Below are positions 1-44,480 of a stretch of 44,480 nt of DNA, one piece after another; the stretch's first letter is position 1; every line of letters begins with the position of its first letter. Both the position numbers and the translations under genes were made by a program. The DNA comes from Lutibacter sp. (GTDB lineage: Bacteria > Bacteroidota > Bacteroidia > Flavobacteriales > Flavobacteriaceae). Below the pieces are notes generated by a model, which had not been told where the DNA came from, searched no databases, and worked only from the letters and a program-made list of their open reading frames with translations. The stretch covers positions 1 through 44,480 of the forward strand of contig JAUYUA010000060.1 of the NCBI GenBank assembly GCA_030694935.1, read 5' to 3'.

Positions 1-600
1 ATGTTTTTGGGTATGTTCGGACTAAAAGCCACGTTGATTTATGCCGGCTCGGGTATTTTATTGGGAACTATTGGCGGCTGGCTGTTGGGAAAATTCAAGT
101 TAGAACCGCTGTTATCTGATTGGGTGAAGCAAATTATGGCCAAAGCGCAGGCTTCCTCTGATGAATATAAAGAAGAAAAAAGAACCTTCAAACAACGGCT
201 TCCGGAAATCACCAGAAGCGCTTGGGATATTGTAAAAAGCGTGCTGATTTATGTGATTATCGGTATTGCCATTGGTGCGGCAATGCACGGCTATGTGCCC
301 GAAAATTTCTTTGCCGAATACTTGGGCAGCAGCGCTTGGTGGACAGTTCCTGTAGCCGTTATTGTGGCAGTTCCTATGTACGCAAATGCCGCGGGAATTG
401 TTCCGGTAATTCAGGTGTTTGTGGCAAAAGGTGTTCCAATAGGAACCGCAATTGCCTTTATGATGGCAACGGTGGGACTTTCTATACCTGAAGCGACACT
501 GTTGAAAAAAGTGATGACATGGAAATTAATTGCCATTTTCTTTTCAGTAATAACAGTATTTATCATCATTTCGGGTTATATATTTAATATTTTATTATGA
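1..600 (+). CDS. YraQ/ArsP_1-type permease, 5'-truncated by window edge
   Basis: The visible 199 residues match the C-terminal part of the YraQ/DUF318 (ArsP_1) permease family of multi-pass inner-membrane proteins. Several hydrophobic segments are visible. The family-typical stretch around residues 120-170 reads V-P-M-Y-A-N-A-A-G-I-V-P, followed by G-T-A-I-A-F-M-M-A-T-V-G-L-S-I-P-E. Relatives are usually 300 residues or more, so the ATG at base 1 is probably an internal methionine and the real start lies outside the window. The stop overlaps the next gene's start (ATGA), suggesting co-transcription with the methyltransferase remnant. Some relatives export organoarsenicals, but most have no proven substrate, so no specific transport role is claimed. 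Confidence 0.8.
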   Translation: MFLGMFGLKATLIYAGSGILLGTIGGWLLGKFKLEPLLSDWVKQIMAKAQASSDEYKEEKRTFKQRLPEITRSAWDIVKSVLIYVIIGIAIGAAMHGYVPENFFAEYLGSSAWWTVPVAVIVAVPMYANAAGIVPVIQVFVAKGVPIGTAIAFMMATVGLSIPEATLLKKVMTWKLIAIFFSVITVFIIISGYIFNILL

Positions 601-1153
601 CAAATTTTTGGAACGAACGCTACGGCAATCAGGAATATATTTACGGAAAAACACCCAACGTGTTTTTTGCCGAACAATTGCAAAAACTAAAACCCGGCAC
701 CATTCTTTTGCCTTGTGAAGGCGAAGGTCGAAATGCTGTTTTCGCAGCTTTAAAAGGTTGGCAGGCAAGGCCTTTTGACACTAGTGAGGCAGGAAAAATA
801 AAGGCCGAAAAATTGACCGAAGAAAACAATGTTGACATCGATTATCTTATTGATGATGCCGAGATTGTACAATATCAACCAAACAGTTTTGATGCGGTTG
901 CATTTATTTACGCACATTTTCCGCCATCCATCAGAAAAAAATTCATCAAAAAGCAATAACTTGGCTAATGCCCGGAGGTAAAATAATACTGGAAATATTA
1001 AATCCGAAGCAATTGAAAAACAATTCGGGCGACCCAAAAGATTTGTCGATGCTTTATACAATTGATGTTTTAGAAACCAAAACCATTGAATTAAATGAAG
1101 GAAAACACCATCAAGGAAAAGCCGATATCATTCAATTTGTGGCAACAAAATAA
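597..1153 (+). pseudogene. SAM-dependent methyltransferase (TehB/thiopurine-MT-like), frameshifted
   Basis: Two adjacent frames together encode one small class I methyltransferase. The first, from the ATGA overlap with the permease to about 959, has the N-terminal N-F-W-N-E-R-Y and the SAM-binding motif L-P-C-E-G-E-G-R-N-A. The second, ending at 1153, has P-G-G-K-I-I-L-E, P-K-D-L-S-M-L-Y and the C-terminal G-K-A-D-I-I-Q-F-V. Adding one base near 941-943 restores a continuous reading through F-H-Q-K-A-I-T-W-L. The repaired product would be about 185 residues, shorter than the roughly 200 I expect, and it seems to lack a short segment before the final strands. The gene is therefore probably decaying; a sequencing error could explain the frameshift but not the missing segment. 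Related proteins methylate tellurite or small thiols. Confidence 0.75.
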
Positions 1154-1203
1154 TAAATTGATCACAAAAACATAAATATTTTAGTTGCCCATCATAAAGA
1201 ACA

Positions 1204-1770
1204 CTATAATTCTTCGGAATCAAAAGGAGAATCAAAAGGAATATCATCATCAGGATCGTGGGTGTCATAGTCAATGCCCGGCGGATTAAACAAGCCCCAA
1301 CGGTCAATGATATAATTCCATTGGTCAAATGTTTTTACCCATTCAGCAAACAACACCCTGAATTCTTCCACTTCATCCCGCAACAATTGCAGATAATCGG
1401 TATTTTTATAACCGCACATTGCCAAACCCGAGCAATACGTTGAGAGTTCCCGCGCTGCTTTGCGGATAATTGCGGCGTTTTCCATTTTCAAATCATAAAT
1501 TTCGACCGCTTCGGCACCCGAAATCTTTGCGGGAATTATGGTAGCGTTTTCTCTGATATATTGGGCATAACCTTCTAACATAGCACCTTCCGCTTCATCC
1601 AGATTTTCAATATCGTGCAAGGAAACACTTTCACTGATTTTAAGGCTAATTTCCATAATTTCGTGCGCCTTTTTAAAAAGTGGCATGTTCTTTAAACGAT
1701 CGTAACTGCTTTCTTCAAACATAGTTTTAATTTTATCCGATAAATTTATAAATAATTGTCTGAATGCCAT
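1204..1770 (-). CDS. Conserved hypothetical protein, acidic C-terminus
   Basis: I do not recognise a characterised family. The 188-residue product is predominantly helical in composition, with no signal peptide and no membrane segment, so it is probably cytoplasmic. Residues about 17-150 could form a helical bundle. The last 25 residues are rich in Asp/Glu/Pro (D-P-D-D-D-I-P-F-D-S-P-F-D-S-E-E-L), a likely disordered acidic tail. A second methionine at residue 17 (ATG complementing 1720-1722, before F-E-E-S-S-Y-D-R-L) is an equally plausible start; no ribosome-binding site decides between them. The gene stands alone, convergent with the methyltransferase remnant. Confidence 0.6.
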   Translation of the reverse strand: MAFRQLFINLSDKIKTMFEESSYDRLKNMPLFKKAHEIMEISLKISESVSLHDIENLDEAEGAMLEGYAQYIRENATIIPAKISGAEAVEIYDLKMENAAIIRKAARELSTYCSGLAMCGYKNTDYLQLLRDEVEEFRVLFAEWVKTFDQWNYIIDRWGLFNPPGIDYDTHDPDDDIPFDSPFDSEEL

Positions 1771-2009
1771 TCATAAAAATCATCCATGCGCCAAATTTTC
1801 AATCGTCTGGAATTAAACACCTTTTTAAATTTTTTTCAGAATTCAAATTTCAGTTTTTAGTGATATTTATTTAAAATTTCGACTTCCTTCACACCTACAC
1901 TATCCCTTAAGTATCTCCCCAGTATCTCCCCTTTTGATACGTGTGCTTTTTGAATGAATAAGACTGAAAAGCTTTTGCGAATATTAACCAGACGGCATTA
2001 TATCTATAA
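1771..2009. other. Gene-free stretch upstream of the hypothetical gene
   Basis: No coding sequence is visible on either strand. The only structure seen is the tandem 11-bp repeat at 1910-1931. It probably contains the promoter of the minus-strand hypothetical gene. Confidence 0.4.
1910..1931. repeat. Tandem 11-bp direct repeat
   Basis: AGTATCTCCCC occurs twice back to back (1910-1920 and 1921-1931), and a degenerate third unit (CTATCCCTTA) immediately precedes it. It lies about 140 bp upstream of the minus-strand hypothetical gene. The spacing of one helical turn would fit a protein-binding site, but a short repeat without function is equally possible. Confidence 0.5.
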
Positions 2010-2300
2010 TTATAAGTCTGCATATTGAATATCTTTATGGTTGAAGTATTTTTGAACTCTATCTGGGTTTTGCGCTAACATTTGCAAATGATTTTCTAAA
2101 TTTTCTTTTAGTTTCTCTTGGTTTTTAGGTGCCCTTTTGTTGGACAAACCTTGCTTTAAATCACAATTCAAATATTCGTCAGGATTTTTCTATGGTGAAT
2201 AAGCCGGTAAGAAAAATAGTTCTATTTTTTCTTGGTTTTCTTTAACCCAATCTTTCACTATATTACTGTGATGAACCCTTAAATTATCCCAAATAACTTT
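2010..2300 (-). pseudogene. IS630-family transposase remnant (C-terminal DDE region)
   Basis: Read on the minus strand, this stretch encodes the end of an IS630-type transposase: V-I-W-D-N-L-R-V-H-H, then F-F-L-P-A-Y-S-P-stop-K-N-P-D-E-Y-L-N-C-D-L-K, and a tail ending H-K-D-I-Q-Y-A-D-L. The D-N and the N-P-D-E-Y motifs carry the second Asp and the Glu/Asp of the catalytic triad in this family. A TAG codon (complement of 2190-2192) interrupts the frame at a position that is normally Glu in the S-P-E-x-N-P motif. The N-terminal half is absent: a stop sits directly upstream at 2301-2303. It is a dead insertion-sequence fragment and no inverted-repeat ends were found. Confidence 0.85.
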
Positions 2301-2378
2301 TTAAAAATATTTTTGTTGACCGATTTGTTGACCTATCAAATGATATTATATGATTTACTTTGATGGCCCAAAAAACAC

Positions 2379-2412
2379 AAAACCTTGAAAATCAACGATT
2401 TTGCAAGGTTTT
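2379..2412. terminator. Long hairpin, possible terminator
   Basis: AAAACCTTG pairs perfectly with CAAGGTTTT, and inside it AAAATC pairs with GATTTT around an AAC loop, leaving a single bulged G. This gives a 15-bp stem in a gene-free stretch between the transposase remnant and the tRNA genes. It could terminate transcription in either direction. Confidence 0.5.
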
Positions 2413-2435
2413 AATACTGTTTAAGTACTGTAAAA

Positions 2436-2452
2436 GTGATCGCAGAAGGATT
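2436..2452. repeat. att-like duplicate of the tRNA-Arg 3' end
   Basis: The 17-nt sequence GTGATCGCAGAAGGATT is identical to 2570-2586. That segment is the 3' half of the tRNA-Arg T-arm plus the acceptor stem (minus strand) and one flanking base. Duplication of a tRNA 3' end is the usual footprint of a tyrosine-recombinase integration site. Only about 118 bp separate the two copies and no integrase is present, so any element has gone or was never complete. Confidence 0.6.
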
Positions 2453-2514
2453 AAATTTCCTGTAACGCTCCGCTTTGAAAATCAACAAAAGAAAACCTCG
2501 CCATCTAAAAAATA

Positions 2515-2543
2515 AAAGCAAGCTATTTTTTTTAGCCTGCTTT
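2515..2543 (-). terminator. Terminator downstream of tRNA-Arg
   Basis: AAAGCAAGCTA and TAGCCTGCTTT form an 11-bp stem with one mismatch around a T-rich loop. On the minus strand the hairpin is followed by TATTTTTTAG, as expected for a rho-independent terminator at the end of the tRNA transcription unit. Confidence 0.65.
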
Positions 2544-2570
2544 GTTTTCAATTTTTTGTTAATTTATTCG

Positions 2571-2644
<74 letters not shown>

Positions 2645-2748
2645 ATTAGGATTCATTTAATAATCCGGAAACTTTATGTTGTAAAAAGCACGCTTTCTAC
2701 AAAAGCCTTAAATAATTTTTGAAAAATAAATTTTCTTCAAACTATTTG

Positions 2749-2823
2749 TCGGGGTGGCAGGATTCGAACCTGCGACCTCCTGCTCCCAAAGCAGGCGCGA
2801 TAACCGGGCTACGCTACACCCCG
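2749..2823 (-). tRNA. tRNA-Pro (anticodon TGG)
   Basis: The minus strand gives acceptor stem CGGGGTG/CACCCCG, anticodon stem CCTGC/GCAGG around TTTGGGA (anticodon TGG), and T-arm GCAGG TTCGAAT CCTGC. The discriminator is A and CCA is not encoded. It sits between tRNA-Ser and tRNA-Arg on the same strand. Confidence 0.95.
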
Positions 2824-2879
2824 AAGGTGTGGTTAACTTCTATTTATCTGAGCGTAGTTTATGCCGCACTTGATGCGGT

Positions 2880-2892
2880 GCTACACCCCGAA
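2880..2892. repeat. 13-nt copy of the tRNA-Pro 5' end
   Basis: GCTACACCCCGAA at 2880-2892 repeats 2813-2825, the 5' end of tRNA-Pro on the minus strand. It may be a relic of a duplicated tRNA gene or of slippage in the tRNA cluster; it is too short to fold as a tRNA. Confidence 0.4.
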
Positions 2893-2902
2893 AAATAAAA
2901 AG

Positions 2903-2986
2903 CGGAGAGACAGGGACTCGAACCCTGGCGACAGTTACCCGTCGACAGATTAGCAATCTGCTCCGTTACCACTCCGGCACCTCTCC
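2903..2986 (-). tRNA. tRNA-Ser (anticodon GCT)
   Basis: The minus strand gives acceptor stem GGAGAGG/TCTCTCC, anticodon stem GCAGA/TCTGT around TTGCTAA (anticodon GCT), a long variable arm typical of class II tRNAs, and T-arm CAGGG TTCGAGT CCCTG. The discriminator is G and CCA is not encoded. It is first in the Ser-Pro-Arg tRNA array. Confidence 0.95.
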
Positions 2987-3015
2987 TAATATTTGCTTTA
3001 TGAACTTATTTTTGC

Positions 3016-3045
3016 GAGTGCAAATGTAGCATTACAAATGCACTC
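3016..3045. repeat. Interrupted palindrome between pgpH and the tRNA array
   Basis: GAGTGCA-aa-TGTA-gcat-TACA-aa-TGCACTC is symmetric along its whole length, with only A-A mismatches. It lies between the pgpH stop and tRNA-Ser. On the minus strand it is not followed by a T-run, so it is a weak candidate for a classical terminator; it could be part of the tRNA promoter region. Confidence 0.45.
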
Positions 3046-3088
3046 TCACAACATTTATTCGACTTTTTTAATGAAAAGAACTACTTAT

Positions 3089-5140
3089 TTATTCAGGATA
3101 TTCAATTCTTAAATGATAAATATTCTTTAACTTCTTCTTTAACACCTTTTTAATGGTTTGCAGCTCTTTAAAAGTAATATCGGCATTCATAAATTGGCCA
3201 TCGTCCATTTGTTTATTTACAATTTTTTCAACCAAATCATCAAATGCCTTGGCTGATGGTTCTTTTATGCTTTTAGATGCGGCTTCCACAGAGTCACACA
3301 TCATTAATATGGCGGTTTCTTTTGAAAACGGAATTGGGCCTGGATAATGAAAATTACTCTCAGCAAAAACATTCCCGCTCAGTTCTTCTTTTTTGAAGAA
3401 ATAATAAACCAACGTAGTCCCGTGATGCGTTCTTATAAAATCAATTATTCTGTCGGGAATATGGTTCTTTTTCGCAATTTCTACGCCATTAATGATATGG
3501 TCGATAATAATTTTGGCGCTGTCGGTTGGTTCAAGTTCATTGTGCGGATTCACGTTGGTCGCCTGATTTTCTGTGAAATACATCGGATTTTCAATTTTGC
3601 CGATATCGTGGTACAATGCCCCTGTTCGCACCAGCATGGAATTTGCGTTAATTTCTATGGCGCAAGCTTCGGCCAAATTGGCTACTTGCAAGGAGTGCTG
3701 AAATGTTCCAGGTGCTTTTTCAGCCAATTCACGCAATAATTTGGAATTTGAATTCGATAATTCTTTGAGCGATTCATCAGAAACCAGTCCAAAAAGTTTT
3801 TCGAAAATATAAATTAATGGTAAAACAAATAAAGTTGCCGCCCCGTTCATGGCAAAATAAGTCAATTTTTCATAATTTAAATTTTGGGCATTCCCTTCCT
3901 GAATCACAGAAAAAGCAAAATAGGCCACAAAATAAACAAAGGTAATCTGCAAAACAGAAAGAAATAAATTGGCTCTTTTATTCAACTCCGAAATTGTTAA
4001 AATGGTCACTATCCCGGCAATTATTTGCAGGAAAACAAATTCGAAACTGTTTGGCACAATAAAACCAAGCAACAAAACCGTTAATGTGTGTGCAAACAAA
4101 CCCAATCTGGAATCGAAAAAGGCCTTTAAAACCAATGGCAATATCACTATTGGCGCCACATAAACAAACTTGGCGTCATATTTCACAATCAAAGTAATCA
4201 ACAAAATAACCAATATCATATTAAAAAAAATGAAGGTCACTTTGTTGTTGTTTTCAAAAATATCAAGCCTGTATTTTCTTAAAAAAAGCATCAGCATTAA
4301 AAATGACAGCGCCACCAATAATGTATATCCTAGCACAATCCAATTGGAATTGGATTTGCTCCACACTTGCGAGTCAAACTCACTTTTAAGTGAATTTAGT
4401 TTCACTAACTTTTCTCCTTCTACAATATCGCCTTTAAATATAATCCGTTCTTTTTCGGCAACCAGCCCTTTTGTATAGGAAATATGGCTTAAATTTTCTT
4501 CATAAGCCTTTTGGGTAAAATTTTCATCAAAGGTTACATTCGGTTTTAATTCGTTCGAAATAATTGTTAAAACGCCTTTTTCCTCTTTTGAAAAAGGTTG
4601 CTTTCCAAATTTAGTGTTTAAAAACGCTGAAATTTGGGTCGCTTTTAAAAGCTTGTTGGGCTGGATATCCTGTATTGAATTTCCGCGTCTTAAGGTTATT
4701 TCAACATTTTCAATTTTTTGTTCACTTAGTGGATCTAAATAACCGTATTCGTAAATTTCATCTAAAATATCTTTGGCTTTTTGAAATAATCTGGTTTTAT
4801 TTTGATTGGATAAATTGGTTGTAGAAAGATATTCTAAAATCTTTTCGGATGATTTTTTCTTAACATTTAAAACAACTTCTTCATTATATTCAAAAAATTG
4901 TTTTGAAGTTTCCTTTATTCTTAATTTTTCCGTAGCAATCTCTTCATTAGATTTTTTAATGGAGAAATCGAATGGCGAATAATAATTTTCATACTGCCAA
5001 GGTTTCCCTTTTTGAAATTCATACTTAAATTGCCCCCCTTTTGGGAATAAATAAACAACTAAAATTACCGTAATGATGTATAAAAATAGTTTATATATTA
5101 AGGAGTGATTTACAAGTAATTTGTTTATTATTTTCTTCAC
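3089..5140 (-). CDS. pgpH: 7TM-HD family phosphodiesterase, PgpH-like (c-di-AMP hydrolase)
   Basis: This 683-residue membrane protein has the PgpH layout. It has an N-terminal membrane segment (about 15-32), an extracytoplasmic 7TMR-HDED-like region (about 50-260), a block of seven hydrophobic helices (about 265-460) and a C-terminal HD domain. The HD metal ligands are visible in F-Q-H-S-L-Q, A-L-Y-H-D-I-G-K and the later T-H-H-G. Characterised PgpH proteins hydrolyse cyclic di-AMP to pApA, controlling osmolyte and cell-wall homeostasis; the assignment here rests on architecture. The gene is single, with its start at 5140 preceded by a 322-bp gap shared with the divergent thiolase gene. Confidence 0.9.
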   Translation of the reverse strand: MKKIINKLLVNHSLIYKLFLYIITVILVVYLFPKGGQFKYEFQKGKPWQYENYYSPFDFSIKKSNEEIATEKLRIKETSKQFFEYNEEVVLNVKKKSSEKILEYLSTTNLSNQNKTRLFQKAKDILDEIYEYGYLDPLSEQKIENVEITLRRGNSIQDIQPNKLLKATQISAFLNTKFGKQPFSKEEKGVLTIISNELKPNVTFDENFTQKAYEENLSHISYTKGLVAEKERIIFKGDIVEGEKLVKLNSLKSEFDSQVWSKSNSNWIVLGYTLLVALSFLMLMLFLRKYRLDIFENNNKVTFIFFNMILVILLITLIVKYDAKFVYVAPIVILPLVLKAFFDSRLGLFAHTLTVLLLGFIVPNSFEFVFLQIIAGIVTILTISELNKRANLFLSVLQITFVYFVAYFAFSVIQEGNAQNLNYEKLTYFAMNGAATLFVLPLIYIFEKLFGLVSDESLKELSNSNSKLLRELAEKAPGTFQHSLQVANLAEACAIEINANSMLVRTGALYHDIGKIENPMYFTENQATNVNPHNELEPTDSAKIIIDHIINGVEIAKKNHIPDRIIDFIRTHHGTTLVYYFFKKEELSGNVFAESNFHYPGPIPFSKETAILMMCDSVEAASKSIKEPSAKAFDDLVEKIVNKQMDDGQFMNADITFKELQTIKKVLKKKLKNIYHLRIEYPE

Positions 5141-5462
5141 TAAATCTTTGTTTTCCCTCCAAAAATAACAATTATTATGTTACAAGCATTTATAGCCCGC
5201 AATATTTTTAAAATAATCCCCGATTTATAAAACAATTCCATTCAATTTATGATGTAAAAGAACATCATAAAATTATATGAAAAACAAAAATAAATGGAAT
5301 AAACCCATCACTTAATCCTGAAAAATTGCATTAAATTGTTTAATTTCGCAATTGAATTTTTGTTTAAACACAAAATGAAATGAGCATAACAGAATCGCAG
5401 CACTTAAACTGTTGAAGCTATGCGAACACTTTTTGACCATTAATAATAAATAATATCTACAA
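5141..5462. promoter_or_regulatory. Divergent intergenic region with 10-bp inverted repeat
   Basis: This 322-bp AT-rich gap separates divergent pgpH and the thiolase gene and must contain both promoters. The clear structure is a perfect inverted repeat at 5246-5271, TTTATGATGT and ACATCATAAA around AAAAGA, about 190 bp upstream of the thiolase start and 105 bp upstream of pgpH. I could not place a convincing Bacteroidota promoter (TTG / TAnnTTTG) with correct spacing. Confidence 0.45.
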
Positions 5463-6638
5463 ATGAAAGAAGTTGTAATAGTATCTGTCGCCAGAACACC
5501 AATAGGAAGTTTATTAGGTAGTTTATCTGACATACCAGCCCCAAAATTAGGGGAATTCGCCATTAGAGGCGCTTTAAATAAAATAAAATTAGACCCAAAA
5601 CTTGTTGATGAAGTTTTCATGGGTAATGTAGTTTCAGCCGGATTGGGACAAGCACCTGCCAGACAAGCAGCGCTTTTCGCCGGAATTCCGAATACCGTTC
5701 CCTGCACTACTGTAAATAAAGTTTGTGCATCTGGAATGAAGGCAATTATGCTTGCCGCTCAGGCTATTAAAACCGGCGATGCTGAAATTATCGTTGCCGG
5801 CGGAATGGAAAATATGAGTAAAATTCCACATTATCTTGAAGGAAGAAAATCGACCAAGCTTGGCAATATTACTGTTGCTGACGGATTATTGGTTGATGGT
5901 TTGATAAATGTGTACGATCAAAAACATATGGGAACTTGCGGTGATTTATGCGCTGATGAATATAAATTTACACGTGAAGACCAAGATAATTTTGCCATCG
6001 CATCCTATAAAAAATCGGCCGATGCTTGGGCAAAAGGTAAATTTTCCAATGAAATTGTTCCTGTTGAAATCCCTCAAAGAAAAGGCGATCCAATCATTTT
6101 TTCTGAAGATGAAGAATATAAAAATGTAGATTTGGCAAAAATCCCAACCTTACGCCCTGTGTTCAGTAAAGAAGGAACCGTAACTGCCGCAAATGCTTCA
6201 ACCATTAACGATGGCGCAGCAGCTTTGGTGATTATGAGCGCCGACAAAGCCAAAGAACTAAATTTAAAACCAATAGCAAAAATAATTGGTTATGCTGATG
6301 CCGCCCATGAACCTGAATGGTTTACCACCGCGCCGGCAAAAGCAATTCCGAAAGCGTTGGCAAAAGCCGGATTAAAAATAGACGACATTGATTATTTTGA
6401 ATTTAATGAAGCTTTTGCTGTAGTTGGATTGGCCAACATAAAATTGTTAGGAATAGATCCTTCAAAAGTGAATGTGAATGGCGGCGCGGTTTCTTTAGGA
6501 CATCCATTAGGAATGTCTGGCGCCAGAATTGTAATTACATTGGCTTCAGTATTGGAACAAAACAAGGCTAAATATGGCGCAGCGGCAATATGTAATGGCG
6601 GCGGTGGCGCAAGTGCTATCATCATTGAACGCCTGTAA
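5463..6638 (+). CDS. atoB: Acetyl-CoA C-acetyltransferase (thiolase)
   Basis: This 391-residue thiolase condenses or cleaves acetoacetyl-CoA and acetyl-CoA. All catalytic residues are present. The nucleophile Cys88 lies in V-N-K-V-C-A-S-G-M-K, His347 in V-S-L-G-H-P-L-G, and the second catalytic Cys377 in I-C-N-G-G-G-G. Length and residue numbering closely match biosynthetic thiolases of the AtoB/ThlA/PhaA type. It is cytoplasmic. The ATG start gives the standard thiolase N-terminus (E-V-V-I-V-S-V-A-R-T-P-I-G). The NlpC/P60 gene starts 9 bp after its stop, so the two are probably co-transcribed although functionally unrelated. Whether it works in beta-oxidation with the acyl-CoA dehydrogenase at 15.2-17 kb or in another pathway is not visible. 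Confidence 0.93.
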   Translation: MKEVVIVSVARTPIGSLLGSLSDIPAPKLGEFAIRGALNKIKLDPKLVDEVFMGNVVSAGLGQAPARQAALFAGIPNTVPCTTVNKVCASGMKAIMLAAQAIKTGDAEIIVAGGMENMSKIPHYLEGRKSTKLGNITVADGLLVDGLINVYDQKHMGTCGDLCADEYKFTREDQDNFAIASYKKSADAWAKGKFSNEIVPVEIPQRKGDPIIFSEDEEYKNVDLAKIPTLRPVFSKEGTVTAANASTINDGAAALVIMSADKAKELNLKPIAKIIGYADAAHEPEWFTTAPAKAIPKALAKAGLKIDDIDYFEFNEAFAVVGLANIKLLGIDPSKVNVNGGAVSLGHPLGMSGARIVITLASVLEQNKAKYGAAAICNGGGGASAIIIERL

Positions 6639-6647
6639 ATTTATTTT

Positions 6648-7418
6648 ATGCCTTACGGAATTTGTAATTTAAGTATTGTTCCTCTTCGAATTGAGCCCAA
6701 CTACAGAAGCGAAATGGTTTCCCAAGTGTTGTTTGGCGAACATTTTATAATATTGGAAACGCTTCAAAAATGGAGCAAAATCAGACTTGCTTTTGACAAT
6801 TATGAAGGTTGGATTGACTTTAACCAATACCTACCGCTTTCCGAAGAAAATTATTTCGAAATAGAAGAATCAAAAAATGCTTTGGCTGGGGAATTAATAG
6901 ATTTTGTAACCGATGAAAATGACAATTTCTTAACCATTGCCATTGGTGCTACGCTGCCTTTTTATAATGATAAAAACTTTAAGTTAGGAAATATTAATTA
7001 TCGTTACGAGGGTAAAGTTTTTAAGGAAAAACTGCCCAAAGAAACACTTATTGAAATGGCGGCCAGTTTTTTAAATGCGCCTTATTTATGGGGCGGAAAA
7101 ACGCCTTTTGGAATAGATTGTTCCGGTTTTACACAAATGGTCTATAAACTTTGCGGTTATAAATTATTGCGTGATGCGGGCCAACAGGCAACTCAGGGCG
7201 AAGCGTTAAGTTTTATTGAAGAAAGTGAGCCGGGAGATTTGGCGTTTTTTGACAATGAAGAAGGGGTTATTGTTCACGTTGGCATCATTATGAACGACAA
7301 TTATATTATTCACGCCCACGGCAAAATAAGAATTGACAGGATTGACCACAGCGGCATTTTTAATGTTGATACGCAAAGGCATACCCACAAATTAAGAGTC
7401 ATTAAAAAGATCATATAA
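6648..7418 (+). CDS. NlpC/P60 family cell-wall peptidase with SH3-like N-terminus
   Basis: This 256-residue protein has an N-terminal bacterial SH3-like half (about 1-120) and a C-terminal NlpC/P60 cysteine-peptidase domain. The catalytic Cys158 is in P-F-G-I-D-C-S-G-F and His210 in V-I-V-H-V-G-I, with a third polar residue near 222-224 (I-I-H-A-H-G). Family members cut gamma-D-Glu-diaminopimelate bonds in peptidoglycan stem peptides. No signal peptide is evident, which suggests it acts on recycled muropeptides in the cytoplasm, like YkfC-type enzymes, or is exported by an unseen route. It follows the thiolase gene by 9 bp and ends at a strong bidirectional terminator. Confidence 0.88.
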   Translation: MPYGICNLSIVPLRIEPNYRSEMVSQVLFGEHFIILETLQKWSKIRLAFDNYEGWIDFNQYLPLSEENYFEIEESKNALAGELIDFVTDENDNFLTIAIGATLPFYNDKNFKLGNINYRYEGKVFKEKLPKETLIEMAASFLNAPYLWGGKTPFGIDCSGFTQMVYKLCGYKLLRDAGQQATQGEALSFIEESEPGDLAFFDNEEGVIVHVGIIMNDNYIIHAHGKIRIDRIDHSGIFNVDTQRHTHKLRVIKKII

Positions 7419-7453
7419 AAGAAAAAACCCACAAATAGTGGGTTTTTTCTTTT
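7417..7453. terminator. Bidirectional terminator between convergent genes
   Basis: AAAAGAAAAAACCCA and TGGGTTTTTTCTTTT form a 15-bp perfect stem around CAAATAG. A/T runs on both sides let it serve the NlpC/P60 gene (+) and the TPR gene (-), which converge here. Confidence 0.9.
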
Positions 7454-7468
7454 ATATAATTTATGGTA

Positions 7469-8749
7469 TTATTGTTTTAAACTTTCGTAAACAACTTTTA
7501 TTTCTTTTAATTTAACTGGCATATCCAAATTTTCATACAATCCCATTAGTGTTTGAACGATGTTAATGCTTTTAGGATTTAAACCATACGCTTTCTCGTA
7601 ATAAGGCAATGCTTTTCTATAAATATCAAATTGTTGTGCCTGTAATTTATCGTATTTTTTGAAATCGGCCAAACTCTTATTCATTTCATCAATAATAGGA
7701 GCCGCTTTTTCAATAATTGCAGCGCCAATATTATTGTAGGCATCAGCATAATCTGGTTTCAATTCAATGGCTTTTTCAAAGTTTTTGATGGCTTCATCAA
7801 TATTTTTTTGATCCATATTCATAACCCCAACATTATAATACAAAGTTGGTTCAGTAGGATTTAATCGAATTGCTTCCTCTAAACGTTCTTTAAATTTTGC
7901 ATTATCTCCTGCTTTATAGTAAATATTGGCTTCATCAATTAACAAAGAATAGCTTTTTGGAAATTCAGATCTTCCTTTGGCAATAATTTCCATAGCTTTT
8001 TCATTATTTCCTTTGTCAGAATAATTTTGGGCCAAATTTTTGAAAATCATTTCACGTCTTGATTCCTTTTTCTCTTCTCTTGGATTTTGAGCCAATCCCA
8101 ATTTAACCTGTAAATCCATGCTTTTTTTATCACCATATACAACATCTTCTCCAGATGCTTTGTCTGTCGCAACAAAAACTGTAGTGATTCCTGTGTAGTT
8201 TAAAGACAATAATTCTTCATATAATTTAATAGAACTATCATAATCCTTACCAAAATAATAAACCAATGCAGCATTGTCTAAATAAGAAGTGTCTCTTGGA
8301 CTTAAGGCATACACTTGTTGAAATTCTTTGGCGGCTTTAAGATAATCTGCATCTTCTTTTGTTTCAATCGCTTTGCTGTAATTGTTCGATGCATTTTCTG
8401 CAACGGCAACAATCATTTTATTAAGCAACACTCCAACTTCAGCAGTATACTTAGGCTTATTGGTTTGATTTTCATAATTAATCAATTCATTAAAAGCATC
8501 ACCAACTTTTTGCATATCAGCATTAGGATTTCCATTTTGATACAATGCCAAACCTTTTAAATAATAAAACTTGGCTTTTGTTTTTTGATCTGCATTGGCA
8601 ATTAAACCTTCTGCTTGGTTCACTGCAGACATAGCAGTTGCAAAATCATTTGCTTTAAGGGCTTTTTCCGCATTTTTTAACTCATCGTTTTGCGCGAACA
8701 CTGTCATACTAATAAAAAAAGCTGACAGGATTATTAATTGTTTTTTCAT
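7469..8749 (-). CDS. Exported TPR-repeat protein
   Basis: The product has 426 residues and a clear type I signal peptide (K-K-Q-L-I-I-L-S-A-F-F-I-S-M-T-V-F-A-Q, cleavage after about residue 19-20). The mature part is built of TPR helices along its length, clearest at about residues 230-345, where a canonical unit reads E-A-I-K-N-F-E-K-A-I-E-L-K-P-D-Y-A-D-A-Y-N. It is probably a periplasmic or outer-membrane-associated scaffold; no enzymatic motif is present. It lies 24 bp downstream of gyrA on the same strand and may share its transcript. A specific partner cannot be inferred. Confidence 0.85.
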   Translation of the reverse strand: MKKQLIILSAFFISMTVFAQNDELKNAEKALKANDFATAMSAVNQAEGLIANADQKTKAKFYYLKGLALYQNGNPNADMQKVGDAFNELINYENQTNKPKYTAEVGVLLNKMIVAVAENASNNYSKAIETKEDADYLKAAKEFQQVYALSPRDTSYLDNAALVYYFGKDYDSSIKLYEELLSLNYTGITTVFVATDKASGEDVVYGDKKSMDLQVKLGLAQNPREEKKESRREMIFKNLAQNYSDKGNNEKAMEIIAKGRSEFPKSYSLLIDEANIYYKAGDNAKFKERLEEAIRLNPTEPTLYYNVGVMNMDQKNIDEAIKNFEKAIELKPDYADAYNNIGAAIIEKAAPIIDEMNKSLADFKKYDKLQAQQFDIYRKALPYYEKAYGLNPKSINIVQTLMGLYENLDMPVKLKEIKVVYESLKQ

Positions 8750-8773
8750 TTTTTCTGATTTATTGTTACTGGT

Positions 8774-11317
8774 TTATTCTTGATTATTATTATCTTCATC
8801 GTTGTTTTCAATTTCCGTGCCATTGTCAATTTCTGTATCATTTTCAATGATATTCTCATCGATAAGATCAACAACATCTTCTTCATGCATCACCTTTGCA
8901 ACCGCGGCAATGGAATCGTTATCTTTTATATTGATCAATTTAACGCCTTGGGTTGCTCTTCCCATGACTCTTAAATCACCTACGGCCAATCTGATCGCAA
9001 TTCCGGATTTGTTGATAATCATTAAATCATCATCATCTTTCACGTCTTTTACAGCCACCAAATTACCTGTTTTTTCAGTGATGTTTATGGTTTTTACACC
9101 TTTACCGCCACGGTTGGTGATTCTGTAATCCTCTAATTTAGAGCGTTTCCCGTATCCGTTTTCAGAAACCACTAAAATATCACTGTTGATATCATCAACG
9201 GCAATCATTCCAATAACTTCATCATGTTTATTGGCTAAGGTAATTCCCCTTACACCGGAAGCATTTCTTCCCATCGGACGTGTTTTGCTTTCCTCAAATC
9301 GGATGGCTTTACCCGATTTTAAGCCCAGCATCACCTGACTTTCGCCGGTGGTTAATTTGGCTTCTATAAGCTCATCGCCGTCTTTGATAGTTATTGCGTT
9401 AATTCCGTTTGCTCTAGGTCGGGAATATTGTTCTAAAGAAGTCTTTTTAACCTGACCTTTTTTAGTCGCCATAATTACATAATGGCTATTTACATAAGAT
9501 TCAATTTTTAAATCTTCCGTAACCAAAAATGCTTTAACCGTATCGTCCTGTTCGATATTTATCAAATTCTGAATTGCCCTTCCTTTTGAAGTTTTTCCGC
9601 CTTCAGGTATTTCATAAACACGCATCCAAAATACTTTTCCTTTTTGGGTAAAGAATAACATATATTGATGGTTTGTGCCCATAAATAAATGTTCTAAGAA
9701 ATCTTCAGTTCTTGTTGCAACGCCTTTTTGTCCTCGTCCGCCCCTGTTTTGAACTTTATATTCATCCAAGTTTGTTCGTTTAACATAACCTGCATGCGAA
9801 ATTGTTACAACTACATTTGAATTTGGGATCATATCTTCAATAGACAAATCTCCACCGGCATATTCAATAACAGATCTTCTGGCATCACCATATTTATCTC
9901 TTATGGCAGTAAGCTCATTTTTTATAATTTCAAAACGTCTTTCTTCGTTTGCCAAAATATCTTTTAAATCGATAATTAATTTAATAATTTCATCATACTC
10001 CGTTCTCAATTTATCTTGCTCAAGACCCGTTAATTGACGCAAACGCATTTCAACAATGGCTCTTGCCTGTATTTCAGACAGCTCAAAACGCGTCATTAAA
10101 CTTTCTCTTGCAATGTCGGCATTTGAGGAAGCCCTGATTATTTTGATCACTTCATCAATATTGTCGCTCGCAATAATTAAACCTTCTAAAATATGTGCTC
10201 TCGCTTCGGCTTTTTTAAGTTCAAATTCTGTTCTTCGCACCACAACTACGTGTCTGTGTTCAACAAAATAATGAATTAATTGTTTTAAGTTTAATTGTTC
10301 CGGACGCCCTTTTACCAAAGCGATATTATTGACGCTGAATGATGTTTGAAGCGCGGTATATTTGAATAAATTGTTTAAAACAATGTTTGGTATGGCGTCA
10401 CGTTTTAAAATATAAACGATGCGCATTCCATTTCTGTCAGATTCATCACGAATATTTGCAATGCCTTCCAGTTTTTTATCGTTGACCAACTCAGCAGTTT
10501 TTTTGATCATTTCTGCCTTATTCACCTGATAAGGAATTTCAGTGACAATAATGCTTTCCTTGCCATTAACTTCTTCAATAATGGCTTTTGCACGCATCAC
10601 TATTCTTCCTCTTCCCGTTTCAAAAGCTTCTTTTACGCCTTCATAACCGTAAATAATACCTCCAGTTGGGAAATCGGGTGCTTTAATATGCTGCATCAAT
10701 TCAGAAATTTCAATATCTCTGTTTTCGATGTAAGCCAAAGTACCATTAATAACTTCCGTTAAATTGTGGGGAGCCATATTGGTGGCCATCCCAACGGCAA
10801 TACCTGAAGCACCGTTCACCAACAACGTTGGAATTCTTGTTGGTAATACGGTTGGTTCTTCTAAAGTGTCATCAAAGTTTAGTTGATGATCTACAGTGTC
10901 TTTTTCAATATCCGCAAGCATTTCTTCCGAAATTTTTTGCATACGAACCTCTGTATATCGCATTGCTGCCGGACTGTCGCCATCTACAGAACCGAAGTTC
11001 CCTTGTCCGTCCACCATCATATATCGCATGCTCCATTCTTGGGCCATACGCACCATTGCGTCGTAAACTGAAGTGTCACCATGCGGGTGATACTTACCTA
11101 ATACTTCCCCAACTATTCTTGCTGATTTTTTATAAGATCCTGTTGCTTTAATTCCTAATTCATGCATACCAAAAAGCACCCTTCTGTGTACGGGTTTTAA
11201 CCCATCTCGCACATCAGGCAATGCCCTTGAAACTATTACTGACATTGAGTAATCAATGTAAGCAGATTTCATTTCATCTTCAATATTAATTGGTATAATT
11301 TTTTCTCCGTCTGCCAT
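8774..11317 (-). CDS. gyrA: DNA gyrase subunit A
   Basis: The 847-residue type II topoisomerase A subunit breaks and rejoins DNA during ATP-driven negative supercoiling, with GyrB. The N-terminus ([17 protein letters not shown]) and catalytic Tyr121 (A-A-M-R-Y-T-E) are intact. The C-terminal beta-pinwheel includes the GyrA box [10 protein letters not shown]. The quinolone-determining region reads [10 protein letters not shown], with Thr at the position equivalent to E. coli Ser83 and Asp retained at 87. Thr here is natural in some bacteria and is not proof of resistance. An acidic Asn/Asp/Glu-rich tail of about 30 residues closes the protein. No intein is present. Confidence 0.98.
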
Positions 11318-11573
11318 AAATTTTTATTTAATTTTGTGTCAATTTTTAACAAAGCAATATACGACTTTTCACTTTTTTATGGCCTTTTTGTCACGTTGTT
11401 TTTATAGTTTTTATCAACAATGAAAAGCTCACTCAAACCTGCATTAACACACTGATTTTCAGTATTTTTTAGGTATAAATCATTGGTGAAAAAAAAATAT
11501 GTAAAAAAGTGGTTCACTTTTTGTGTTTAAAAAAGAAAAAAATCAGTTAAATTTACAATATAAACATACGATA

Positions 11574-14105
11574 ATGGACGATAATTTTTCACCAAAAGTT
11601 AAAGATGTAATTGCCTACAGTAAAGAAGAAGCTTTACGTTTAGGACATGATTTTATTGGTACGGAACACCTTATTTTGGGAATCTTGCGAAAAGGAGAAG
11701 GAAAAGCTATAGAAATTTTAAATTCTTTAGAAATAAATCTAGATCATTTGCGCAAAAAAATTGAAGGGTTAAATCCAATCAATTTCCAAAAGGAAATCGA
11801 CGAAAAGAAAAGTCTGCATCTAACAAAGCAAGCTGAAAAAGCATTAAAAACAACTTTTTTGGAAGCTAAATTATATCAAAGCGAAGCCGTGAACACTGCA
11901 CATTTGCTGTTATGCATTTTACGCAATGAAAATGACCCAACAACAAAATTATTGCAACATTTTGACGTGAGTTATGATGATGTGAAAACTGTTTTCAAGC
12001 AATTATTCTTTGATGAAGAAATAGATTTGCCAAAAGCGCAAGATTCTAATGATGACGATTTTGATACCTCTAAATCAAATCCTTTTGAACAGGCACGAGG
12101 CGAAAAAACACCGCTTAAGAAAACAAAAACACCTGTATTGGATAATTTCGGACGTGATTTAACGCGTTTGGCCGAAGAAGGAAATTTAGATCCTGTAGTT
12201 GGCCGCCAAAAAGAAATTGAACGGGTTTCTCAAATTTTAAGCCGAAGAAAAAAGAACAACCCAATCTTGATTGGTGAACCTGGCGTAGGTAAATCGGCCA
12301 TTGCTGAAGGTTTGGCCTTGCGCATTATTCAGCGTAAAGTTTCTCGAATTTTATTTAACAAACGTGTTGTTTCATTAGACTTGGCAAGTTTGGTTGCGGG
12401 CACAAAATACCGCGGCCAGTTTGAAGAGCGCATGAAAGCCTTGGTGAACGAATTGGAAAAAAATGATGACATCATTTTATTTATCGATGAAATTCACACC
12501 ATTGTTGGCGCCGGTGGCGCAACGGGTTCTTTAGATGCTTCCAATATGTTAAAACCCGCGTTGGCTCGTGGTGAAATTCAATGTATTGGCGCTACAACTT
12601 TGGATGAATTCAGAACCAATATTGAGAAAGACGGTGCCTTGGAACGCAGATTTCAAAAAGTGATGGTTGAGCCAACATCCGTAGAAGAAACGATTCAGAT
12701 TTTACAGAATATAAAAGACAAATATGAAGATCATCACAATGTTGTTTACACTGATGATGCCATTAAAGCTTGCGTTACGCTGACAAACAGGTATATGACC
12801 GATCGGTTTTTGCCAGACAAAGCTATTGATGCTTTGGATGAGTCAGGTTCCAGAATTCATATCACAAATATTGTGGTTCCTAAAGAAATTTTACAATTGG
12901 AAGAGCAGTTGGAAAAAATTAGGGAAGACAAAACCGCTGCCGTAAACGGACAAAAATATGAAGAGGCAGCTCGCTTGCGCGATGACGAAAAACGTGTTGA
13001 AAGCTTTTTGCAGGCTGAACAAAAAAAATGGGATGAAACTTCGAAATTAAATCGCGAAATTGTTACTGAAGACAATGTGGCCGAAGTGGTTTCTATGATG
13101 ACAGGCATTCCGGTAAACAGGGTTGCCGAAGCTGAAAGCAAACGTTTAAATGATTTGCCAATCCTCATCAAAGGGAAAGTTATAGGTCAAGACGAGGCTG
13201 TCAGCAAGGTGGTTAAGGCTATTCAACGTAACCGTGTTGGACTTAAAGACCCAAACAAACCGATTGGTTCATTCATATTTTTAGGACAAACCGGAGTGGG
13301 TAAAACGCAACTTGCAAAAGTTTTGGCGATGGAATTATTTGACAGCGAAGATGCATTGGTTAGAATTGATATGAGCGAATATATGGAGAAATTTGCCGTA
13401 TCTCGATTAATTGGTGCACCTCCAGGTTATGTGGGTTATGAAGAAGGCGGACAATTGACCGAAAAAATAAGACGCAAACCTTATGCAGTGGTGCTTTTTG
13501 ATGAAATTGAAAAAGCGCATCCCGATGTTTTCAATATGTTATTGCAAATATTGGATGAAGGCCATATTACGGATAGTTTAGGAAGAAGAATCGATTTTAG
13601 AAACACCATTCTTATTATGACTTCCAATATTGGTTCACGCCAATTGAAAGATTTTGGTGCCGGTGTAGGATTTGGAACAGCTTCTAAAACTTCACAGGCT
13701 GATGCAAATGCTAAAGGTGTGATAGAAAACGCCTTGAAAAAATCATTTGCTCCTGAATTTTTAAACAGAATTGATGATGTGGTGATATTCAATCCTTTAG
13801 AAATAGAAGATATTCACTTAATTATTGATATTGAATTAAGCAAATTATCGAAACGTATTGACGATTTAGGCTATAAATTGGTACTAACTAAGGAAGCGAA
13901 AGATTATATCGCCGATAAAGGATTTGACAAACAATATGGCGCCAGACCATTAAAACGTGCCATTCAAAAATATGTTGAAGATGCTTTGGCTGAAGAAATT
14001 GTAACTTCAAAACTAAAAGAAGGCGATTCAATTTTTATGGATTTGGATAAAGACAAAAACGAACTTACCATAAAAATAACCAAAGGCAAAAACAAGGTAG
14101 AATAA
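11574..14105 (+). CDS. clpC: ATP-dependent Clp protease ATPase subunit ClpC
   Basis: This AAA+ unfoldase feeds substrates to ClpP. It has an N-terminal double Clp_N repeat (about 1-145), a first AAA module with Walker A G-E-P-G-V-G-K-S and Walker B I-L-F-I-D-E, a UVR-containing middle region (about 420-470), and a second AAA module with Walker A G-Q-T-G-V-G-K-T and the C-terminal D2-small domain. I chose the ATG at 11574 ([13 protein letters not shown]), which gives 843 residues and matches flavobacterial ClpC. The frame is open further upstream to 11523, but those 17 residues are not family-like. It is divergent from gyrA and ends in a strong terminator. Confidence 0.96.
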
Positions 14106-14137
14106 GACTTAAACGTCTGTTTATTAAATTTTAAACC

Positions 14138-14167
14138 AAAAAATAGCCGCAATTGCGGCTATTTTTT
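14138..14167. terminator. Bidirectional terminator after clpC
   Basis: AAAAAATAGCCGCAA and TTGCGGCTATTTTTT form a perfect 15-bp palindrome. It lies between clpC (+) and the convergent glycosyltransferase gene (-) and can serve both. Confidence 0.92.
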
Positions 14168-14192
14168 ATTATTTTTTCTGAATTATTTCCCT

Positions 14193-15146
14193 TTAGTCAG
14201 CGCTAAATACTCCTTTTATAAAACCCAATCCGTAGCCTGTGAATTGTATCAATGTTGTTACAAGACTTAAAGCGGCAACGGATATATTTTTGTTTTTAAA
14301 TAATGAATCTAAAATTAACGCCACAAAATAAATTAAAAATAACGCTGCAAGTAACTTAAACCCTATAAACAGCAATACAATTGATGCCATAAAAAACAGT
14401 ATGAAAAGTATTGGAAACCAATAGGTAATTTTAGCTGAATCTGGATATTTACGGTTTAAAAATGGCCGCGCATTTCCGAAACGGTAAGTTTGTCTAAAAA
14501 ACTGCTTCAATGAAGTTCTTCTTTTATGGTACACAAAAGCTTTTTCAATAAATTGCGTATGAAAATTTTTCTCCCACAACCTGAAGGTTAAATCGATATC
14601 TTCACCCGTTTTCATAGTGCTAAAACCACCAATGATCCTGAATGCCAATCGGGATAACCCAAAATTAAAACTGCGGGGTTGAAATCTATCGACTGAATTT
14701 TTACTCCCCCTAATTCCACCAGTTGTCAAAAAGGAAGTCATACTGTAATTTATTGCTTTTTGTACGGTTGTAAAAGAGTCGTGGGCCGCATCGGCGCCGC
14801 CAAATGCATCCGTATAATTTTGATCTAAGGCATCATCAACTTCAGCTAAATAATGAGGAGGAATGATACAATCTGAATCTAAAATGATAAAATAGTTACC
14901 CGTAGCCAATTCCATGCCCAAATTTCTGCTGGCTCCCGCTCCGCTATTTTCTTTATAATGATATTTTATGTTTAAACGATCTGTATATTTTGAAACAATT
15001 TCATCCGATTTTAAGGTTGAGCCATCTTCAATAACAAGCACTTCAAAATCCTCGGTAAAAGTTTGCTTGGTTAAACTTTCCAGCAACTCATCAATTTCTT
15101 GAGACCGATTAAAAACAGGAATGATAATAGAATAAGTAAGTTTCAA
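14193..15146 (-). CDS. Glycosyltransferase family 2, membrane-anchored
   Basis: The product has 317 residues with an N-terminal GT-A fold. The nucleotide-sugar strand reads Y-S-I-I-I-P-V-F-N-R-S, E-D-G-S follows in the next strand, and D-S-D near residue 95 (I-I-L-D-S-D-C-I-I-P) is the likely metal-binding DxD motif. A later G-E-D-I-D-L-T-F-R-L-W and a basic stretch K-R-R-T-S-L-K-Q-F-F-R-Q fit processive or polymer-type GT2 enzymes. Two or three hydrophobic helices occupy about residues 235-310, placing it at the inner membrane. Donor and acceptor cannot be told. It lies 91 bp downstream of the acyl-CoA dehydrogenase gene beyond a terminator, so it probably has its own promoter. Confidence 0.88.
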   Translation of the reverse strand: MKLTYSIIIPVFNRSQEIDELLESLTKQTFTEDFEVLVIEDGSTLKSDEIVSKYTDRLNIKYHYKENSGAGASRNLGMELATGNYFIILDSDCIIPPHYLAEVDDALDQNYTDAFGGADAAHDSFTTVQKAINYSMTSFLTTGGIRGSKNSVDRFQPRSFNFGLSRLAFRIIGGFSTMKTGEDIDLTFRLWEKNFHTQFIEKAFVYHKRRTSLKQFFRQTYRFGNARPFLNRKYPDSAKITYWFPILFILFFMASIVLLFIGFKLLAALFLIYFVALILDSLFKNKNISVAALSLVTTLIQFTGYGLGFIKGVFSAD

Positions 15147-15185
15147 ATGTGAAAATTTATAGCTAATGTATCTATTTTAAAACAA

Positions 15186-15217
15186 AAAAAGCACAAATTC
15201 AAAAATTTGTGCTTTTT
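15186..15217. terminator. Terminator downstream of the etf/acyl-CoA dehydrogenase operon
   Basis: AAAAAGCACAAATT and AATTTGTGCTTTTT pair over 14 bp around a short loop. The hairpin sits just 3' of the acyl-CoA dehydrogenase stop codon on the minus strand and is followed by T residues on both strands. Confidence 0.9.
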
Positions 15218-15237
15218 AATTATTTAGAACCTTATTC

Positions 15238-16983
15238 CTATTCAAGTTTTAGTTCTAACTCTTGTAAAATTTTTTCACCTGTTGACTTATATAATTCAAG
15301 GTTATCAATATCAAAATTATCGATATAATCGAACTTCTCATTATTTTCAGAACTCGCCAAATTTACAAATAACTTGGCCGATTTGCTAAACTTCTCATCA
15401 TATTGGCTATTTACAACCAATAAATATCCCATAATTATATTTCCTGCCATTTCAACCAATCGTCTTGCATGGAAATCCAAATATTCGGTATTGTTAAATT
15501 CCATCACTTTTTTGCTGGCCAATTCATATTTAGCAGTCATTTTTTGAAGTTTTTCTTTTATTGCATTGTCTCCTTCAATAATTTCACTATCATACTGTTT
15601 AATTTGCTCCAGGAAAACGCCTGTAGTCACACCTTTTATAGCTGCAACAGCCTGTAATTGGGTGGTTCCTTCATAAATTGAAGTAATTCGGGCATCTCTG
15701 TAAATCCGTTCAATTGGGAAATCTTGCATAAAACCGGTTCCGCCATGAATTTGTAAAGAATCGTAAGCCATGCTGTTACAAGCCTCACTCGCAATTAATT
15801 TGATAAGCGGCGTAAAAACATTTGCCAGTTTTGAATAGTTTTTCATCTCATTTCTTTCCTCTGTTTCTAAAGTGCCGTCTCTTAAAACTTCTTCATATAC
15901 TTTAACAATATCAACAAATCTGGTTGTCTCATAAAGCAGGGAACGCAATGCGTCCAAGCGTACTTTCATATTGGTAAGCATTTCGTAAACTGCAGGGAAT
16001 TTGACAATGAATTTTCCAAATTGAGCCCTTTCCTCCGCATATTTTAAAGCTTCTCTATAAGCTGCATCTGCAATTCCTACAGATTGTGCCCCTACCCCTA
16101 AACGTGCGGAATTCATTAAAGCCATCACATACTTAATCAGCCCAAATCGTTCCTTTCCCACCAATTCGGCAGGCGCATTTTTGAATACCAATTCACAGGT
16201 TGGAGAGCCTTTTATTCCTAATTTTTTTTCTAAATGCCTAACTTCAACCGCATGATTTGTGCGATCATAAATAAACATGGACAATCCTCTGGCATCCGTT
16301 GTGTTTTCTTCTGAACGGGCTAAAACCAAAGAAAGATCCGCATCACCATTGGTAATAAACCGTTTAACGCCATTTAATGTCCACGTGTTGTTTTCTTTAT
16401 CAAAAGTAGCTTTTAACTTTACAGATTGCAAATCGGAGCCTGCATCGGGTTCGGTTAAAACCATTGCGGCAGTTACGCCGTCCCTGTTAAAACGAGGTAA
16501 ATATTTATCTCGTTGTTCTTCAGAACCAAATTCGTAAATGGTTTCTGCACAATCTTGGAGTCCCCAAATATTGGCAAAACCCGCATCGGCTCTTGCAACC
16601 ATTTCTGCAGCCATCACATAAGGCAGCAACGGAAAGTTTAATCCTCCATACTTTCTTGGCAACGACATTCCAATTAACCCGGCATCGAACAATGCTTTAT
16701 AATTTGCGGTAGTTCCTTTGGCATAAACCACCTCGTTGTTTTCAATATGTGGCCCTTCAAGATCAACACCCCCAGCATTTGTTGCTATCGTATCAGCACA
16801 AATTTCACCAACAATTTCAAGTATTTTTTCATAAGTGTCAATGGCATCATCATGATTTAAAGGCGCATAATCGTATTCTTCTGATTCCTTAAAATTTCGC
16901 TCTTTTAATTTTACAATTTTTTTTACGATTGGATGTTCCAAATGAAATTTAAAATCTGGCGTATCTTTGAAAAAATTATTCAT
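15238..16983 (-). CDS. Acyl-CoA dehydrogenase, long form
   Basis: This FAD enzyme introduces the alpha-beta double bond into acyl-CoA and passes electrons to ETF. The domain signatures are A-M-V-L-T-E-P-D-A-G-S-D (FAD/substrate), G-T-G-F-M-Q-D-F-P-I-E-R-I-Y-R-D-A-R-I, and Y-E-G-T, whose Glu is the usual catalytic base. At 581 residues it is longer than classic short-chain enzymes (about 380). It carries about 75 extra N-terminal and 100 extra C-terminal residues, as in a long Bacteroidota subfamily found beside etfBA. It is the last gene of etfB-etfA-acd on the minus strand, 78 bp after etfA. Chain length of the substrate is not determinable. Confidence 0.93.
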   Translation of the reverse strand: MNNFFKDTPDFKFHLEHPIVKKIVKLKERNFKESEEYDYAPLNHDDAIDTYEKILEIVGEICADTIATNAGGVDLEGPHIENNEVVYAKGTTANYKALFDAGLIGMSLPRKYGGLNFPLLPYVMAAEMVARADAGFANIWGLQDCAETIYEFGSEEQRDKYLPRFNRDGVTAAMVLTEPDAGSDLQSVKLKATFDKENNTWTLNGVKRFITNGDADLSLVLARSEENTTDARGLSMFIYDRTNHAVEVRHLEKKLGIKGSPTCELVFKNAPAELVGKERFGLIKYVMALMNSARLGVGAQSVGIADAAYREALKYAEERAQFGKFIVKFPAVYEMLTNMKVRLDALRSLLYETTRFVDIVKVYEEVLRDGTLETEERNEMKNYSKLANVFTPLIKLIASEACNSMAYDSLQIHGGTGFMQDFPIERIYRDARITSIYEGTTQLQAVAAIKGVTTGVFLEQIKQYDSEIIEGDNAIKEKLQKMTAKYELASKKVMEFNNTEYLDFHARRLVEMAGNIIMGYLLVVNSQYDEKFSKSAKLFVNLASSENNEKFDYIDNFDIDNLELYKSTGEKILQELELKLE

Positions 16984-17061
16984 TTTATTATTTTTTAGAT
17001 TGTGGGAGCTTTATCAAAAATCTTAGTAATTTATACAAAAACCCCTATTTTTAATTACCAA

Positions 17062-18081
17062 TTATTTTGCATTCTCTTTGTAATACTTAATCATTTTTGG
17101 AACAACTACGCCAACATCTCCATGAATTACATAATCGGCTAATTTGTTTATTGGCGCATCAGGATCATTATTAATTGAAATAATCATAGAAGCATCTTGC
17201 ATACCGGCAGTATGCTGTATGGCGCCCGAAATTCCGGCAGCAATATATAATTTAGGACGAACTGTGGTGCCTGTTTGTCCAATTTGACGATCGTGATCAA
17301 TAAATCCGGCATCTACAGCAGCTCTTGAGCCACCAACTTCGCCGCCTAATAATTTTGCCAGCTCTATTAAATATTCAAAATTTTCTTTAGAGCCAACGCC
17401 ATATCCTCCGGAAACAATGATTGGGGCATCTTTTAAATTTACCCCTGATTTTTTAATATGGCGTTCAATTATTTTTACAACAAAATCTTCCTCTTTTAAA
17501 ATGGAGTTTACATCAATTTCAACAACCTCAGTGCTATAGTTTTCATCAAAAATTTCCTTTTTCATGACACCTTCACGTACGGTTGCCATTTGAGGATGCA
17601 TATCCCAATTGATAATATTTGCCATAATGCTGCCTCCAAAAGCCGGACGAATAGCGTAAAGCAAATCTTTGTATTCTATCTTCTCTTTTTTCTCAAAATG
17701 ATCTCCAATATCTAAAATGGTGCAATCTGCTGTTAATCCGCAATTTAGTTTTGAAGCCAACCTAGGCGCAAGATCTCTTCCAACCGAAGTTGCTCCAAAC
17801 AATACAATTTGAGGATCTTCTTCTTTTAATATTTTTGTTGCCAATGCGGCATGAGGCAATGTTCTGTAAGGTTCTAACCTCATACTGTTTCCAATAAATA
17901 ATCTGTCCACGCCAAAAGGCGCAATCTGACTTTCTATTCCGTTTAAACCTGATCCGAAAATCATAGCATCTAATGGACATCCCAATTTTTGGGCTAAACG
18001 CTTTCCTGCGGATAACAATTCCAGGCTTATGTCTGCTACTTTTTGATTTTCGACTTCACAATATACCATGACACTTTTCAT
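17062..18081 (-). CDS. etfA: Electron transfer flavoprotein alpha subunit (FixB/EtfA)
   Basis: The 339-residue ETF alpha subunit binds the electron-carrying FAD in its C-terminal domain. Visible motifs are V-S-G-G-Y-G-V-G, G-G-S-R-A-A-V-D-A-G-F, the FAD signature R-Q-I-G-Q-T-G-T-T-V-R-P-K-L-Y-I-A-A-G-I-S-G-A-I-Q-H, and D-A-P-I at the end. With EtfB it shuttles electrons from the acyl-CoA dehydrogenase encoded downstream. The gene starts 26 bp after etfB. The length and the adjacent EtfB type resemble anaerobe ETFs more than the roughly 315-residue EtfA of aerobic beta-oxidation. Confidence 0.95.
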   Translation of the reverse strand: MKSVMVYCEVENQKVADISLELLSAGKRLAQKLGCPLDAMIFGSGLNGIESQIAPFGVDRLFIGNSMRLEPYRTLPHAALATKILKEEDPQIVLFGATSVGRDLAPRLASKLNCGLTADCTILDIGDHFEKKEKIEYKDLLYAIRPAFGGSIMANIINWDMHPQMATVREGVMKKEIFDENYSTEVVEIDVNSILKEEDFVVKIIERHIKKSGVNLKDAPIIVSGGYGVGSKENFEYLIELAKLLGGEVGGSRAAVDAGFIDHDRQIGQTGTTVRPKLYIAAGISGAIQHTAGMQDASMIISINNDPDAPINKLADYVIHGDVGVVVPKMIKYYKENAK

Positions 18082-18107
18082 AATTAATACTTTTAAGTTT
18101 TTATAAA

Positions 18108-18983
18108 TTACCCAATGGTATGATGTTCAATTAATTCTTTAATCATCATTTCAATATCAGCATCCGAATCACTTAAAATTTTAGATTCATTTGCCGTAAA
18201 AACGATACTCTCAACACTTTTAACTTTTGTAGGCGATCCTGATAATCCGATTTTTTCCAAATCTGCTCCGATATCTTCAACGCTCCATTCAGGAATGGTT
18301 AAATAAGCTCTTTTTTCATGTAAGGACAATATTAAATCATCGGCAGTTCTAAGCTCTGTTTTGGTTCTGGCGTATTTATATTGCATTACTTTTTTGGCTT
18401 TTCTTGATCTGCAAGCTTGTGAAGATCCATGAACAGTAATTAAGCAAGGATATGGCGAAGACACAATTTCAATACCTTTATCCAAACGTCTTCTGGCTAT
18501 GATTTCGTTCTCATTAATTTCAATAATTTCCTCAACATAAGTAACTTGAGGAATATTCAATTTATCTGCACATTGTGGCCCAACCTGCGCTGTATCTCCA
18601 TCAATTGCTTGTCGCCCGCCTAAAATTAAATCGTAAGGAGCAAGTTTATTAATCCCTTTTACAAGCGTATAACTGGTGGCTAAAGTATCTGCTCCTCCAA
18701 ATCTTCTGTCGGAAATCATAACACCATAATCGGCACCGCGATAATAGCCTTCTCTAATAATGTCTGCTGCCTTTTGAGGTCCCATCGTCAGCACCGTAAT
18801 TGTGGTTCCGGGCACCCTGTCTTTTATATTTAATGCAAGTTCCAAGGCATGTAAATCATCTGGATTGAACACCGTTGCAAGTTTTCCTCTATTAACGGTA
18901 CCATCAGGTTTCATAGCATCTGGGCCAACATGTCTGGTATCCGGCACTTGCTTGGCCAGTACTACAATTTTAAGTGGTCGCAT
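18108..18983 (-). CDS. etfB: Electron transfer flavoprotein beta subunit (FixA/EtfB), bifurcating-like
   Basis: The 291-residue ETF beta subunit starts with K-I-V-V-L-A-K-Q-V-P-D-T, typical of FixA/EtfB. It is longer than the roughly 250 residues of housekeeping EtfB. The stretch at about residues 90-110, M-I-S-D-R-R-F-G-G-A-D-T-L-A-T-S-Y, resembles the S-D-R-x-F-x-G-x-D-T-x-A-T-S signature of electron-bifurcating ETFs. There EtfB binds a second FAD and takes electrons from NADH. The recognition loop and the I-D-G-D-T-A-Q-V-G-P motif are intact. It is the first gene of the etfB-etfA-acyl-CoA dehydrogenase operon. The bifurcating assignment is inference from motif and context. Confidence 0.93.
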   Translation of the reverse strand: MRPLKIVVLAKQVPDTRHVGPDAMKPDGTVNRGKLATVFNPDDLHALELALNIKDRVPGTTITVLTMGPQKAADIIREGYYRGADYGVMISDRRFGGADTLATSYTLVKGINKLAPYDLILGGRQAIDGDTAQVGPQCADKLNIPQVTYVEEIIEINENEIIARRRLDKGIEIVSSPYPCLITVHGSSQACRSRKAKKVMQYKYARTKTELRTADDLILSLHEKRAYLTIPEWSVEDIGADLEKIGLSGSPTKVKSVESIVFTANESKILSDSDADIEMMIKELIEHHTIG

Positions 18984-19100
18984 AGTATAATATTAAGTTG
19001 TATTATTTTAAGTTTATAAAATTATAGTAATTAATTTGCCCAAACCATGATAATACTCATACTTCTTAATTTATTTAAAATACCATTATTAATACCACAA

Positions 19101-19133
19101 AAAAAAGCGGTGATTTAAAATCACCGCTTTTTT
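19101..19133 (-). terminator. Terminator after fabI
   Basis: AAAAAAGCGGTGATTT pairs with the following AAATCACCGCTTTTTT in a stem of about 15 bp with a minimal loop. It ends the bamD-to-fabI operon on the minus strand, just before the etfB promoter region. Confidence 0.9.
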
Positions 19134-19153
19134 AATATTTAAAGTATATAATA

Positions 19154-20020
19154 TTATTTTTTGTCCTTATTTTTTGAATCCTCAACAACTTTTTCTGGTT
19201 CTGGTTGATAATCTTTCATAAAATCTTCCATAATTGCGGTACTTACACCCATATTAGAGAAACCTCCATCGTGAAATAAATTTTGAAGTGTCACTTTCTT
19301 AGTCAGATCTGAAAACAAACTTATTGTATAATCTGCACATTCTAAGGCTGTTGCGTTTCCAAGTGGCGACATTTTTTCTGCATAAGCAATAAATCCGTCG
19401 AAACCTTTAACACCGCTTCCGGCAGTTGTTGGCGTTGGAGATTGGGAAATTGTGTTGACTCTTACTTTTTTATCTCTTCCGAAGAAATAGCCAAAACTAC
19501 GTGCAACCGATTCTAAATATGCCTTATTATCTGCCATATCATTATAATCAGGAAAAACGCGTTGCGCCGCCATATAAGATAATGCCACAATACTTCCCCA
19601 TTCATTCATTGCATCTCTTTGATATAACACACTCATTAATCTGTGAAAAGACAGCGCAGAAACATCAAAACCTGTTTTTGTAAAATTATAATCTTGGTGT
19701 GTATAATGATTTCCTCTGCGAACATTAACCGACATACCAATGGAATGCAAAACAAAATCAATTTTTCCACCTAATATTTTCATGGCACCATCCACCAAAT
19801 CTTCAAGATCCATAATTGATGTGGCATCAGCTGCAATTATTTCTGAGCCTGTTTTTTCCGCTAATTCTGCTATAGTTCCAAGTCTCAATGCAACAGGCGC
19901 ATTTGATAAAACAAATATTGCTCCTTCTTCATGAGCTCTTTCTGCAACTTTCCATGCGATTGATTTTGAATCTAAAGCTCCTAAAATAATTCCTTTTTTT
20001 CCTTTAAGTAAATTATACAT
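19154..20020 (-). CDS. fabI: Enoyl-[acyl-carrier-protein] reductase (NADH)
   Basis: The 288-residue short-chain-dehydrogenase enzyme catalyses the last step of fatty-acid elongation. The glycine-rich start reads G-K-K-G-I-I-L-G-A-L-D-S-K-S-I-A-W, typical of FabI. The catalytic Tyr-(X6)-Lys pair is in D-Y-N-D-M-A-D-N-K-A-Y-L-E-S, and H-S-I-G-M-S precedes it. The tail after about residue 270 is charged (D-S-K-N-K-D-K-K). It is the last gene of the bamD-rpoZ-coaBC-porD-recN-fabI series, 55 bp after recN, and is followed by a strong terminator. Confidence 0.95.
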   Translation of the reverse strand: MYNLLKGKKGIILGALDSKSIAWKVAERAHEEGAIFVLSNAPVALRLGTIAELAEKTGSEIIAADATSIMDLEDLVDGAMKILGGKIDFVLHSIGMSVNVRRGNHYTHQDYNFTKTGFDVSALSFHRLMSVLYQRDAMNEWGSIVALSYMAAQRVFPDYNDMADNKAYLESVARSFGYFFGRDKKVRVNTISQSPTPTTAGSGVKGFDGFIAYAEKMSPLGNATALECADYTISLFSDLTKKVTLQNLFHDGGFSNMGVSTAIMEDFMKDYQPEPEKVVEDSKNKDKK

Positions 20021-20074
20021 AATTGTATTTGTTTTTGATTTAATTTTAATTTAAGCTGCAAATATAGTCATTTC

Positions 20075-21727
20075 TTAATTTAATAACTGCTTGGCGTGTT
20101 CAATAGCGGTTTTTGAAATCTCTTTTCCGCCCAACATTTCAGCTATTTCCTCAATTCTTTCACTTTCAGTCAATTCTTTTAACCGTGTTACTATATTATT
20201 TTCAATATCTTCTTTGTAAACTTTATAATGTTGTTTTCCTTTTGCGGCAATTTGCGGTAAATGCGTAATGGTAATCACTTGCATATTCGCACTCATTTGT
20301 TCCATAATATCAGCCATTTTAGTGGAAACATCACCCGAAACTCCAGTATCAATTTCATCAAAAATAATGGTGGGCAATTTTAAATATTCTGAAAGAATGG
20401 CTTTAACCGATAACATAATTCGAGACATTTCGCCTCCTGAAGCAATTTTTTTCAATTCCCCAAAATTAGCGCCTTTATTTGCCGATATAAAAAGTTGCAG
20501 CTCGTCTTTTCCGTTTTGAAAATACTGCTTTGTATGCCTGATGCTGAAATTAAAACGGGTATTTTCCATTCCCAAATTTTCCAAACTGTTTTCTAATTTT
20601 GAAACAAGTACCGGAATTGCTTTTGCTCTTTCATCAAAAATTGATTTCGCCAATTTGTCAATTTTTTCGGCAACATTGTTAATTTCCTTTTCTTTTTCTA
20701 AAATTGCTGCGGAAGAATTTTCAACCTCATCAACTTTTACCGAAAGTTCTTCTTGCTTTTGAAGCAATTCAGCAATGGTGGTAACTGCATGCTTTTTTTG
20801 CAAATTGTAAATCAATTGCAATCGGTCGTTCAGTTTTTGCAATTCCAACGGATCAAAATCGACGTTTTCATAGAAATCTTCAATCTCGCCGGCAATATCA
20901 TCAAATTCAATTTTAACGCTTAAAATACGCTGATGAAGTGCTTCGTATTCATTTGAAAATGAAGAAATTCTATGGATGCTTGTCAAAAATGAATTCAACA
21001 GTGTTTGTAAACCAATTTCTTCGCTTAACGCAAGTGCCTGTGCTTCAGACAGATTTAGTTTTATTTCTTCAATATTGTTTAATTTATCCAACGACTGCTC
21101 AATAACTTCCTGCTCATCAGTCTGTAACTTGGCCTTTTTCAGCTCATCGAATAAATGCAGGTTGTATTCATAATTTTGCGTGGCTGTCTCCTGATTCTTT
21201 TTGAGTTCATTCAGATCTTTGGTCAACTGCGTAAACAATTTCAACCCGCGTTTGTACGATTCAATTTTTGGCGCATTGCCGGCAAGCGCATCAATAATTT
21301 GAAACTGGAAATTCACATCCGACAATTGGTGGGTTTGATGTTGGGAATGCACATCAATCAGTTTTTCGCTTAAATCCTGCAAAACCTGCAACGTTGTAGG
21401 CGTATCGTTCACAAAAGCACGAGATTTTCCGCTGGGTGCTATTTCTCTTCTGATGATGGTTTCGTTTTCAAAATCAATGTCATTTTCATCAAAAAATCCT
21501 TCCAACTGATAATTAGAGATTAGGAATTTTGCCTCAATGATGCATTTTTTATCAACATCTTTCAACGTTGAAATATCAGCTCTTTTTCCCAAGACCAATC
21601 CAAGTGCTCCCAATAAAATAGATTTACCCGCGCCGGTTTCACCGGTTATTGTAGATAAATAATCCCTGAAATTAACAGATAAACTATCTATTAATGCATA
21701 ATTTTTTATGGAAAGATTTGTAAGCAT
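20075..21727 (-). CDS. recN: DNA repair protein RecN
   Basis: This 550-residue SMC-like ATPase acts in double-strand-break repair. The N-terminal Walker A is G-E-T-G-A-G-K-S, the long central coiled coil covers about residues 150-370, the ABC signature is I-A-S-G-G-E-M-S-R-I, and Walker B is I-I-F-D-E-I-D-T-G-V-S-G. The start M-L-T-N-L-S-I-K-N-Y-A-L-I is the family standard. It follows the DUF4835 gene by 23 bp on the same strand. No truncation is seen. Confidence 0.96.
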   Translation of the reverse strand: MLTNLSIKNYALIDSLSVNFRDYLSTITGETGAGKSILLGALGLVLGKRADISTLKDVDKKCIIEAKFLISNYQLEGFFDENDIDFENETIIRREIAPSGKSRAFVNDTPTTLQVLQDLSEKLIDVHSQHQTHQLSDVNFQFQIIDALAGNAPKIESYKRGLKLFTQLTKDLNELKKNQETATQNYEYNLHLFDELKKAKLQTDEQEVIEQSLDKLNNIEEIKLNLSEAQALALSEEIGLQTLLNSFLTSIHRISSFSNEYEALHQRILSVKIEFDDIAGEIEDFYENVDFDPLELQKLNDRLQLIYNLQKKHAVTTIAELLQKQEELSVKVDEVENSSAAILEKEKEINNVAEKIDKLAKSIFDERAKAIPVLVSKLENSLENLGMENTRFNFSIRHTKQYFQNGKDELQLFISANKGANFGELKKIASGGEMSRIMLSVKAILSEYLKLPTIIFDEIDTGVSGDVSTKMADIMEQMSANMQVITITHLPQIAAKGKQHYKVYKEDIENNIVTRLKELTESERIEEIAEMLGGKEISKTAIEHAKQLLN

Positions 21728-21750
21728 TCTTGTAATTTAATGTTAAGAAT

Positions 21751-22638
21751 TTACTTGATGTCGTTCCACTTAGCCGCGTTAAGAGGTGAAATTTTGAGTA
21801 AGTCTTCTTTTAATTTAAAAGTATCATAGTTTGGTCCATCTGAAAAAACAGAGACAATTTCATCAGCTTTCGCGTCCATAAAAACCCTTAATAAAGTGGC
21901 ATTCGGACGAGAATCGTAGATGGTTTTTAACATTCCGATGGATTCCGCAATTTTTTGTTTTGCTCTTTTTTTATCCTGATGCATCACATCCAACCCTTTC
22001 AAATGATAGGTATACAATGCGGAGCGAAATAAACTGTAAGTTGGCGCCAAAATATGGTCGATTAAAATAAATCTGGATTTGGATCCATCACTTTGATTCC
22101 ATCCGGCGTATCCGCTTTGTTGCGATTGCACCACAATATTTTGTGCTTTTGTAAAAAAATTTGTGCCGCCATTTAAAGCAAATGTGTCGGCATCCATTCC
22201 TAAAATGGCATAAACATAAAATGAAACTATGGCGCTCAAATTGGATTCGAACTGGTTTTCATTAAACTGTAACGGCTCGTACTCTACATATTTAAAGGAA
22301 AAATTATCATCTTTAAAATTAAAAACCGGTGTTAAATAAGTTGAACTGTAAATGGGACGTGAAGATTGTATTTGAATATGCCCCTTAAAATCGTCGCCAG
22401 ACTGCTCTAAAATAGTGATCGTTAAATTGCAGCTAATGCGTTCCTGAGGAAGATAATTGAGATTCGTCCAACGTTTTTGATTCACAAATTCATTCAATGA
22501 ATTTTCCAACGTTTTAAAAATTTGTTTGTTTGATCCCGGAATTTTATCTGCATTCACAGCGATGGTACAGTTTAATTCCTGTGCATTTAGCTGGACTGTA
22601 AAAAAAAGAATACTAAGCAGTTGAACTATTTTACGCAT
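21751..22638 (-). CDS. porD: DUF4835 protein (PorD-type, type IX secretion associated)
   Basis: The 295-residue protein has a signal peptide (R-K-I-V-Q-L-L-S-I-L-F-F-T-V-Q-L-N-A-Q) and the DUF4835 body, with its recurring Y-V-E-Y-E-P-L-Q-F-N-E-N and Y-A-I-L-G-M-D-A-D-T-F. Members of this family are annotated as PorD, associated with the type IX secretion system of Bacteroidota; the biochemical role is unknown. The start overlaps the coaBC end by 13 bp and recN follows at once. The coaBC-DUF4835-recN order is, to my knowledge, common in the phylum. The PorD name is from recalled family annotation, not from a visible motif. Confidence 0.8.
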   Translation of the reverse strand: MRKIVQLLSILFFTVQLNAQELNCTIAVNADKIPGSNKQIFKTLENSLNEFVNQKRWTNLNYLPQERISCNLTITILEQSGDDFKGHIQIQSSRPIYSSTYLTPVFNFKDDNFSFKYVEYEPLQFNENQFESNLSAIVSFYVYAILGMDADTFALNGGTNFFTKAQNIVVQSQQSGYAGWNQSDGSKSRFILIDHILAPTYSLFRSALYTYHLKGLDVMHQDKKRAKQKIAESIGMLKTIYDSRPNATLLRVFMDAKADEIVSVFSDGPNYDTFKLKEDLLKISPLNAAKWNDIK

Positions 22639-23846
22639 AAAATCTGATTCAAAATTACATTAAATATATCTTCGGCGACCTCTGCTTTAGATTTTATACT
22701 AAATTCTGAAATTTTTTCGAATTTATCAATGATTGTGACTTTATTTGTTTCTTTTTTAAATCCGGCGCCTTTATCCTGTAGCGAATTCAACACAATCAAA
22801 TCTAAATTCTTCGATTTTAACTTTGTGATGGCATTTTCCAATTCATTATTTGTTTCCAACGCAAAGCCAACCAAAAACTGCTGATTTTTAACTTTACCCA
22901 AGGAAGCCAATATGTCTTTGGTTTTCACCAATTCAATGGTCAAGGTATCGGATGTTTTCTTTATTTTATTTTCTGCAACTTCTTTGGGTTTGTAATCTGC
23001 CACGGCAGCCGAAAGAATGGCAACATCAACGGAGCCAAAATATTTATGGACTTCTTGATACATTTCTTCAGCAGTCACCACATCAATTCTTTGAATCAAC
23101 GAATGCGACACTGTTTCATTTGAAGTTCCTGTAATCAAAAAAACTTCAGCGCCTAAATTGGCGGCTTTTTTAGCCAATTCAAATCCCATTTTACCGGAAG
23201 AATGATTTCCAATAAAACGAACCGGATCAATGGCTTCGTATGTTGGGCCGGCAGTAATCAACACTTTTTTGTTGAATAATGGCAATCCTTGAACAATCTC
23301 ATTTTCAATAAATGATACAATATTTTCGGGTTCTTCCATGCGTCCTTCTCCCACCAAACCACTTGCGAGTTCACCGCTTGCAGGCGGAATAAAAACATTC
23401 CCGAAACTTTGTAATTTTTCTATACTATGCTTTGTGGCCGGATGTTGGTACATATCCAAATCCATTGCAGGCGCAAAATACACCTTGCATTTGGCCGATA
23501 AATAAGTGGCTAACAATAAATTGTCGCAAACGCCATTGGCCATTTTAGACAAGGTATTTGCAGTTGCCGGAGCAATAAGCATATAATCGGCCCACAAGCC
23601 TAAATCTACGTGGCTGTTCCATTGTTCATTCTCTCCATCTCCTTTTTCAAAAAAGGTAGAACAAACCGGATTTTTAGACAATGTTGAAAGTGTAAGCGGC
23701 GTAACAAAATCTTTGGCTGCAGGTGTCATCACAACTTTTACCTGCGCGCCCGATTTCACAAAAAGTCGCACTAAATGTGCTGTTTTATAAGCAGCAATAC
23801 CGGCGGTAACGCCCAATAGTATTTTTTTACCGCTTAAAATGGACAT
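22626..23846 (-). CDS. coaBC: Bifunctional phosphopantothenoylcysteine decarboxylase/synthase
   Basis: This 406-residue coenzyme A enzyme has an N-terminal flavoprotein decarboxylase half (CoaC) and a C-terminal CTP-dependent ligase half (CoaB). The CoaC half shows G-V-T-A-G-I-A-A-Y-K, the active-site His in W-N-S-H-V-D-L and P-A-M-D-L-D-M-Y. The CoaB half from about residue 185 shows I-T-A-G-P-T-Y-E-A-I-D-P-V-R-F-I-G-N-H-S-S-G-K-M-G. It converts 4'-phosphopantothenate plus cysteine to 4'-phosphopantetheine. It begins directly after the rpoZ stop and runs into the DUF4835 gene. Confidence 0.96.
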   Translation of the reverse strand: MSILSGKKILLGVTAGIAAYKTAHLVRLFVKSGAQVKVVMTPAAKDFVTPLTLSTLSKNPVCSTFFEKGDGENEQWNSHVDLGLWADYMLIAPATANTLSKMANGVCDNLLLATYLSAKCKVYFAPAMDLDMYQHPATKHSIEKLQSFGNVFIPPASGELASGLVGEGRMEEPENIVSFIENEIVQGLPLFNKKVLITAGPTYEAIDPVRFIGNHSSGKMGFELAKKAANLGAEVFLITGTSNETVSHSLIQRIDVVTAEEMYQEVHKYFGSVDVAILSAAVADYKPKEVAENKIKKTSDTLTIELVKTKDILASLGKVKNQQFLVGFALETNNELENAITKLKSKNLDLIVLNSLQDKGAGFKKETNKVTIIDKFEKISEFSIKSKAEVAEDIFNVILNQILCVK

Positions 23847-24173
23847 CTATTTTTGAGGTTCTTCTGGATTTCTGTAATAAATTTTACCGTCTAACCATTC
23901 TTGCACTGCAAGTGCTGTAGGTTTTGGTAATTTTTCATAAAATTTAGACACCTCAATTTGTTCTTTGTTTTCAAAAACCTCATCCAAACTGTCGGTATAC
24001 GTAGCAAACTCTTCTAATTTTTCAACCAATTCATTTTTTAAATCGATGCTGATTTGATCGGCTCTTTTTGCTATAATAGTGATTGCCTCGTAAATGTTGT
24101 TTGTTGGCGCCTCAATTTTATTTTTGTCGTAAGTAACAGTTGTATTTGGTGCTTTTGTGTTTTTATAATCCAT
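23847..24173 (-). CDS. rpoZ: RNA polymerase omega subunit, Bacteroidota form
   Basis: The 108-residue RNA polymerase assembly subunit carries the conserved I-Y-E-A-I-T-I-I-A-K-R-A-D-Q-I-S helix that contacts beta-prime. A Bacteroidota-specific C-terminal extension ends in K-P-T-A-L-A-V-Q-E-W-L-D-G-K-I-Y-Y-R. The start codon shares one base with the bamD stop (TAATG) and coaBC begins at the next base after its stop, so it is translationally coupled within the operon. Confidence 0.92.
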   Translation of the reverse strand: MDYKNTKAPNTTVTYDKNKIEAPTNNIYEAITIIAKRADQISIDLKNELVEKLEEFATYTDSLDEVFENKEQIEVSKFYEKLPKPTALAVQEWLDGKIYYRNPEEPQK

Positions 24174-24991
24174 TAGTTTTGAGTTTTTATGACGGTTATA
24201 GCATTTAATTCATTGCTTAATTCGGAAATTAATTTTTTGGTTTCCCCTAAATATTTTGACTCGGGAAAACTTCTTTCAAATCGCTGATGCACTTTTATGG
24301 CTTCGTTAATCCTCTCTTCCTTTTTAACAATAATACTGTTTGTTGCCAAATAATAAGCCGATTTAAATTTCAAATAAGTTGCTTCTTCTTTGTATGAAGT
24401 GCCTAAATAATCTGCAAGTAAATTGTCAAAAGCGACCATTGCCGCAGTATAATCTTGGGTATGATAATATTGTTTTGCTATCTCGAAAGATTTTTTCTCC
24501 AATTTTAAGGTTAATTCCTTGATGTTTTTATTGGCATCAGGAACTTTATCGGAGTCCGGAAATTTATAGATAAAAGACTGAAGCGCCGTTATGGCTTCCT
24601 TAGTGTCTTTTTGGTCCAAACTATATACCGGTGACGCCAAATAATAACTGTAAGCCGACAAATATGCGGCTTCTTCAACCTTTGAGCTTTTTGGATAACT
24701 TTTTACAAATTTATCAAAATAATAGGCCGCTAAACTATATTGTTTGGTGTTATAATGCGCCTGGGAAACCATATATTGAATGCGTTCCATTTGAGGTTTT
24801 CCCTTATAACTTGGAGTAATTTTCTCAAACAAAGCAATGGCTTTCGTGTACTTTTGTTCATCGTACATTTTAACCGCCATTATATATTGCTCTTCGCTGG
24901 TTCCTTTATTCAATGCTTTTTGGTATTCACCGCAAGATGAAAAGCCCAAAGCGACTAACAAAATGAAAATATAAATCTTATTTTTTTGCAT
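24173..24991 (-). CDS. bamD: Outer-membrane assembly lipoprotein BamD
   Basis: The 272-residue lipoprotein of the beta-barrel assembly machinery has a lipobox L-G-F-S-S-C-G (Cys20). It is followed by TPR-like repeats typical of BamD: Y-D-E-Q-K-Y-T-K-A-I-A-L-F-E-K-I and A-A-Y-Y-F-D-K-F-V-K-S-Y-P. The helical repeats fill the protein. It heads the bamD-rpoZ-coaBC-porD-recN-fabI series, a layout found in other flavobacteria to my knowledge. The promoter should lie in the 120 bp upstream, before the ferritin gene. Confidence 0.92.
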   Translation of the reverse strand: MQKNKIYIFILLVALGFSSCGEYQKALNKGTSEEQYIMAVKMYDEQKYTKAIALFEKITPSYKGKPQMERIQYMVSQAHYNTKQYSLAAYYFDKFVKSYPKSSKVEEAAYLSAYSYYLASPVYSLDQKDTKEAITALQSFIYKFPDSDKVPDANKNIKELTLKLEKKSFEIAKQYYHTQDYTAAMVAFDNLLADYLGTSYKEEATYLKFKSAYYLATNSIIVKKEERINEAIKVHQRFERSFPESKYLGETKKLISELSNELNAITVIKTQN

Positions 24992-25111
24992 TTGGCAAAA
25001 TTAGTTATTTATTATGGATTATTAAAATGATTTTTCACTTGGGAATGAACCACAAAAATAACCAGCTTTTCCTATAAATAGTGCCCGTGAATCCTAATTG
25101 TTTGTTAATTA

Positions 25112-25627
25112 TTAGGCTGGTGGCGCAACAGAGCTTACAACAGTAAGTCGTTTAATATCATTGTCAAACAAATACAAACCGCCTTTATCGTCGCCAATTA
25201 AATTAATTTTATCTAAAATAGTTCTGGCCTGCGCTTCTTCTTCAATTTGTTCGGCAACATACCACTGTAAAAAGTTATGTGTTGCGTAGTCCTTTTCTTC
25301 CAAAGAAATATGCACCAATTCATTAATGCTTTGGGAAACAAAAATTTCGTGTTTGAACAATGTTTCAAACATTTCTTTGATAGAACCAAATTCAAGTGCT
25401 GGTGCACTTAATTCTGAAACCATTGCGTGTCCGCCGCGTTCATTGATATATTTAAAAAATTTAAGCATATGCATTCTTTCTTCATCAGATTGTGCATACA
25501 TAAATTGTGAAACGCCTTCTAAACCTTTAATCTCTGACCACGAAGCCATCGCCAAATATATTTGTGAAGACTCTGCTTCAATTCTGATTTGCTTGTTTAA
25601 AACGGATTGCATTCTTTCTGATAACAT
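25112..25627 (-). CDS. ftnA: Ferritin (non-heme, FtnA type)
   Basis: This 171-residue four-helix iron-storage subunit has ferroxidase-site residues in E-A-E-S-S-Q-I-Y-L-A-M-A-S-W, D-E-E-R-M-H-M-L-K-F-F and W-Y-V-A-E-Q-I-E-E-E-A-Q. It assembles into a 24-mer that oxidises and stores iron in the cytoplasm. It follows dapA on the same strand at 50 bp. The iron demand of the twelve-heme and Fe-S proteins at 30-35 kb may be relevant but no shared regulation is visible. Confidence 0.95.
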   Translation of the reverse strand: MLSERMQSVLNKQIRIEAESSQIYLAMASWSEIKGLEGVSQFMYAQSDEERMHMLKFFKYINERGGHAMVSELSAPALEFGSIKEMFETLFKHEIFVSQSINELVHISLEEKDYATHNFLQWYVAEQIEEEAQARTILDKINLIGDDKGGLYLFDNDIKRLTVVSSVAPPA

Positions 25628-25677
25628 ACTTTTTGATTTTTTAATGTTGTTTTATGATAATTTCTAAATACTAAAAT

Positions 25678-26553
25678 CTAATAATTAGCTGCAAAGTTAG
25701 TTATTTTTTGTTGTAAATCATACGAAGCATTTACCAAAGGCAATCTTACATTTTCTGAGCAAATACCCAAATTTTTTAGTAAAGCTTTTATTCCTGCCGG
25801 ATTTCCTTCCTCAAAAATATAATCGATGCAATCCATCACTTTGTAATGAAGTTCATTGGCTTTTGCTACATTCCCTTTTAATCCCTGTTGAATCATTTCT
25901 GAAAAATCTTTAGGCAAACCTTGTCCGATTACCGAAATTACGCCAGCGCCACCAGCCAAAACCATGGCCAAAGCAATCATATCGTCGCCCGAAATAACCA
26001 TAAAATCTTTTGGTTTGTGCTGAATTAACCGCATCGCCTGAACTAAATCTCCTGCCGCTTCTTTAACTGCCACAATATTTTTAAAATCATTTGCCAGTCT
26101 TAAAATTGTTTTTGCCTCCACATTTTTCGCGGTTCTTCCCGGCACATTATACACAATAATTGGCAATGGACTTGCTTCAGAAATGGCTTTAAAATGCTGA
26201 TAAATACCTTCTTGCGTTGGTTTGTTATAATATGGTGAAACAGAAAGTATCGCTGAATATGCCGATAAATCAGAAGTTTTAATTTCTTGCACCACCGCCA
26301 TCGTATTATTTCCGCCAATGCCAATAACCAATGGAAGTCGGCCGTTATTGGCCTTAATGATGGTTTCTTTAACCTGTTCCTTTTCTTCTGAAGTTAACGT
26401 AGCAGGTTCGCCGGTGGTTCCCAAAACCACCAAATAATTTACGCCATGGTCTATTTGAAAATTAACCAAACGTTTTAACCCTTCAAAATCAATCGATTTA
26501 TCCTCCTTAAAAGGTGTTACCAAAGCAACTCCGGTTCCTAACAATTCTATCAT
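25678..26553 (-). CDS. dapA: 4-hydroxy-tetrahydrodipicolinate synthase
   Basis: This 291-residue TIM-barrel aldolase makes the first committed intermediate of lysine/diaminopimelate synthesis from pyruvate and aspartate semialdehyde. Signature residues are G-T-T-G-E-P-A-T-L, the catalytic Tyr in I-V-Y-N-V-P-G-R-T and the Schiff-base Lys in V-A-V-K-E-A-A-G-D. The start overlaps the DUF6913 stop by four bases (ATGA). Confidence 0.97.
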
Positions 26554-27074
26554 TGCACTATCTTTAAAATGACTAAATATTTTATTAATTCTTCATGAAA
26601 CAAATCAATCTCATCTGGCTCGCACCTTATCAGTAAATCATACAACCGTTTGTCCATGTGCGCAAAACCAACCCTAAACGCAGCTTTGCATTGCAATAGT
26701 AGTAAGTTGAGATATACATTGTCAACTTTGCTGTAATTAATTAACAAATCATAGTTATTTGTTAAAATATTTTTTAATTTTTCAGAGTCAATTTTACCGT
26801 ACCAGCTAAAATCTTTCGGTGTAATAATATCGTCTGTTTCTTTTTCATTTCTCAATTTTCTTTGGAAAACAACCACTTTTATATCGCTTTCAGAAATTTT
26901 CAACAAGGTTGCAAGTTCCCGTACCACTAGCTCTTTTTCTATATTGTCATCAAAAAAAACAAGTACTTTTTTCACTTCGTCAAACGGACTTTTATGTTCG
27001 TTTTTGAGGAAACCTGGCAATGTTTTTTTAAAATAAATTTGATTGCTTTTTCGTTTAAATCCTGTAAAAATCAT
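26550..27074 (-). CDS. DUF6913 family protein
   Basis: The 174-residue cytoplasmic protein belongs to a Bacteroidota-restricted family placed immediately upstream of dapA. It has an alternating alpha/beta pattern (K-V-L-V-F-F-D-D-N, then D-I-K-V-V-V-F, then Y-D-L-L-I-N-Y) and ends with a hydrophobic helix-like stretch. No catalytic motif is evident and the function is unknown. The four-base overlap with dapA implies translational coupling. Confidence 0.75.
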
Positions 27075-27126
27075 CTATATTTACGCTTTAGTCACAAAAT
27101 TAATTAAAATCATCAGTATAGCAACA

Positions 27127-27891
27127 ATGAAAAAATTTATTATTTCATTTATTATTTTCTCAGCCCTTTTCAGCTGCAAAAGCCAATTGCCGCAATTGGT
27201 TAAAATTGAAGGAAAACAAACCACTGTCAATGAGACCATTGCATCAAACAAAACCATTGAAAATACCATTAAACCTTACAGGGAAAAGGTTGAAAAAGAA
27301 ATGAGTACCGTGATTAGCTACACCCCAATAAATTTGTACAGAAATGATGGTAATTTAGAAAGCAGTTTGGGAAATTTGATGGCAGATTTAAGTTATGAAA
27401 GGGCAAATCTGGTTTTTAATTCAAGAACAGGAAAAAATATTGATTTTGCCATGTTTAATTATGGCGGCATCAGAGCCGGAATTTCGAAAGGAAACATCAC
27501 CAATGAAAGCGCTTTTAATTTGATGCCTTTTGAAAATAGTTTGGTGGTGGTTGAATTGACATCAGAAAAAATAATGGAATTGGTAAATTACCTGATTTCA
27601 GAAAATGTTGCACATCCGCTATCAAAACAGTTTAATTTAACCGTCACAGAAAAAGGCTCCGACTTAAAAATAAATAACGCCGCCCTCGACACCTCAAAAA
27701 CCTATTTTGTGCTGACATCAGATTATTTGCAAACTGGCGGCGACAATATGAATTTCTTTAAAGATCCTGTGAATATTTACCTACTCGATTATAAAGTGAG
27801 AAATGCCATTATTGATTATTTTAAAGCAACGGATACCATTAAAGTTTCTTTGGATGGAAGGTTTAGAAATGAAAAAACATTAAAGAATTAG
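27127..27891 (+). CDS. 5'-nucleotidase C-terminal domain lipoprotein
   Basis: The 254-residue protein corresponds to the C-terminal (substrate-specificity) domain of UshA-type 5'-nucleotidases. It has N-L-M-A-D-L-S-Y-E-R-A, N-Y-G-G-I-R-A-G-I-S-K-G and M-P-F-E-N-S-L-V-V-V-E-L, and Y-L-Q-T-G-G-D-N-M near the end. I chose the ATG at 27127 because it gives a lipoprotein signal (F-S-A-L-F-S-C-K-S), so the domain is membrane-tethered outside the cytoplasm; the open frame upstream to 27043 is not needed. The catalytic metallophosphatase half is the next gene, 4 bp downstream, so the two probably form a split enzyme. Confidence 0.88.
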   Translation: MKKFIISFIIFSALFSCKSQLPQLVKIEGKQTTVNETIASNKTIENTIKPYREKVEKEMSTVISYTPINLYRNDGNLESSLGNLMADLSYERANLVFNSRTGKNIDFAMFNYGGIRAGISKGNITNESAFNLMPFENSLVVVELTSEKIMELVNYLISENVAHPLSKQFNLTVTEKGSDLKINNAALDTSKTYFVLTSDYLQTGGDNMNFFKDPVNIYLLDYKVRNAIIDYFKATDTIKVSLDGRFRNEKTLKN

Positions 27892-27895
27892 GAAG

Positions 27896-28804
27896 ATGAA
27901 GAGAAGAAATTTTATACAAAAATCAACAGCGGCAACTGCATTTTTAACCCTTGGCGGACTCTCATTGCAATCGTTTGCTTCCAAAAACACCAAACACATC
28001 ACCATTTTGCACACCAATGATGTGCACAGCCATATTGATCCGTTTCCAATCACCGACAGCCGATATCCCAATATGGGTGGCGTTGCGCGGCGTGCAACTT
28101 TGGTTGAAGCGATCAGGAAAGAAAATCCGAACACCTTATTGTTAGATGCCGGAGATATTTTTCAAGGAACGCCCTATTTTAATTTTTATGGCGGTGAATT
28201 GGAATTTAAATTGATGAGCATGTTAAAATATGATGCGGCCACCATTGGGAATCACGATTTCGACAATGGCATTGACGGTTTATTTGCGCAATTGCCGCAC
28301 GCACAATTCGACTTTTTGTCGGCCAATTACGATTTTAAAAACACTGTGTTAAATTCCCACGTAAAACCTTATAAAATTTTTGTGAAAGACGGCATTAAAA
28401 TTGGTGTCTTCGGATTGGGAATAGAACTTGAAGGCTTGGTCGATCCAAAAATGTATAAAGAAACCATCTATTTAAACCCGCTTGAAATTGCCCAAGATAT
28501 GAGCCGTATTTTAAAAGAAGAAGAAAAATGCGATTTGGTCATTTGCCTGTCCCATTTAGGATACCGCTATAAAGATGAAAAAATAAGCGATTTGGAATTG
28601 GCTTCAAAAACAAAAAATATCGATTTAATCATCGGCGGCCATACCCATACTTTTTTGCCTAAACCAACGGTCACAAAAAATATTATTGACGAAAATGTGC
28701 TGGTAAATCAGGTTGGTTGTTTCGGCTTAAATTTAGGAAGAATAGATTTTTATTTCGATAATGATAAAAATCTGGCAAGCAAAGGAAAAAGTATCATCGT
28801 TTAA
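27896..28804 (+). CDS. 5'-nucleotidase metallophosphatase domain protein, Tat-type signal
   Basis: The 302-residue calcineurin-like phosphoesterase has metal-binding motifs L-H-T-N-D-V-H-S-H, D-A-G-D-I-F-Q-G, G-N-H-D-F-D and G-G-H-T-H. The N-terminus K-R-R-N-F-I-Q-K followed by a hydrophobic stretch resembles a twin-arginine signal. It is the catalytic half of a UshA/YfkN-like nucleotidase; the specificity half is the lipoprotein encoded just upstream. Together they would release phosphate and nucleosides from nucleotides in the periplasm. Confidence 0.9.
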   Translation: MKRRNFIQKSTAATAFLTLGGLSLQSFASKNTKHITILHTNDVHSHIDPFPITDSRYPNMGGVARRATLVEAIRKENPNTLLLDAGDIFQGTPYFNFYGGELEFKLMSMLKYDAATIGNHDFDNGIDGLFAQLPHAQFDFLSANYDFKNTVLNSHVKPYKIFVKDGIKIGVFGLGIELEGLVDPKMYKETIYLNPLEIAQDMSRILKEEEKCDLVICLSHLGYRYKDEKISDLELASKTKNIDLIIGGHTHTFLPKPTVTKNIIDENVLVNQVGCFGLNLGRIDFYFDNDKNLASKGKSIIV

Positions 28805-28819
28805 TATATTATAAGAAAA

Positions 28820-29860
28820 ATGCGCATAGAAACCGATTTAAAATTAGGATTTACAGATGTTATGATTCGTCCAAAACGATCAACTTTAAGCTCAAGATCC
28901 TTGGTTAGCCTAGAAAGAGAATTTATTTTCTTGCACAGCAAACAAAAATGGAGCGGCGTTCCTATCATGGCTGCAAATATGGATACCGTCGGCACTTTTG
29001 AAATGGCAACCGCACTGGCAAAACACAAACTTTTTACGGCAATTCACAAACATTATTCTTTGCAAAAATGGAAAGAGTTTATGCAAACTGCCAACGAAAA
29101 AATAACAGATTATATTGCCGTAAGTTCAGGAATAGGTTCTGCCGATTCAAAAAAATTGGCTGCCATTTTTAGCCAGCATCCAGAACTTAAATTTATTTGC
29201 CTTGATGTTGCAAACGGCTATTCTGAACATTTTGTGAATTTTGTAAAAAAAACCCGAGAACAATATCCCGATAAAATAATCATGGCCGGAAATGTGGTCA
29301 CCGGTGAAATGGTGGAAGAATTGTTGTTGGCAGGCGCTGATCTTATAAAAGTTGGCATTGGCCCGGGGTCTGTGTGTACCACCCGAGTTAAAACAGGTGT
29401 CGGTTATCCGCAATTGTCAGCCATCATTGAATGTGCCGATGCGGCTCACGGATTGGGCGGACAAATAGTTTCCGACGGCGGCTGTAAAATTCCGGGCGAT
29501 GTGGCTAAGGCTTTTGGCGGCGGTGCCGATTTTGTGATGTTGGGCGGCATGTTTGCCGGACATACAGAAAGTGGCGGAAAAATTATTGAAATTAATGGCG
29601 AAAAATTCAAACAATTTTATGGCATGAGTTCTGAAACTGCGATGAACAAACACGTTGGCGGCATTGCAGATTATAGGGCTTCTGAAGGTAAAACAGTTGA
29701 AATTCCATTTCGTGGAGCGGTTGAAAATACCGTTCAGGATATTTTGGGAGGATTGCGCTCTACCTGCACTTATGTTGGCGCAAGCAGGTTAAAAGAACTC
29801 ACAAAAAGAACCACTTTTATTCGTGTTCAAGAACAGCACAATGAAATTTTTTCGAAATAA
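28820..29860 (+). CDS. guaC: GMP reductase
   Basis: This 346-residue IMPDH/GMPR TIM-barrel enzyme converts GMP to IMP with NADPH. The start [17 protein letters not shown] is specific to GMP reductase rather than IMP dehydrogenase, and there is no CBS insertion. The catalytic Cys lies in [11 protein letters not shown]. It follows the nucleotidase genes by 15 bp on the same strand, forming a plausible purine-salvage unit. Confidence 0.95.
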
Positions 29861-29883
29861 TTTTTTATAAATACTTCAAATTT

Positions 29884-29926
29884 AAGCAGTTTATTTTCAC
29901 TAAAAATTAGTGTTAATTGCTGCTTT
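29884..29926. terminator. Terminator between guaC and the convergent YhhN gene
   Basis: The outer arms AAGCAG/CTGCTT and inner arms CACTAA/TTAGTG form a two-part hairpin followed by TTTT on the plus strand. It overlaps the stop codon of the minus-strand gene. Confidence 0.65.
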
Positions 29927-30572
29927 TTTCTGAATCTAATATCATAGATCGGTAAATTAAATATTGTGCAATAATGTACGTTCCCATAATTAACACTCCG
30001 AAAATCTCTTTTGGAAGGTAAAATTTATTGATGGCCAAAAGCGCATCTGAAATCATAAAAACAACCGCTCCAATCAACATCCAAATTGATTTGGCGGATT
30101 TCGTTTCCAAATAATTAATCAGCGAAACTACCCCAAACATGGAAATTGTAAATCCGTATATTAATACAGGGAGCAAAAGATCACCAAGCGTATTCTTTAG
30201 GGTAAAAATAAACAATGACAAAAATATTCCAAATGGAATTATAGCGGTTAAAATGTTTAAAAATAAAACTTTTGTGATGCGATGTGTCACAATTTTGATA
30301 AATAAAATATGCGCAATCAAAAAAGAAATCAACCCTATTTTAAAAGGAAGTTGCCCTGGATACATTAAAAACACATCTCCAAAAAGTGAGAAAATCAGTG
30401 CTGTGGAATACCATTTATTTGTATCAGAAACCGAGCTTGTGTACAAAAATAACAGCGCCAACATGATAAAGGGCTTAGATACGTAGAGCAGGCTTTCTAT
30501 ATTAAAGATAAGTCCTATAAGGTCTAAAAAAGAAACTAGGATAAATGCAAAAAGCGCGATTTTTTTAACCAT
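29913..30572 (-). CDS. YhhN/TMEM86 family membrane protein
   Basis: This is a 219-residue hydrophobic protein with about eight membrane helices. The family signature A-L-I-F-S-L-F-G-D-V-F-L-M contains an intramembrane Asp, and A-V-V-F-M-I-S-D-A-L-L-A-I-N-K-F is the second family motif. TMEM86B of animals is a lysoplasmalogenase; bacterial members are mostly uncharacterised, so activity on ether lipids is only possible. I use the ATG at 30570-30572 (V-K-K-I-A-L-F). The longer frame to 30608 would overlap the cytochrome gene. It lies 11 bp downstream of the twelve-heme cytochrome on the same strand and is probably co-transcribed. Confidence 0.82.
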   Translation of the reverse strand: MVKKIALFAFILVSFLDLIGLIFNIESLLYVSKPFIMLALLFLYTSSVSDTNKWYSTALIFSLFGDVFLMYPGQLPFKIGLISFLIAHILFIKIVTHRITKVLFLNILTAIIPFGIFLSLFIFTLKNTLGDLLLPVLIYGFTISMFGVVSLINYLETKSAKSIWMLIGAVVFMISDALLAINKFYLPKEIFGVLIMGTYIIAQYLIYRSMILDSEKSSN

Positions 30573-30583
30573 TTTAAAAATTT

Positions 30584-32479
30584 TTAATTCCAGCTTGGCA
30601 ATATACAACTTTTGTTTAATTTTTTTAACAAAGGTTTAATGCCGTTAACCAAACTTTGTTTCATCACTTTAGAATCATCTTTGTGGCATTGCAAACAAGC
30701 GCCAACCAACAATAATTGCTGTTGTTCATTAACTGTGAAAGGCCTAAAATCCAGTCTCGTTGAATTGATGGCACCTTTTTTAGGCGCAGTTAAAAATGGA
30801 ATCCAAGCGTCCTCCGGCAAATTATCATTTGGATTATTTGCATATTCCGGCGTAAAATTCCATTTTCCTTTGCCGTTTTTAACATCATATTCCAATTTTC
30901 CATTTCCGTAACCCAAGGTTGCCGAGTTTGCATGGCACGATTTGCAATCACGTACACTTTTGGTGGTTGTATGCGGGGAATTTGCAGCATACAATCTGAA
31001 AAAAGAAACATCCTTTCCAATTTCCTTTCCCACATAACTTCCTTTGTCAATTGTTAAAATCATTCCCGGAATGGCAGGTTCAATATGCCTTTTGTTTTTA
31101 GATTCCCTAACGCCCATGGCAGGCGGCGATGAGGAAAATTCAGCAACATGTTCTCTCCACTGGCCTTTTCCATATTTTAAATCCAATAAATCGAAAGCGC
31201 GTGGCTCATTTTTGTCGTATTCATTATGGCAACCAATGCAACGCGATGTCCACGAAGAATGGCAAGTGGCGCAACTTACATTTTTATGGGCATTGTCTCG
31301 GGAACAAACTTCCGACTGCGGTTTTAACTCGTGAATTTTACCGTCCTTTTTACCTATCAAAAAAGCTTTTCCTGAAGCATCAACATACGTGTTTACCAAC
31401 GGATGTTTGCCGTTTTCAACGGTAATAATTGGTTTGTCAGTATGTTTATAATCACGATGTAAAAAAACCAACAAGCTTTCTGCATCTAACTTGCTGTATA
31501 TCGTTGTATTTGGTTTGTCTTTAAAATGACAATCGGAACATTGCAGTTTTACGGCTTGTTCAGCGTGCGCATATTTTTTTCCGTCGCCCATAACTTCGTG
31601 AGAAGAATGGCAATCAACACACAACAAACCTTTATTATGATGTAAATCTTCTTTTATATATTTATACACCCGTTTATCTTCAGAAACTTTATAACCACTA
31701 TTCTTAGGCAAGTCTTTTTCATCCAATACTGTTTCCTGCCAGCCTTCATAATTGGTTGAAATTCTGCTCGATCGGCTGTGGCAACCATAACAATGCTCAT
31801 TTCTGACAAATATATTTGTGGCTGGATGAAATTTTGGCAAAACCTTTTTATTTGAACTTAAATACTTTTGTAAATCGTTTTTCGCTTCTTTGGAATAATT
31901 TAAGTGACAGGCATTGCAACCTCCGCCCCTGCTCATTTGCGTAATTTCACCAAATTCCGTTTTTTCTGCTCCCAAATGGCAATTGGCGCATAAATCCCTA
32001 ATATGTTTATCGGCTGCTGAATGTTTAACATCTTTTATATGATATTGATAATCGGGAGAATCGGCCTCTCCAAAAATATATTTATTTACGGCAACCAGGC
32101 CGCTATTGGTGGTCATCAGTGAATTTTCGATTTTAGCCAATTCATTTGGATGGCATTTTCCGCAGGTCTCTTTGGCGTCCGATAAATTTCCTGGAATTAA
32201 AACCATTCCCTTATGCGAATCATCTTTATCTAAAGTATTGGGATTTCCCAAATGGCAACTAATGCAACCAATAAGTTCCGGATTGTGATAATCAGAATCT
32301 CCTTTTGTGCCCGCATGACAATTTTGGCAAGATTCTTCGCCTATATTTTCAATTTTGGTGTACTTGCCTTCTTCAACAAAACTTTTTTGAAAATAATTTT
32401 TATTATATAGAAGAAAAAAAACGACAAGCAGCGCAATTACAAAGGTAAAGCCCGCAATTTTGAAATATTTTATTTTCAT
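30584..32479 (-). CDS. Membrane-anchored dodecaheme cytochrome c
   Basis: The 631-residue protein has one N-terminal membrane helix (about 8-25), no cleavage motif, and twelve CXXCH heme-attachment motifs spread over the periplasmic part: CQNCH (Cys51), CISCH, CGKCH, CANCH, CNACH, CYGCH, CVDCH, CSDCH, CATCH, CIGCH, CKSCH and CLQCH. It resembles multiheme cytochromes that carry electrons between quinol-linked complexes and terminal reductases. I cannot place it in a named family such as NapC, NrfA or MccA. It is divergent from the molybdopterin oxidoreductase operon with a 264-bp shared regulatory region, so it is probably a partner of that complex. The YhhN-type gene follows at 11 bp. Confidence 0.9.
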   Translation of the reverse strand: MKIKYFKIAGFTFVIALLVVFFLLYNKNYFQKSFVEEGKYTKIENIGEESCQNCHAGTKGDSDYHNPELIGCISCHLGNPNTLDKDDSHKGMVLIPGNLSDAKETCGKCHPNELAKIENSLMTTNSGLVAVNKYIFGEADSPDYQYHIKDVKHSAADKHIRDLCANCHLGAEKTEFGEITQMSRGGGCNACHLNYSKEAKNDLQKYLSSNKKVLPKFHPATNIFVRNEHCYGCHSRSSRISTNYEGWQETVLDEKDLPKNSGYKVSEDKRVYKYIKEDLHHNKGLLCVDCHSSHEVMGDGKKYAHAEQAVKLQCSDCHFKDKPNTTIYSKLDAESLLVFLHRDYKHTDKPIITVENGKHPLVNTYVDASGKAFLIGKKDGKIHELKPQSEVCSRDNAHKNVSCATCHSSWTSRCIGCHNEYDKNEPRAFDLLDLKYGKGQWREHVAEFSSSPPAMGVRESKNKRHIEPAIPGMILTIDKGSYVGKEIGKDVSFFRLYAANSPHTTTKSVRDCKSCHANSATLGYGNGKLEYDVKNGKGKWNFTPEYANNPNDNLPEDAWIPFLTAPKKGAINSTRLDFRPFTVNEQQQLLLVGACLQCHKDDSKVMKQSLVNGIKPLLKKLNKSCILPSWN

Positions 32480-32743
32480 TTGTACAGTTATGAAACAAAT
32501 TTACAATAAATAAAATTTAAGCGCCAATAATAAAATAATAGTTGCTTAAAATGTAATTCGTTTTAAAAGAGTATATTAGTACGCTAAAGCGACTTTTGTC
32601 ACATATATAATGTTGAATTTCAGCCTGTCAATGTAACAATTGTTACCGTTTTTAACAATGTTTAATGACATTTGTCATCCTATAAACTTGTATCTGTAAA
32701 TACCTTTACATCCGAAATAAATTAGAAATAAATTATCATACTT
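32480..32743. promoter_or_regulatory. Divergent promoter region with two palindromes
   Basis: This gap between the cytochrome gene (-) and the oxidoreductase operon (+) contains two perfect palindromes. GTAACAATTGTTAC is at 32633-32646 and ATGACATTTGTCAT at 32665-32678. TTGTCA also occurs near 32596. The palindromes are 32 bp apart, about three helical turns centre to centre, and lie 65-110 bp before the oxidoreductase start. Crp/Fnr-type regulators bind such dyads, so anaerobic or sulfur-responsive control is plausible, but the regulator is not identifiable. Confidence 0.55.
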
Positions 32744-34987
32744 ATGACTACTTCAAGAAGAAAATTTATCAAAATTTCTGCTTTAGGTTTAGGAGCTGTA
32801 GCAGCATCAACAACTGCAATAAATATGTTTGGATCTAATTCATATATAGATGAATTGGTTAAACAAAATGTTTCCAAAAAATTTAAAAGAACCGCCACCT
32901 ATTGCGAAGTTTGTTTTTGGAAGTGTGCCGCCTGGACGTATACAAATGAAGACGGAGAAATTAAAAAAATTATTGGTAACGACGACGATTCCCATTGTTA
33001 CGGTCGATTATGTCCGAGAGGAACAGGAGGCGTTGGAATGTATACTGATGAAGATCGACTTAAAACGCCTTTAATCAGAACAACCGTAAACGGTGAACAA
33101 ACATTCAGAAAAGCAAGTTGGGATGAAGCCCTTGATTTAATAGCCTCGAAATTTAAAGGCATTAAAGAAACTCATGGCGCAGAATCCATTGCTTTAATTA
33201 AACATGGAGCTCCCGGTTCGCATTTAGAACATCTTTTGAAAGCGTTTGGATCGGACACAATTGCTGAGCCAGCTTATGCACAATGCAGAGGACCGCGCGA
33301 AACTGGCTTTAATTTAACTTTTGGCTCTTGGGTTGGATCACCTGAACCAACTGATATTAGAGACACAAAATGTTTGGTGCTGATAGGTTCACATATTGGT
33401 GAAAATATGCACAACTCTCAAGTTCAGGAAATGTCTGACGCCATTGATAATGGCGCCACCATTATTACTGTAGATCCAAGACTTTCAACCGCAGCAAGCA
33501 AATCGAAATTTTGGCTTGCGATAAAACCTGCAACCGATATCGCTTTAATGCTTTCTTGGATGAATGTTTTAATAGAAGAAGGCATTTATGATAAAGAATA
33601 CATCAACAAATATGCAACAGGTTTTGATGAATTGAAAAAACATGTGAGCCAATTCACACCAGAATGGGCTTACGGAATTACCACCATAAAACCTGATGTG
33701 ATAAGAGAAACCGCACGAGCTATGGCGCATGCCGCTCCTGCTGTAATTATTCATCCCGGCCGGCACGTAGTTTGGTATGGTGATGATTCACAAAGAGCAA
33801 GAGCCATGGCCATTTTAAATGCCTTATTGGGTTCTTGGGGAAGACGTGGCGGTTTTTACTTTAAAGAAGCCGCGAAAGTCCCTAATTTTCCTGCACCAGC
33901 TTATCCTGAACCAAAATGGGGATGGAAAGAAATTGGAGAGAAATATCCTTTGGCTCAAATGGGAATTACCAATGAAGTTATGAAATGCATGCTTCCTGAT
34001 AAAGACAATAAATATCCGGTAAAAGCATTAATGGTTGCAGGCACAAACATCACCAAAGCGATGCCGAACAAAAAATTGTTGGAAGACGCTATGGATGCAT
34101 TAGATTTTATGGTTGTTATTGACACGATGCCGATGGATGTAACCGGTTATGCAGATGTTGTTTTACCAGAATGCACTTATTTAGAACGTTACGATGATAT
34201 TCGTTCCGCAACCAATAGAGAACCTTCCATTGCCATTAGAGTTCCTGCAGTTGAGCCAAAATACGAATCAAAACCTGCTTGGTGGATGGCCAAACAAATT
34301 GGTGAGCGATTAGGCTTGGGCGCTTATTTTAACTATGATGATTTCAAAGAAGTGATTGAATGGCAGTTGAAAGAAATGGGAACTTCTTTAGAGGAAATGG
34401 AAAAAATAGGCGTAAAAAATTATCCTCGCAAATCTGGACCAATGTATCTAAATGAAGATGAAACGTATAATTTTCCAACAGATAATGGAAAAATTCACCT
34501 TTATTCCCAGGAATTAAAGGATTTAGGATTTGACCCGATGCCAAATTACACAAAACACCCTGAACCGCCTCAAGGTTTTTACAGATTAAACTACGGAAGA
34601 GCGCCAATGCACACTTTTAGCAGAACTGTAAACAACCCTAACTTAAACGACTTGAAAAAAGAAAATGACCTTTGGGTAAATCCGAAAGTTGCAAGAATCA
34701 TTGGGTTGAAATCGGGCCAGGAAGTTTGGCTAAAAAATCAGGATGATATTATTTCCACATTTTCCATAAAAGTGAGAGTTACTGAAAGGGTTCGTTGGGA
34801 TTCTGTATATATGGTGCACGGCTTCGGACACCAAAACAAAGAATTAAGCCGAGCCAACGGAAAAGGAATTAACGATACGGAACTAATTACCAAAGTATTC
34901 ACCGATCCAATCATGGGCGGAACCGGAATGAGAGGGAATTTTGTTGCCATTTTAACTGAGAACCCACATAAAAATACTGAGATATGA
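32744..34987 (+). CDS. Tat-exported molybdopterin oxidoreductase, PsrA/PhsA-like catalytic subunit
   Basis: The 747-residue enzyme of the DMSO-reductase superfamily begins with a twin-arginine signal (T-S-R-R-K-F-I-K-I-S). A [4Fe-4S] motif follows, with Cys54-x2-Cys57-x3-Cys61 and Cys90 (R-L-C-P-R-G). Cys181 in Y-A-Q-C-R-G-P-R-E is the likely Mo ligand. The length matches polysulfide/thiosulfate reductase catalytic subunits (PsrA, PhsA, about 760). It would work in the periplasm with the Fe-S and NrfD subunits encoded next; the Fe-S gene overlaps its stop (ATGA). Downstream sulfur-transport and rhodanese-like genes favour a sulfur substrate such as thiosulfate, polysulfide or tetrathionate. 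Arsenate or selenate reductase, or a Qrc-like complex, cannot be excluded. Confidence 0.88.
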   Translation: MTTSRRKFIKISALGLGAVAASTTAINMFGSNSYIDELVKQNVSKKFKRTATYCEVCFWKCAAWTYTNEDGEIKKIIGNDDDSHCYGRLCPRGTGGVGMYTDEDRLKTPLIRTTVNGEQTFRKASWDEALDLIASKFKGIKETHGAESIALIKHGAPGSHLEHLLKAFGSDTIAEPAYAQCRGPRETGFNLTFGSWVGSPEPTDIRDTKCLVLIGSHIGENMHNSQVQEMSDAIDNGATIITVDPRLSTAASKSKFWLAIKPATDIALMLSWMNVLIEEGIYDKEYINKYATGFDELKKHVSQFTPEWAYGITTIKPDVIRETARAMAHAAPAVIIHPGRHVVWYGDDSQRARAMAILNALLGSWGRRGGFYFKEAAKVPNFPAPAYPEPKWGWKEIGEKYPLAQMGITNEVMKCMLPDKDNKYPVKALMVAGTNITKAMPNKKLLEDAMDALDFMVVIDTMPMDVTGYADVVLPECTYLERYDDIRSATNREPSIAIRVPAVEPKYESKPAWWMAKQIGERLGLGAYFNYDDFKEVIEWQLKEMGTSLEEMEKIGVKNYPRKSGPMYLNEDETYNFPTDNGKIHLYSQELKDLGFDPMPNYTKHPEPPQGFYRLNYGRAPMHTFSRTVNNPNLNDLKKENDLWVNPKVARIIGLKSGQEVWLKNQDDIISTFSIKVRVTERVRWDSVYMVHGFGHQNKELSRANGKGINDTELITKVFTDPIMGGTGMRGNFVAILTENPHKNTEI

Positions 34988-35517
34988 GATATGCAATGAT
35001 AATTGACACTTTAAAATGTGTTGGATGTAGTGATTGCGTTGTTGCTTGTCAAACCGAAAACGACGTTCCAATTGGGTATTGCAGAGATTGGATTACCGAA
35101 ACCGTAAATGGTTCCTATCCAAATCTGGAATTAGAATTAAAATCTGAAAGATGCAACCATTGCGACAATGCGCCTTGCGTAAGATGTTGCCCAACTGGCG
35201 CAAGCCATGTAGGTGTTGGCGGAATCGTTTTGGTTACTGCTAATGAGTGTATCGGTTGTGGTGCCTGTATAGAATCTTGTCCTTATGATGCACGTTTCCA
35301 ACATCCCGATGGTTATGTTGATAAATGTACATTTTGCCATCATCGATTGGAAAAAGGGCAACTTCCGGCTTGTGTATCTGTTTGTCCAACAAAATGTATG
35401 TATTTCGGAGATTTAGACGATCCAAATAGCGAAGTTTCACAATTACTAAAAAATAGAAAACACAAAACTTTGGCTCCTGAAGCAGGAACCAAACCACACG
35501 TTTTTTACTTAATTTAA
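34984..35517 (+). CDS. Four-cluster ferredoxin-like subunit, PsrB/PhsB-like
   Basis: The 177-residue electron-transfer subunit has four [4Fe-4S] cysteine groups: C-V-G-C-S-D-C-V-V-A-C, C-N-H-C-D-N-A-P-C-V-R-C-C-P, C-I-G-C-G-A-C-I-E-S-C-P, and C-T-F-C-H-H-R with C-V-S-V-C-P-T-K-C. This is the standard pattern of DmsB/PsrB/PhsB proteins, which wire the membrane subunit to the molybdenum subunit. No signal of its own is seen, so it would be exported with the Tat-bearing catalytic subunit. It overlaps the upstream gene by four bases; the NrfD gene starts 10 bp after its stop. Confidence 0.94.
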   Translation: MRYAMIIDTLKCVGCSDCVVACQTENDVPIGYCRDWITETVNGSYPNLELELKSERCNHCDNAPCVRCCPTGASHVGVGGIVLVTANECIGCGACIESCPYDARFQHPDGYVDKCTFCHHRLEKGQLPACVSVCPTKCMYFGDLDDPNSEVSQLLKNRKHKTLAPEAGTKPHVFYLI

Positions 35518-35527
35518 TATTAAAATT

Positions 35528-36487
35528 ATGCAAGAAGAATTATTTACAAGCGGAAGAGATATTCCAAATATAGATCCTTCATTACAAATATGGCACTGGC
35601 CAATATCGCTTTACCTGTTTTTGGGAGGAATAGCTGCGGGAATCCTGTTTTTTGCAGCCCTATTTTATGTGCTGGGAAAAGAAAAAGAGTATCCGGCGGC
35701 TGTTAAATTTGCCTCAATAATACCTCCTATTGCCTTATCAGTAGGTTTGCTGGCACTGGTTTATGATTTAACGCATAAATTATATACTTGGAGGTTGTAC
35801 ACTACCTTTAGAATTGAATCCCCAATGTCATGGGGTGCCTGGGTATTGCTCATTGTGACACCGCTTTCATTTTTGTGGTTATTCAGTTATTATGCTGAAA
35901 ATTATCCAAAAACAGAAGAAAAGTTACAATTATTGAAAAAATTCAAGTTTTTGGCAACATTTGAACAATTCTTAAAAACAAACAGGTTATACATTGCTTA
36001 TGCATTAATTCCTTTAACATTGGTTTTGGGTGTTTATACCGGTATATTACTGTCGGCTTTTAATGCAAGACCACTTTGGAACAATGCCATTTTAGGTCCT
36101 TTATTTCTAACATCCGGACTTTCAACAGGCGCTGCCGCTATTATTTTAATGGCAAAAACCAAAAAGGAAAAGCATTTGTTCGGAAAAATAGATTTAGGGT
36201 TAATTATCATTGAATTGGCTCTAATTGTCCATATGATTATGGGATATTATGCCGGTTCACAAGTGCAGCTTGAAGCCATGCAATTATTGGTTGGCGGTGA
36301 TTTTACACTCATGTTTTTTGGTTTTGTGGTAATTCTCGGATTAATTATCCCAGCCACACTTGAGCTTATTGAACTTATTGGCTATAAAGTTCCTGTAATA
36401 GTGCCTGCAATGCTGGTTATTTTGGGCGGATTAATATTTAGATTTGTAATGGTAGAAGCAGGACAACTAACCCGTTTTCTATATTAA
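35528..36487 (+). CDS. NrfD/PsrC-type quinol-interacting membrane subunit
   Basis: The 319-residue integral membrane protein has about eight hydrophobic helices and the NrfD start pattern W-H-W-P-I-S-L-Y-L-F-L-G-G-I-A-A-G. It anchors the molybdopterin/Fe-S pair to the membrane and exchanges electrons with menaquinol. With the two preceding genes it forms a complete PsrABC-like complex of the complex-iron-sulfur-molybdoenzyme class. It has no heme-binding CXXCH. The gene is followed at 11 bp by the YeeE-like gene, supporting one operon. Confidence 0.93.
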   Translation: MQEELFTSGRDIPNIDPSLQIWHWPISLYLFLGGIAAGILFFAALFYVLGKEKEYPAAVKFASIIPPIALSVGLLALVYDLTHKLYTWRLYTTFRIESPMSWGAWVLLIVTPLSFLWLFSYYAENYPKTEEKLQLLKKFKFLATFEQFLKTNRLYIAYALIPLTLVLGVYTGILLSAFNARPLWNNAILGPLFLTSGLSTGAAAIILMAKTKKEKHLFGKIDLGLIIIELALIVHMIMGYYAGSQVQLEAMQLLVGGDFTLMFFGFVVILGLIIPATLELIELIGYKVPVIVPAMLVILGGLIFRFVMVEAGQLTRFLY

Positions 36488-36498
36488 AACAAGAAATC

Positions 36499-37032
36499 AT
36501 GAAAAAAGAATTAAAACAAAAAAGTAAGCACATTTATTGGAATCCTTATTATGGAGGTTTTTTATTGGGAATTCTAATCTTGTTTACCTTTTATTTAACA
36601 GGCAGAGGTCTAGGAGCCAGCGGCGCCATGAAAAGTAGCGTTGTTTCTATTATTGAATCTGTCGCTCCAACGCATGCCGAAGAAAGCAGCTATTACAGCA
36701 AATTTATAACTGAAGATGAATCCCCAATGAAAAACTGGCTGGTATTTGAAACACTGGGCGTATTGATTGGTGCATTTATATCTGGTGGCTTAAGTGGAAG
36801 AATTGGTTGGAGAATTCAACATTCCCCTAAAATTACAAGCAAACGCAGACTTGTATTTGCGGTAATTGGCGGTGTTTTATTTGGACTGGGCGCGCAAATT
36901 GCACGTGGCTGCACAAGTGGTGCTGCGTTAAGCGGCATGGCTGTACTTTCAACGGGAGGCTTTATCACCATGCTGGCCATTTTTGGTTCGGCGTATGCAA
37001 CGGCTTACTTCTTCAGAAAAAATTGGATTTAA
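36499..37032 (+). CDS. YeeE/YedE (sulfur transport) family protein, N-terminal-half type
   Basis: The 177-residue membrane protein has N-P-Y-Y-G-G-F-L-L-G, G-R-G-L-G-A-S-G-A and the YeeE signature G-A-Q-I-A-R-G-C-T-S-G-A-A-L-S-G. Its only cysteine is Cys138. In TsuA (YeeE), characterised as a thiosulfate importer, conserved pore cysteines pass thiosulfate through the membrane. This gene and the next are each about half the length of full TsuA and together supply the cysteine motifs of both halves. There are about four to five membrane helices. It lies between the reductase genes and the second half, consistent with handling a sulfur substrate or product of the reductase. Confidence 0.88.
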   Translation: MKKELKQKSKHIYWNPYYGGFLLGILILFTFYLTGRGLGASGAMKSSVVSIIESVAPTHAEESSYYSKFITEDESPMKNWLVFETLGVLIGAFISGGLSGRIGWRIQHSPKITSKRRLVFAVIGGVLFGLGAQIARGCTSGAALSGMAVLSTGGFITMLAIFGSAYATAYFFRKNWI

Positions 37033-37055
37033 TTAAATAAAAAAATAAAAAAATT

Positions 37056-37646
37056 ATGGGACCTTTAATTCCTAACGGCGTAATTCCATTTGAATGGGAC
37101 AATATAATCGCCATATTAATTGGTATTGCTTTCGGATTTGTTTTGGAAGCGTCTGGATTTTCATCTTCCAGAAAGCTAGCCGGCGTTTTTTACGGCTATG
37201 ATTTTGCCGTTTTAAAAGTGTTTTTTACCGCTGCTTTGGTAGCTGTAATAGGTGTTTACTATATGGATTACCTTGGATTTTTAGATGTCAATCAACTATA
37301 TGTTCACCCAACTTATTTATGGGGAGCAATTATTGGCGGAATTATTATGGGTGTGGGATTTGTTGCTGGCGGATTTTGCCCTGGCACAAGTTTATGTGCG
37401 GTGGCTATCGGTAAAATTGACGCCATCGTTTATGTAGGCGGAATTATGGTTGGAATTTTCATTTTTTCTGAATTATATCCTTTATTTCAACCCATTTATG
37501 AAGGTTATTTTTACGGAAATGTAACCTTGGAAGATTCTCTTGGCATTAATCCATATTGGTTTGTATTTATATTTTCCATTATTGCAATTGTAGCATTTGT
37601 AATATCTGATATGGTGCAAAAAAGAGTTAAAAAAATATTTTACTAA
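37056..37646 (+). CDS. YeeE/YedE (sulfur transport) family protein, second half
   Basis: The 196-residue membrane protein has the family motifs G-F-V-L-E-A-S-G-F-S-S-S-R-K-L-A-G and G-G-F-C-P-G-T-S-L-C-A-V-A, with Cys108 and Cys114. It has about five membrane helices and a short basic C-terminus. It is the complementary half of a split TsuA-like channel with the preceding gene (23-bp gap). The substrate is inferred to be thiosulfate or a related sulfane sulfur species by family and context only. The rhodanese-like gene begins 12 bp downstream. Confidence 0.88.
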   Translation: MGPLIPNGVIPFEWDNIIAILIGIAFGFVLEASGFSSSRKLAGVFYGYDFAVLKVFFTAALVAVIGVYYMDYLGFLDVNQLYVHPTYLWGAIIGGIIMGVGFVAGGFCPGTSLCAVAIGKIDAIVYVGGIMVGIFIFSELYPLFQPIYEGYFYGNVTLEDSLGINPYWFVFIFSIIAIVAFVISDMVQKRVKKIFY

Positions 37647-37658
37647 AAAAATAACACC

Positions 37659-38321
37659 ATGGTTAAAAAAAAGATCGCAAAAGTTTTAGCTTTCAGATAT
37701 AAAATTTTGGCAGCAATTTTGATTTTACTTGCCGGAGGTTTGGTTTTATTGCCAAAATATCAAAAGCATGAAGGCATAAAGCCTGAAGAATTATTAAGCA
37801 ACACCATCAGTCCGGAAAGATATATGACTACCGACCGATTGGCGCATATATTAATCAACCAAGATCCTTCCTTCATATTGATTGACGTAAGGGATGAAAA
37901 AAGTTTTGCAAGTTATTCGCTTCCAAATGCCATTAATATTCCGCTAGAAAAATTATTTGATGAAGGTTCTGATAGTTACCTAAATCAAAATCAATTTGAT
38001 GTGGTGCTTTTTTCAAATGATAATTTTTATGCAGATCAAGCCTGGATTTTATGCAACCGTTTGGGATATAAACATATGCGTGTATTAAAAGGTGGCGTAA
38101 ATGAGTGGTATGCAACAATTATCAACCCGCTGAAGCCTGCTGATAATATGCCTGTAACTGATTTTGAGTTGTATGCAACAAGAAAAGCAGCCAGTATGTT
38201 TTTTGGCGTAGTTTATCCTGAACAAGTAAAAGTGGAAGCACCGGTAATTGTTAAGGAAGCGCCTAAAAAAGTAATCACCATTGAAAAGAAAAAGAAAGCA
38301 GAAGCCGAAGGCGGTTGTTAA
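37659..38321 (+). CDS. Membrane-anchored rhodanese-like protein 1, active-site Cys lost, GGC tail
   Basis: The 220-residue protein has a basic N-terminus and one membrane helix (about 14-32), so by the positive-inside rule the rest is periplasmic. A rhodanese fold spans about 55-155: F-I-L-I-D-V-R-D-E, L-P-N-A-I-N-I-P, and V-L-K-G-G-V-N-E-W. At the catalytic loop, where rhodaneses have Cys after the V-V-L-F/Y strand, this protein has Ser119 (V-V-L-F-S-N-D-N). It should therefore lack classical sulfurtransferase chemistry, although Cys132 lies nearby. A Lys/Ala/Glu-rich linker ends in A-E-G-G-C, with Cys220 as the last residue. The final 19 residues are identical to those of the next gene. I infer a periplasmic sulfur carrier or docking protein for the reductase/YeeE system. 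Confidence 0.85.
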   Translation: MVKKKIAKVLAFRYKILAAILILLAGGLVLLPKYQKHEGIKPEELLSNTISPERYMTTDRLAHILINQDPSFILIDVRDEKSFASYSLPNAINIPLEKLFDEGSDSYLNQNQFDVVLFSNDNFYADQAWILCNRLGYKHMRVLKGGVNEWYATIINPLKPADNMPVTDFELYATRKAASMFFGVVYPEQVKVEAPVIVKEAPKKVITIEKKKKAEAEGGC

Positions 38322-38434
38322 TTTTAAACTTTATAAAATTCACTTATGAAATGAGCATATCTATAATTTAATGTAAAAATGTATGAAAATATGCGAATTC
38401 CATAAGACCAATAAAAAACAATAATAGTTCACTT
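38322..38434. repeat. Duplicated start region between the two rhodanese-like genes
   Basis: TTCACTTATGAAA occurs at 38339-38351 and again at 38428-38440, where it contains the real start of the second rhodanese-like gene. In the first copy the ATG is followed by one codon and a stop. A further match, ATATCTATA, lies downstream of both copies. This is probably a decayed duplicate of the gene start. Confidence 0.5.
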
Positions 38435-39052
38435 ATGAAAGAATTAGAAAAAACCAAACGAATATCTATAGCTGCAACGCTTTTTATATTGGCAGTAATT
38501 ATTGGTCTTTTGACTTATAAAAGACCAAAAAATATTTATGCCATCAATACCAAAGACACACTTGAAAAAATAACAAGCGCGAATTACTTCACCACTTTAG
38601 AAGAGTTGAAAAATCCGGAATATGTGTTAATTGATGTAAGAAATCAATATGAATTCGAAAAAGGCCATTTGGAAAATGCCATTAATATCTATGCTCCTGA
38701 AATTTTAAGCGATGACAATATAAAAGTTTTCAATGAATTGAAAGAAAGTAATAAAATGGCTATTTTGTATGGGAATAACCCGCAAGAACCAAATGCCCCG
38801 TTTCTTATCCTTTATCAATTAGGCTTTGACAATATTAAACTGTTGGCTATTGAAAACAGTTATTTGCAAAATAAATTAATCTCAAAAAACACTGTCGTAG
38901 AAAAGTCTGAAGCCGATATAACCGCATTTATAAATGAATCGGTTAAAAAAGCGAATGCAACCGAAACCGTAAAAAAAGAGGTGGTGGCACCTCCTAAAAA
39001 AGTAATCACCATAGAAAAGAAAAAGAAAGCAGAAGCCGAAGGCGGTTGTTAA
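38435..39052 (+). CDS. Membrane-anchored rhodanese-like protein 2, active-site Cys lost, GGC tail
   Basis: The 205-residue protein has an N-terminal membrane helix (about 10-27) and a degenerate rhodanese domain (about 50-145). V-L-I-D-V-R-N-Q-Y-E-F, H-L-E-N-A-I-N-I and the A-I-L-Y strand are present. The catalytic-loop Cys is replaced by Gly113 (L-Y-G-N-N). The only cysteine in the whole protein is the C-terminal Cys205. It ends with PKKVITIEKKKKAEAEGGC, identical to protein 1, while the rest has diverged strongly. This pattern suggests the tail is the functional part, presented into the periplasm on a charged flexible linker. It is the last gene of the operon; a terminator follows. Confidence 0.83.
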   Translation: MKELEKTKRISIAATLFILAVIIGLLTYKRPKNIYAINTKDTLEKITSANYFTTLEELKNPEYVLIDVRNQYEFEKGHLENAINIYAPEILSDDNIKVFNELKESNKMAILYGNNPQEPNAPFLILYQLGFDNIKLLAIENSYLQNKLISKNTVVEKSEADITAFINESVKKANATETVKKEVVAPPKKVITIEKKKKAEAEGGC

Positions 39053-39072
39053 TAATGTTAGTTTTGATTCTC

Positions 39073-39102
39073 AAAAAGCTGTTTTTTTAAACAGCTTTTT
39101 TT
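39073..39102 (+). terminator. Terminator of the sulfur-respiration operon
   Basis: AAAAAGCTGTTT pairs with AAACAGCTTTTT around TTTT and is followed by T residues. It starts 20 bp after the second rhodanese-like stop. Confidence 0.9.
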
Positions 39103-39108
39103 AATCTG

Positions 39109-39176
39109 AATCTTTGTTGCCCATAAAAATTCTTCAAAAATGATTAATCCCAATTTAAATTGGAATTGACAAACAG
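39109..39176. repeat. ~68-bp repeat, copy A
   Basis: This stretch aligns in direct orientation with 44274-44342 at about three quarters identity. Shared blocks are TTGTTG, TAAAAATTC, AATCCCAAT and ACAAACAG. The GTCCGGT core of copy B recalls the ends of some IS4-type insertion sequences of Bacteroidota, but no transposase is nearby. The rest of the gap to the MITE (39177-39351) shows nothing recognisable. Confidence 0.5.
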
Positions 39177-39351
39177 TTTTTAAAAATTTAACCGGCCAAC
39201 ATTGACCAAGCATCTAAAAAACTTCATTTAAAATTACCGTTGCAGTCTGTCATTTTTAACAATAAAAATTTTGACTTCAAAAAAATAAAAAACATATCCT
39301 TTTTCTATTTAAAAAACTGTCATAAATGAAATATATAAAAACAATAAATGT

Positions 39352-39545
39352 TTGTTTATAACGCGAATTAAGGGTTAGATTTCGTCAATAGCCGCCTGCT
39401 TTAGCTGGCGGGCAAATGTTGAATTTCAAATTGGCTTTAGCCAAAATAATAAAAATGTTTTGGCTAAAGCCTTCAATACGAACATATTTTAATCCGTTGG
39501 CTAAAGCCAATGGCTATTCAACCCTTAATTCGCATTTATAAACAA
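39352..39545. mobile_element. MITE-like element with ~25-bp terminal inverted repeats
   Basis: The left end TTGTTTATAAC-GCGAATT-AAGGGTT and the inverted right end at 39520-39545 match over about 25 bp with one small indel, bounding a 194-bp non-coding element. Inside are several copies of GGCTTTAGCC/GGCTAAAGCC that can form nested hairpins, and GCCTGCTTTAGCTGGCGGGC near the left end. It looks like a non-autonomous or REP-like intergenic element. No target-site duplication was recognised. Confidence 0.65.
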
Positions 39546-39723
39546 TTTATAAAAAATATTATAAAAAATTAAACAGTTATTGTTATTTATTATTAATTTT
39601 AAGCCAAATTATATTGGAACCGTCAAAAATTAAACTTAAAGGAGAACCCATATATAAGTTGCTGAAACGCAACAAGAACATATTTCCATAAAAACATTAT
39701 ATTACACTGCAATTTTAGAACTG

Positions 39724-39948
39724 ATGCAAATAAATTTACCATTGCTAAAAAATGTAACTGTCAATCATGATTTACTTGATTATAAATCCCATACTGTATT
39801 TTTAAAGAAAATATGTCCAAACAACATAATTTACAACATAGATTATACTAAAAACTTGCGATTTTTTTACGGGGAAACAGTGCCGAGTTCTGATTACGAA
39901 TTCTATCCTGCCGCCAATTTGGTCAATGGTTTTGGAAAGAATGATTAA
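39724..39948 (+). CDS. Possible small protein of unknown function
   Basis: A 74-residue frame in the long gap before the histidine kinase. It has no signal peptide, membrane helix or recognised motif, and no close partner gene. Its composition (Asn, Tyr, Phe, Lys) is close to that expected from translated AT-rich non-coding DNA. It could be a relic or chance. Apart from it, 39546-40070 shows no other structure. Confidence 0.2.
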   Translation: MQINLPLLKNVTVNHDLLDYKSHTVFLKKICPNNIIYNIDYTKNLRFFYGETVPSSDYEFYPAANLVNGFGKND

Positions 39949-40070
39949 AAAGTATTGCAAAATGATTTCATCAAATACTAAGGATGAAAAGTAAAATAAT
40001 AATGAAAAGAAACGTGGATTTTTATCACTAATAATTCATTAAGCTGTATGAAAAAGAACAATTTCATTTT

Positions 40071-43000
40071 ATGTCCATTAACCTCAAAACAAGGGTATTT
40101 ATGAAAGCTTACAACAAAATATTTATAACCAACAGCTTGCGCTTTTTGTTGCTTGCCGCTATAATTGGCAGTGTGTTGGTGGTAGGTGGCTATTTTTATT
40201 ACAAGTATTCCGCAAAAGCAATACAGGCTGAAAAAGAAAATGGACTGAAAGCAATTGCAGGATTAAAAATTGACCAACTTGTTCAATGGCATAATGAACG
40301 AACTAACAATGCAGAAGCACTTTCATTTTCGCAACTTTTTACGAATGGGGTCGAAAAATGGCTTCAGGATAAAAGCAATAAGGAAAATGAACAGATTATT
40401 GCAGAAGCCCTTTCTTTGTCACAAAAAGAACATGAATATGAAAATGTTTCAGTCTTTTCAACAAGTGGAGACCTTTTGCTTTCGGTAGGTTCAAAATTAG
40501 AAAAAATTGATGACACCACTTCTAAAATGGTTGTTAAAGCAGCCAAGACAGACAAAATTTATTATTCTGATTTTTATTATTGCAAAGTCCATAATGAAAT
40601 CCATTATGATATTGTTGCCCCCATCAAAAACGAAAAAAATATCATTATTGCCATCTTAGTGTTTCGGATTGATCCCACACAATATATTTATCCTTTAATC
40701 CAATCCTGGCCAACACCAAGCAAATCAGCTGAAACACTGCTGTTTAAGAAAGACGGGGACAGCGTTTTGTACCTTAATGATTTGAGGCACCAAAATAATA
40801 CGGCATTAAAACTTCGTTTACCTTTAACCCAAAAAGATTTGCCTACCGCACAGGCAATATTGGGCAAAACAGGTATTATTGCGGGGAAAGATTACCGGGG
40901 CGTTGACGTGATTTCTTATTTAAGCCCTGTTCCCGAAACCGAATGGTTTATTGCCGCCAAAGTTGATAAAAAAGAAATTTTCGCTGAATTATATTTTAGG
41001 GGCATCATCGTTTCCATAGTAATTGCCTTGCTTATACTCTCCTTAACCCTTGGACTTATATGGATTTATCAATTCCGCCAAAAAAGCCTTTACAAAAGTT
41101 TATGGCAAGTACAGGAAGAATTCAGAACTACACTTTACAGTATTGGCGATGGGGTTATTTCCACAGACTTAAGTGGGCGCGTTAAGAATATGAATGATGC
41201 CGCTGAAAAATTAACCGGTTGGAAAGAAACGGATGCCATAGGAAAAGATTCAACAATTGTTTTCAAAATTATTAACGAAGAAACACGCTCCAAGGTTGAA
41301 AACCCTGTTAAAAAAGTATTGAGAGGCATAAAATTTGTAGGACTTGCAAATCATACGCTTCTAATTTCCAAAGATGGAACAGAAACACCCATTGCCGACA
41401 GCGGTGCGCCAATTAAAAATGAACAGGGCGAAATTATTGGCGCTGTACTTATATTTAGAGACCAAACTGAAGAAAGGTTGCAGCAAAATCTACTGGAAGT
41501 GCGTTTAAAGCTACATGAATTTTCTTCGTCACATTCACTAAATGAAATACTTACAAAAACTTTGGATGAAGTTGAAGTATTGACAAAAAGCAAAATAGGT
41601 TTCTACCATTTTGTGCTGCCCGATCAATTAACACTTCAACTTCAAGCATGGTCAACAAAAACAGAAAAAGAATTTTGCAAAGCCGACGGTAAAGGGCTTC
41701 ATTATAATGTGAGCGAAGCCGGTGTGTGGACTGATTGCATTCATCAAAAAAAACCGGTTATCCATAACGATTATGCATCGCTGCCGCACAAAAAAGGAAT
41801 GCCCGAAGGCCACGCACAAGTTACGCGAGAGCTTGTTGTCCCAATTTTGCGAAACGACAAAATTGTTGCAGTGCTTGGTGTGGGCAATAAACCTGACGAC
41901 TATACAGAAAAAGATATTGAAATTGTTGCCTTCATAGCCGATGTGGCTTGGGAAATAGCACAAAAAAAATTAAAAGATGAAGAAATAGAAGAAAGCAACC
42001 GCAAGTTTTATACAATGATTAACAACCTTAACGGCGTGGTTTATCGCTGTGCCAATGAAAAAGATAGACCTATGGAATATTTGAGCAATTCCATTTTTAG
42101 TTTATCGGGTTATCCCCCTTCCGATTTCATCAACAATAAAATTAGAAACTACAAATCAATTATTCACGCAGCCGACCAAGAAATGGTTTGGGATGAAATA
42201 CAAACTGCGATAAAACAAAAATTGCCCTATACTTTAGAATATAGAGTCCATACAGCCTTTGGCAAAGAAAAGTGGGTTGTGGAGCGCGGGCTAGGCGTTT
42301 TTGTTGATGATAAATTAAGCGCTCTTGAAGGATATATTAACGACATCACAGAACGTAAACTGGCAGAGGAGACATTGCGCAAGAGCGAGGAAAATTTATC
42401 CGTAACCCTCAATTCAATTGGTGATGGCGTAATCACTACCGATAGAGATGGATTGGTGGTTGGCATGAATCCTGTAGCCGAAAAACTTTGTGGCTGTGAA
42501 CAAGCCGCTGCCGCAGGCAAACCATTAACCGATGTTTTTAAAATTGTAAATGCAAGCAGCAGGGAAACGGTTGTTAACCCGGTGAAAATGGTACTTGAAA
42601 AAGGGCAAATAGTTGGGCTTGCAAACCATACCGTTTTGATTTCCAAAAATGAAACCGAATACCAAATTGCAGACAGTGCCGCCCCTATCAAAAATAAAGA
42701 AGGAGATATTATTGGGGTAGTTTTGGTTTTCTCGGACATAACAGAGAAATATGCAGCAGAAATGGCGTTGAGAGAAAGTGAGGAATTCAGTAGGTTTTTA
42801 TTGCAAACTATTCCTTTTGGCATGGATATCGTTGACGAGAATGGAATAATCCTATTCCAAAGCGAGAGTTTAAAAAAACACTTTAGCGGGGAGGCAATTG
42901 GAAATAAATGCTGGGAATTATACCGCGATGATAAAACCCAATGCCTGGACTGCCCAATAAATGAATCCATTGAGGTGGGCACCACCAAAGTAATAGAATC

Positions 43001-44264
43001 CGCACCTGTTTTTGGCGGCAAAATATTTGAAATTATTTATACAGGAATGGTGTTTGCAGGCAAAAAAGCATTGCTCGAAATATTTATTGATATCACTGAA
43101 CGCAAACAAGCTGAAATAGAGTTGACCTTCGCCAAAGAACAAGCACAGAAAAGTGACCGCCTTAAATCTGCCTTTTTGGCCAATATGAGCCATGAAATAC
43201 GAACCCCTATGAATGGTATTCTGGGCTTTTCCGAACTGTTGAAAGAACCAGAACTTACGACAGAAAAGCAGCAAAAGTATATCAGTATAATTGAAAAAAG
43301 CGGTGCGCGAATGCTCAATATCATTAACGATATAGTTGATATTTCAAAAATAGAGGCCGGTCTTATGAAAGTTGAGATGAGAGAGTCTAATATCAACGAA
43401 CAAATTGAATACATTTATACTTTTTTCAAGCCAGAAATGGAAGCCAAAGGAATACAATTTTCCTGTAAAAATACTTTATCAGTAAAAGAAGCCAATATCA
43501 TAACAGACCGCGAGAAAGTTTATGCCATCCTTACCAACCTTGTTAAAAATGCAATTAAATACACCGAGCAAGGCACAATAACTTTTGGTTATGAAATAAA
43601 AGGAAAATTTCTTGAATTTTTTGTGAAAGATACGGGAATGGGGATTCCTAAAGACAGACAGGATGCAATTTTTGAAAGGTTTATCCAAGCCGATATTTTT
43701 GATAAAATGGCACTTCAGGGTGCAGGATTGGGTTTGTCAATTTCTAAAGCCTATATAGAAATGCTTGGCGGAAAAATATGGGTGGACAGTGAAGAAGGAA
43801 AAGGAAGCACATTTTATTTCACGCTTCCTTACCAAAATGACTTGGCAATAAAAAACAATATCAAAAAAGTTGCACCGGTTGACAGCCCAGAAAATACGGT
43901 TAACAACCTTAAAATACTTATTGTTGAAGATGATGAAACGTCGGAAACACTTATTTCACTTATGGTCGATATCTATAGCAAAGAAATAATAACTGCACAT
44001 ACTGGCATTGAAGCAATTTTGGCTTGCCGCAATAACCCGGATATTGACTTGGTGTTGCTGGATATTCAAATGCCTGAAATGGACGGGTATGAAGCTGTCC
44101 GACAAATCCGTCAATTTAACAAAGATGTAATTATTATTGCACAAACAGCTTATGGTTTGTCTGGTGACAGAAAAAAAACTTTAGCCGCTGGCTGTAATGA
44201 ATACATTTCAAAACCAATAAATAAAAATGAATTGTTTGGTTTAATAAATAAATATTTTAAATAG
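40071..44264 (+). CDS. Hybrid sensor histidine kinase (sensor-PAS-GAF-PAS3-HisKA-HATPase-REC)
   Basis: The 1397-residue kinase has membrane helices at about 23-45 and 310-333 enclosing a Cache-like periplasmic sensor. These are followed by a PAS domain (about 350-470), GAF (about 483-628) and three more PAS domains (about 640-760, 775-898, 905-1015). HisKA follows with phospho-His1041 (N-M-S-H-E-I-R-T-P-M-N-G), then HATPase with N-L-V-K-N-A-I-K-Y-T, D-T-G-M-G-I-P and G-A-G-L-G-L-S-I. The receiver has phospho-Asp1331 (L-L-D-I-Q-M-P-E-M-D-G). The first and third PAS domains are near-duplicates (both have G-L-A-N-H-T-x-L-I-S-K). The last PAS carries Cys947-x10-Cys958-x2-Cys961. The ATG at 40101 (M-K-A-Y-N-K-I-F-I-T) is an equally good start. 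No output regulator is adjacent; control of the upstream sulfur operon is only a possibility. Confidence 0.93.
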   Translation: MSINLKTRVFMKAYNKIFITNSLRFLLLAAIIGSVLVVGGYFYYKYSAKAIQAEKENGLKAIAGLKIDQLVQWHNERTNNAEALSFSQLFTNGVEKWLQDKSNKENEQIIAEALSLSQKEHEYENVSVFSTSGDLLLSVGSKLEKIDDTTSKMVVKAAKTDKIYYSDFYYCKVHNEIHYDIVAPIKNEKNIIIAILVFRIDPTQYIYPLIQSWPTPSKSAETLLFKKDGDSVLYLNDLRHQNNTALKLRLPLTQKDLPTAQAILGKTGIIAGKDYRGVDVISYLSPVPETEWFIAAKVDKKEIFAELYFRGIIVSIVIALLILSLTLGLIWIYQFRQKSLYKSLWQVQEEFRTTLYSIGDGVISTDLSGRVKNMNDAAEKLTGWKETDAIGKDSTIVFKIINEETRSKVENPVKKVLRGIKFVGLANHTLLISKDGTETPIADSGAPIKNEQGEIIGAVLIFRDQTEERLQQNLLEVRLKLHEFSSSHSLNEILTKTLDEVEVLTKSKIGFYHFVLPDQLTLQLQAWSTKTEKEFCKADGKGLHYNVSEAGVWTDCIHQKKPVIHNDYASLPHKKGMPEGHAQVTRELVVPILRNDKIVAVLGVGNKPDDYTEKDIEIVAFIADVAWEIAQKKLKDEEIEESNRKFYTMINNLNGVVYRCANEKDRPMEYLSNSIFSLSGYPPSDFINNKIRNYKSIIHAADQEMVWDEIQTAIKQKLPYTLEYRVHTAFGKEKWVVERGLGVFVDDKLSALEGYINDITERKLAEETLRKSEENLSVTLNSIGDGVITTDRDGLVVGMNPVAEKLCGCEQAAAAGKPLTDVFKIVNASSRETVVNPVKMVLEKGQIVGLANHTVLISKNETEYQIADSAAPIKNKEGDIIGVVLVFSDITEKYAAEMALRESEEFSRFLLQTIPFGMDIVDENGIILFQSESLKKHFSGEAIGNKCWELYRDDKTQCLDCPINESIEVGTTKVIESAPVFGGKIFEIIYTGMVFAGKKALLEIFIDITERKQAEIELTFAKEQAQKSDRLKSAFLANMSHEIRTPMNGILGFSELLKEPELTTEKQQKYISIIEKSGARMLNIINDIVDISKIEAGLMKVEMRESNINEQIEYIYTFFKPEMEAKGIQFSCKNTLSVKEANIITDREKVYAILTNLVKNAIKYTEQGTITFGYEIKGKFLEFFVKDTGMGIPKDRQDAIFERFIQADIFDKMALQGAGLGLSISKAYIEMLGGKIWVDSEEGKGSTFYFTLPYQNDLAIKNNIKKVAPVDSPENTVNNLKILIVEDDETSETLISLMVDIYSKEIITAHTGIEAILACRNNPDIDLVLLDIQMPEMDGYEAVRQIRQFNKDVIIIAQTAYGLSGDRKKTLAAGCNEYISKPINKNELFGLINKYFK

Positions 44265-44273
44265 TCTATTTAA

Positions 44274-44342
44274 AATCATTGTTGTCCGGTAAAAATTCAT
44301 TGCAATTTAACAATCCCAATCTTAATCGGCCTTAACAAACAG
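44274..44342. repeat. ~69-bp repeat, copy B
   Basis: This is the second copy of the sequence at 39109-39176, in the same orientation, starting 10 bp after the kinase stop codon. It contains TTGTTGTCCGGTAAAAATTC. The two copies bracket the MITE and the kinase gene. Confidence 0.5.
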
Positions 44343-44343
44343 G

Positions 44344-44480
44344 TCGCCCCGATGGGGCTTGTTTTTTTAAAATCTATTTTCTACAGACAGGTCGTCCCTC
44401 TGGGACTAAAAAAGCTCCATAGGAGCGAAATGTTTGTAGAAAAATGGAAAAATTCAGTATTTAAAGCCCCATCGGGGCGA
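44344..44480. repeat. REP-like nested inverted repeat reaching the window edge
   Basis: TCGCCCCGATGGGGCTT at 44344-44360 is the exact reverse complement of 44464-44480. Inside, TTTTCTACA pairs with TGTAGAAAA further right, and two small hairpins lie within (GTCCCTCTGGGAC and GCTCCATAGGAGC). Short intergenic repeats of this style are widespread in Bacteroidota genomes. The element may continue beyond the window. Confidence 0.65.

Follow-up and report, generated by a model that had tools for sequence, protein, structure and literature searches.

The window, that is, the whole stretch of DNA that was analysed (44,480 nucleotides), belongs to a 3.2 Mb Lutibacter genome (G000; genomes and loci are designated G and L throughout) and carries on its forward strand an apparent operon, which runs in the order PsrA/PhsA-type catalytic subunit, Fe-S subunit, NrfD-type subunit, YeeE1, YeeE2, P1 and P2 (Table 1). 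The catalytic subunit reached 463 bits with the NCBIfam model PhsA, under the cut-off of 694. YeeE1 corresponds to the C-terminal half of TsuA (aligned to residues 234-315 of 6leo), while YeeE2 alone gave no PDB match at E 0.01; both are PF04143 halves with a conserved cysteine, which was counted in YeeE1, where Cys138 is invariant in the 14 chosen sequences of alignment A6, and seen in single sequences of YeeE2. Homologues of the multihaem cytochrome with 12 CXXCH motifs adjoin the Psr-type operon in several relatives (L009, L014, L027, L062 and L063), and this protein may serve as an electron partner of the operon; ExtM, the model closest to it, originates from a selenite/tellurite reduction operon. 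About 1 kb downstream of P2 (window 40071-44264) lies the gene of a possible regulator, a hybrid sensor kinase of 1397 aa that combines PAS, GAF, HisKA, HATPase and receiver domains. Directly downstream of P2 no extra rhodanese with a cysteine loop is encoded in the window; such proteins are encoded downstream of P2 at L062:5662-7666 (CYSGQ/CYTGQ) and L025:2691-3728 (CKSGQ/CYTGQ), and they are candidate sulfur donors.

Table 1. Features of the Psr-type operon and the adjoining cytochrome gene (positions in the window).
Feature	Position	Strand	Basis
PsrA/PhsA-type molybdopterin catalytic subunit	32744..34987	+	Best PDB match 2vpw (molecule name thiosulfate reductase), E 2.8e-182
4Fe-4S electron-transfer subunit	34984..35517	+	Pfam Fer4_11; best NCBIfam NrfC, under cut-off
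NrfD/PsrC-type membrane subunit	35528..36487	+	PF03916 E 9e-49
YeeE1, half of split YeeE-type sulfur transporter	36499..37032	+	PF04143 E 3e-25
YeeE2, other transporter half, GFCPGTS motif	37056..37646	+	PF04143 E 2.1e-16, profile positions 7-152 of 310
P1, membrane-tethered pseudo-rhodanese, 220 aa	37659..38321	+	ORF; Pfam Rhodanese E 1.5e-13, residues 68-152; AlphaFold model
P1 transmembrane helix, residues 16-34, N-terminus predicted inside	37704..37760	+	Hydropathy, positive-inside count, model helix 2-29
P1 Ser119 codon, aligned with rhodanese catalytic Cys	38013..38015	+	Alignment with 6mxv; Ser in 24/24 P1
P1 flexible Lys-rich tail, residues 190-220, terminal Gly-Gly-Cys (Cys codon 38316-38318)	38226..38318	+	Low pLDDT; EGGC in 26/26 readable relatives
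P2, second membrane-tethered pseudo-rhodanese, 205 aa	38435..39052	+	ORF; Rhodanese E 2e-12, residues 56-137
P2 Gly113 codon at catalytic-Cys position	38771..38773	+	Gly in 23/24 P2, Ser in 1/24
P2 tail, protein identical to P1 tail (Cys codon 39047-39049)	38993..39049	+	Sequence match; concerted evolution
Divergent multihaem c-type cytochrome, 12 CXXCH	30584..32479	-	CXXCH count; closest NCBIfam ExtM, under cut-off

The last two proteins of the operon have a rhodanese fold (PF00581), on which Foldseek agrees, its matches being rhodanese domains with 6mxv_B at the top (E 5.7e-07). The active-site cysteine of the solved rhodanese 6mxv aligns with Ser119 of P1, and this loss, which the sequence-only reading had overlooked, extends to almost the entire family: within a set of 116 tail proteins, all of them selected for a C-terminal Cys or Cys-X, 114 have Ser, Ala, Gly or Asp at the catalytic position and two have Cys (the P1 proteins of L080 and L084), and the P1 of L098 has a cysteine one position ahead of the site. 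Pfam at E 0.01 returned only Rhodanese for P1 and P2, with neither a SoxY nor a TusA-like domain, and for the tail proteins scanned Pfam and NCBIfam offered only generic rhodanese models, all hits being under the NCBIfam cut-offs. The AlphaFold model of P1 combines a long N-terminal helix (residues 2-29), a confident rhodanese domain and a disordered tail, for which the pLDDT falls in successive blocks to 63, 60 and 51 from residue 191 onwards; its overall pLDDT of 81.5 was obtained when P2 homologues were added, as compared to 55 with P1 homologues alone.

With regard to membrane orientation, Lys and Arg are richer on the N-terminal side of the helix in 23 of the 24 close-family P1 proteins, suggesting from residue counts that the N-terminus of P1 lies inside and its domain in the periplasm. 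The same excess occurs in 18 of 28 other P1 proteins of the phylum sample and in 11 of 24 P2 proteins, and the predicted topology of P1 and especially that of P2 is thus unsure. In the five fusions of YeeE2 with a tail protein that were examined by a simple hydropathy and charge scan, six helices, an N-terminus free of Lys and Arg and a basic loop before the last helix were found, and the rhodanese domain is predicted to be outside.

P1 and P2 share their 19 C-terminal residues, PKKVITIEKKKKAEAEGGC, and 59 of their last 60 bases, the sole difference being a silent ATT/ATA exchange; bases 38262-38321 have a single other match in the genome, at 38993-39052 (98%). The terminal cysteine is the only one in P2, while P1 has a second cysteine that is poorly kept and is absent in L021, L028 and L029. 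The bodies, on the other hand, are unlike: the two window proteins are 29% identical overall, tail included, and the identity between P1 and P2 bodies of the same genome averages 23% across 24 genomes. When P1 was used as a single query against all genome contigs, a scan that detects close relatives only, 29 loci were retrieved, namely 27 from Bacteroidota, mostly Lutibacter and other Flavobacteriaceae, which provide the closest P1 relatives, and two from Polynucleobacter (L030-L031), whose proteins have no tail. The C-terminus of P1 could be read in 26 of the 27 Bacteroidota loci, L027 being cut by the contig end, and it is EGGC in all 26; P2 ends in EGGC in 24 of the 25 cases with a readable end, window included. 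These four residues are among the invariant columns in both alignments A1 and A2 (21 of the 24 P1-P2 pairs). The exception is found at L025:1809-2342, in a Lutibacter metagenome-assembled genome, where P2 stops just ahead of the tail and P1 retains EGGC; either the second copy may be decaying or the sequence may be in error here.

The near-identity of the two tails had initially been attributed to recent duplication or to gene conversion of the tail. A recent duplication of the whole gene can be rejected, because the bodies are only about 23-29% identical and P1 and P2 are separate on the tree, where they are not neighbours and the P2 branch is long (2.24) and of unsure placement. What stands is that the tails evolve in concert. 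In the 24 genomes with a complete P1-P2 pair (L009, L014, L025 and L027 are omitted because P2 is missing, cut or tail-less or, in L027, P1 is cut, and L030-L031 because the Polynucleobacter matches have no tail), tail residue identity is 0.871 within genomes versus 0.720 between genomes, a value reached by 0 of 5000 shuffled pairings, and codon agreement at equal tail residues is 0.695 versus 0.616 (4 of 5000 shuffles). For the bodies the corresponding figures are 0.231 versus 0.227 for residues (144 of 5000) and 0.474 versus 0.468 for codons (1600 of 5000). The window pair has the highest codon agreement of the 24 genomes, with 18 of 19 tail codons identical. Such a pattern, as read from these comparisons, fits concerted evolution of the P1 and P2 tails through gene conversion, selection for a common partner, or both. 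A mere repeat at the DNA level was rejected, since the codons of the last residues vary.

To what extent the tail is distributed beyond the close family was addressed in a sample of 395 Bacteroidota genomes, to which the profile searches were confined and which may partly overlap with the named genomes of the close-family scan. The P1 profile matched 65 of these genomes at E 1e-8 and the YeeE1 profile matched 65 at E 1e-15, the latter at 69 places. The P1 matches, read with their neighbours, together with the places found by YeeE1 only yielded 69 loci with YeeE1; all counts rest on mechanical reading of ORFs and on loci that were selected for a P1 or YeeE1 match. At 67 of the 69 YeeE1 loci a rhodanese-type ORF has cysteine as its last or next-to-last residue, nearly always as Gly-Cys, so that the tailed rhodaneses beside YeeE genes which the sequence-only reading had proposed to search for occur across the phylum sample. 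The two remaining loci (L136 and L137) are weak YeeE1 matches (E 1.7e-21 and 3.6e-22) located beside a different, longer rhodanese ORF. Expressed per protein, an end cysteine is present in 69 of 75 rhodanese-profile ORFs linked to YeeE1, the six others being three longer rhodaneses (L091, L101 and L118), the ORFs at L136 and L137, and in L119 the N-terminal portion encoded by a frameshifted P1 gene, versus 2 of 17 such ORFs not linked to YeeE1. These two are P1 and P2 of G296, a genome without a YeeE1 match in which both tails are kept beside a Psr-type operon, and YeeE is therefore not always the partner of the tail proteins. That homologues in the operon might lack the cysteine was found once, in the P2 of L025 described above, whereas every full-length member of the tail family beside YeeE1 retains Cys as the last or next-to-last residue.

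Across the 68 tail proteins of the phylum sample, which are included in the set of 116, the endings are GGC (34), EGC (19), GGC plus one residue (7), MGC (4), GLCS (2), FQC (1) and DGC (1). Hence the cysteine end emphasized at the outset is widely kept, but the Gly-Gly pair is not essential, as tails often end in EGC or GGC-X. Within 68 neighbourhoods, 55 of 1052 non-overlapping ORFs of at least 90 aa end in Cys and 52 in Gly-Cys; all 52 match the P1/P2 profile, indicating that Gly-Cys endings are not due to chance, and none of them is an unrelated protein carrying the tail. An alignment of 27 members (A4), chosen for diversity and every one of them tail-bearing, has just five invariant columns, Asp75, Arg77, Leu137, Gly214 and Cys215 in first-row numbering, which places the last two residues among the best kept of the protein. 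Two other identities for the tail were rejected: a C-terminal sorting or anchoring signal, because the C-terminal regions of the 10 tail proteins checked contain no hydrophobic segment, and a ubiquitin-like thiocarboxylate carrier with an exposed Gly-Gly, because 24 of 68 proteins end in EGC, MGC or DGC and the fold is that of a rhodanese. Some loci depart from the common arrangement. At L119:7948-8600 (G294) the P1 gene is frameshifted, with a KKKKREGC tail in the other frame, owing to either a sequence error or a decaying gene; the fusions at L132:7846-9042 and L135:6676-7872 end in GGLCS instead of GGC and lie between two multihaem ORFs; and L109:620-4714 holds short ORFs of repeated peptides (SNCTNVELK, FNSTLVQLD) which look like a repeat array such as CRISPR.

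The genes accompanying the tail proteins were surveyed at 68 loci with 71 tail ORFs, where the stretches of L032 (the operon of the window itself) and L036 are too short to be judged. Three kinds of module were distinguished. The first contains a PsrA-type ORF (26 of 68 loci, plus the window itself) and the second an ORF with 8 or 9 CXXCH motifs (35 of 68); the single ORF of the second kind that was scanned is an octahaem cytochrome of the tetrathionate-reductase family (571 bits versus a cut-off of 375), with a cytochrome b adjoining. The third kind (L078, L091, L101, L104 and L118) has YeeE1, YeeE2 and the tail protein, with neither a PsrA-type ORF nor an ORF of at least 7 CXXCH in the stretch, and each of these loci encodes another rhodanese-type protein upstream, with a YCHIG(Q/M)QA loop in the upstream sulfurtransferase of L078, L091, L104 and L118. 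A cysteine-desulfurase-like gene follows in L091 (SufS-family, under the cut-off) and in L104, and these two loci (L091:6965-11026, L104:5898-9906) thus bring together a cysteine-bearing sulfurtransferase, YeeE1, YeeE2, a terminal-Cys rhodanese and a cysteine-desulfurase-like gene, possibly a route of sulfur assimilation. Of the 71 tail ORFs, 35 are fused to YeeE2, 34 of these in the second kind and one (L079) in the first, and at 65 of the 68 loci only one tail protein is encoded. A tree for which the last 25 residues were removed requires at least four changes of module kind, and its starred branches make two or more gains or losses of the kind holding nearly all fusions unavoidable, with L132/L135 and L079 sitting apart from the main fusion group; this tree has some long branches and an arbitrary root, and its module kinds were set by hand ahead of the survey, L079 being marked as Psr-type though fused and L109 as belonging with the fusions though unfused. 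A tail that stays constant while the partner enzymes change is as expected of a carrier and not of a part of one enzyme.

Starting from the observed fold, the loss of the catalytic cysteine, the conservation of Gly-Cys, the gene linkage and the fusions, we infer that the terminal cysteine carries sulfur, as well as the sulfur species and the direction of transfer. In our assessment P1 and P2 are probably periplasmic, tethered pseudo-rhodaneses whose terminal cysteine carries sulfane sulfur to the cysteine relay of YeeE. The rhodanese domain, having lost its own catalytic cysteine, would act as a docking or binding body, and the working thiol would be placed at the far end of the tail, a disordered arm of about 30 residues whose basic side chains may attract anionic sulfur species. 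This cysteine would take up sulfane sulfur, as a persulfide or a short polysulfide chain, made or used by a partner enzyme (the Psr-type complex in the window, an octahaem cytochrome or a sulfurtransferase elsewhere) and present it at the periplasmic mouth of YeeE1-YeeE2, where the sulfur would enter the relay of the transporter. A protein body that is anchored in the membrane or fused to the transporter, and that exposes a free thiol on a long basic arm, appears to be well placed as a YeeE donor. The tail protein would then play, outside the cytoplasm, the part that YeeD plays at the cytoplasmic exit, where it accepts thiosulfate. Of the new type of membrane-tethered sulfur carrier that was originally envisaged, the rhodanese fold, the single N-terminal helix, the flexible tail, the conserved thiol and the tie to sulfur genes have been borne out, while sulfur carriage itself would follow from these by interpretation. 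Several observations count against this reading: tails are kept in G296 without YeeE1, the P2 of L025 is tail-less, the topology is unsure, the catalytic cysteine is present in L080 and L084 and a near-site cysteine in L098, one protein ends in FQC and two in GLCS, and the tail is disordered in the model.

The same G296 genome, with its tails and Psr-type operon, would also agree with the view that the tail cysteine only feeds polysulfide sulfur to the Psr-type or octahaem enzyme, YeeE performing another step such as thiosulfate uptake, and Sud is indeed described, in the available part of the account, as supplying PsrABC with polysulfide (PMC10092268). We consider this unlikely, as the linkage is to YeeE, including the fusions, and as the five loci of the third kind have no PsrA-type ORF or ORF of at least 7 CXXCH in the stretch. 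A purely redox role appears rather improbable as well. A flexible tail with a lone cysteine can link two molecules through a disulfide, and the similarity of the P1 and P2 tails within genomes would suit a homodimer or a P1-P2 heterodisulfide acting as a thiol switch instead of a sulfur carrier; however, the surrounding genes encode sulfur enzymes together with a sulfur transporter, and the P1-P2 pair is not general, given that nearly all loci hold one tail protein. That the tail is a docking peptide binding YeeE, Psr or the octahaem enzyme, with a structural or metal-binding cysteine, would accord with its mean net charge of +4.3 (last 20 residues, 59 proteins) and with the co-variation of tails within genomes, but it is very improbable, since the stretch preceding the cysteine varies (RMGC, VEVEEGGC, KKKREGC) while the cysteine stays fixed and since a lone cysteine is a poor metal site.

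Returning to delivery of sulfur to YeeE by the tail, a more far-reaching version of it is that the reactive cysteine has moved from the rhodanese loop to the tip of the arm and become a 'zeroth cysteine', sulfur passing from an extracytoplasmic enzyme to the tail Cys, the YeeE2 Cys, the YeeE1 Cys and the cytoplasm, and that across the phylum three unrelated modules of sulfur enzymes have come to use this same arm; we propose this tentatively and give it somewhat less than an even chance. Excerpts of the literature call the entry of sulfur into the cytoplasm via YeeE/SoxT-type transporters poorly understood (PMC11582611), and for this type of entry the tail family is a candidate donor, being membrane-tethered, in many cases fused to the transporter, and equipped with a conserved thiol at its end. 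If this is true, the rhodanese domain has been kept as a body while the chemistry moved to the tail, and a YeeE-linked rhodanese ending in Gly-Cys would constitute a sequence mark for sulfur-handling modules.

Among known systems, Sud carries sulfur on the cysteine of its rhodanese site, whereas P1 and P2 have Ser119 and Gly113 there and a thiol on the C-terminal tail, P1 being moreover membrane-anchored and tied to YeeE. As far as the cited passages go, Sud of Wolinella succinogenes resembles P1 and P2 in being a periplasmic, polysulfide-binding, rhodanese-type protein that serves the Psr-type complex PsrABC (PMC10092268), and a rhodanese-type protein encoded together with such a complex is what the window and 26 loci contain. 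SoxY is stated in the accessible text to bind sulfur on the cysteine of a C-terminal GGCGG (PMC6067878). This end motif is similar to that of the tail proteins, 7 of 68 of which end in GGC plus one residue, but P1 and P2, unlike SoxY, have only a rhodanese domain by Pfam. DsrC/TusE differ from the tail proteins in being cytoplasmic and in having no rhodanese domain. Their partners differ too, those of DsrC being DsrEFH and DsrAB, and in the part of the account cited here DsrC binds sulfur through the penultimate cysteine of its flexible C-terminus (PMC3397948). By analogy, SoxY and DsrC would be precedents for a sulfur-binding cysteine at the end of an arm and hence for the arm cysteine of P1 and P2 as a putative sulfur site. 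SaoC, a 'Cys-Cys-COOH selenoprotein' in the excerpt concerned, can be likened to the tail proteins by its name only, for its conserved C-terminal cysteine, and is listed there with Sao ABC-transporter proteins (PMC13188914), its company being ABC transport.

On the transporter side, YeeD/TsuB resembles the tail proteins as a cysteine protein partnering YeeE: in the passages cited, YeeE passes thiosulfate along cysteines to YeeD, the proposed 'fourth cysteine' (PMC11073785). YeeD is TusA-like and on the cytoplasmic side, whereas the tail proteins are rhodanese-like and predicted to be periplasmic. PmpA/PmpB and YedE1/YedE2 resemble YeeE1/YeeE2 in consisting of two YeeE-family halves with a conserved cysteine each, and the split YedE1E2, in which each half has one cysteine that is essential, is an importer of zero-valent sulfur; a terminal-Cys rhodanese is not mentioned alongside them in the cited parts of these accounts (PMC11582611, PMC10812762). 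Likewise, in the excerpts at hand the route of sulfur to the YeeE-like SoxT is left open, with a periplasmic donor among the proposals (PMC11582611), and for YeeE/YedE of Desulfurivibrio the proposed source of sulfur is periplasmic sulfurtransferases (PMC12142623). A description of a terminal-Cys pseudo-rhodanese with YeeE was not found in the open-licence PMC literature, as represented by partial texts. In conclusion, periplasmic sulfurtransferases feeding YeeE are already in print, and what looks new is the tail family and its tail.
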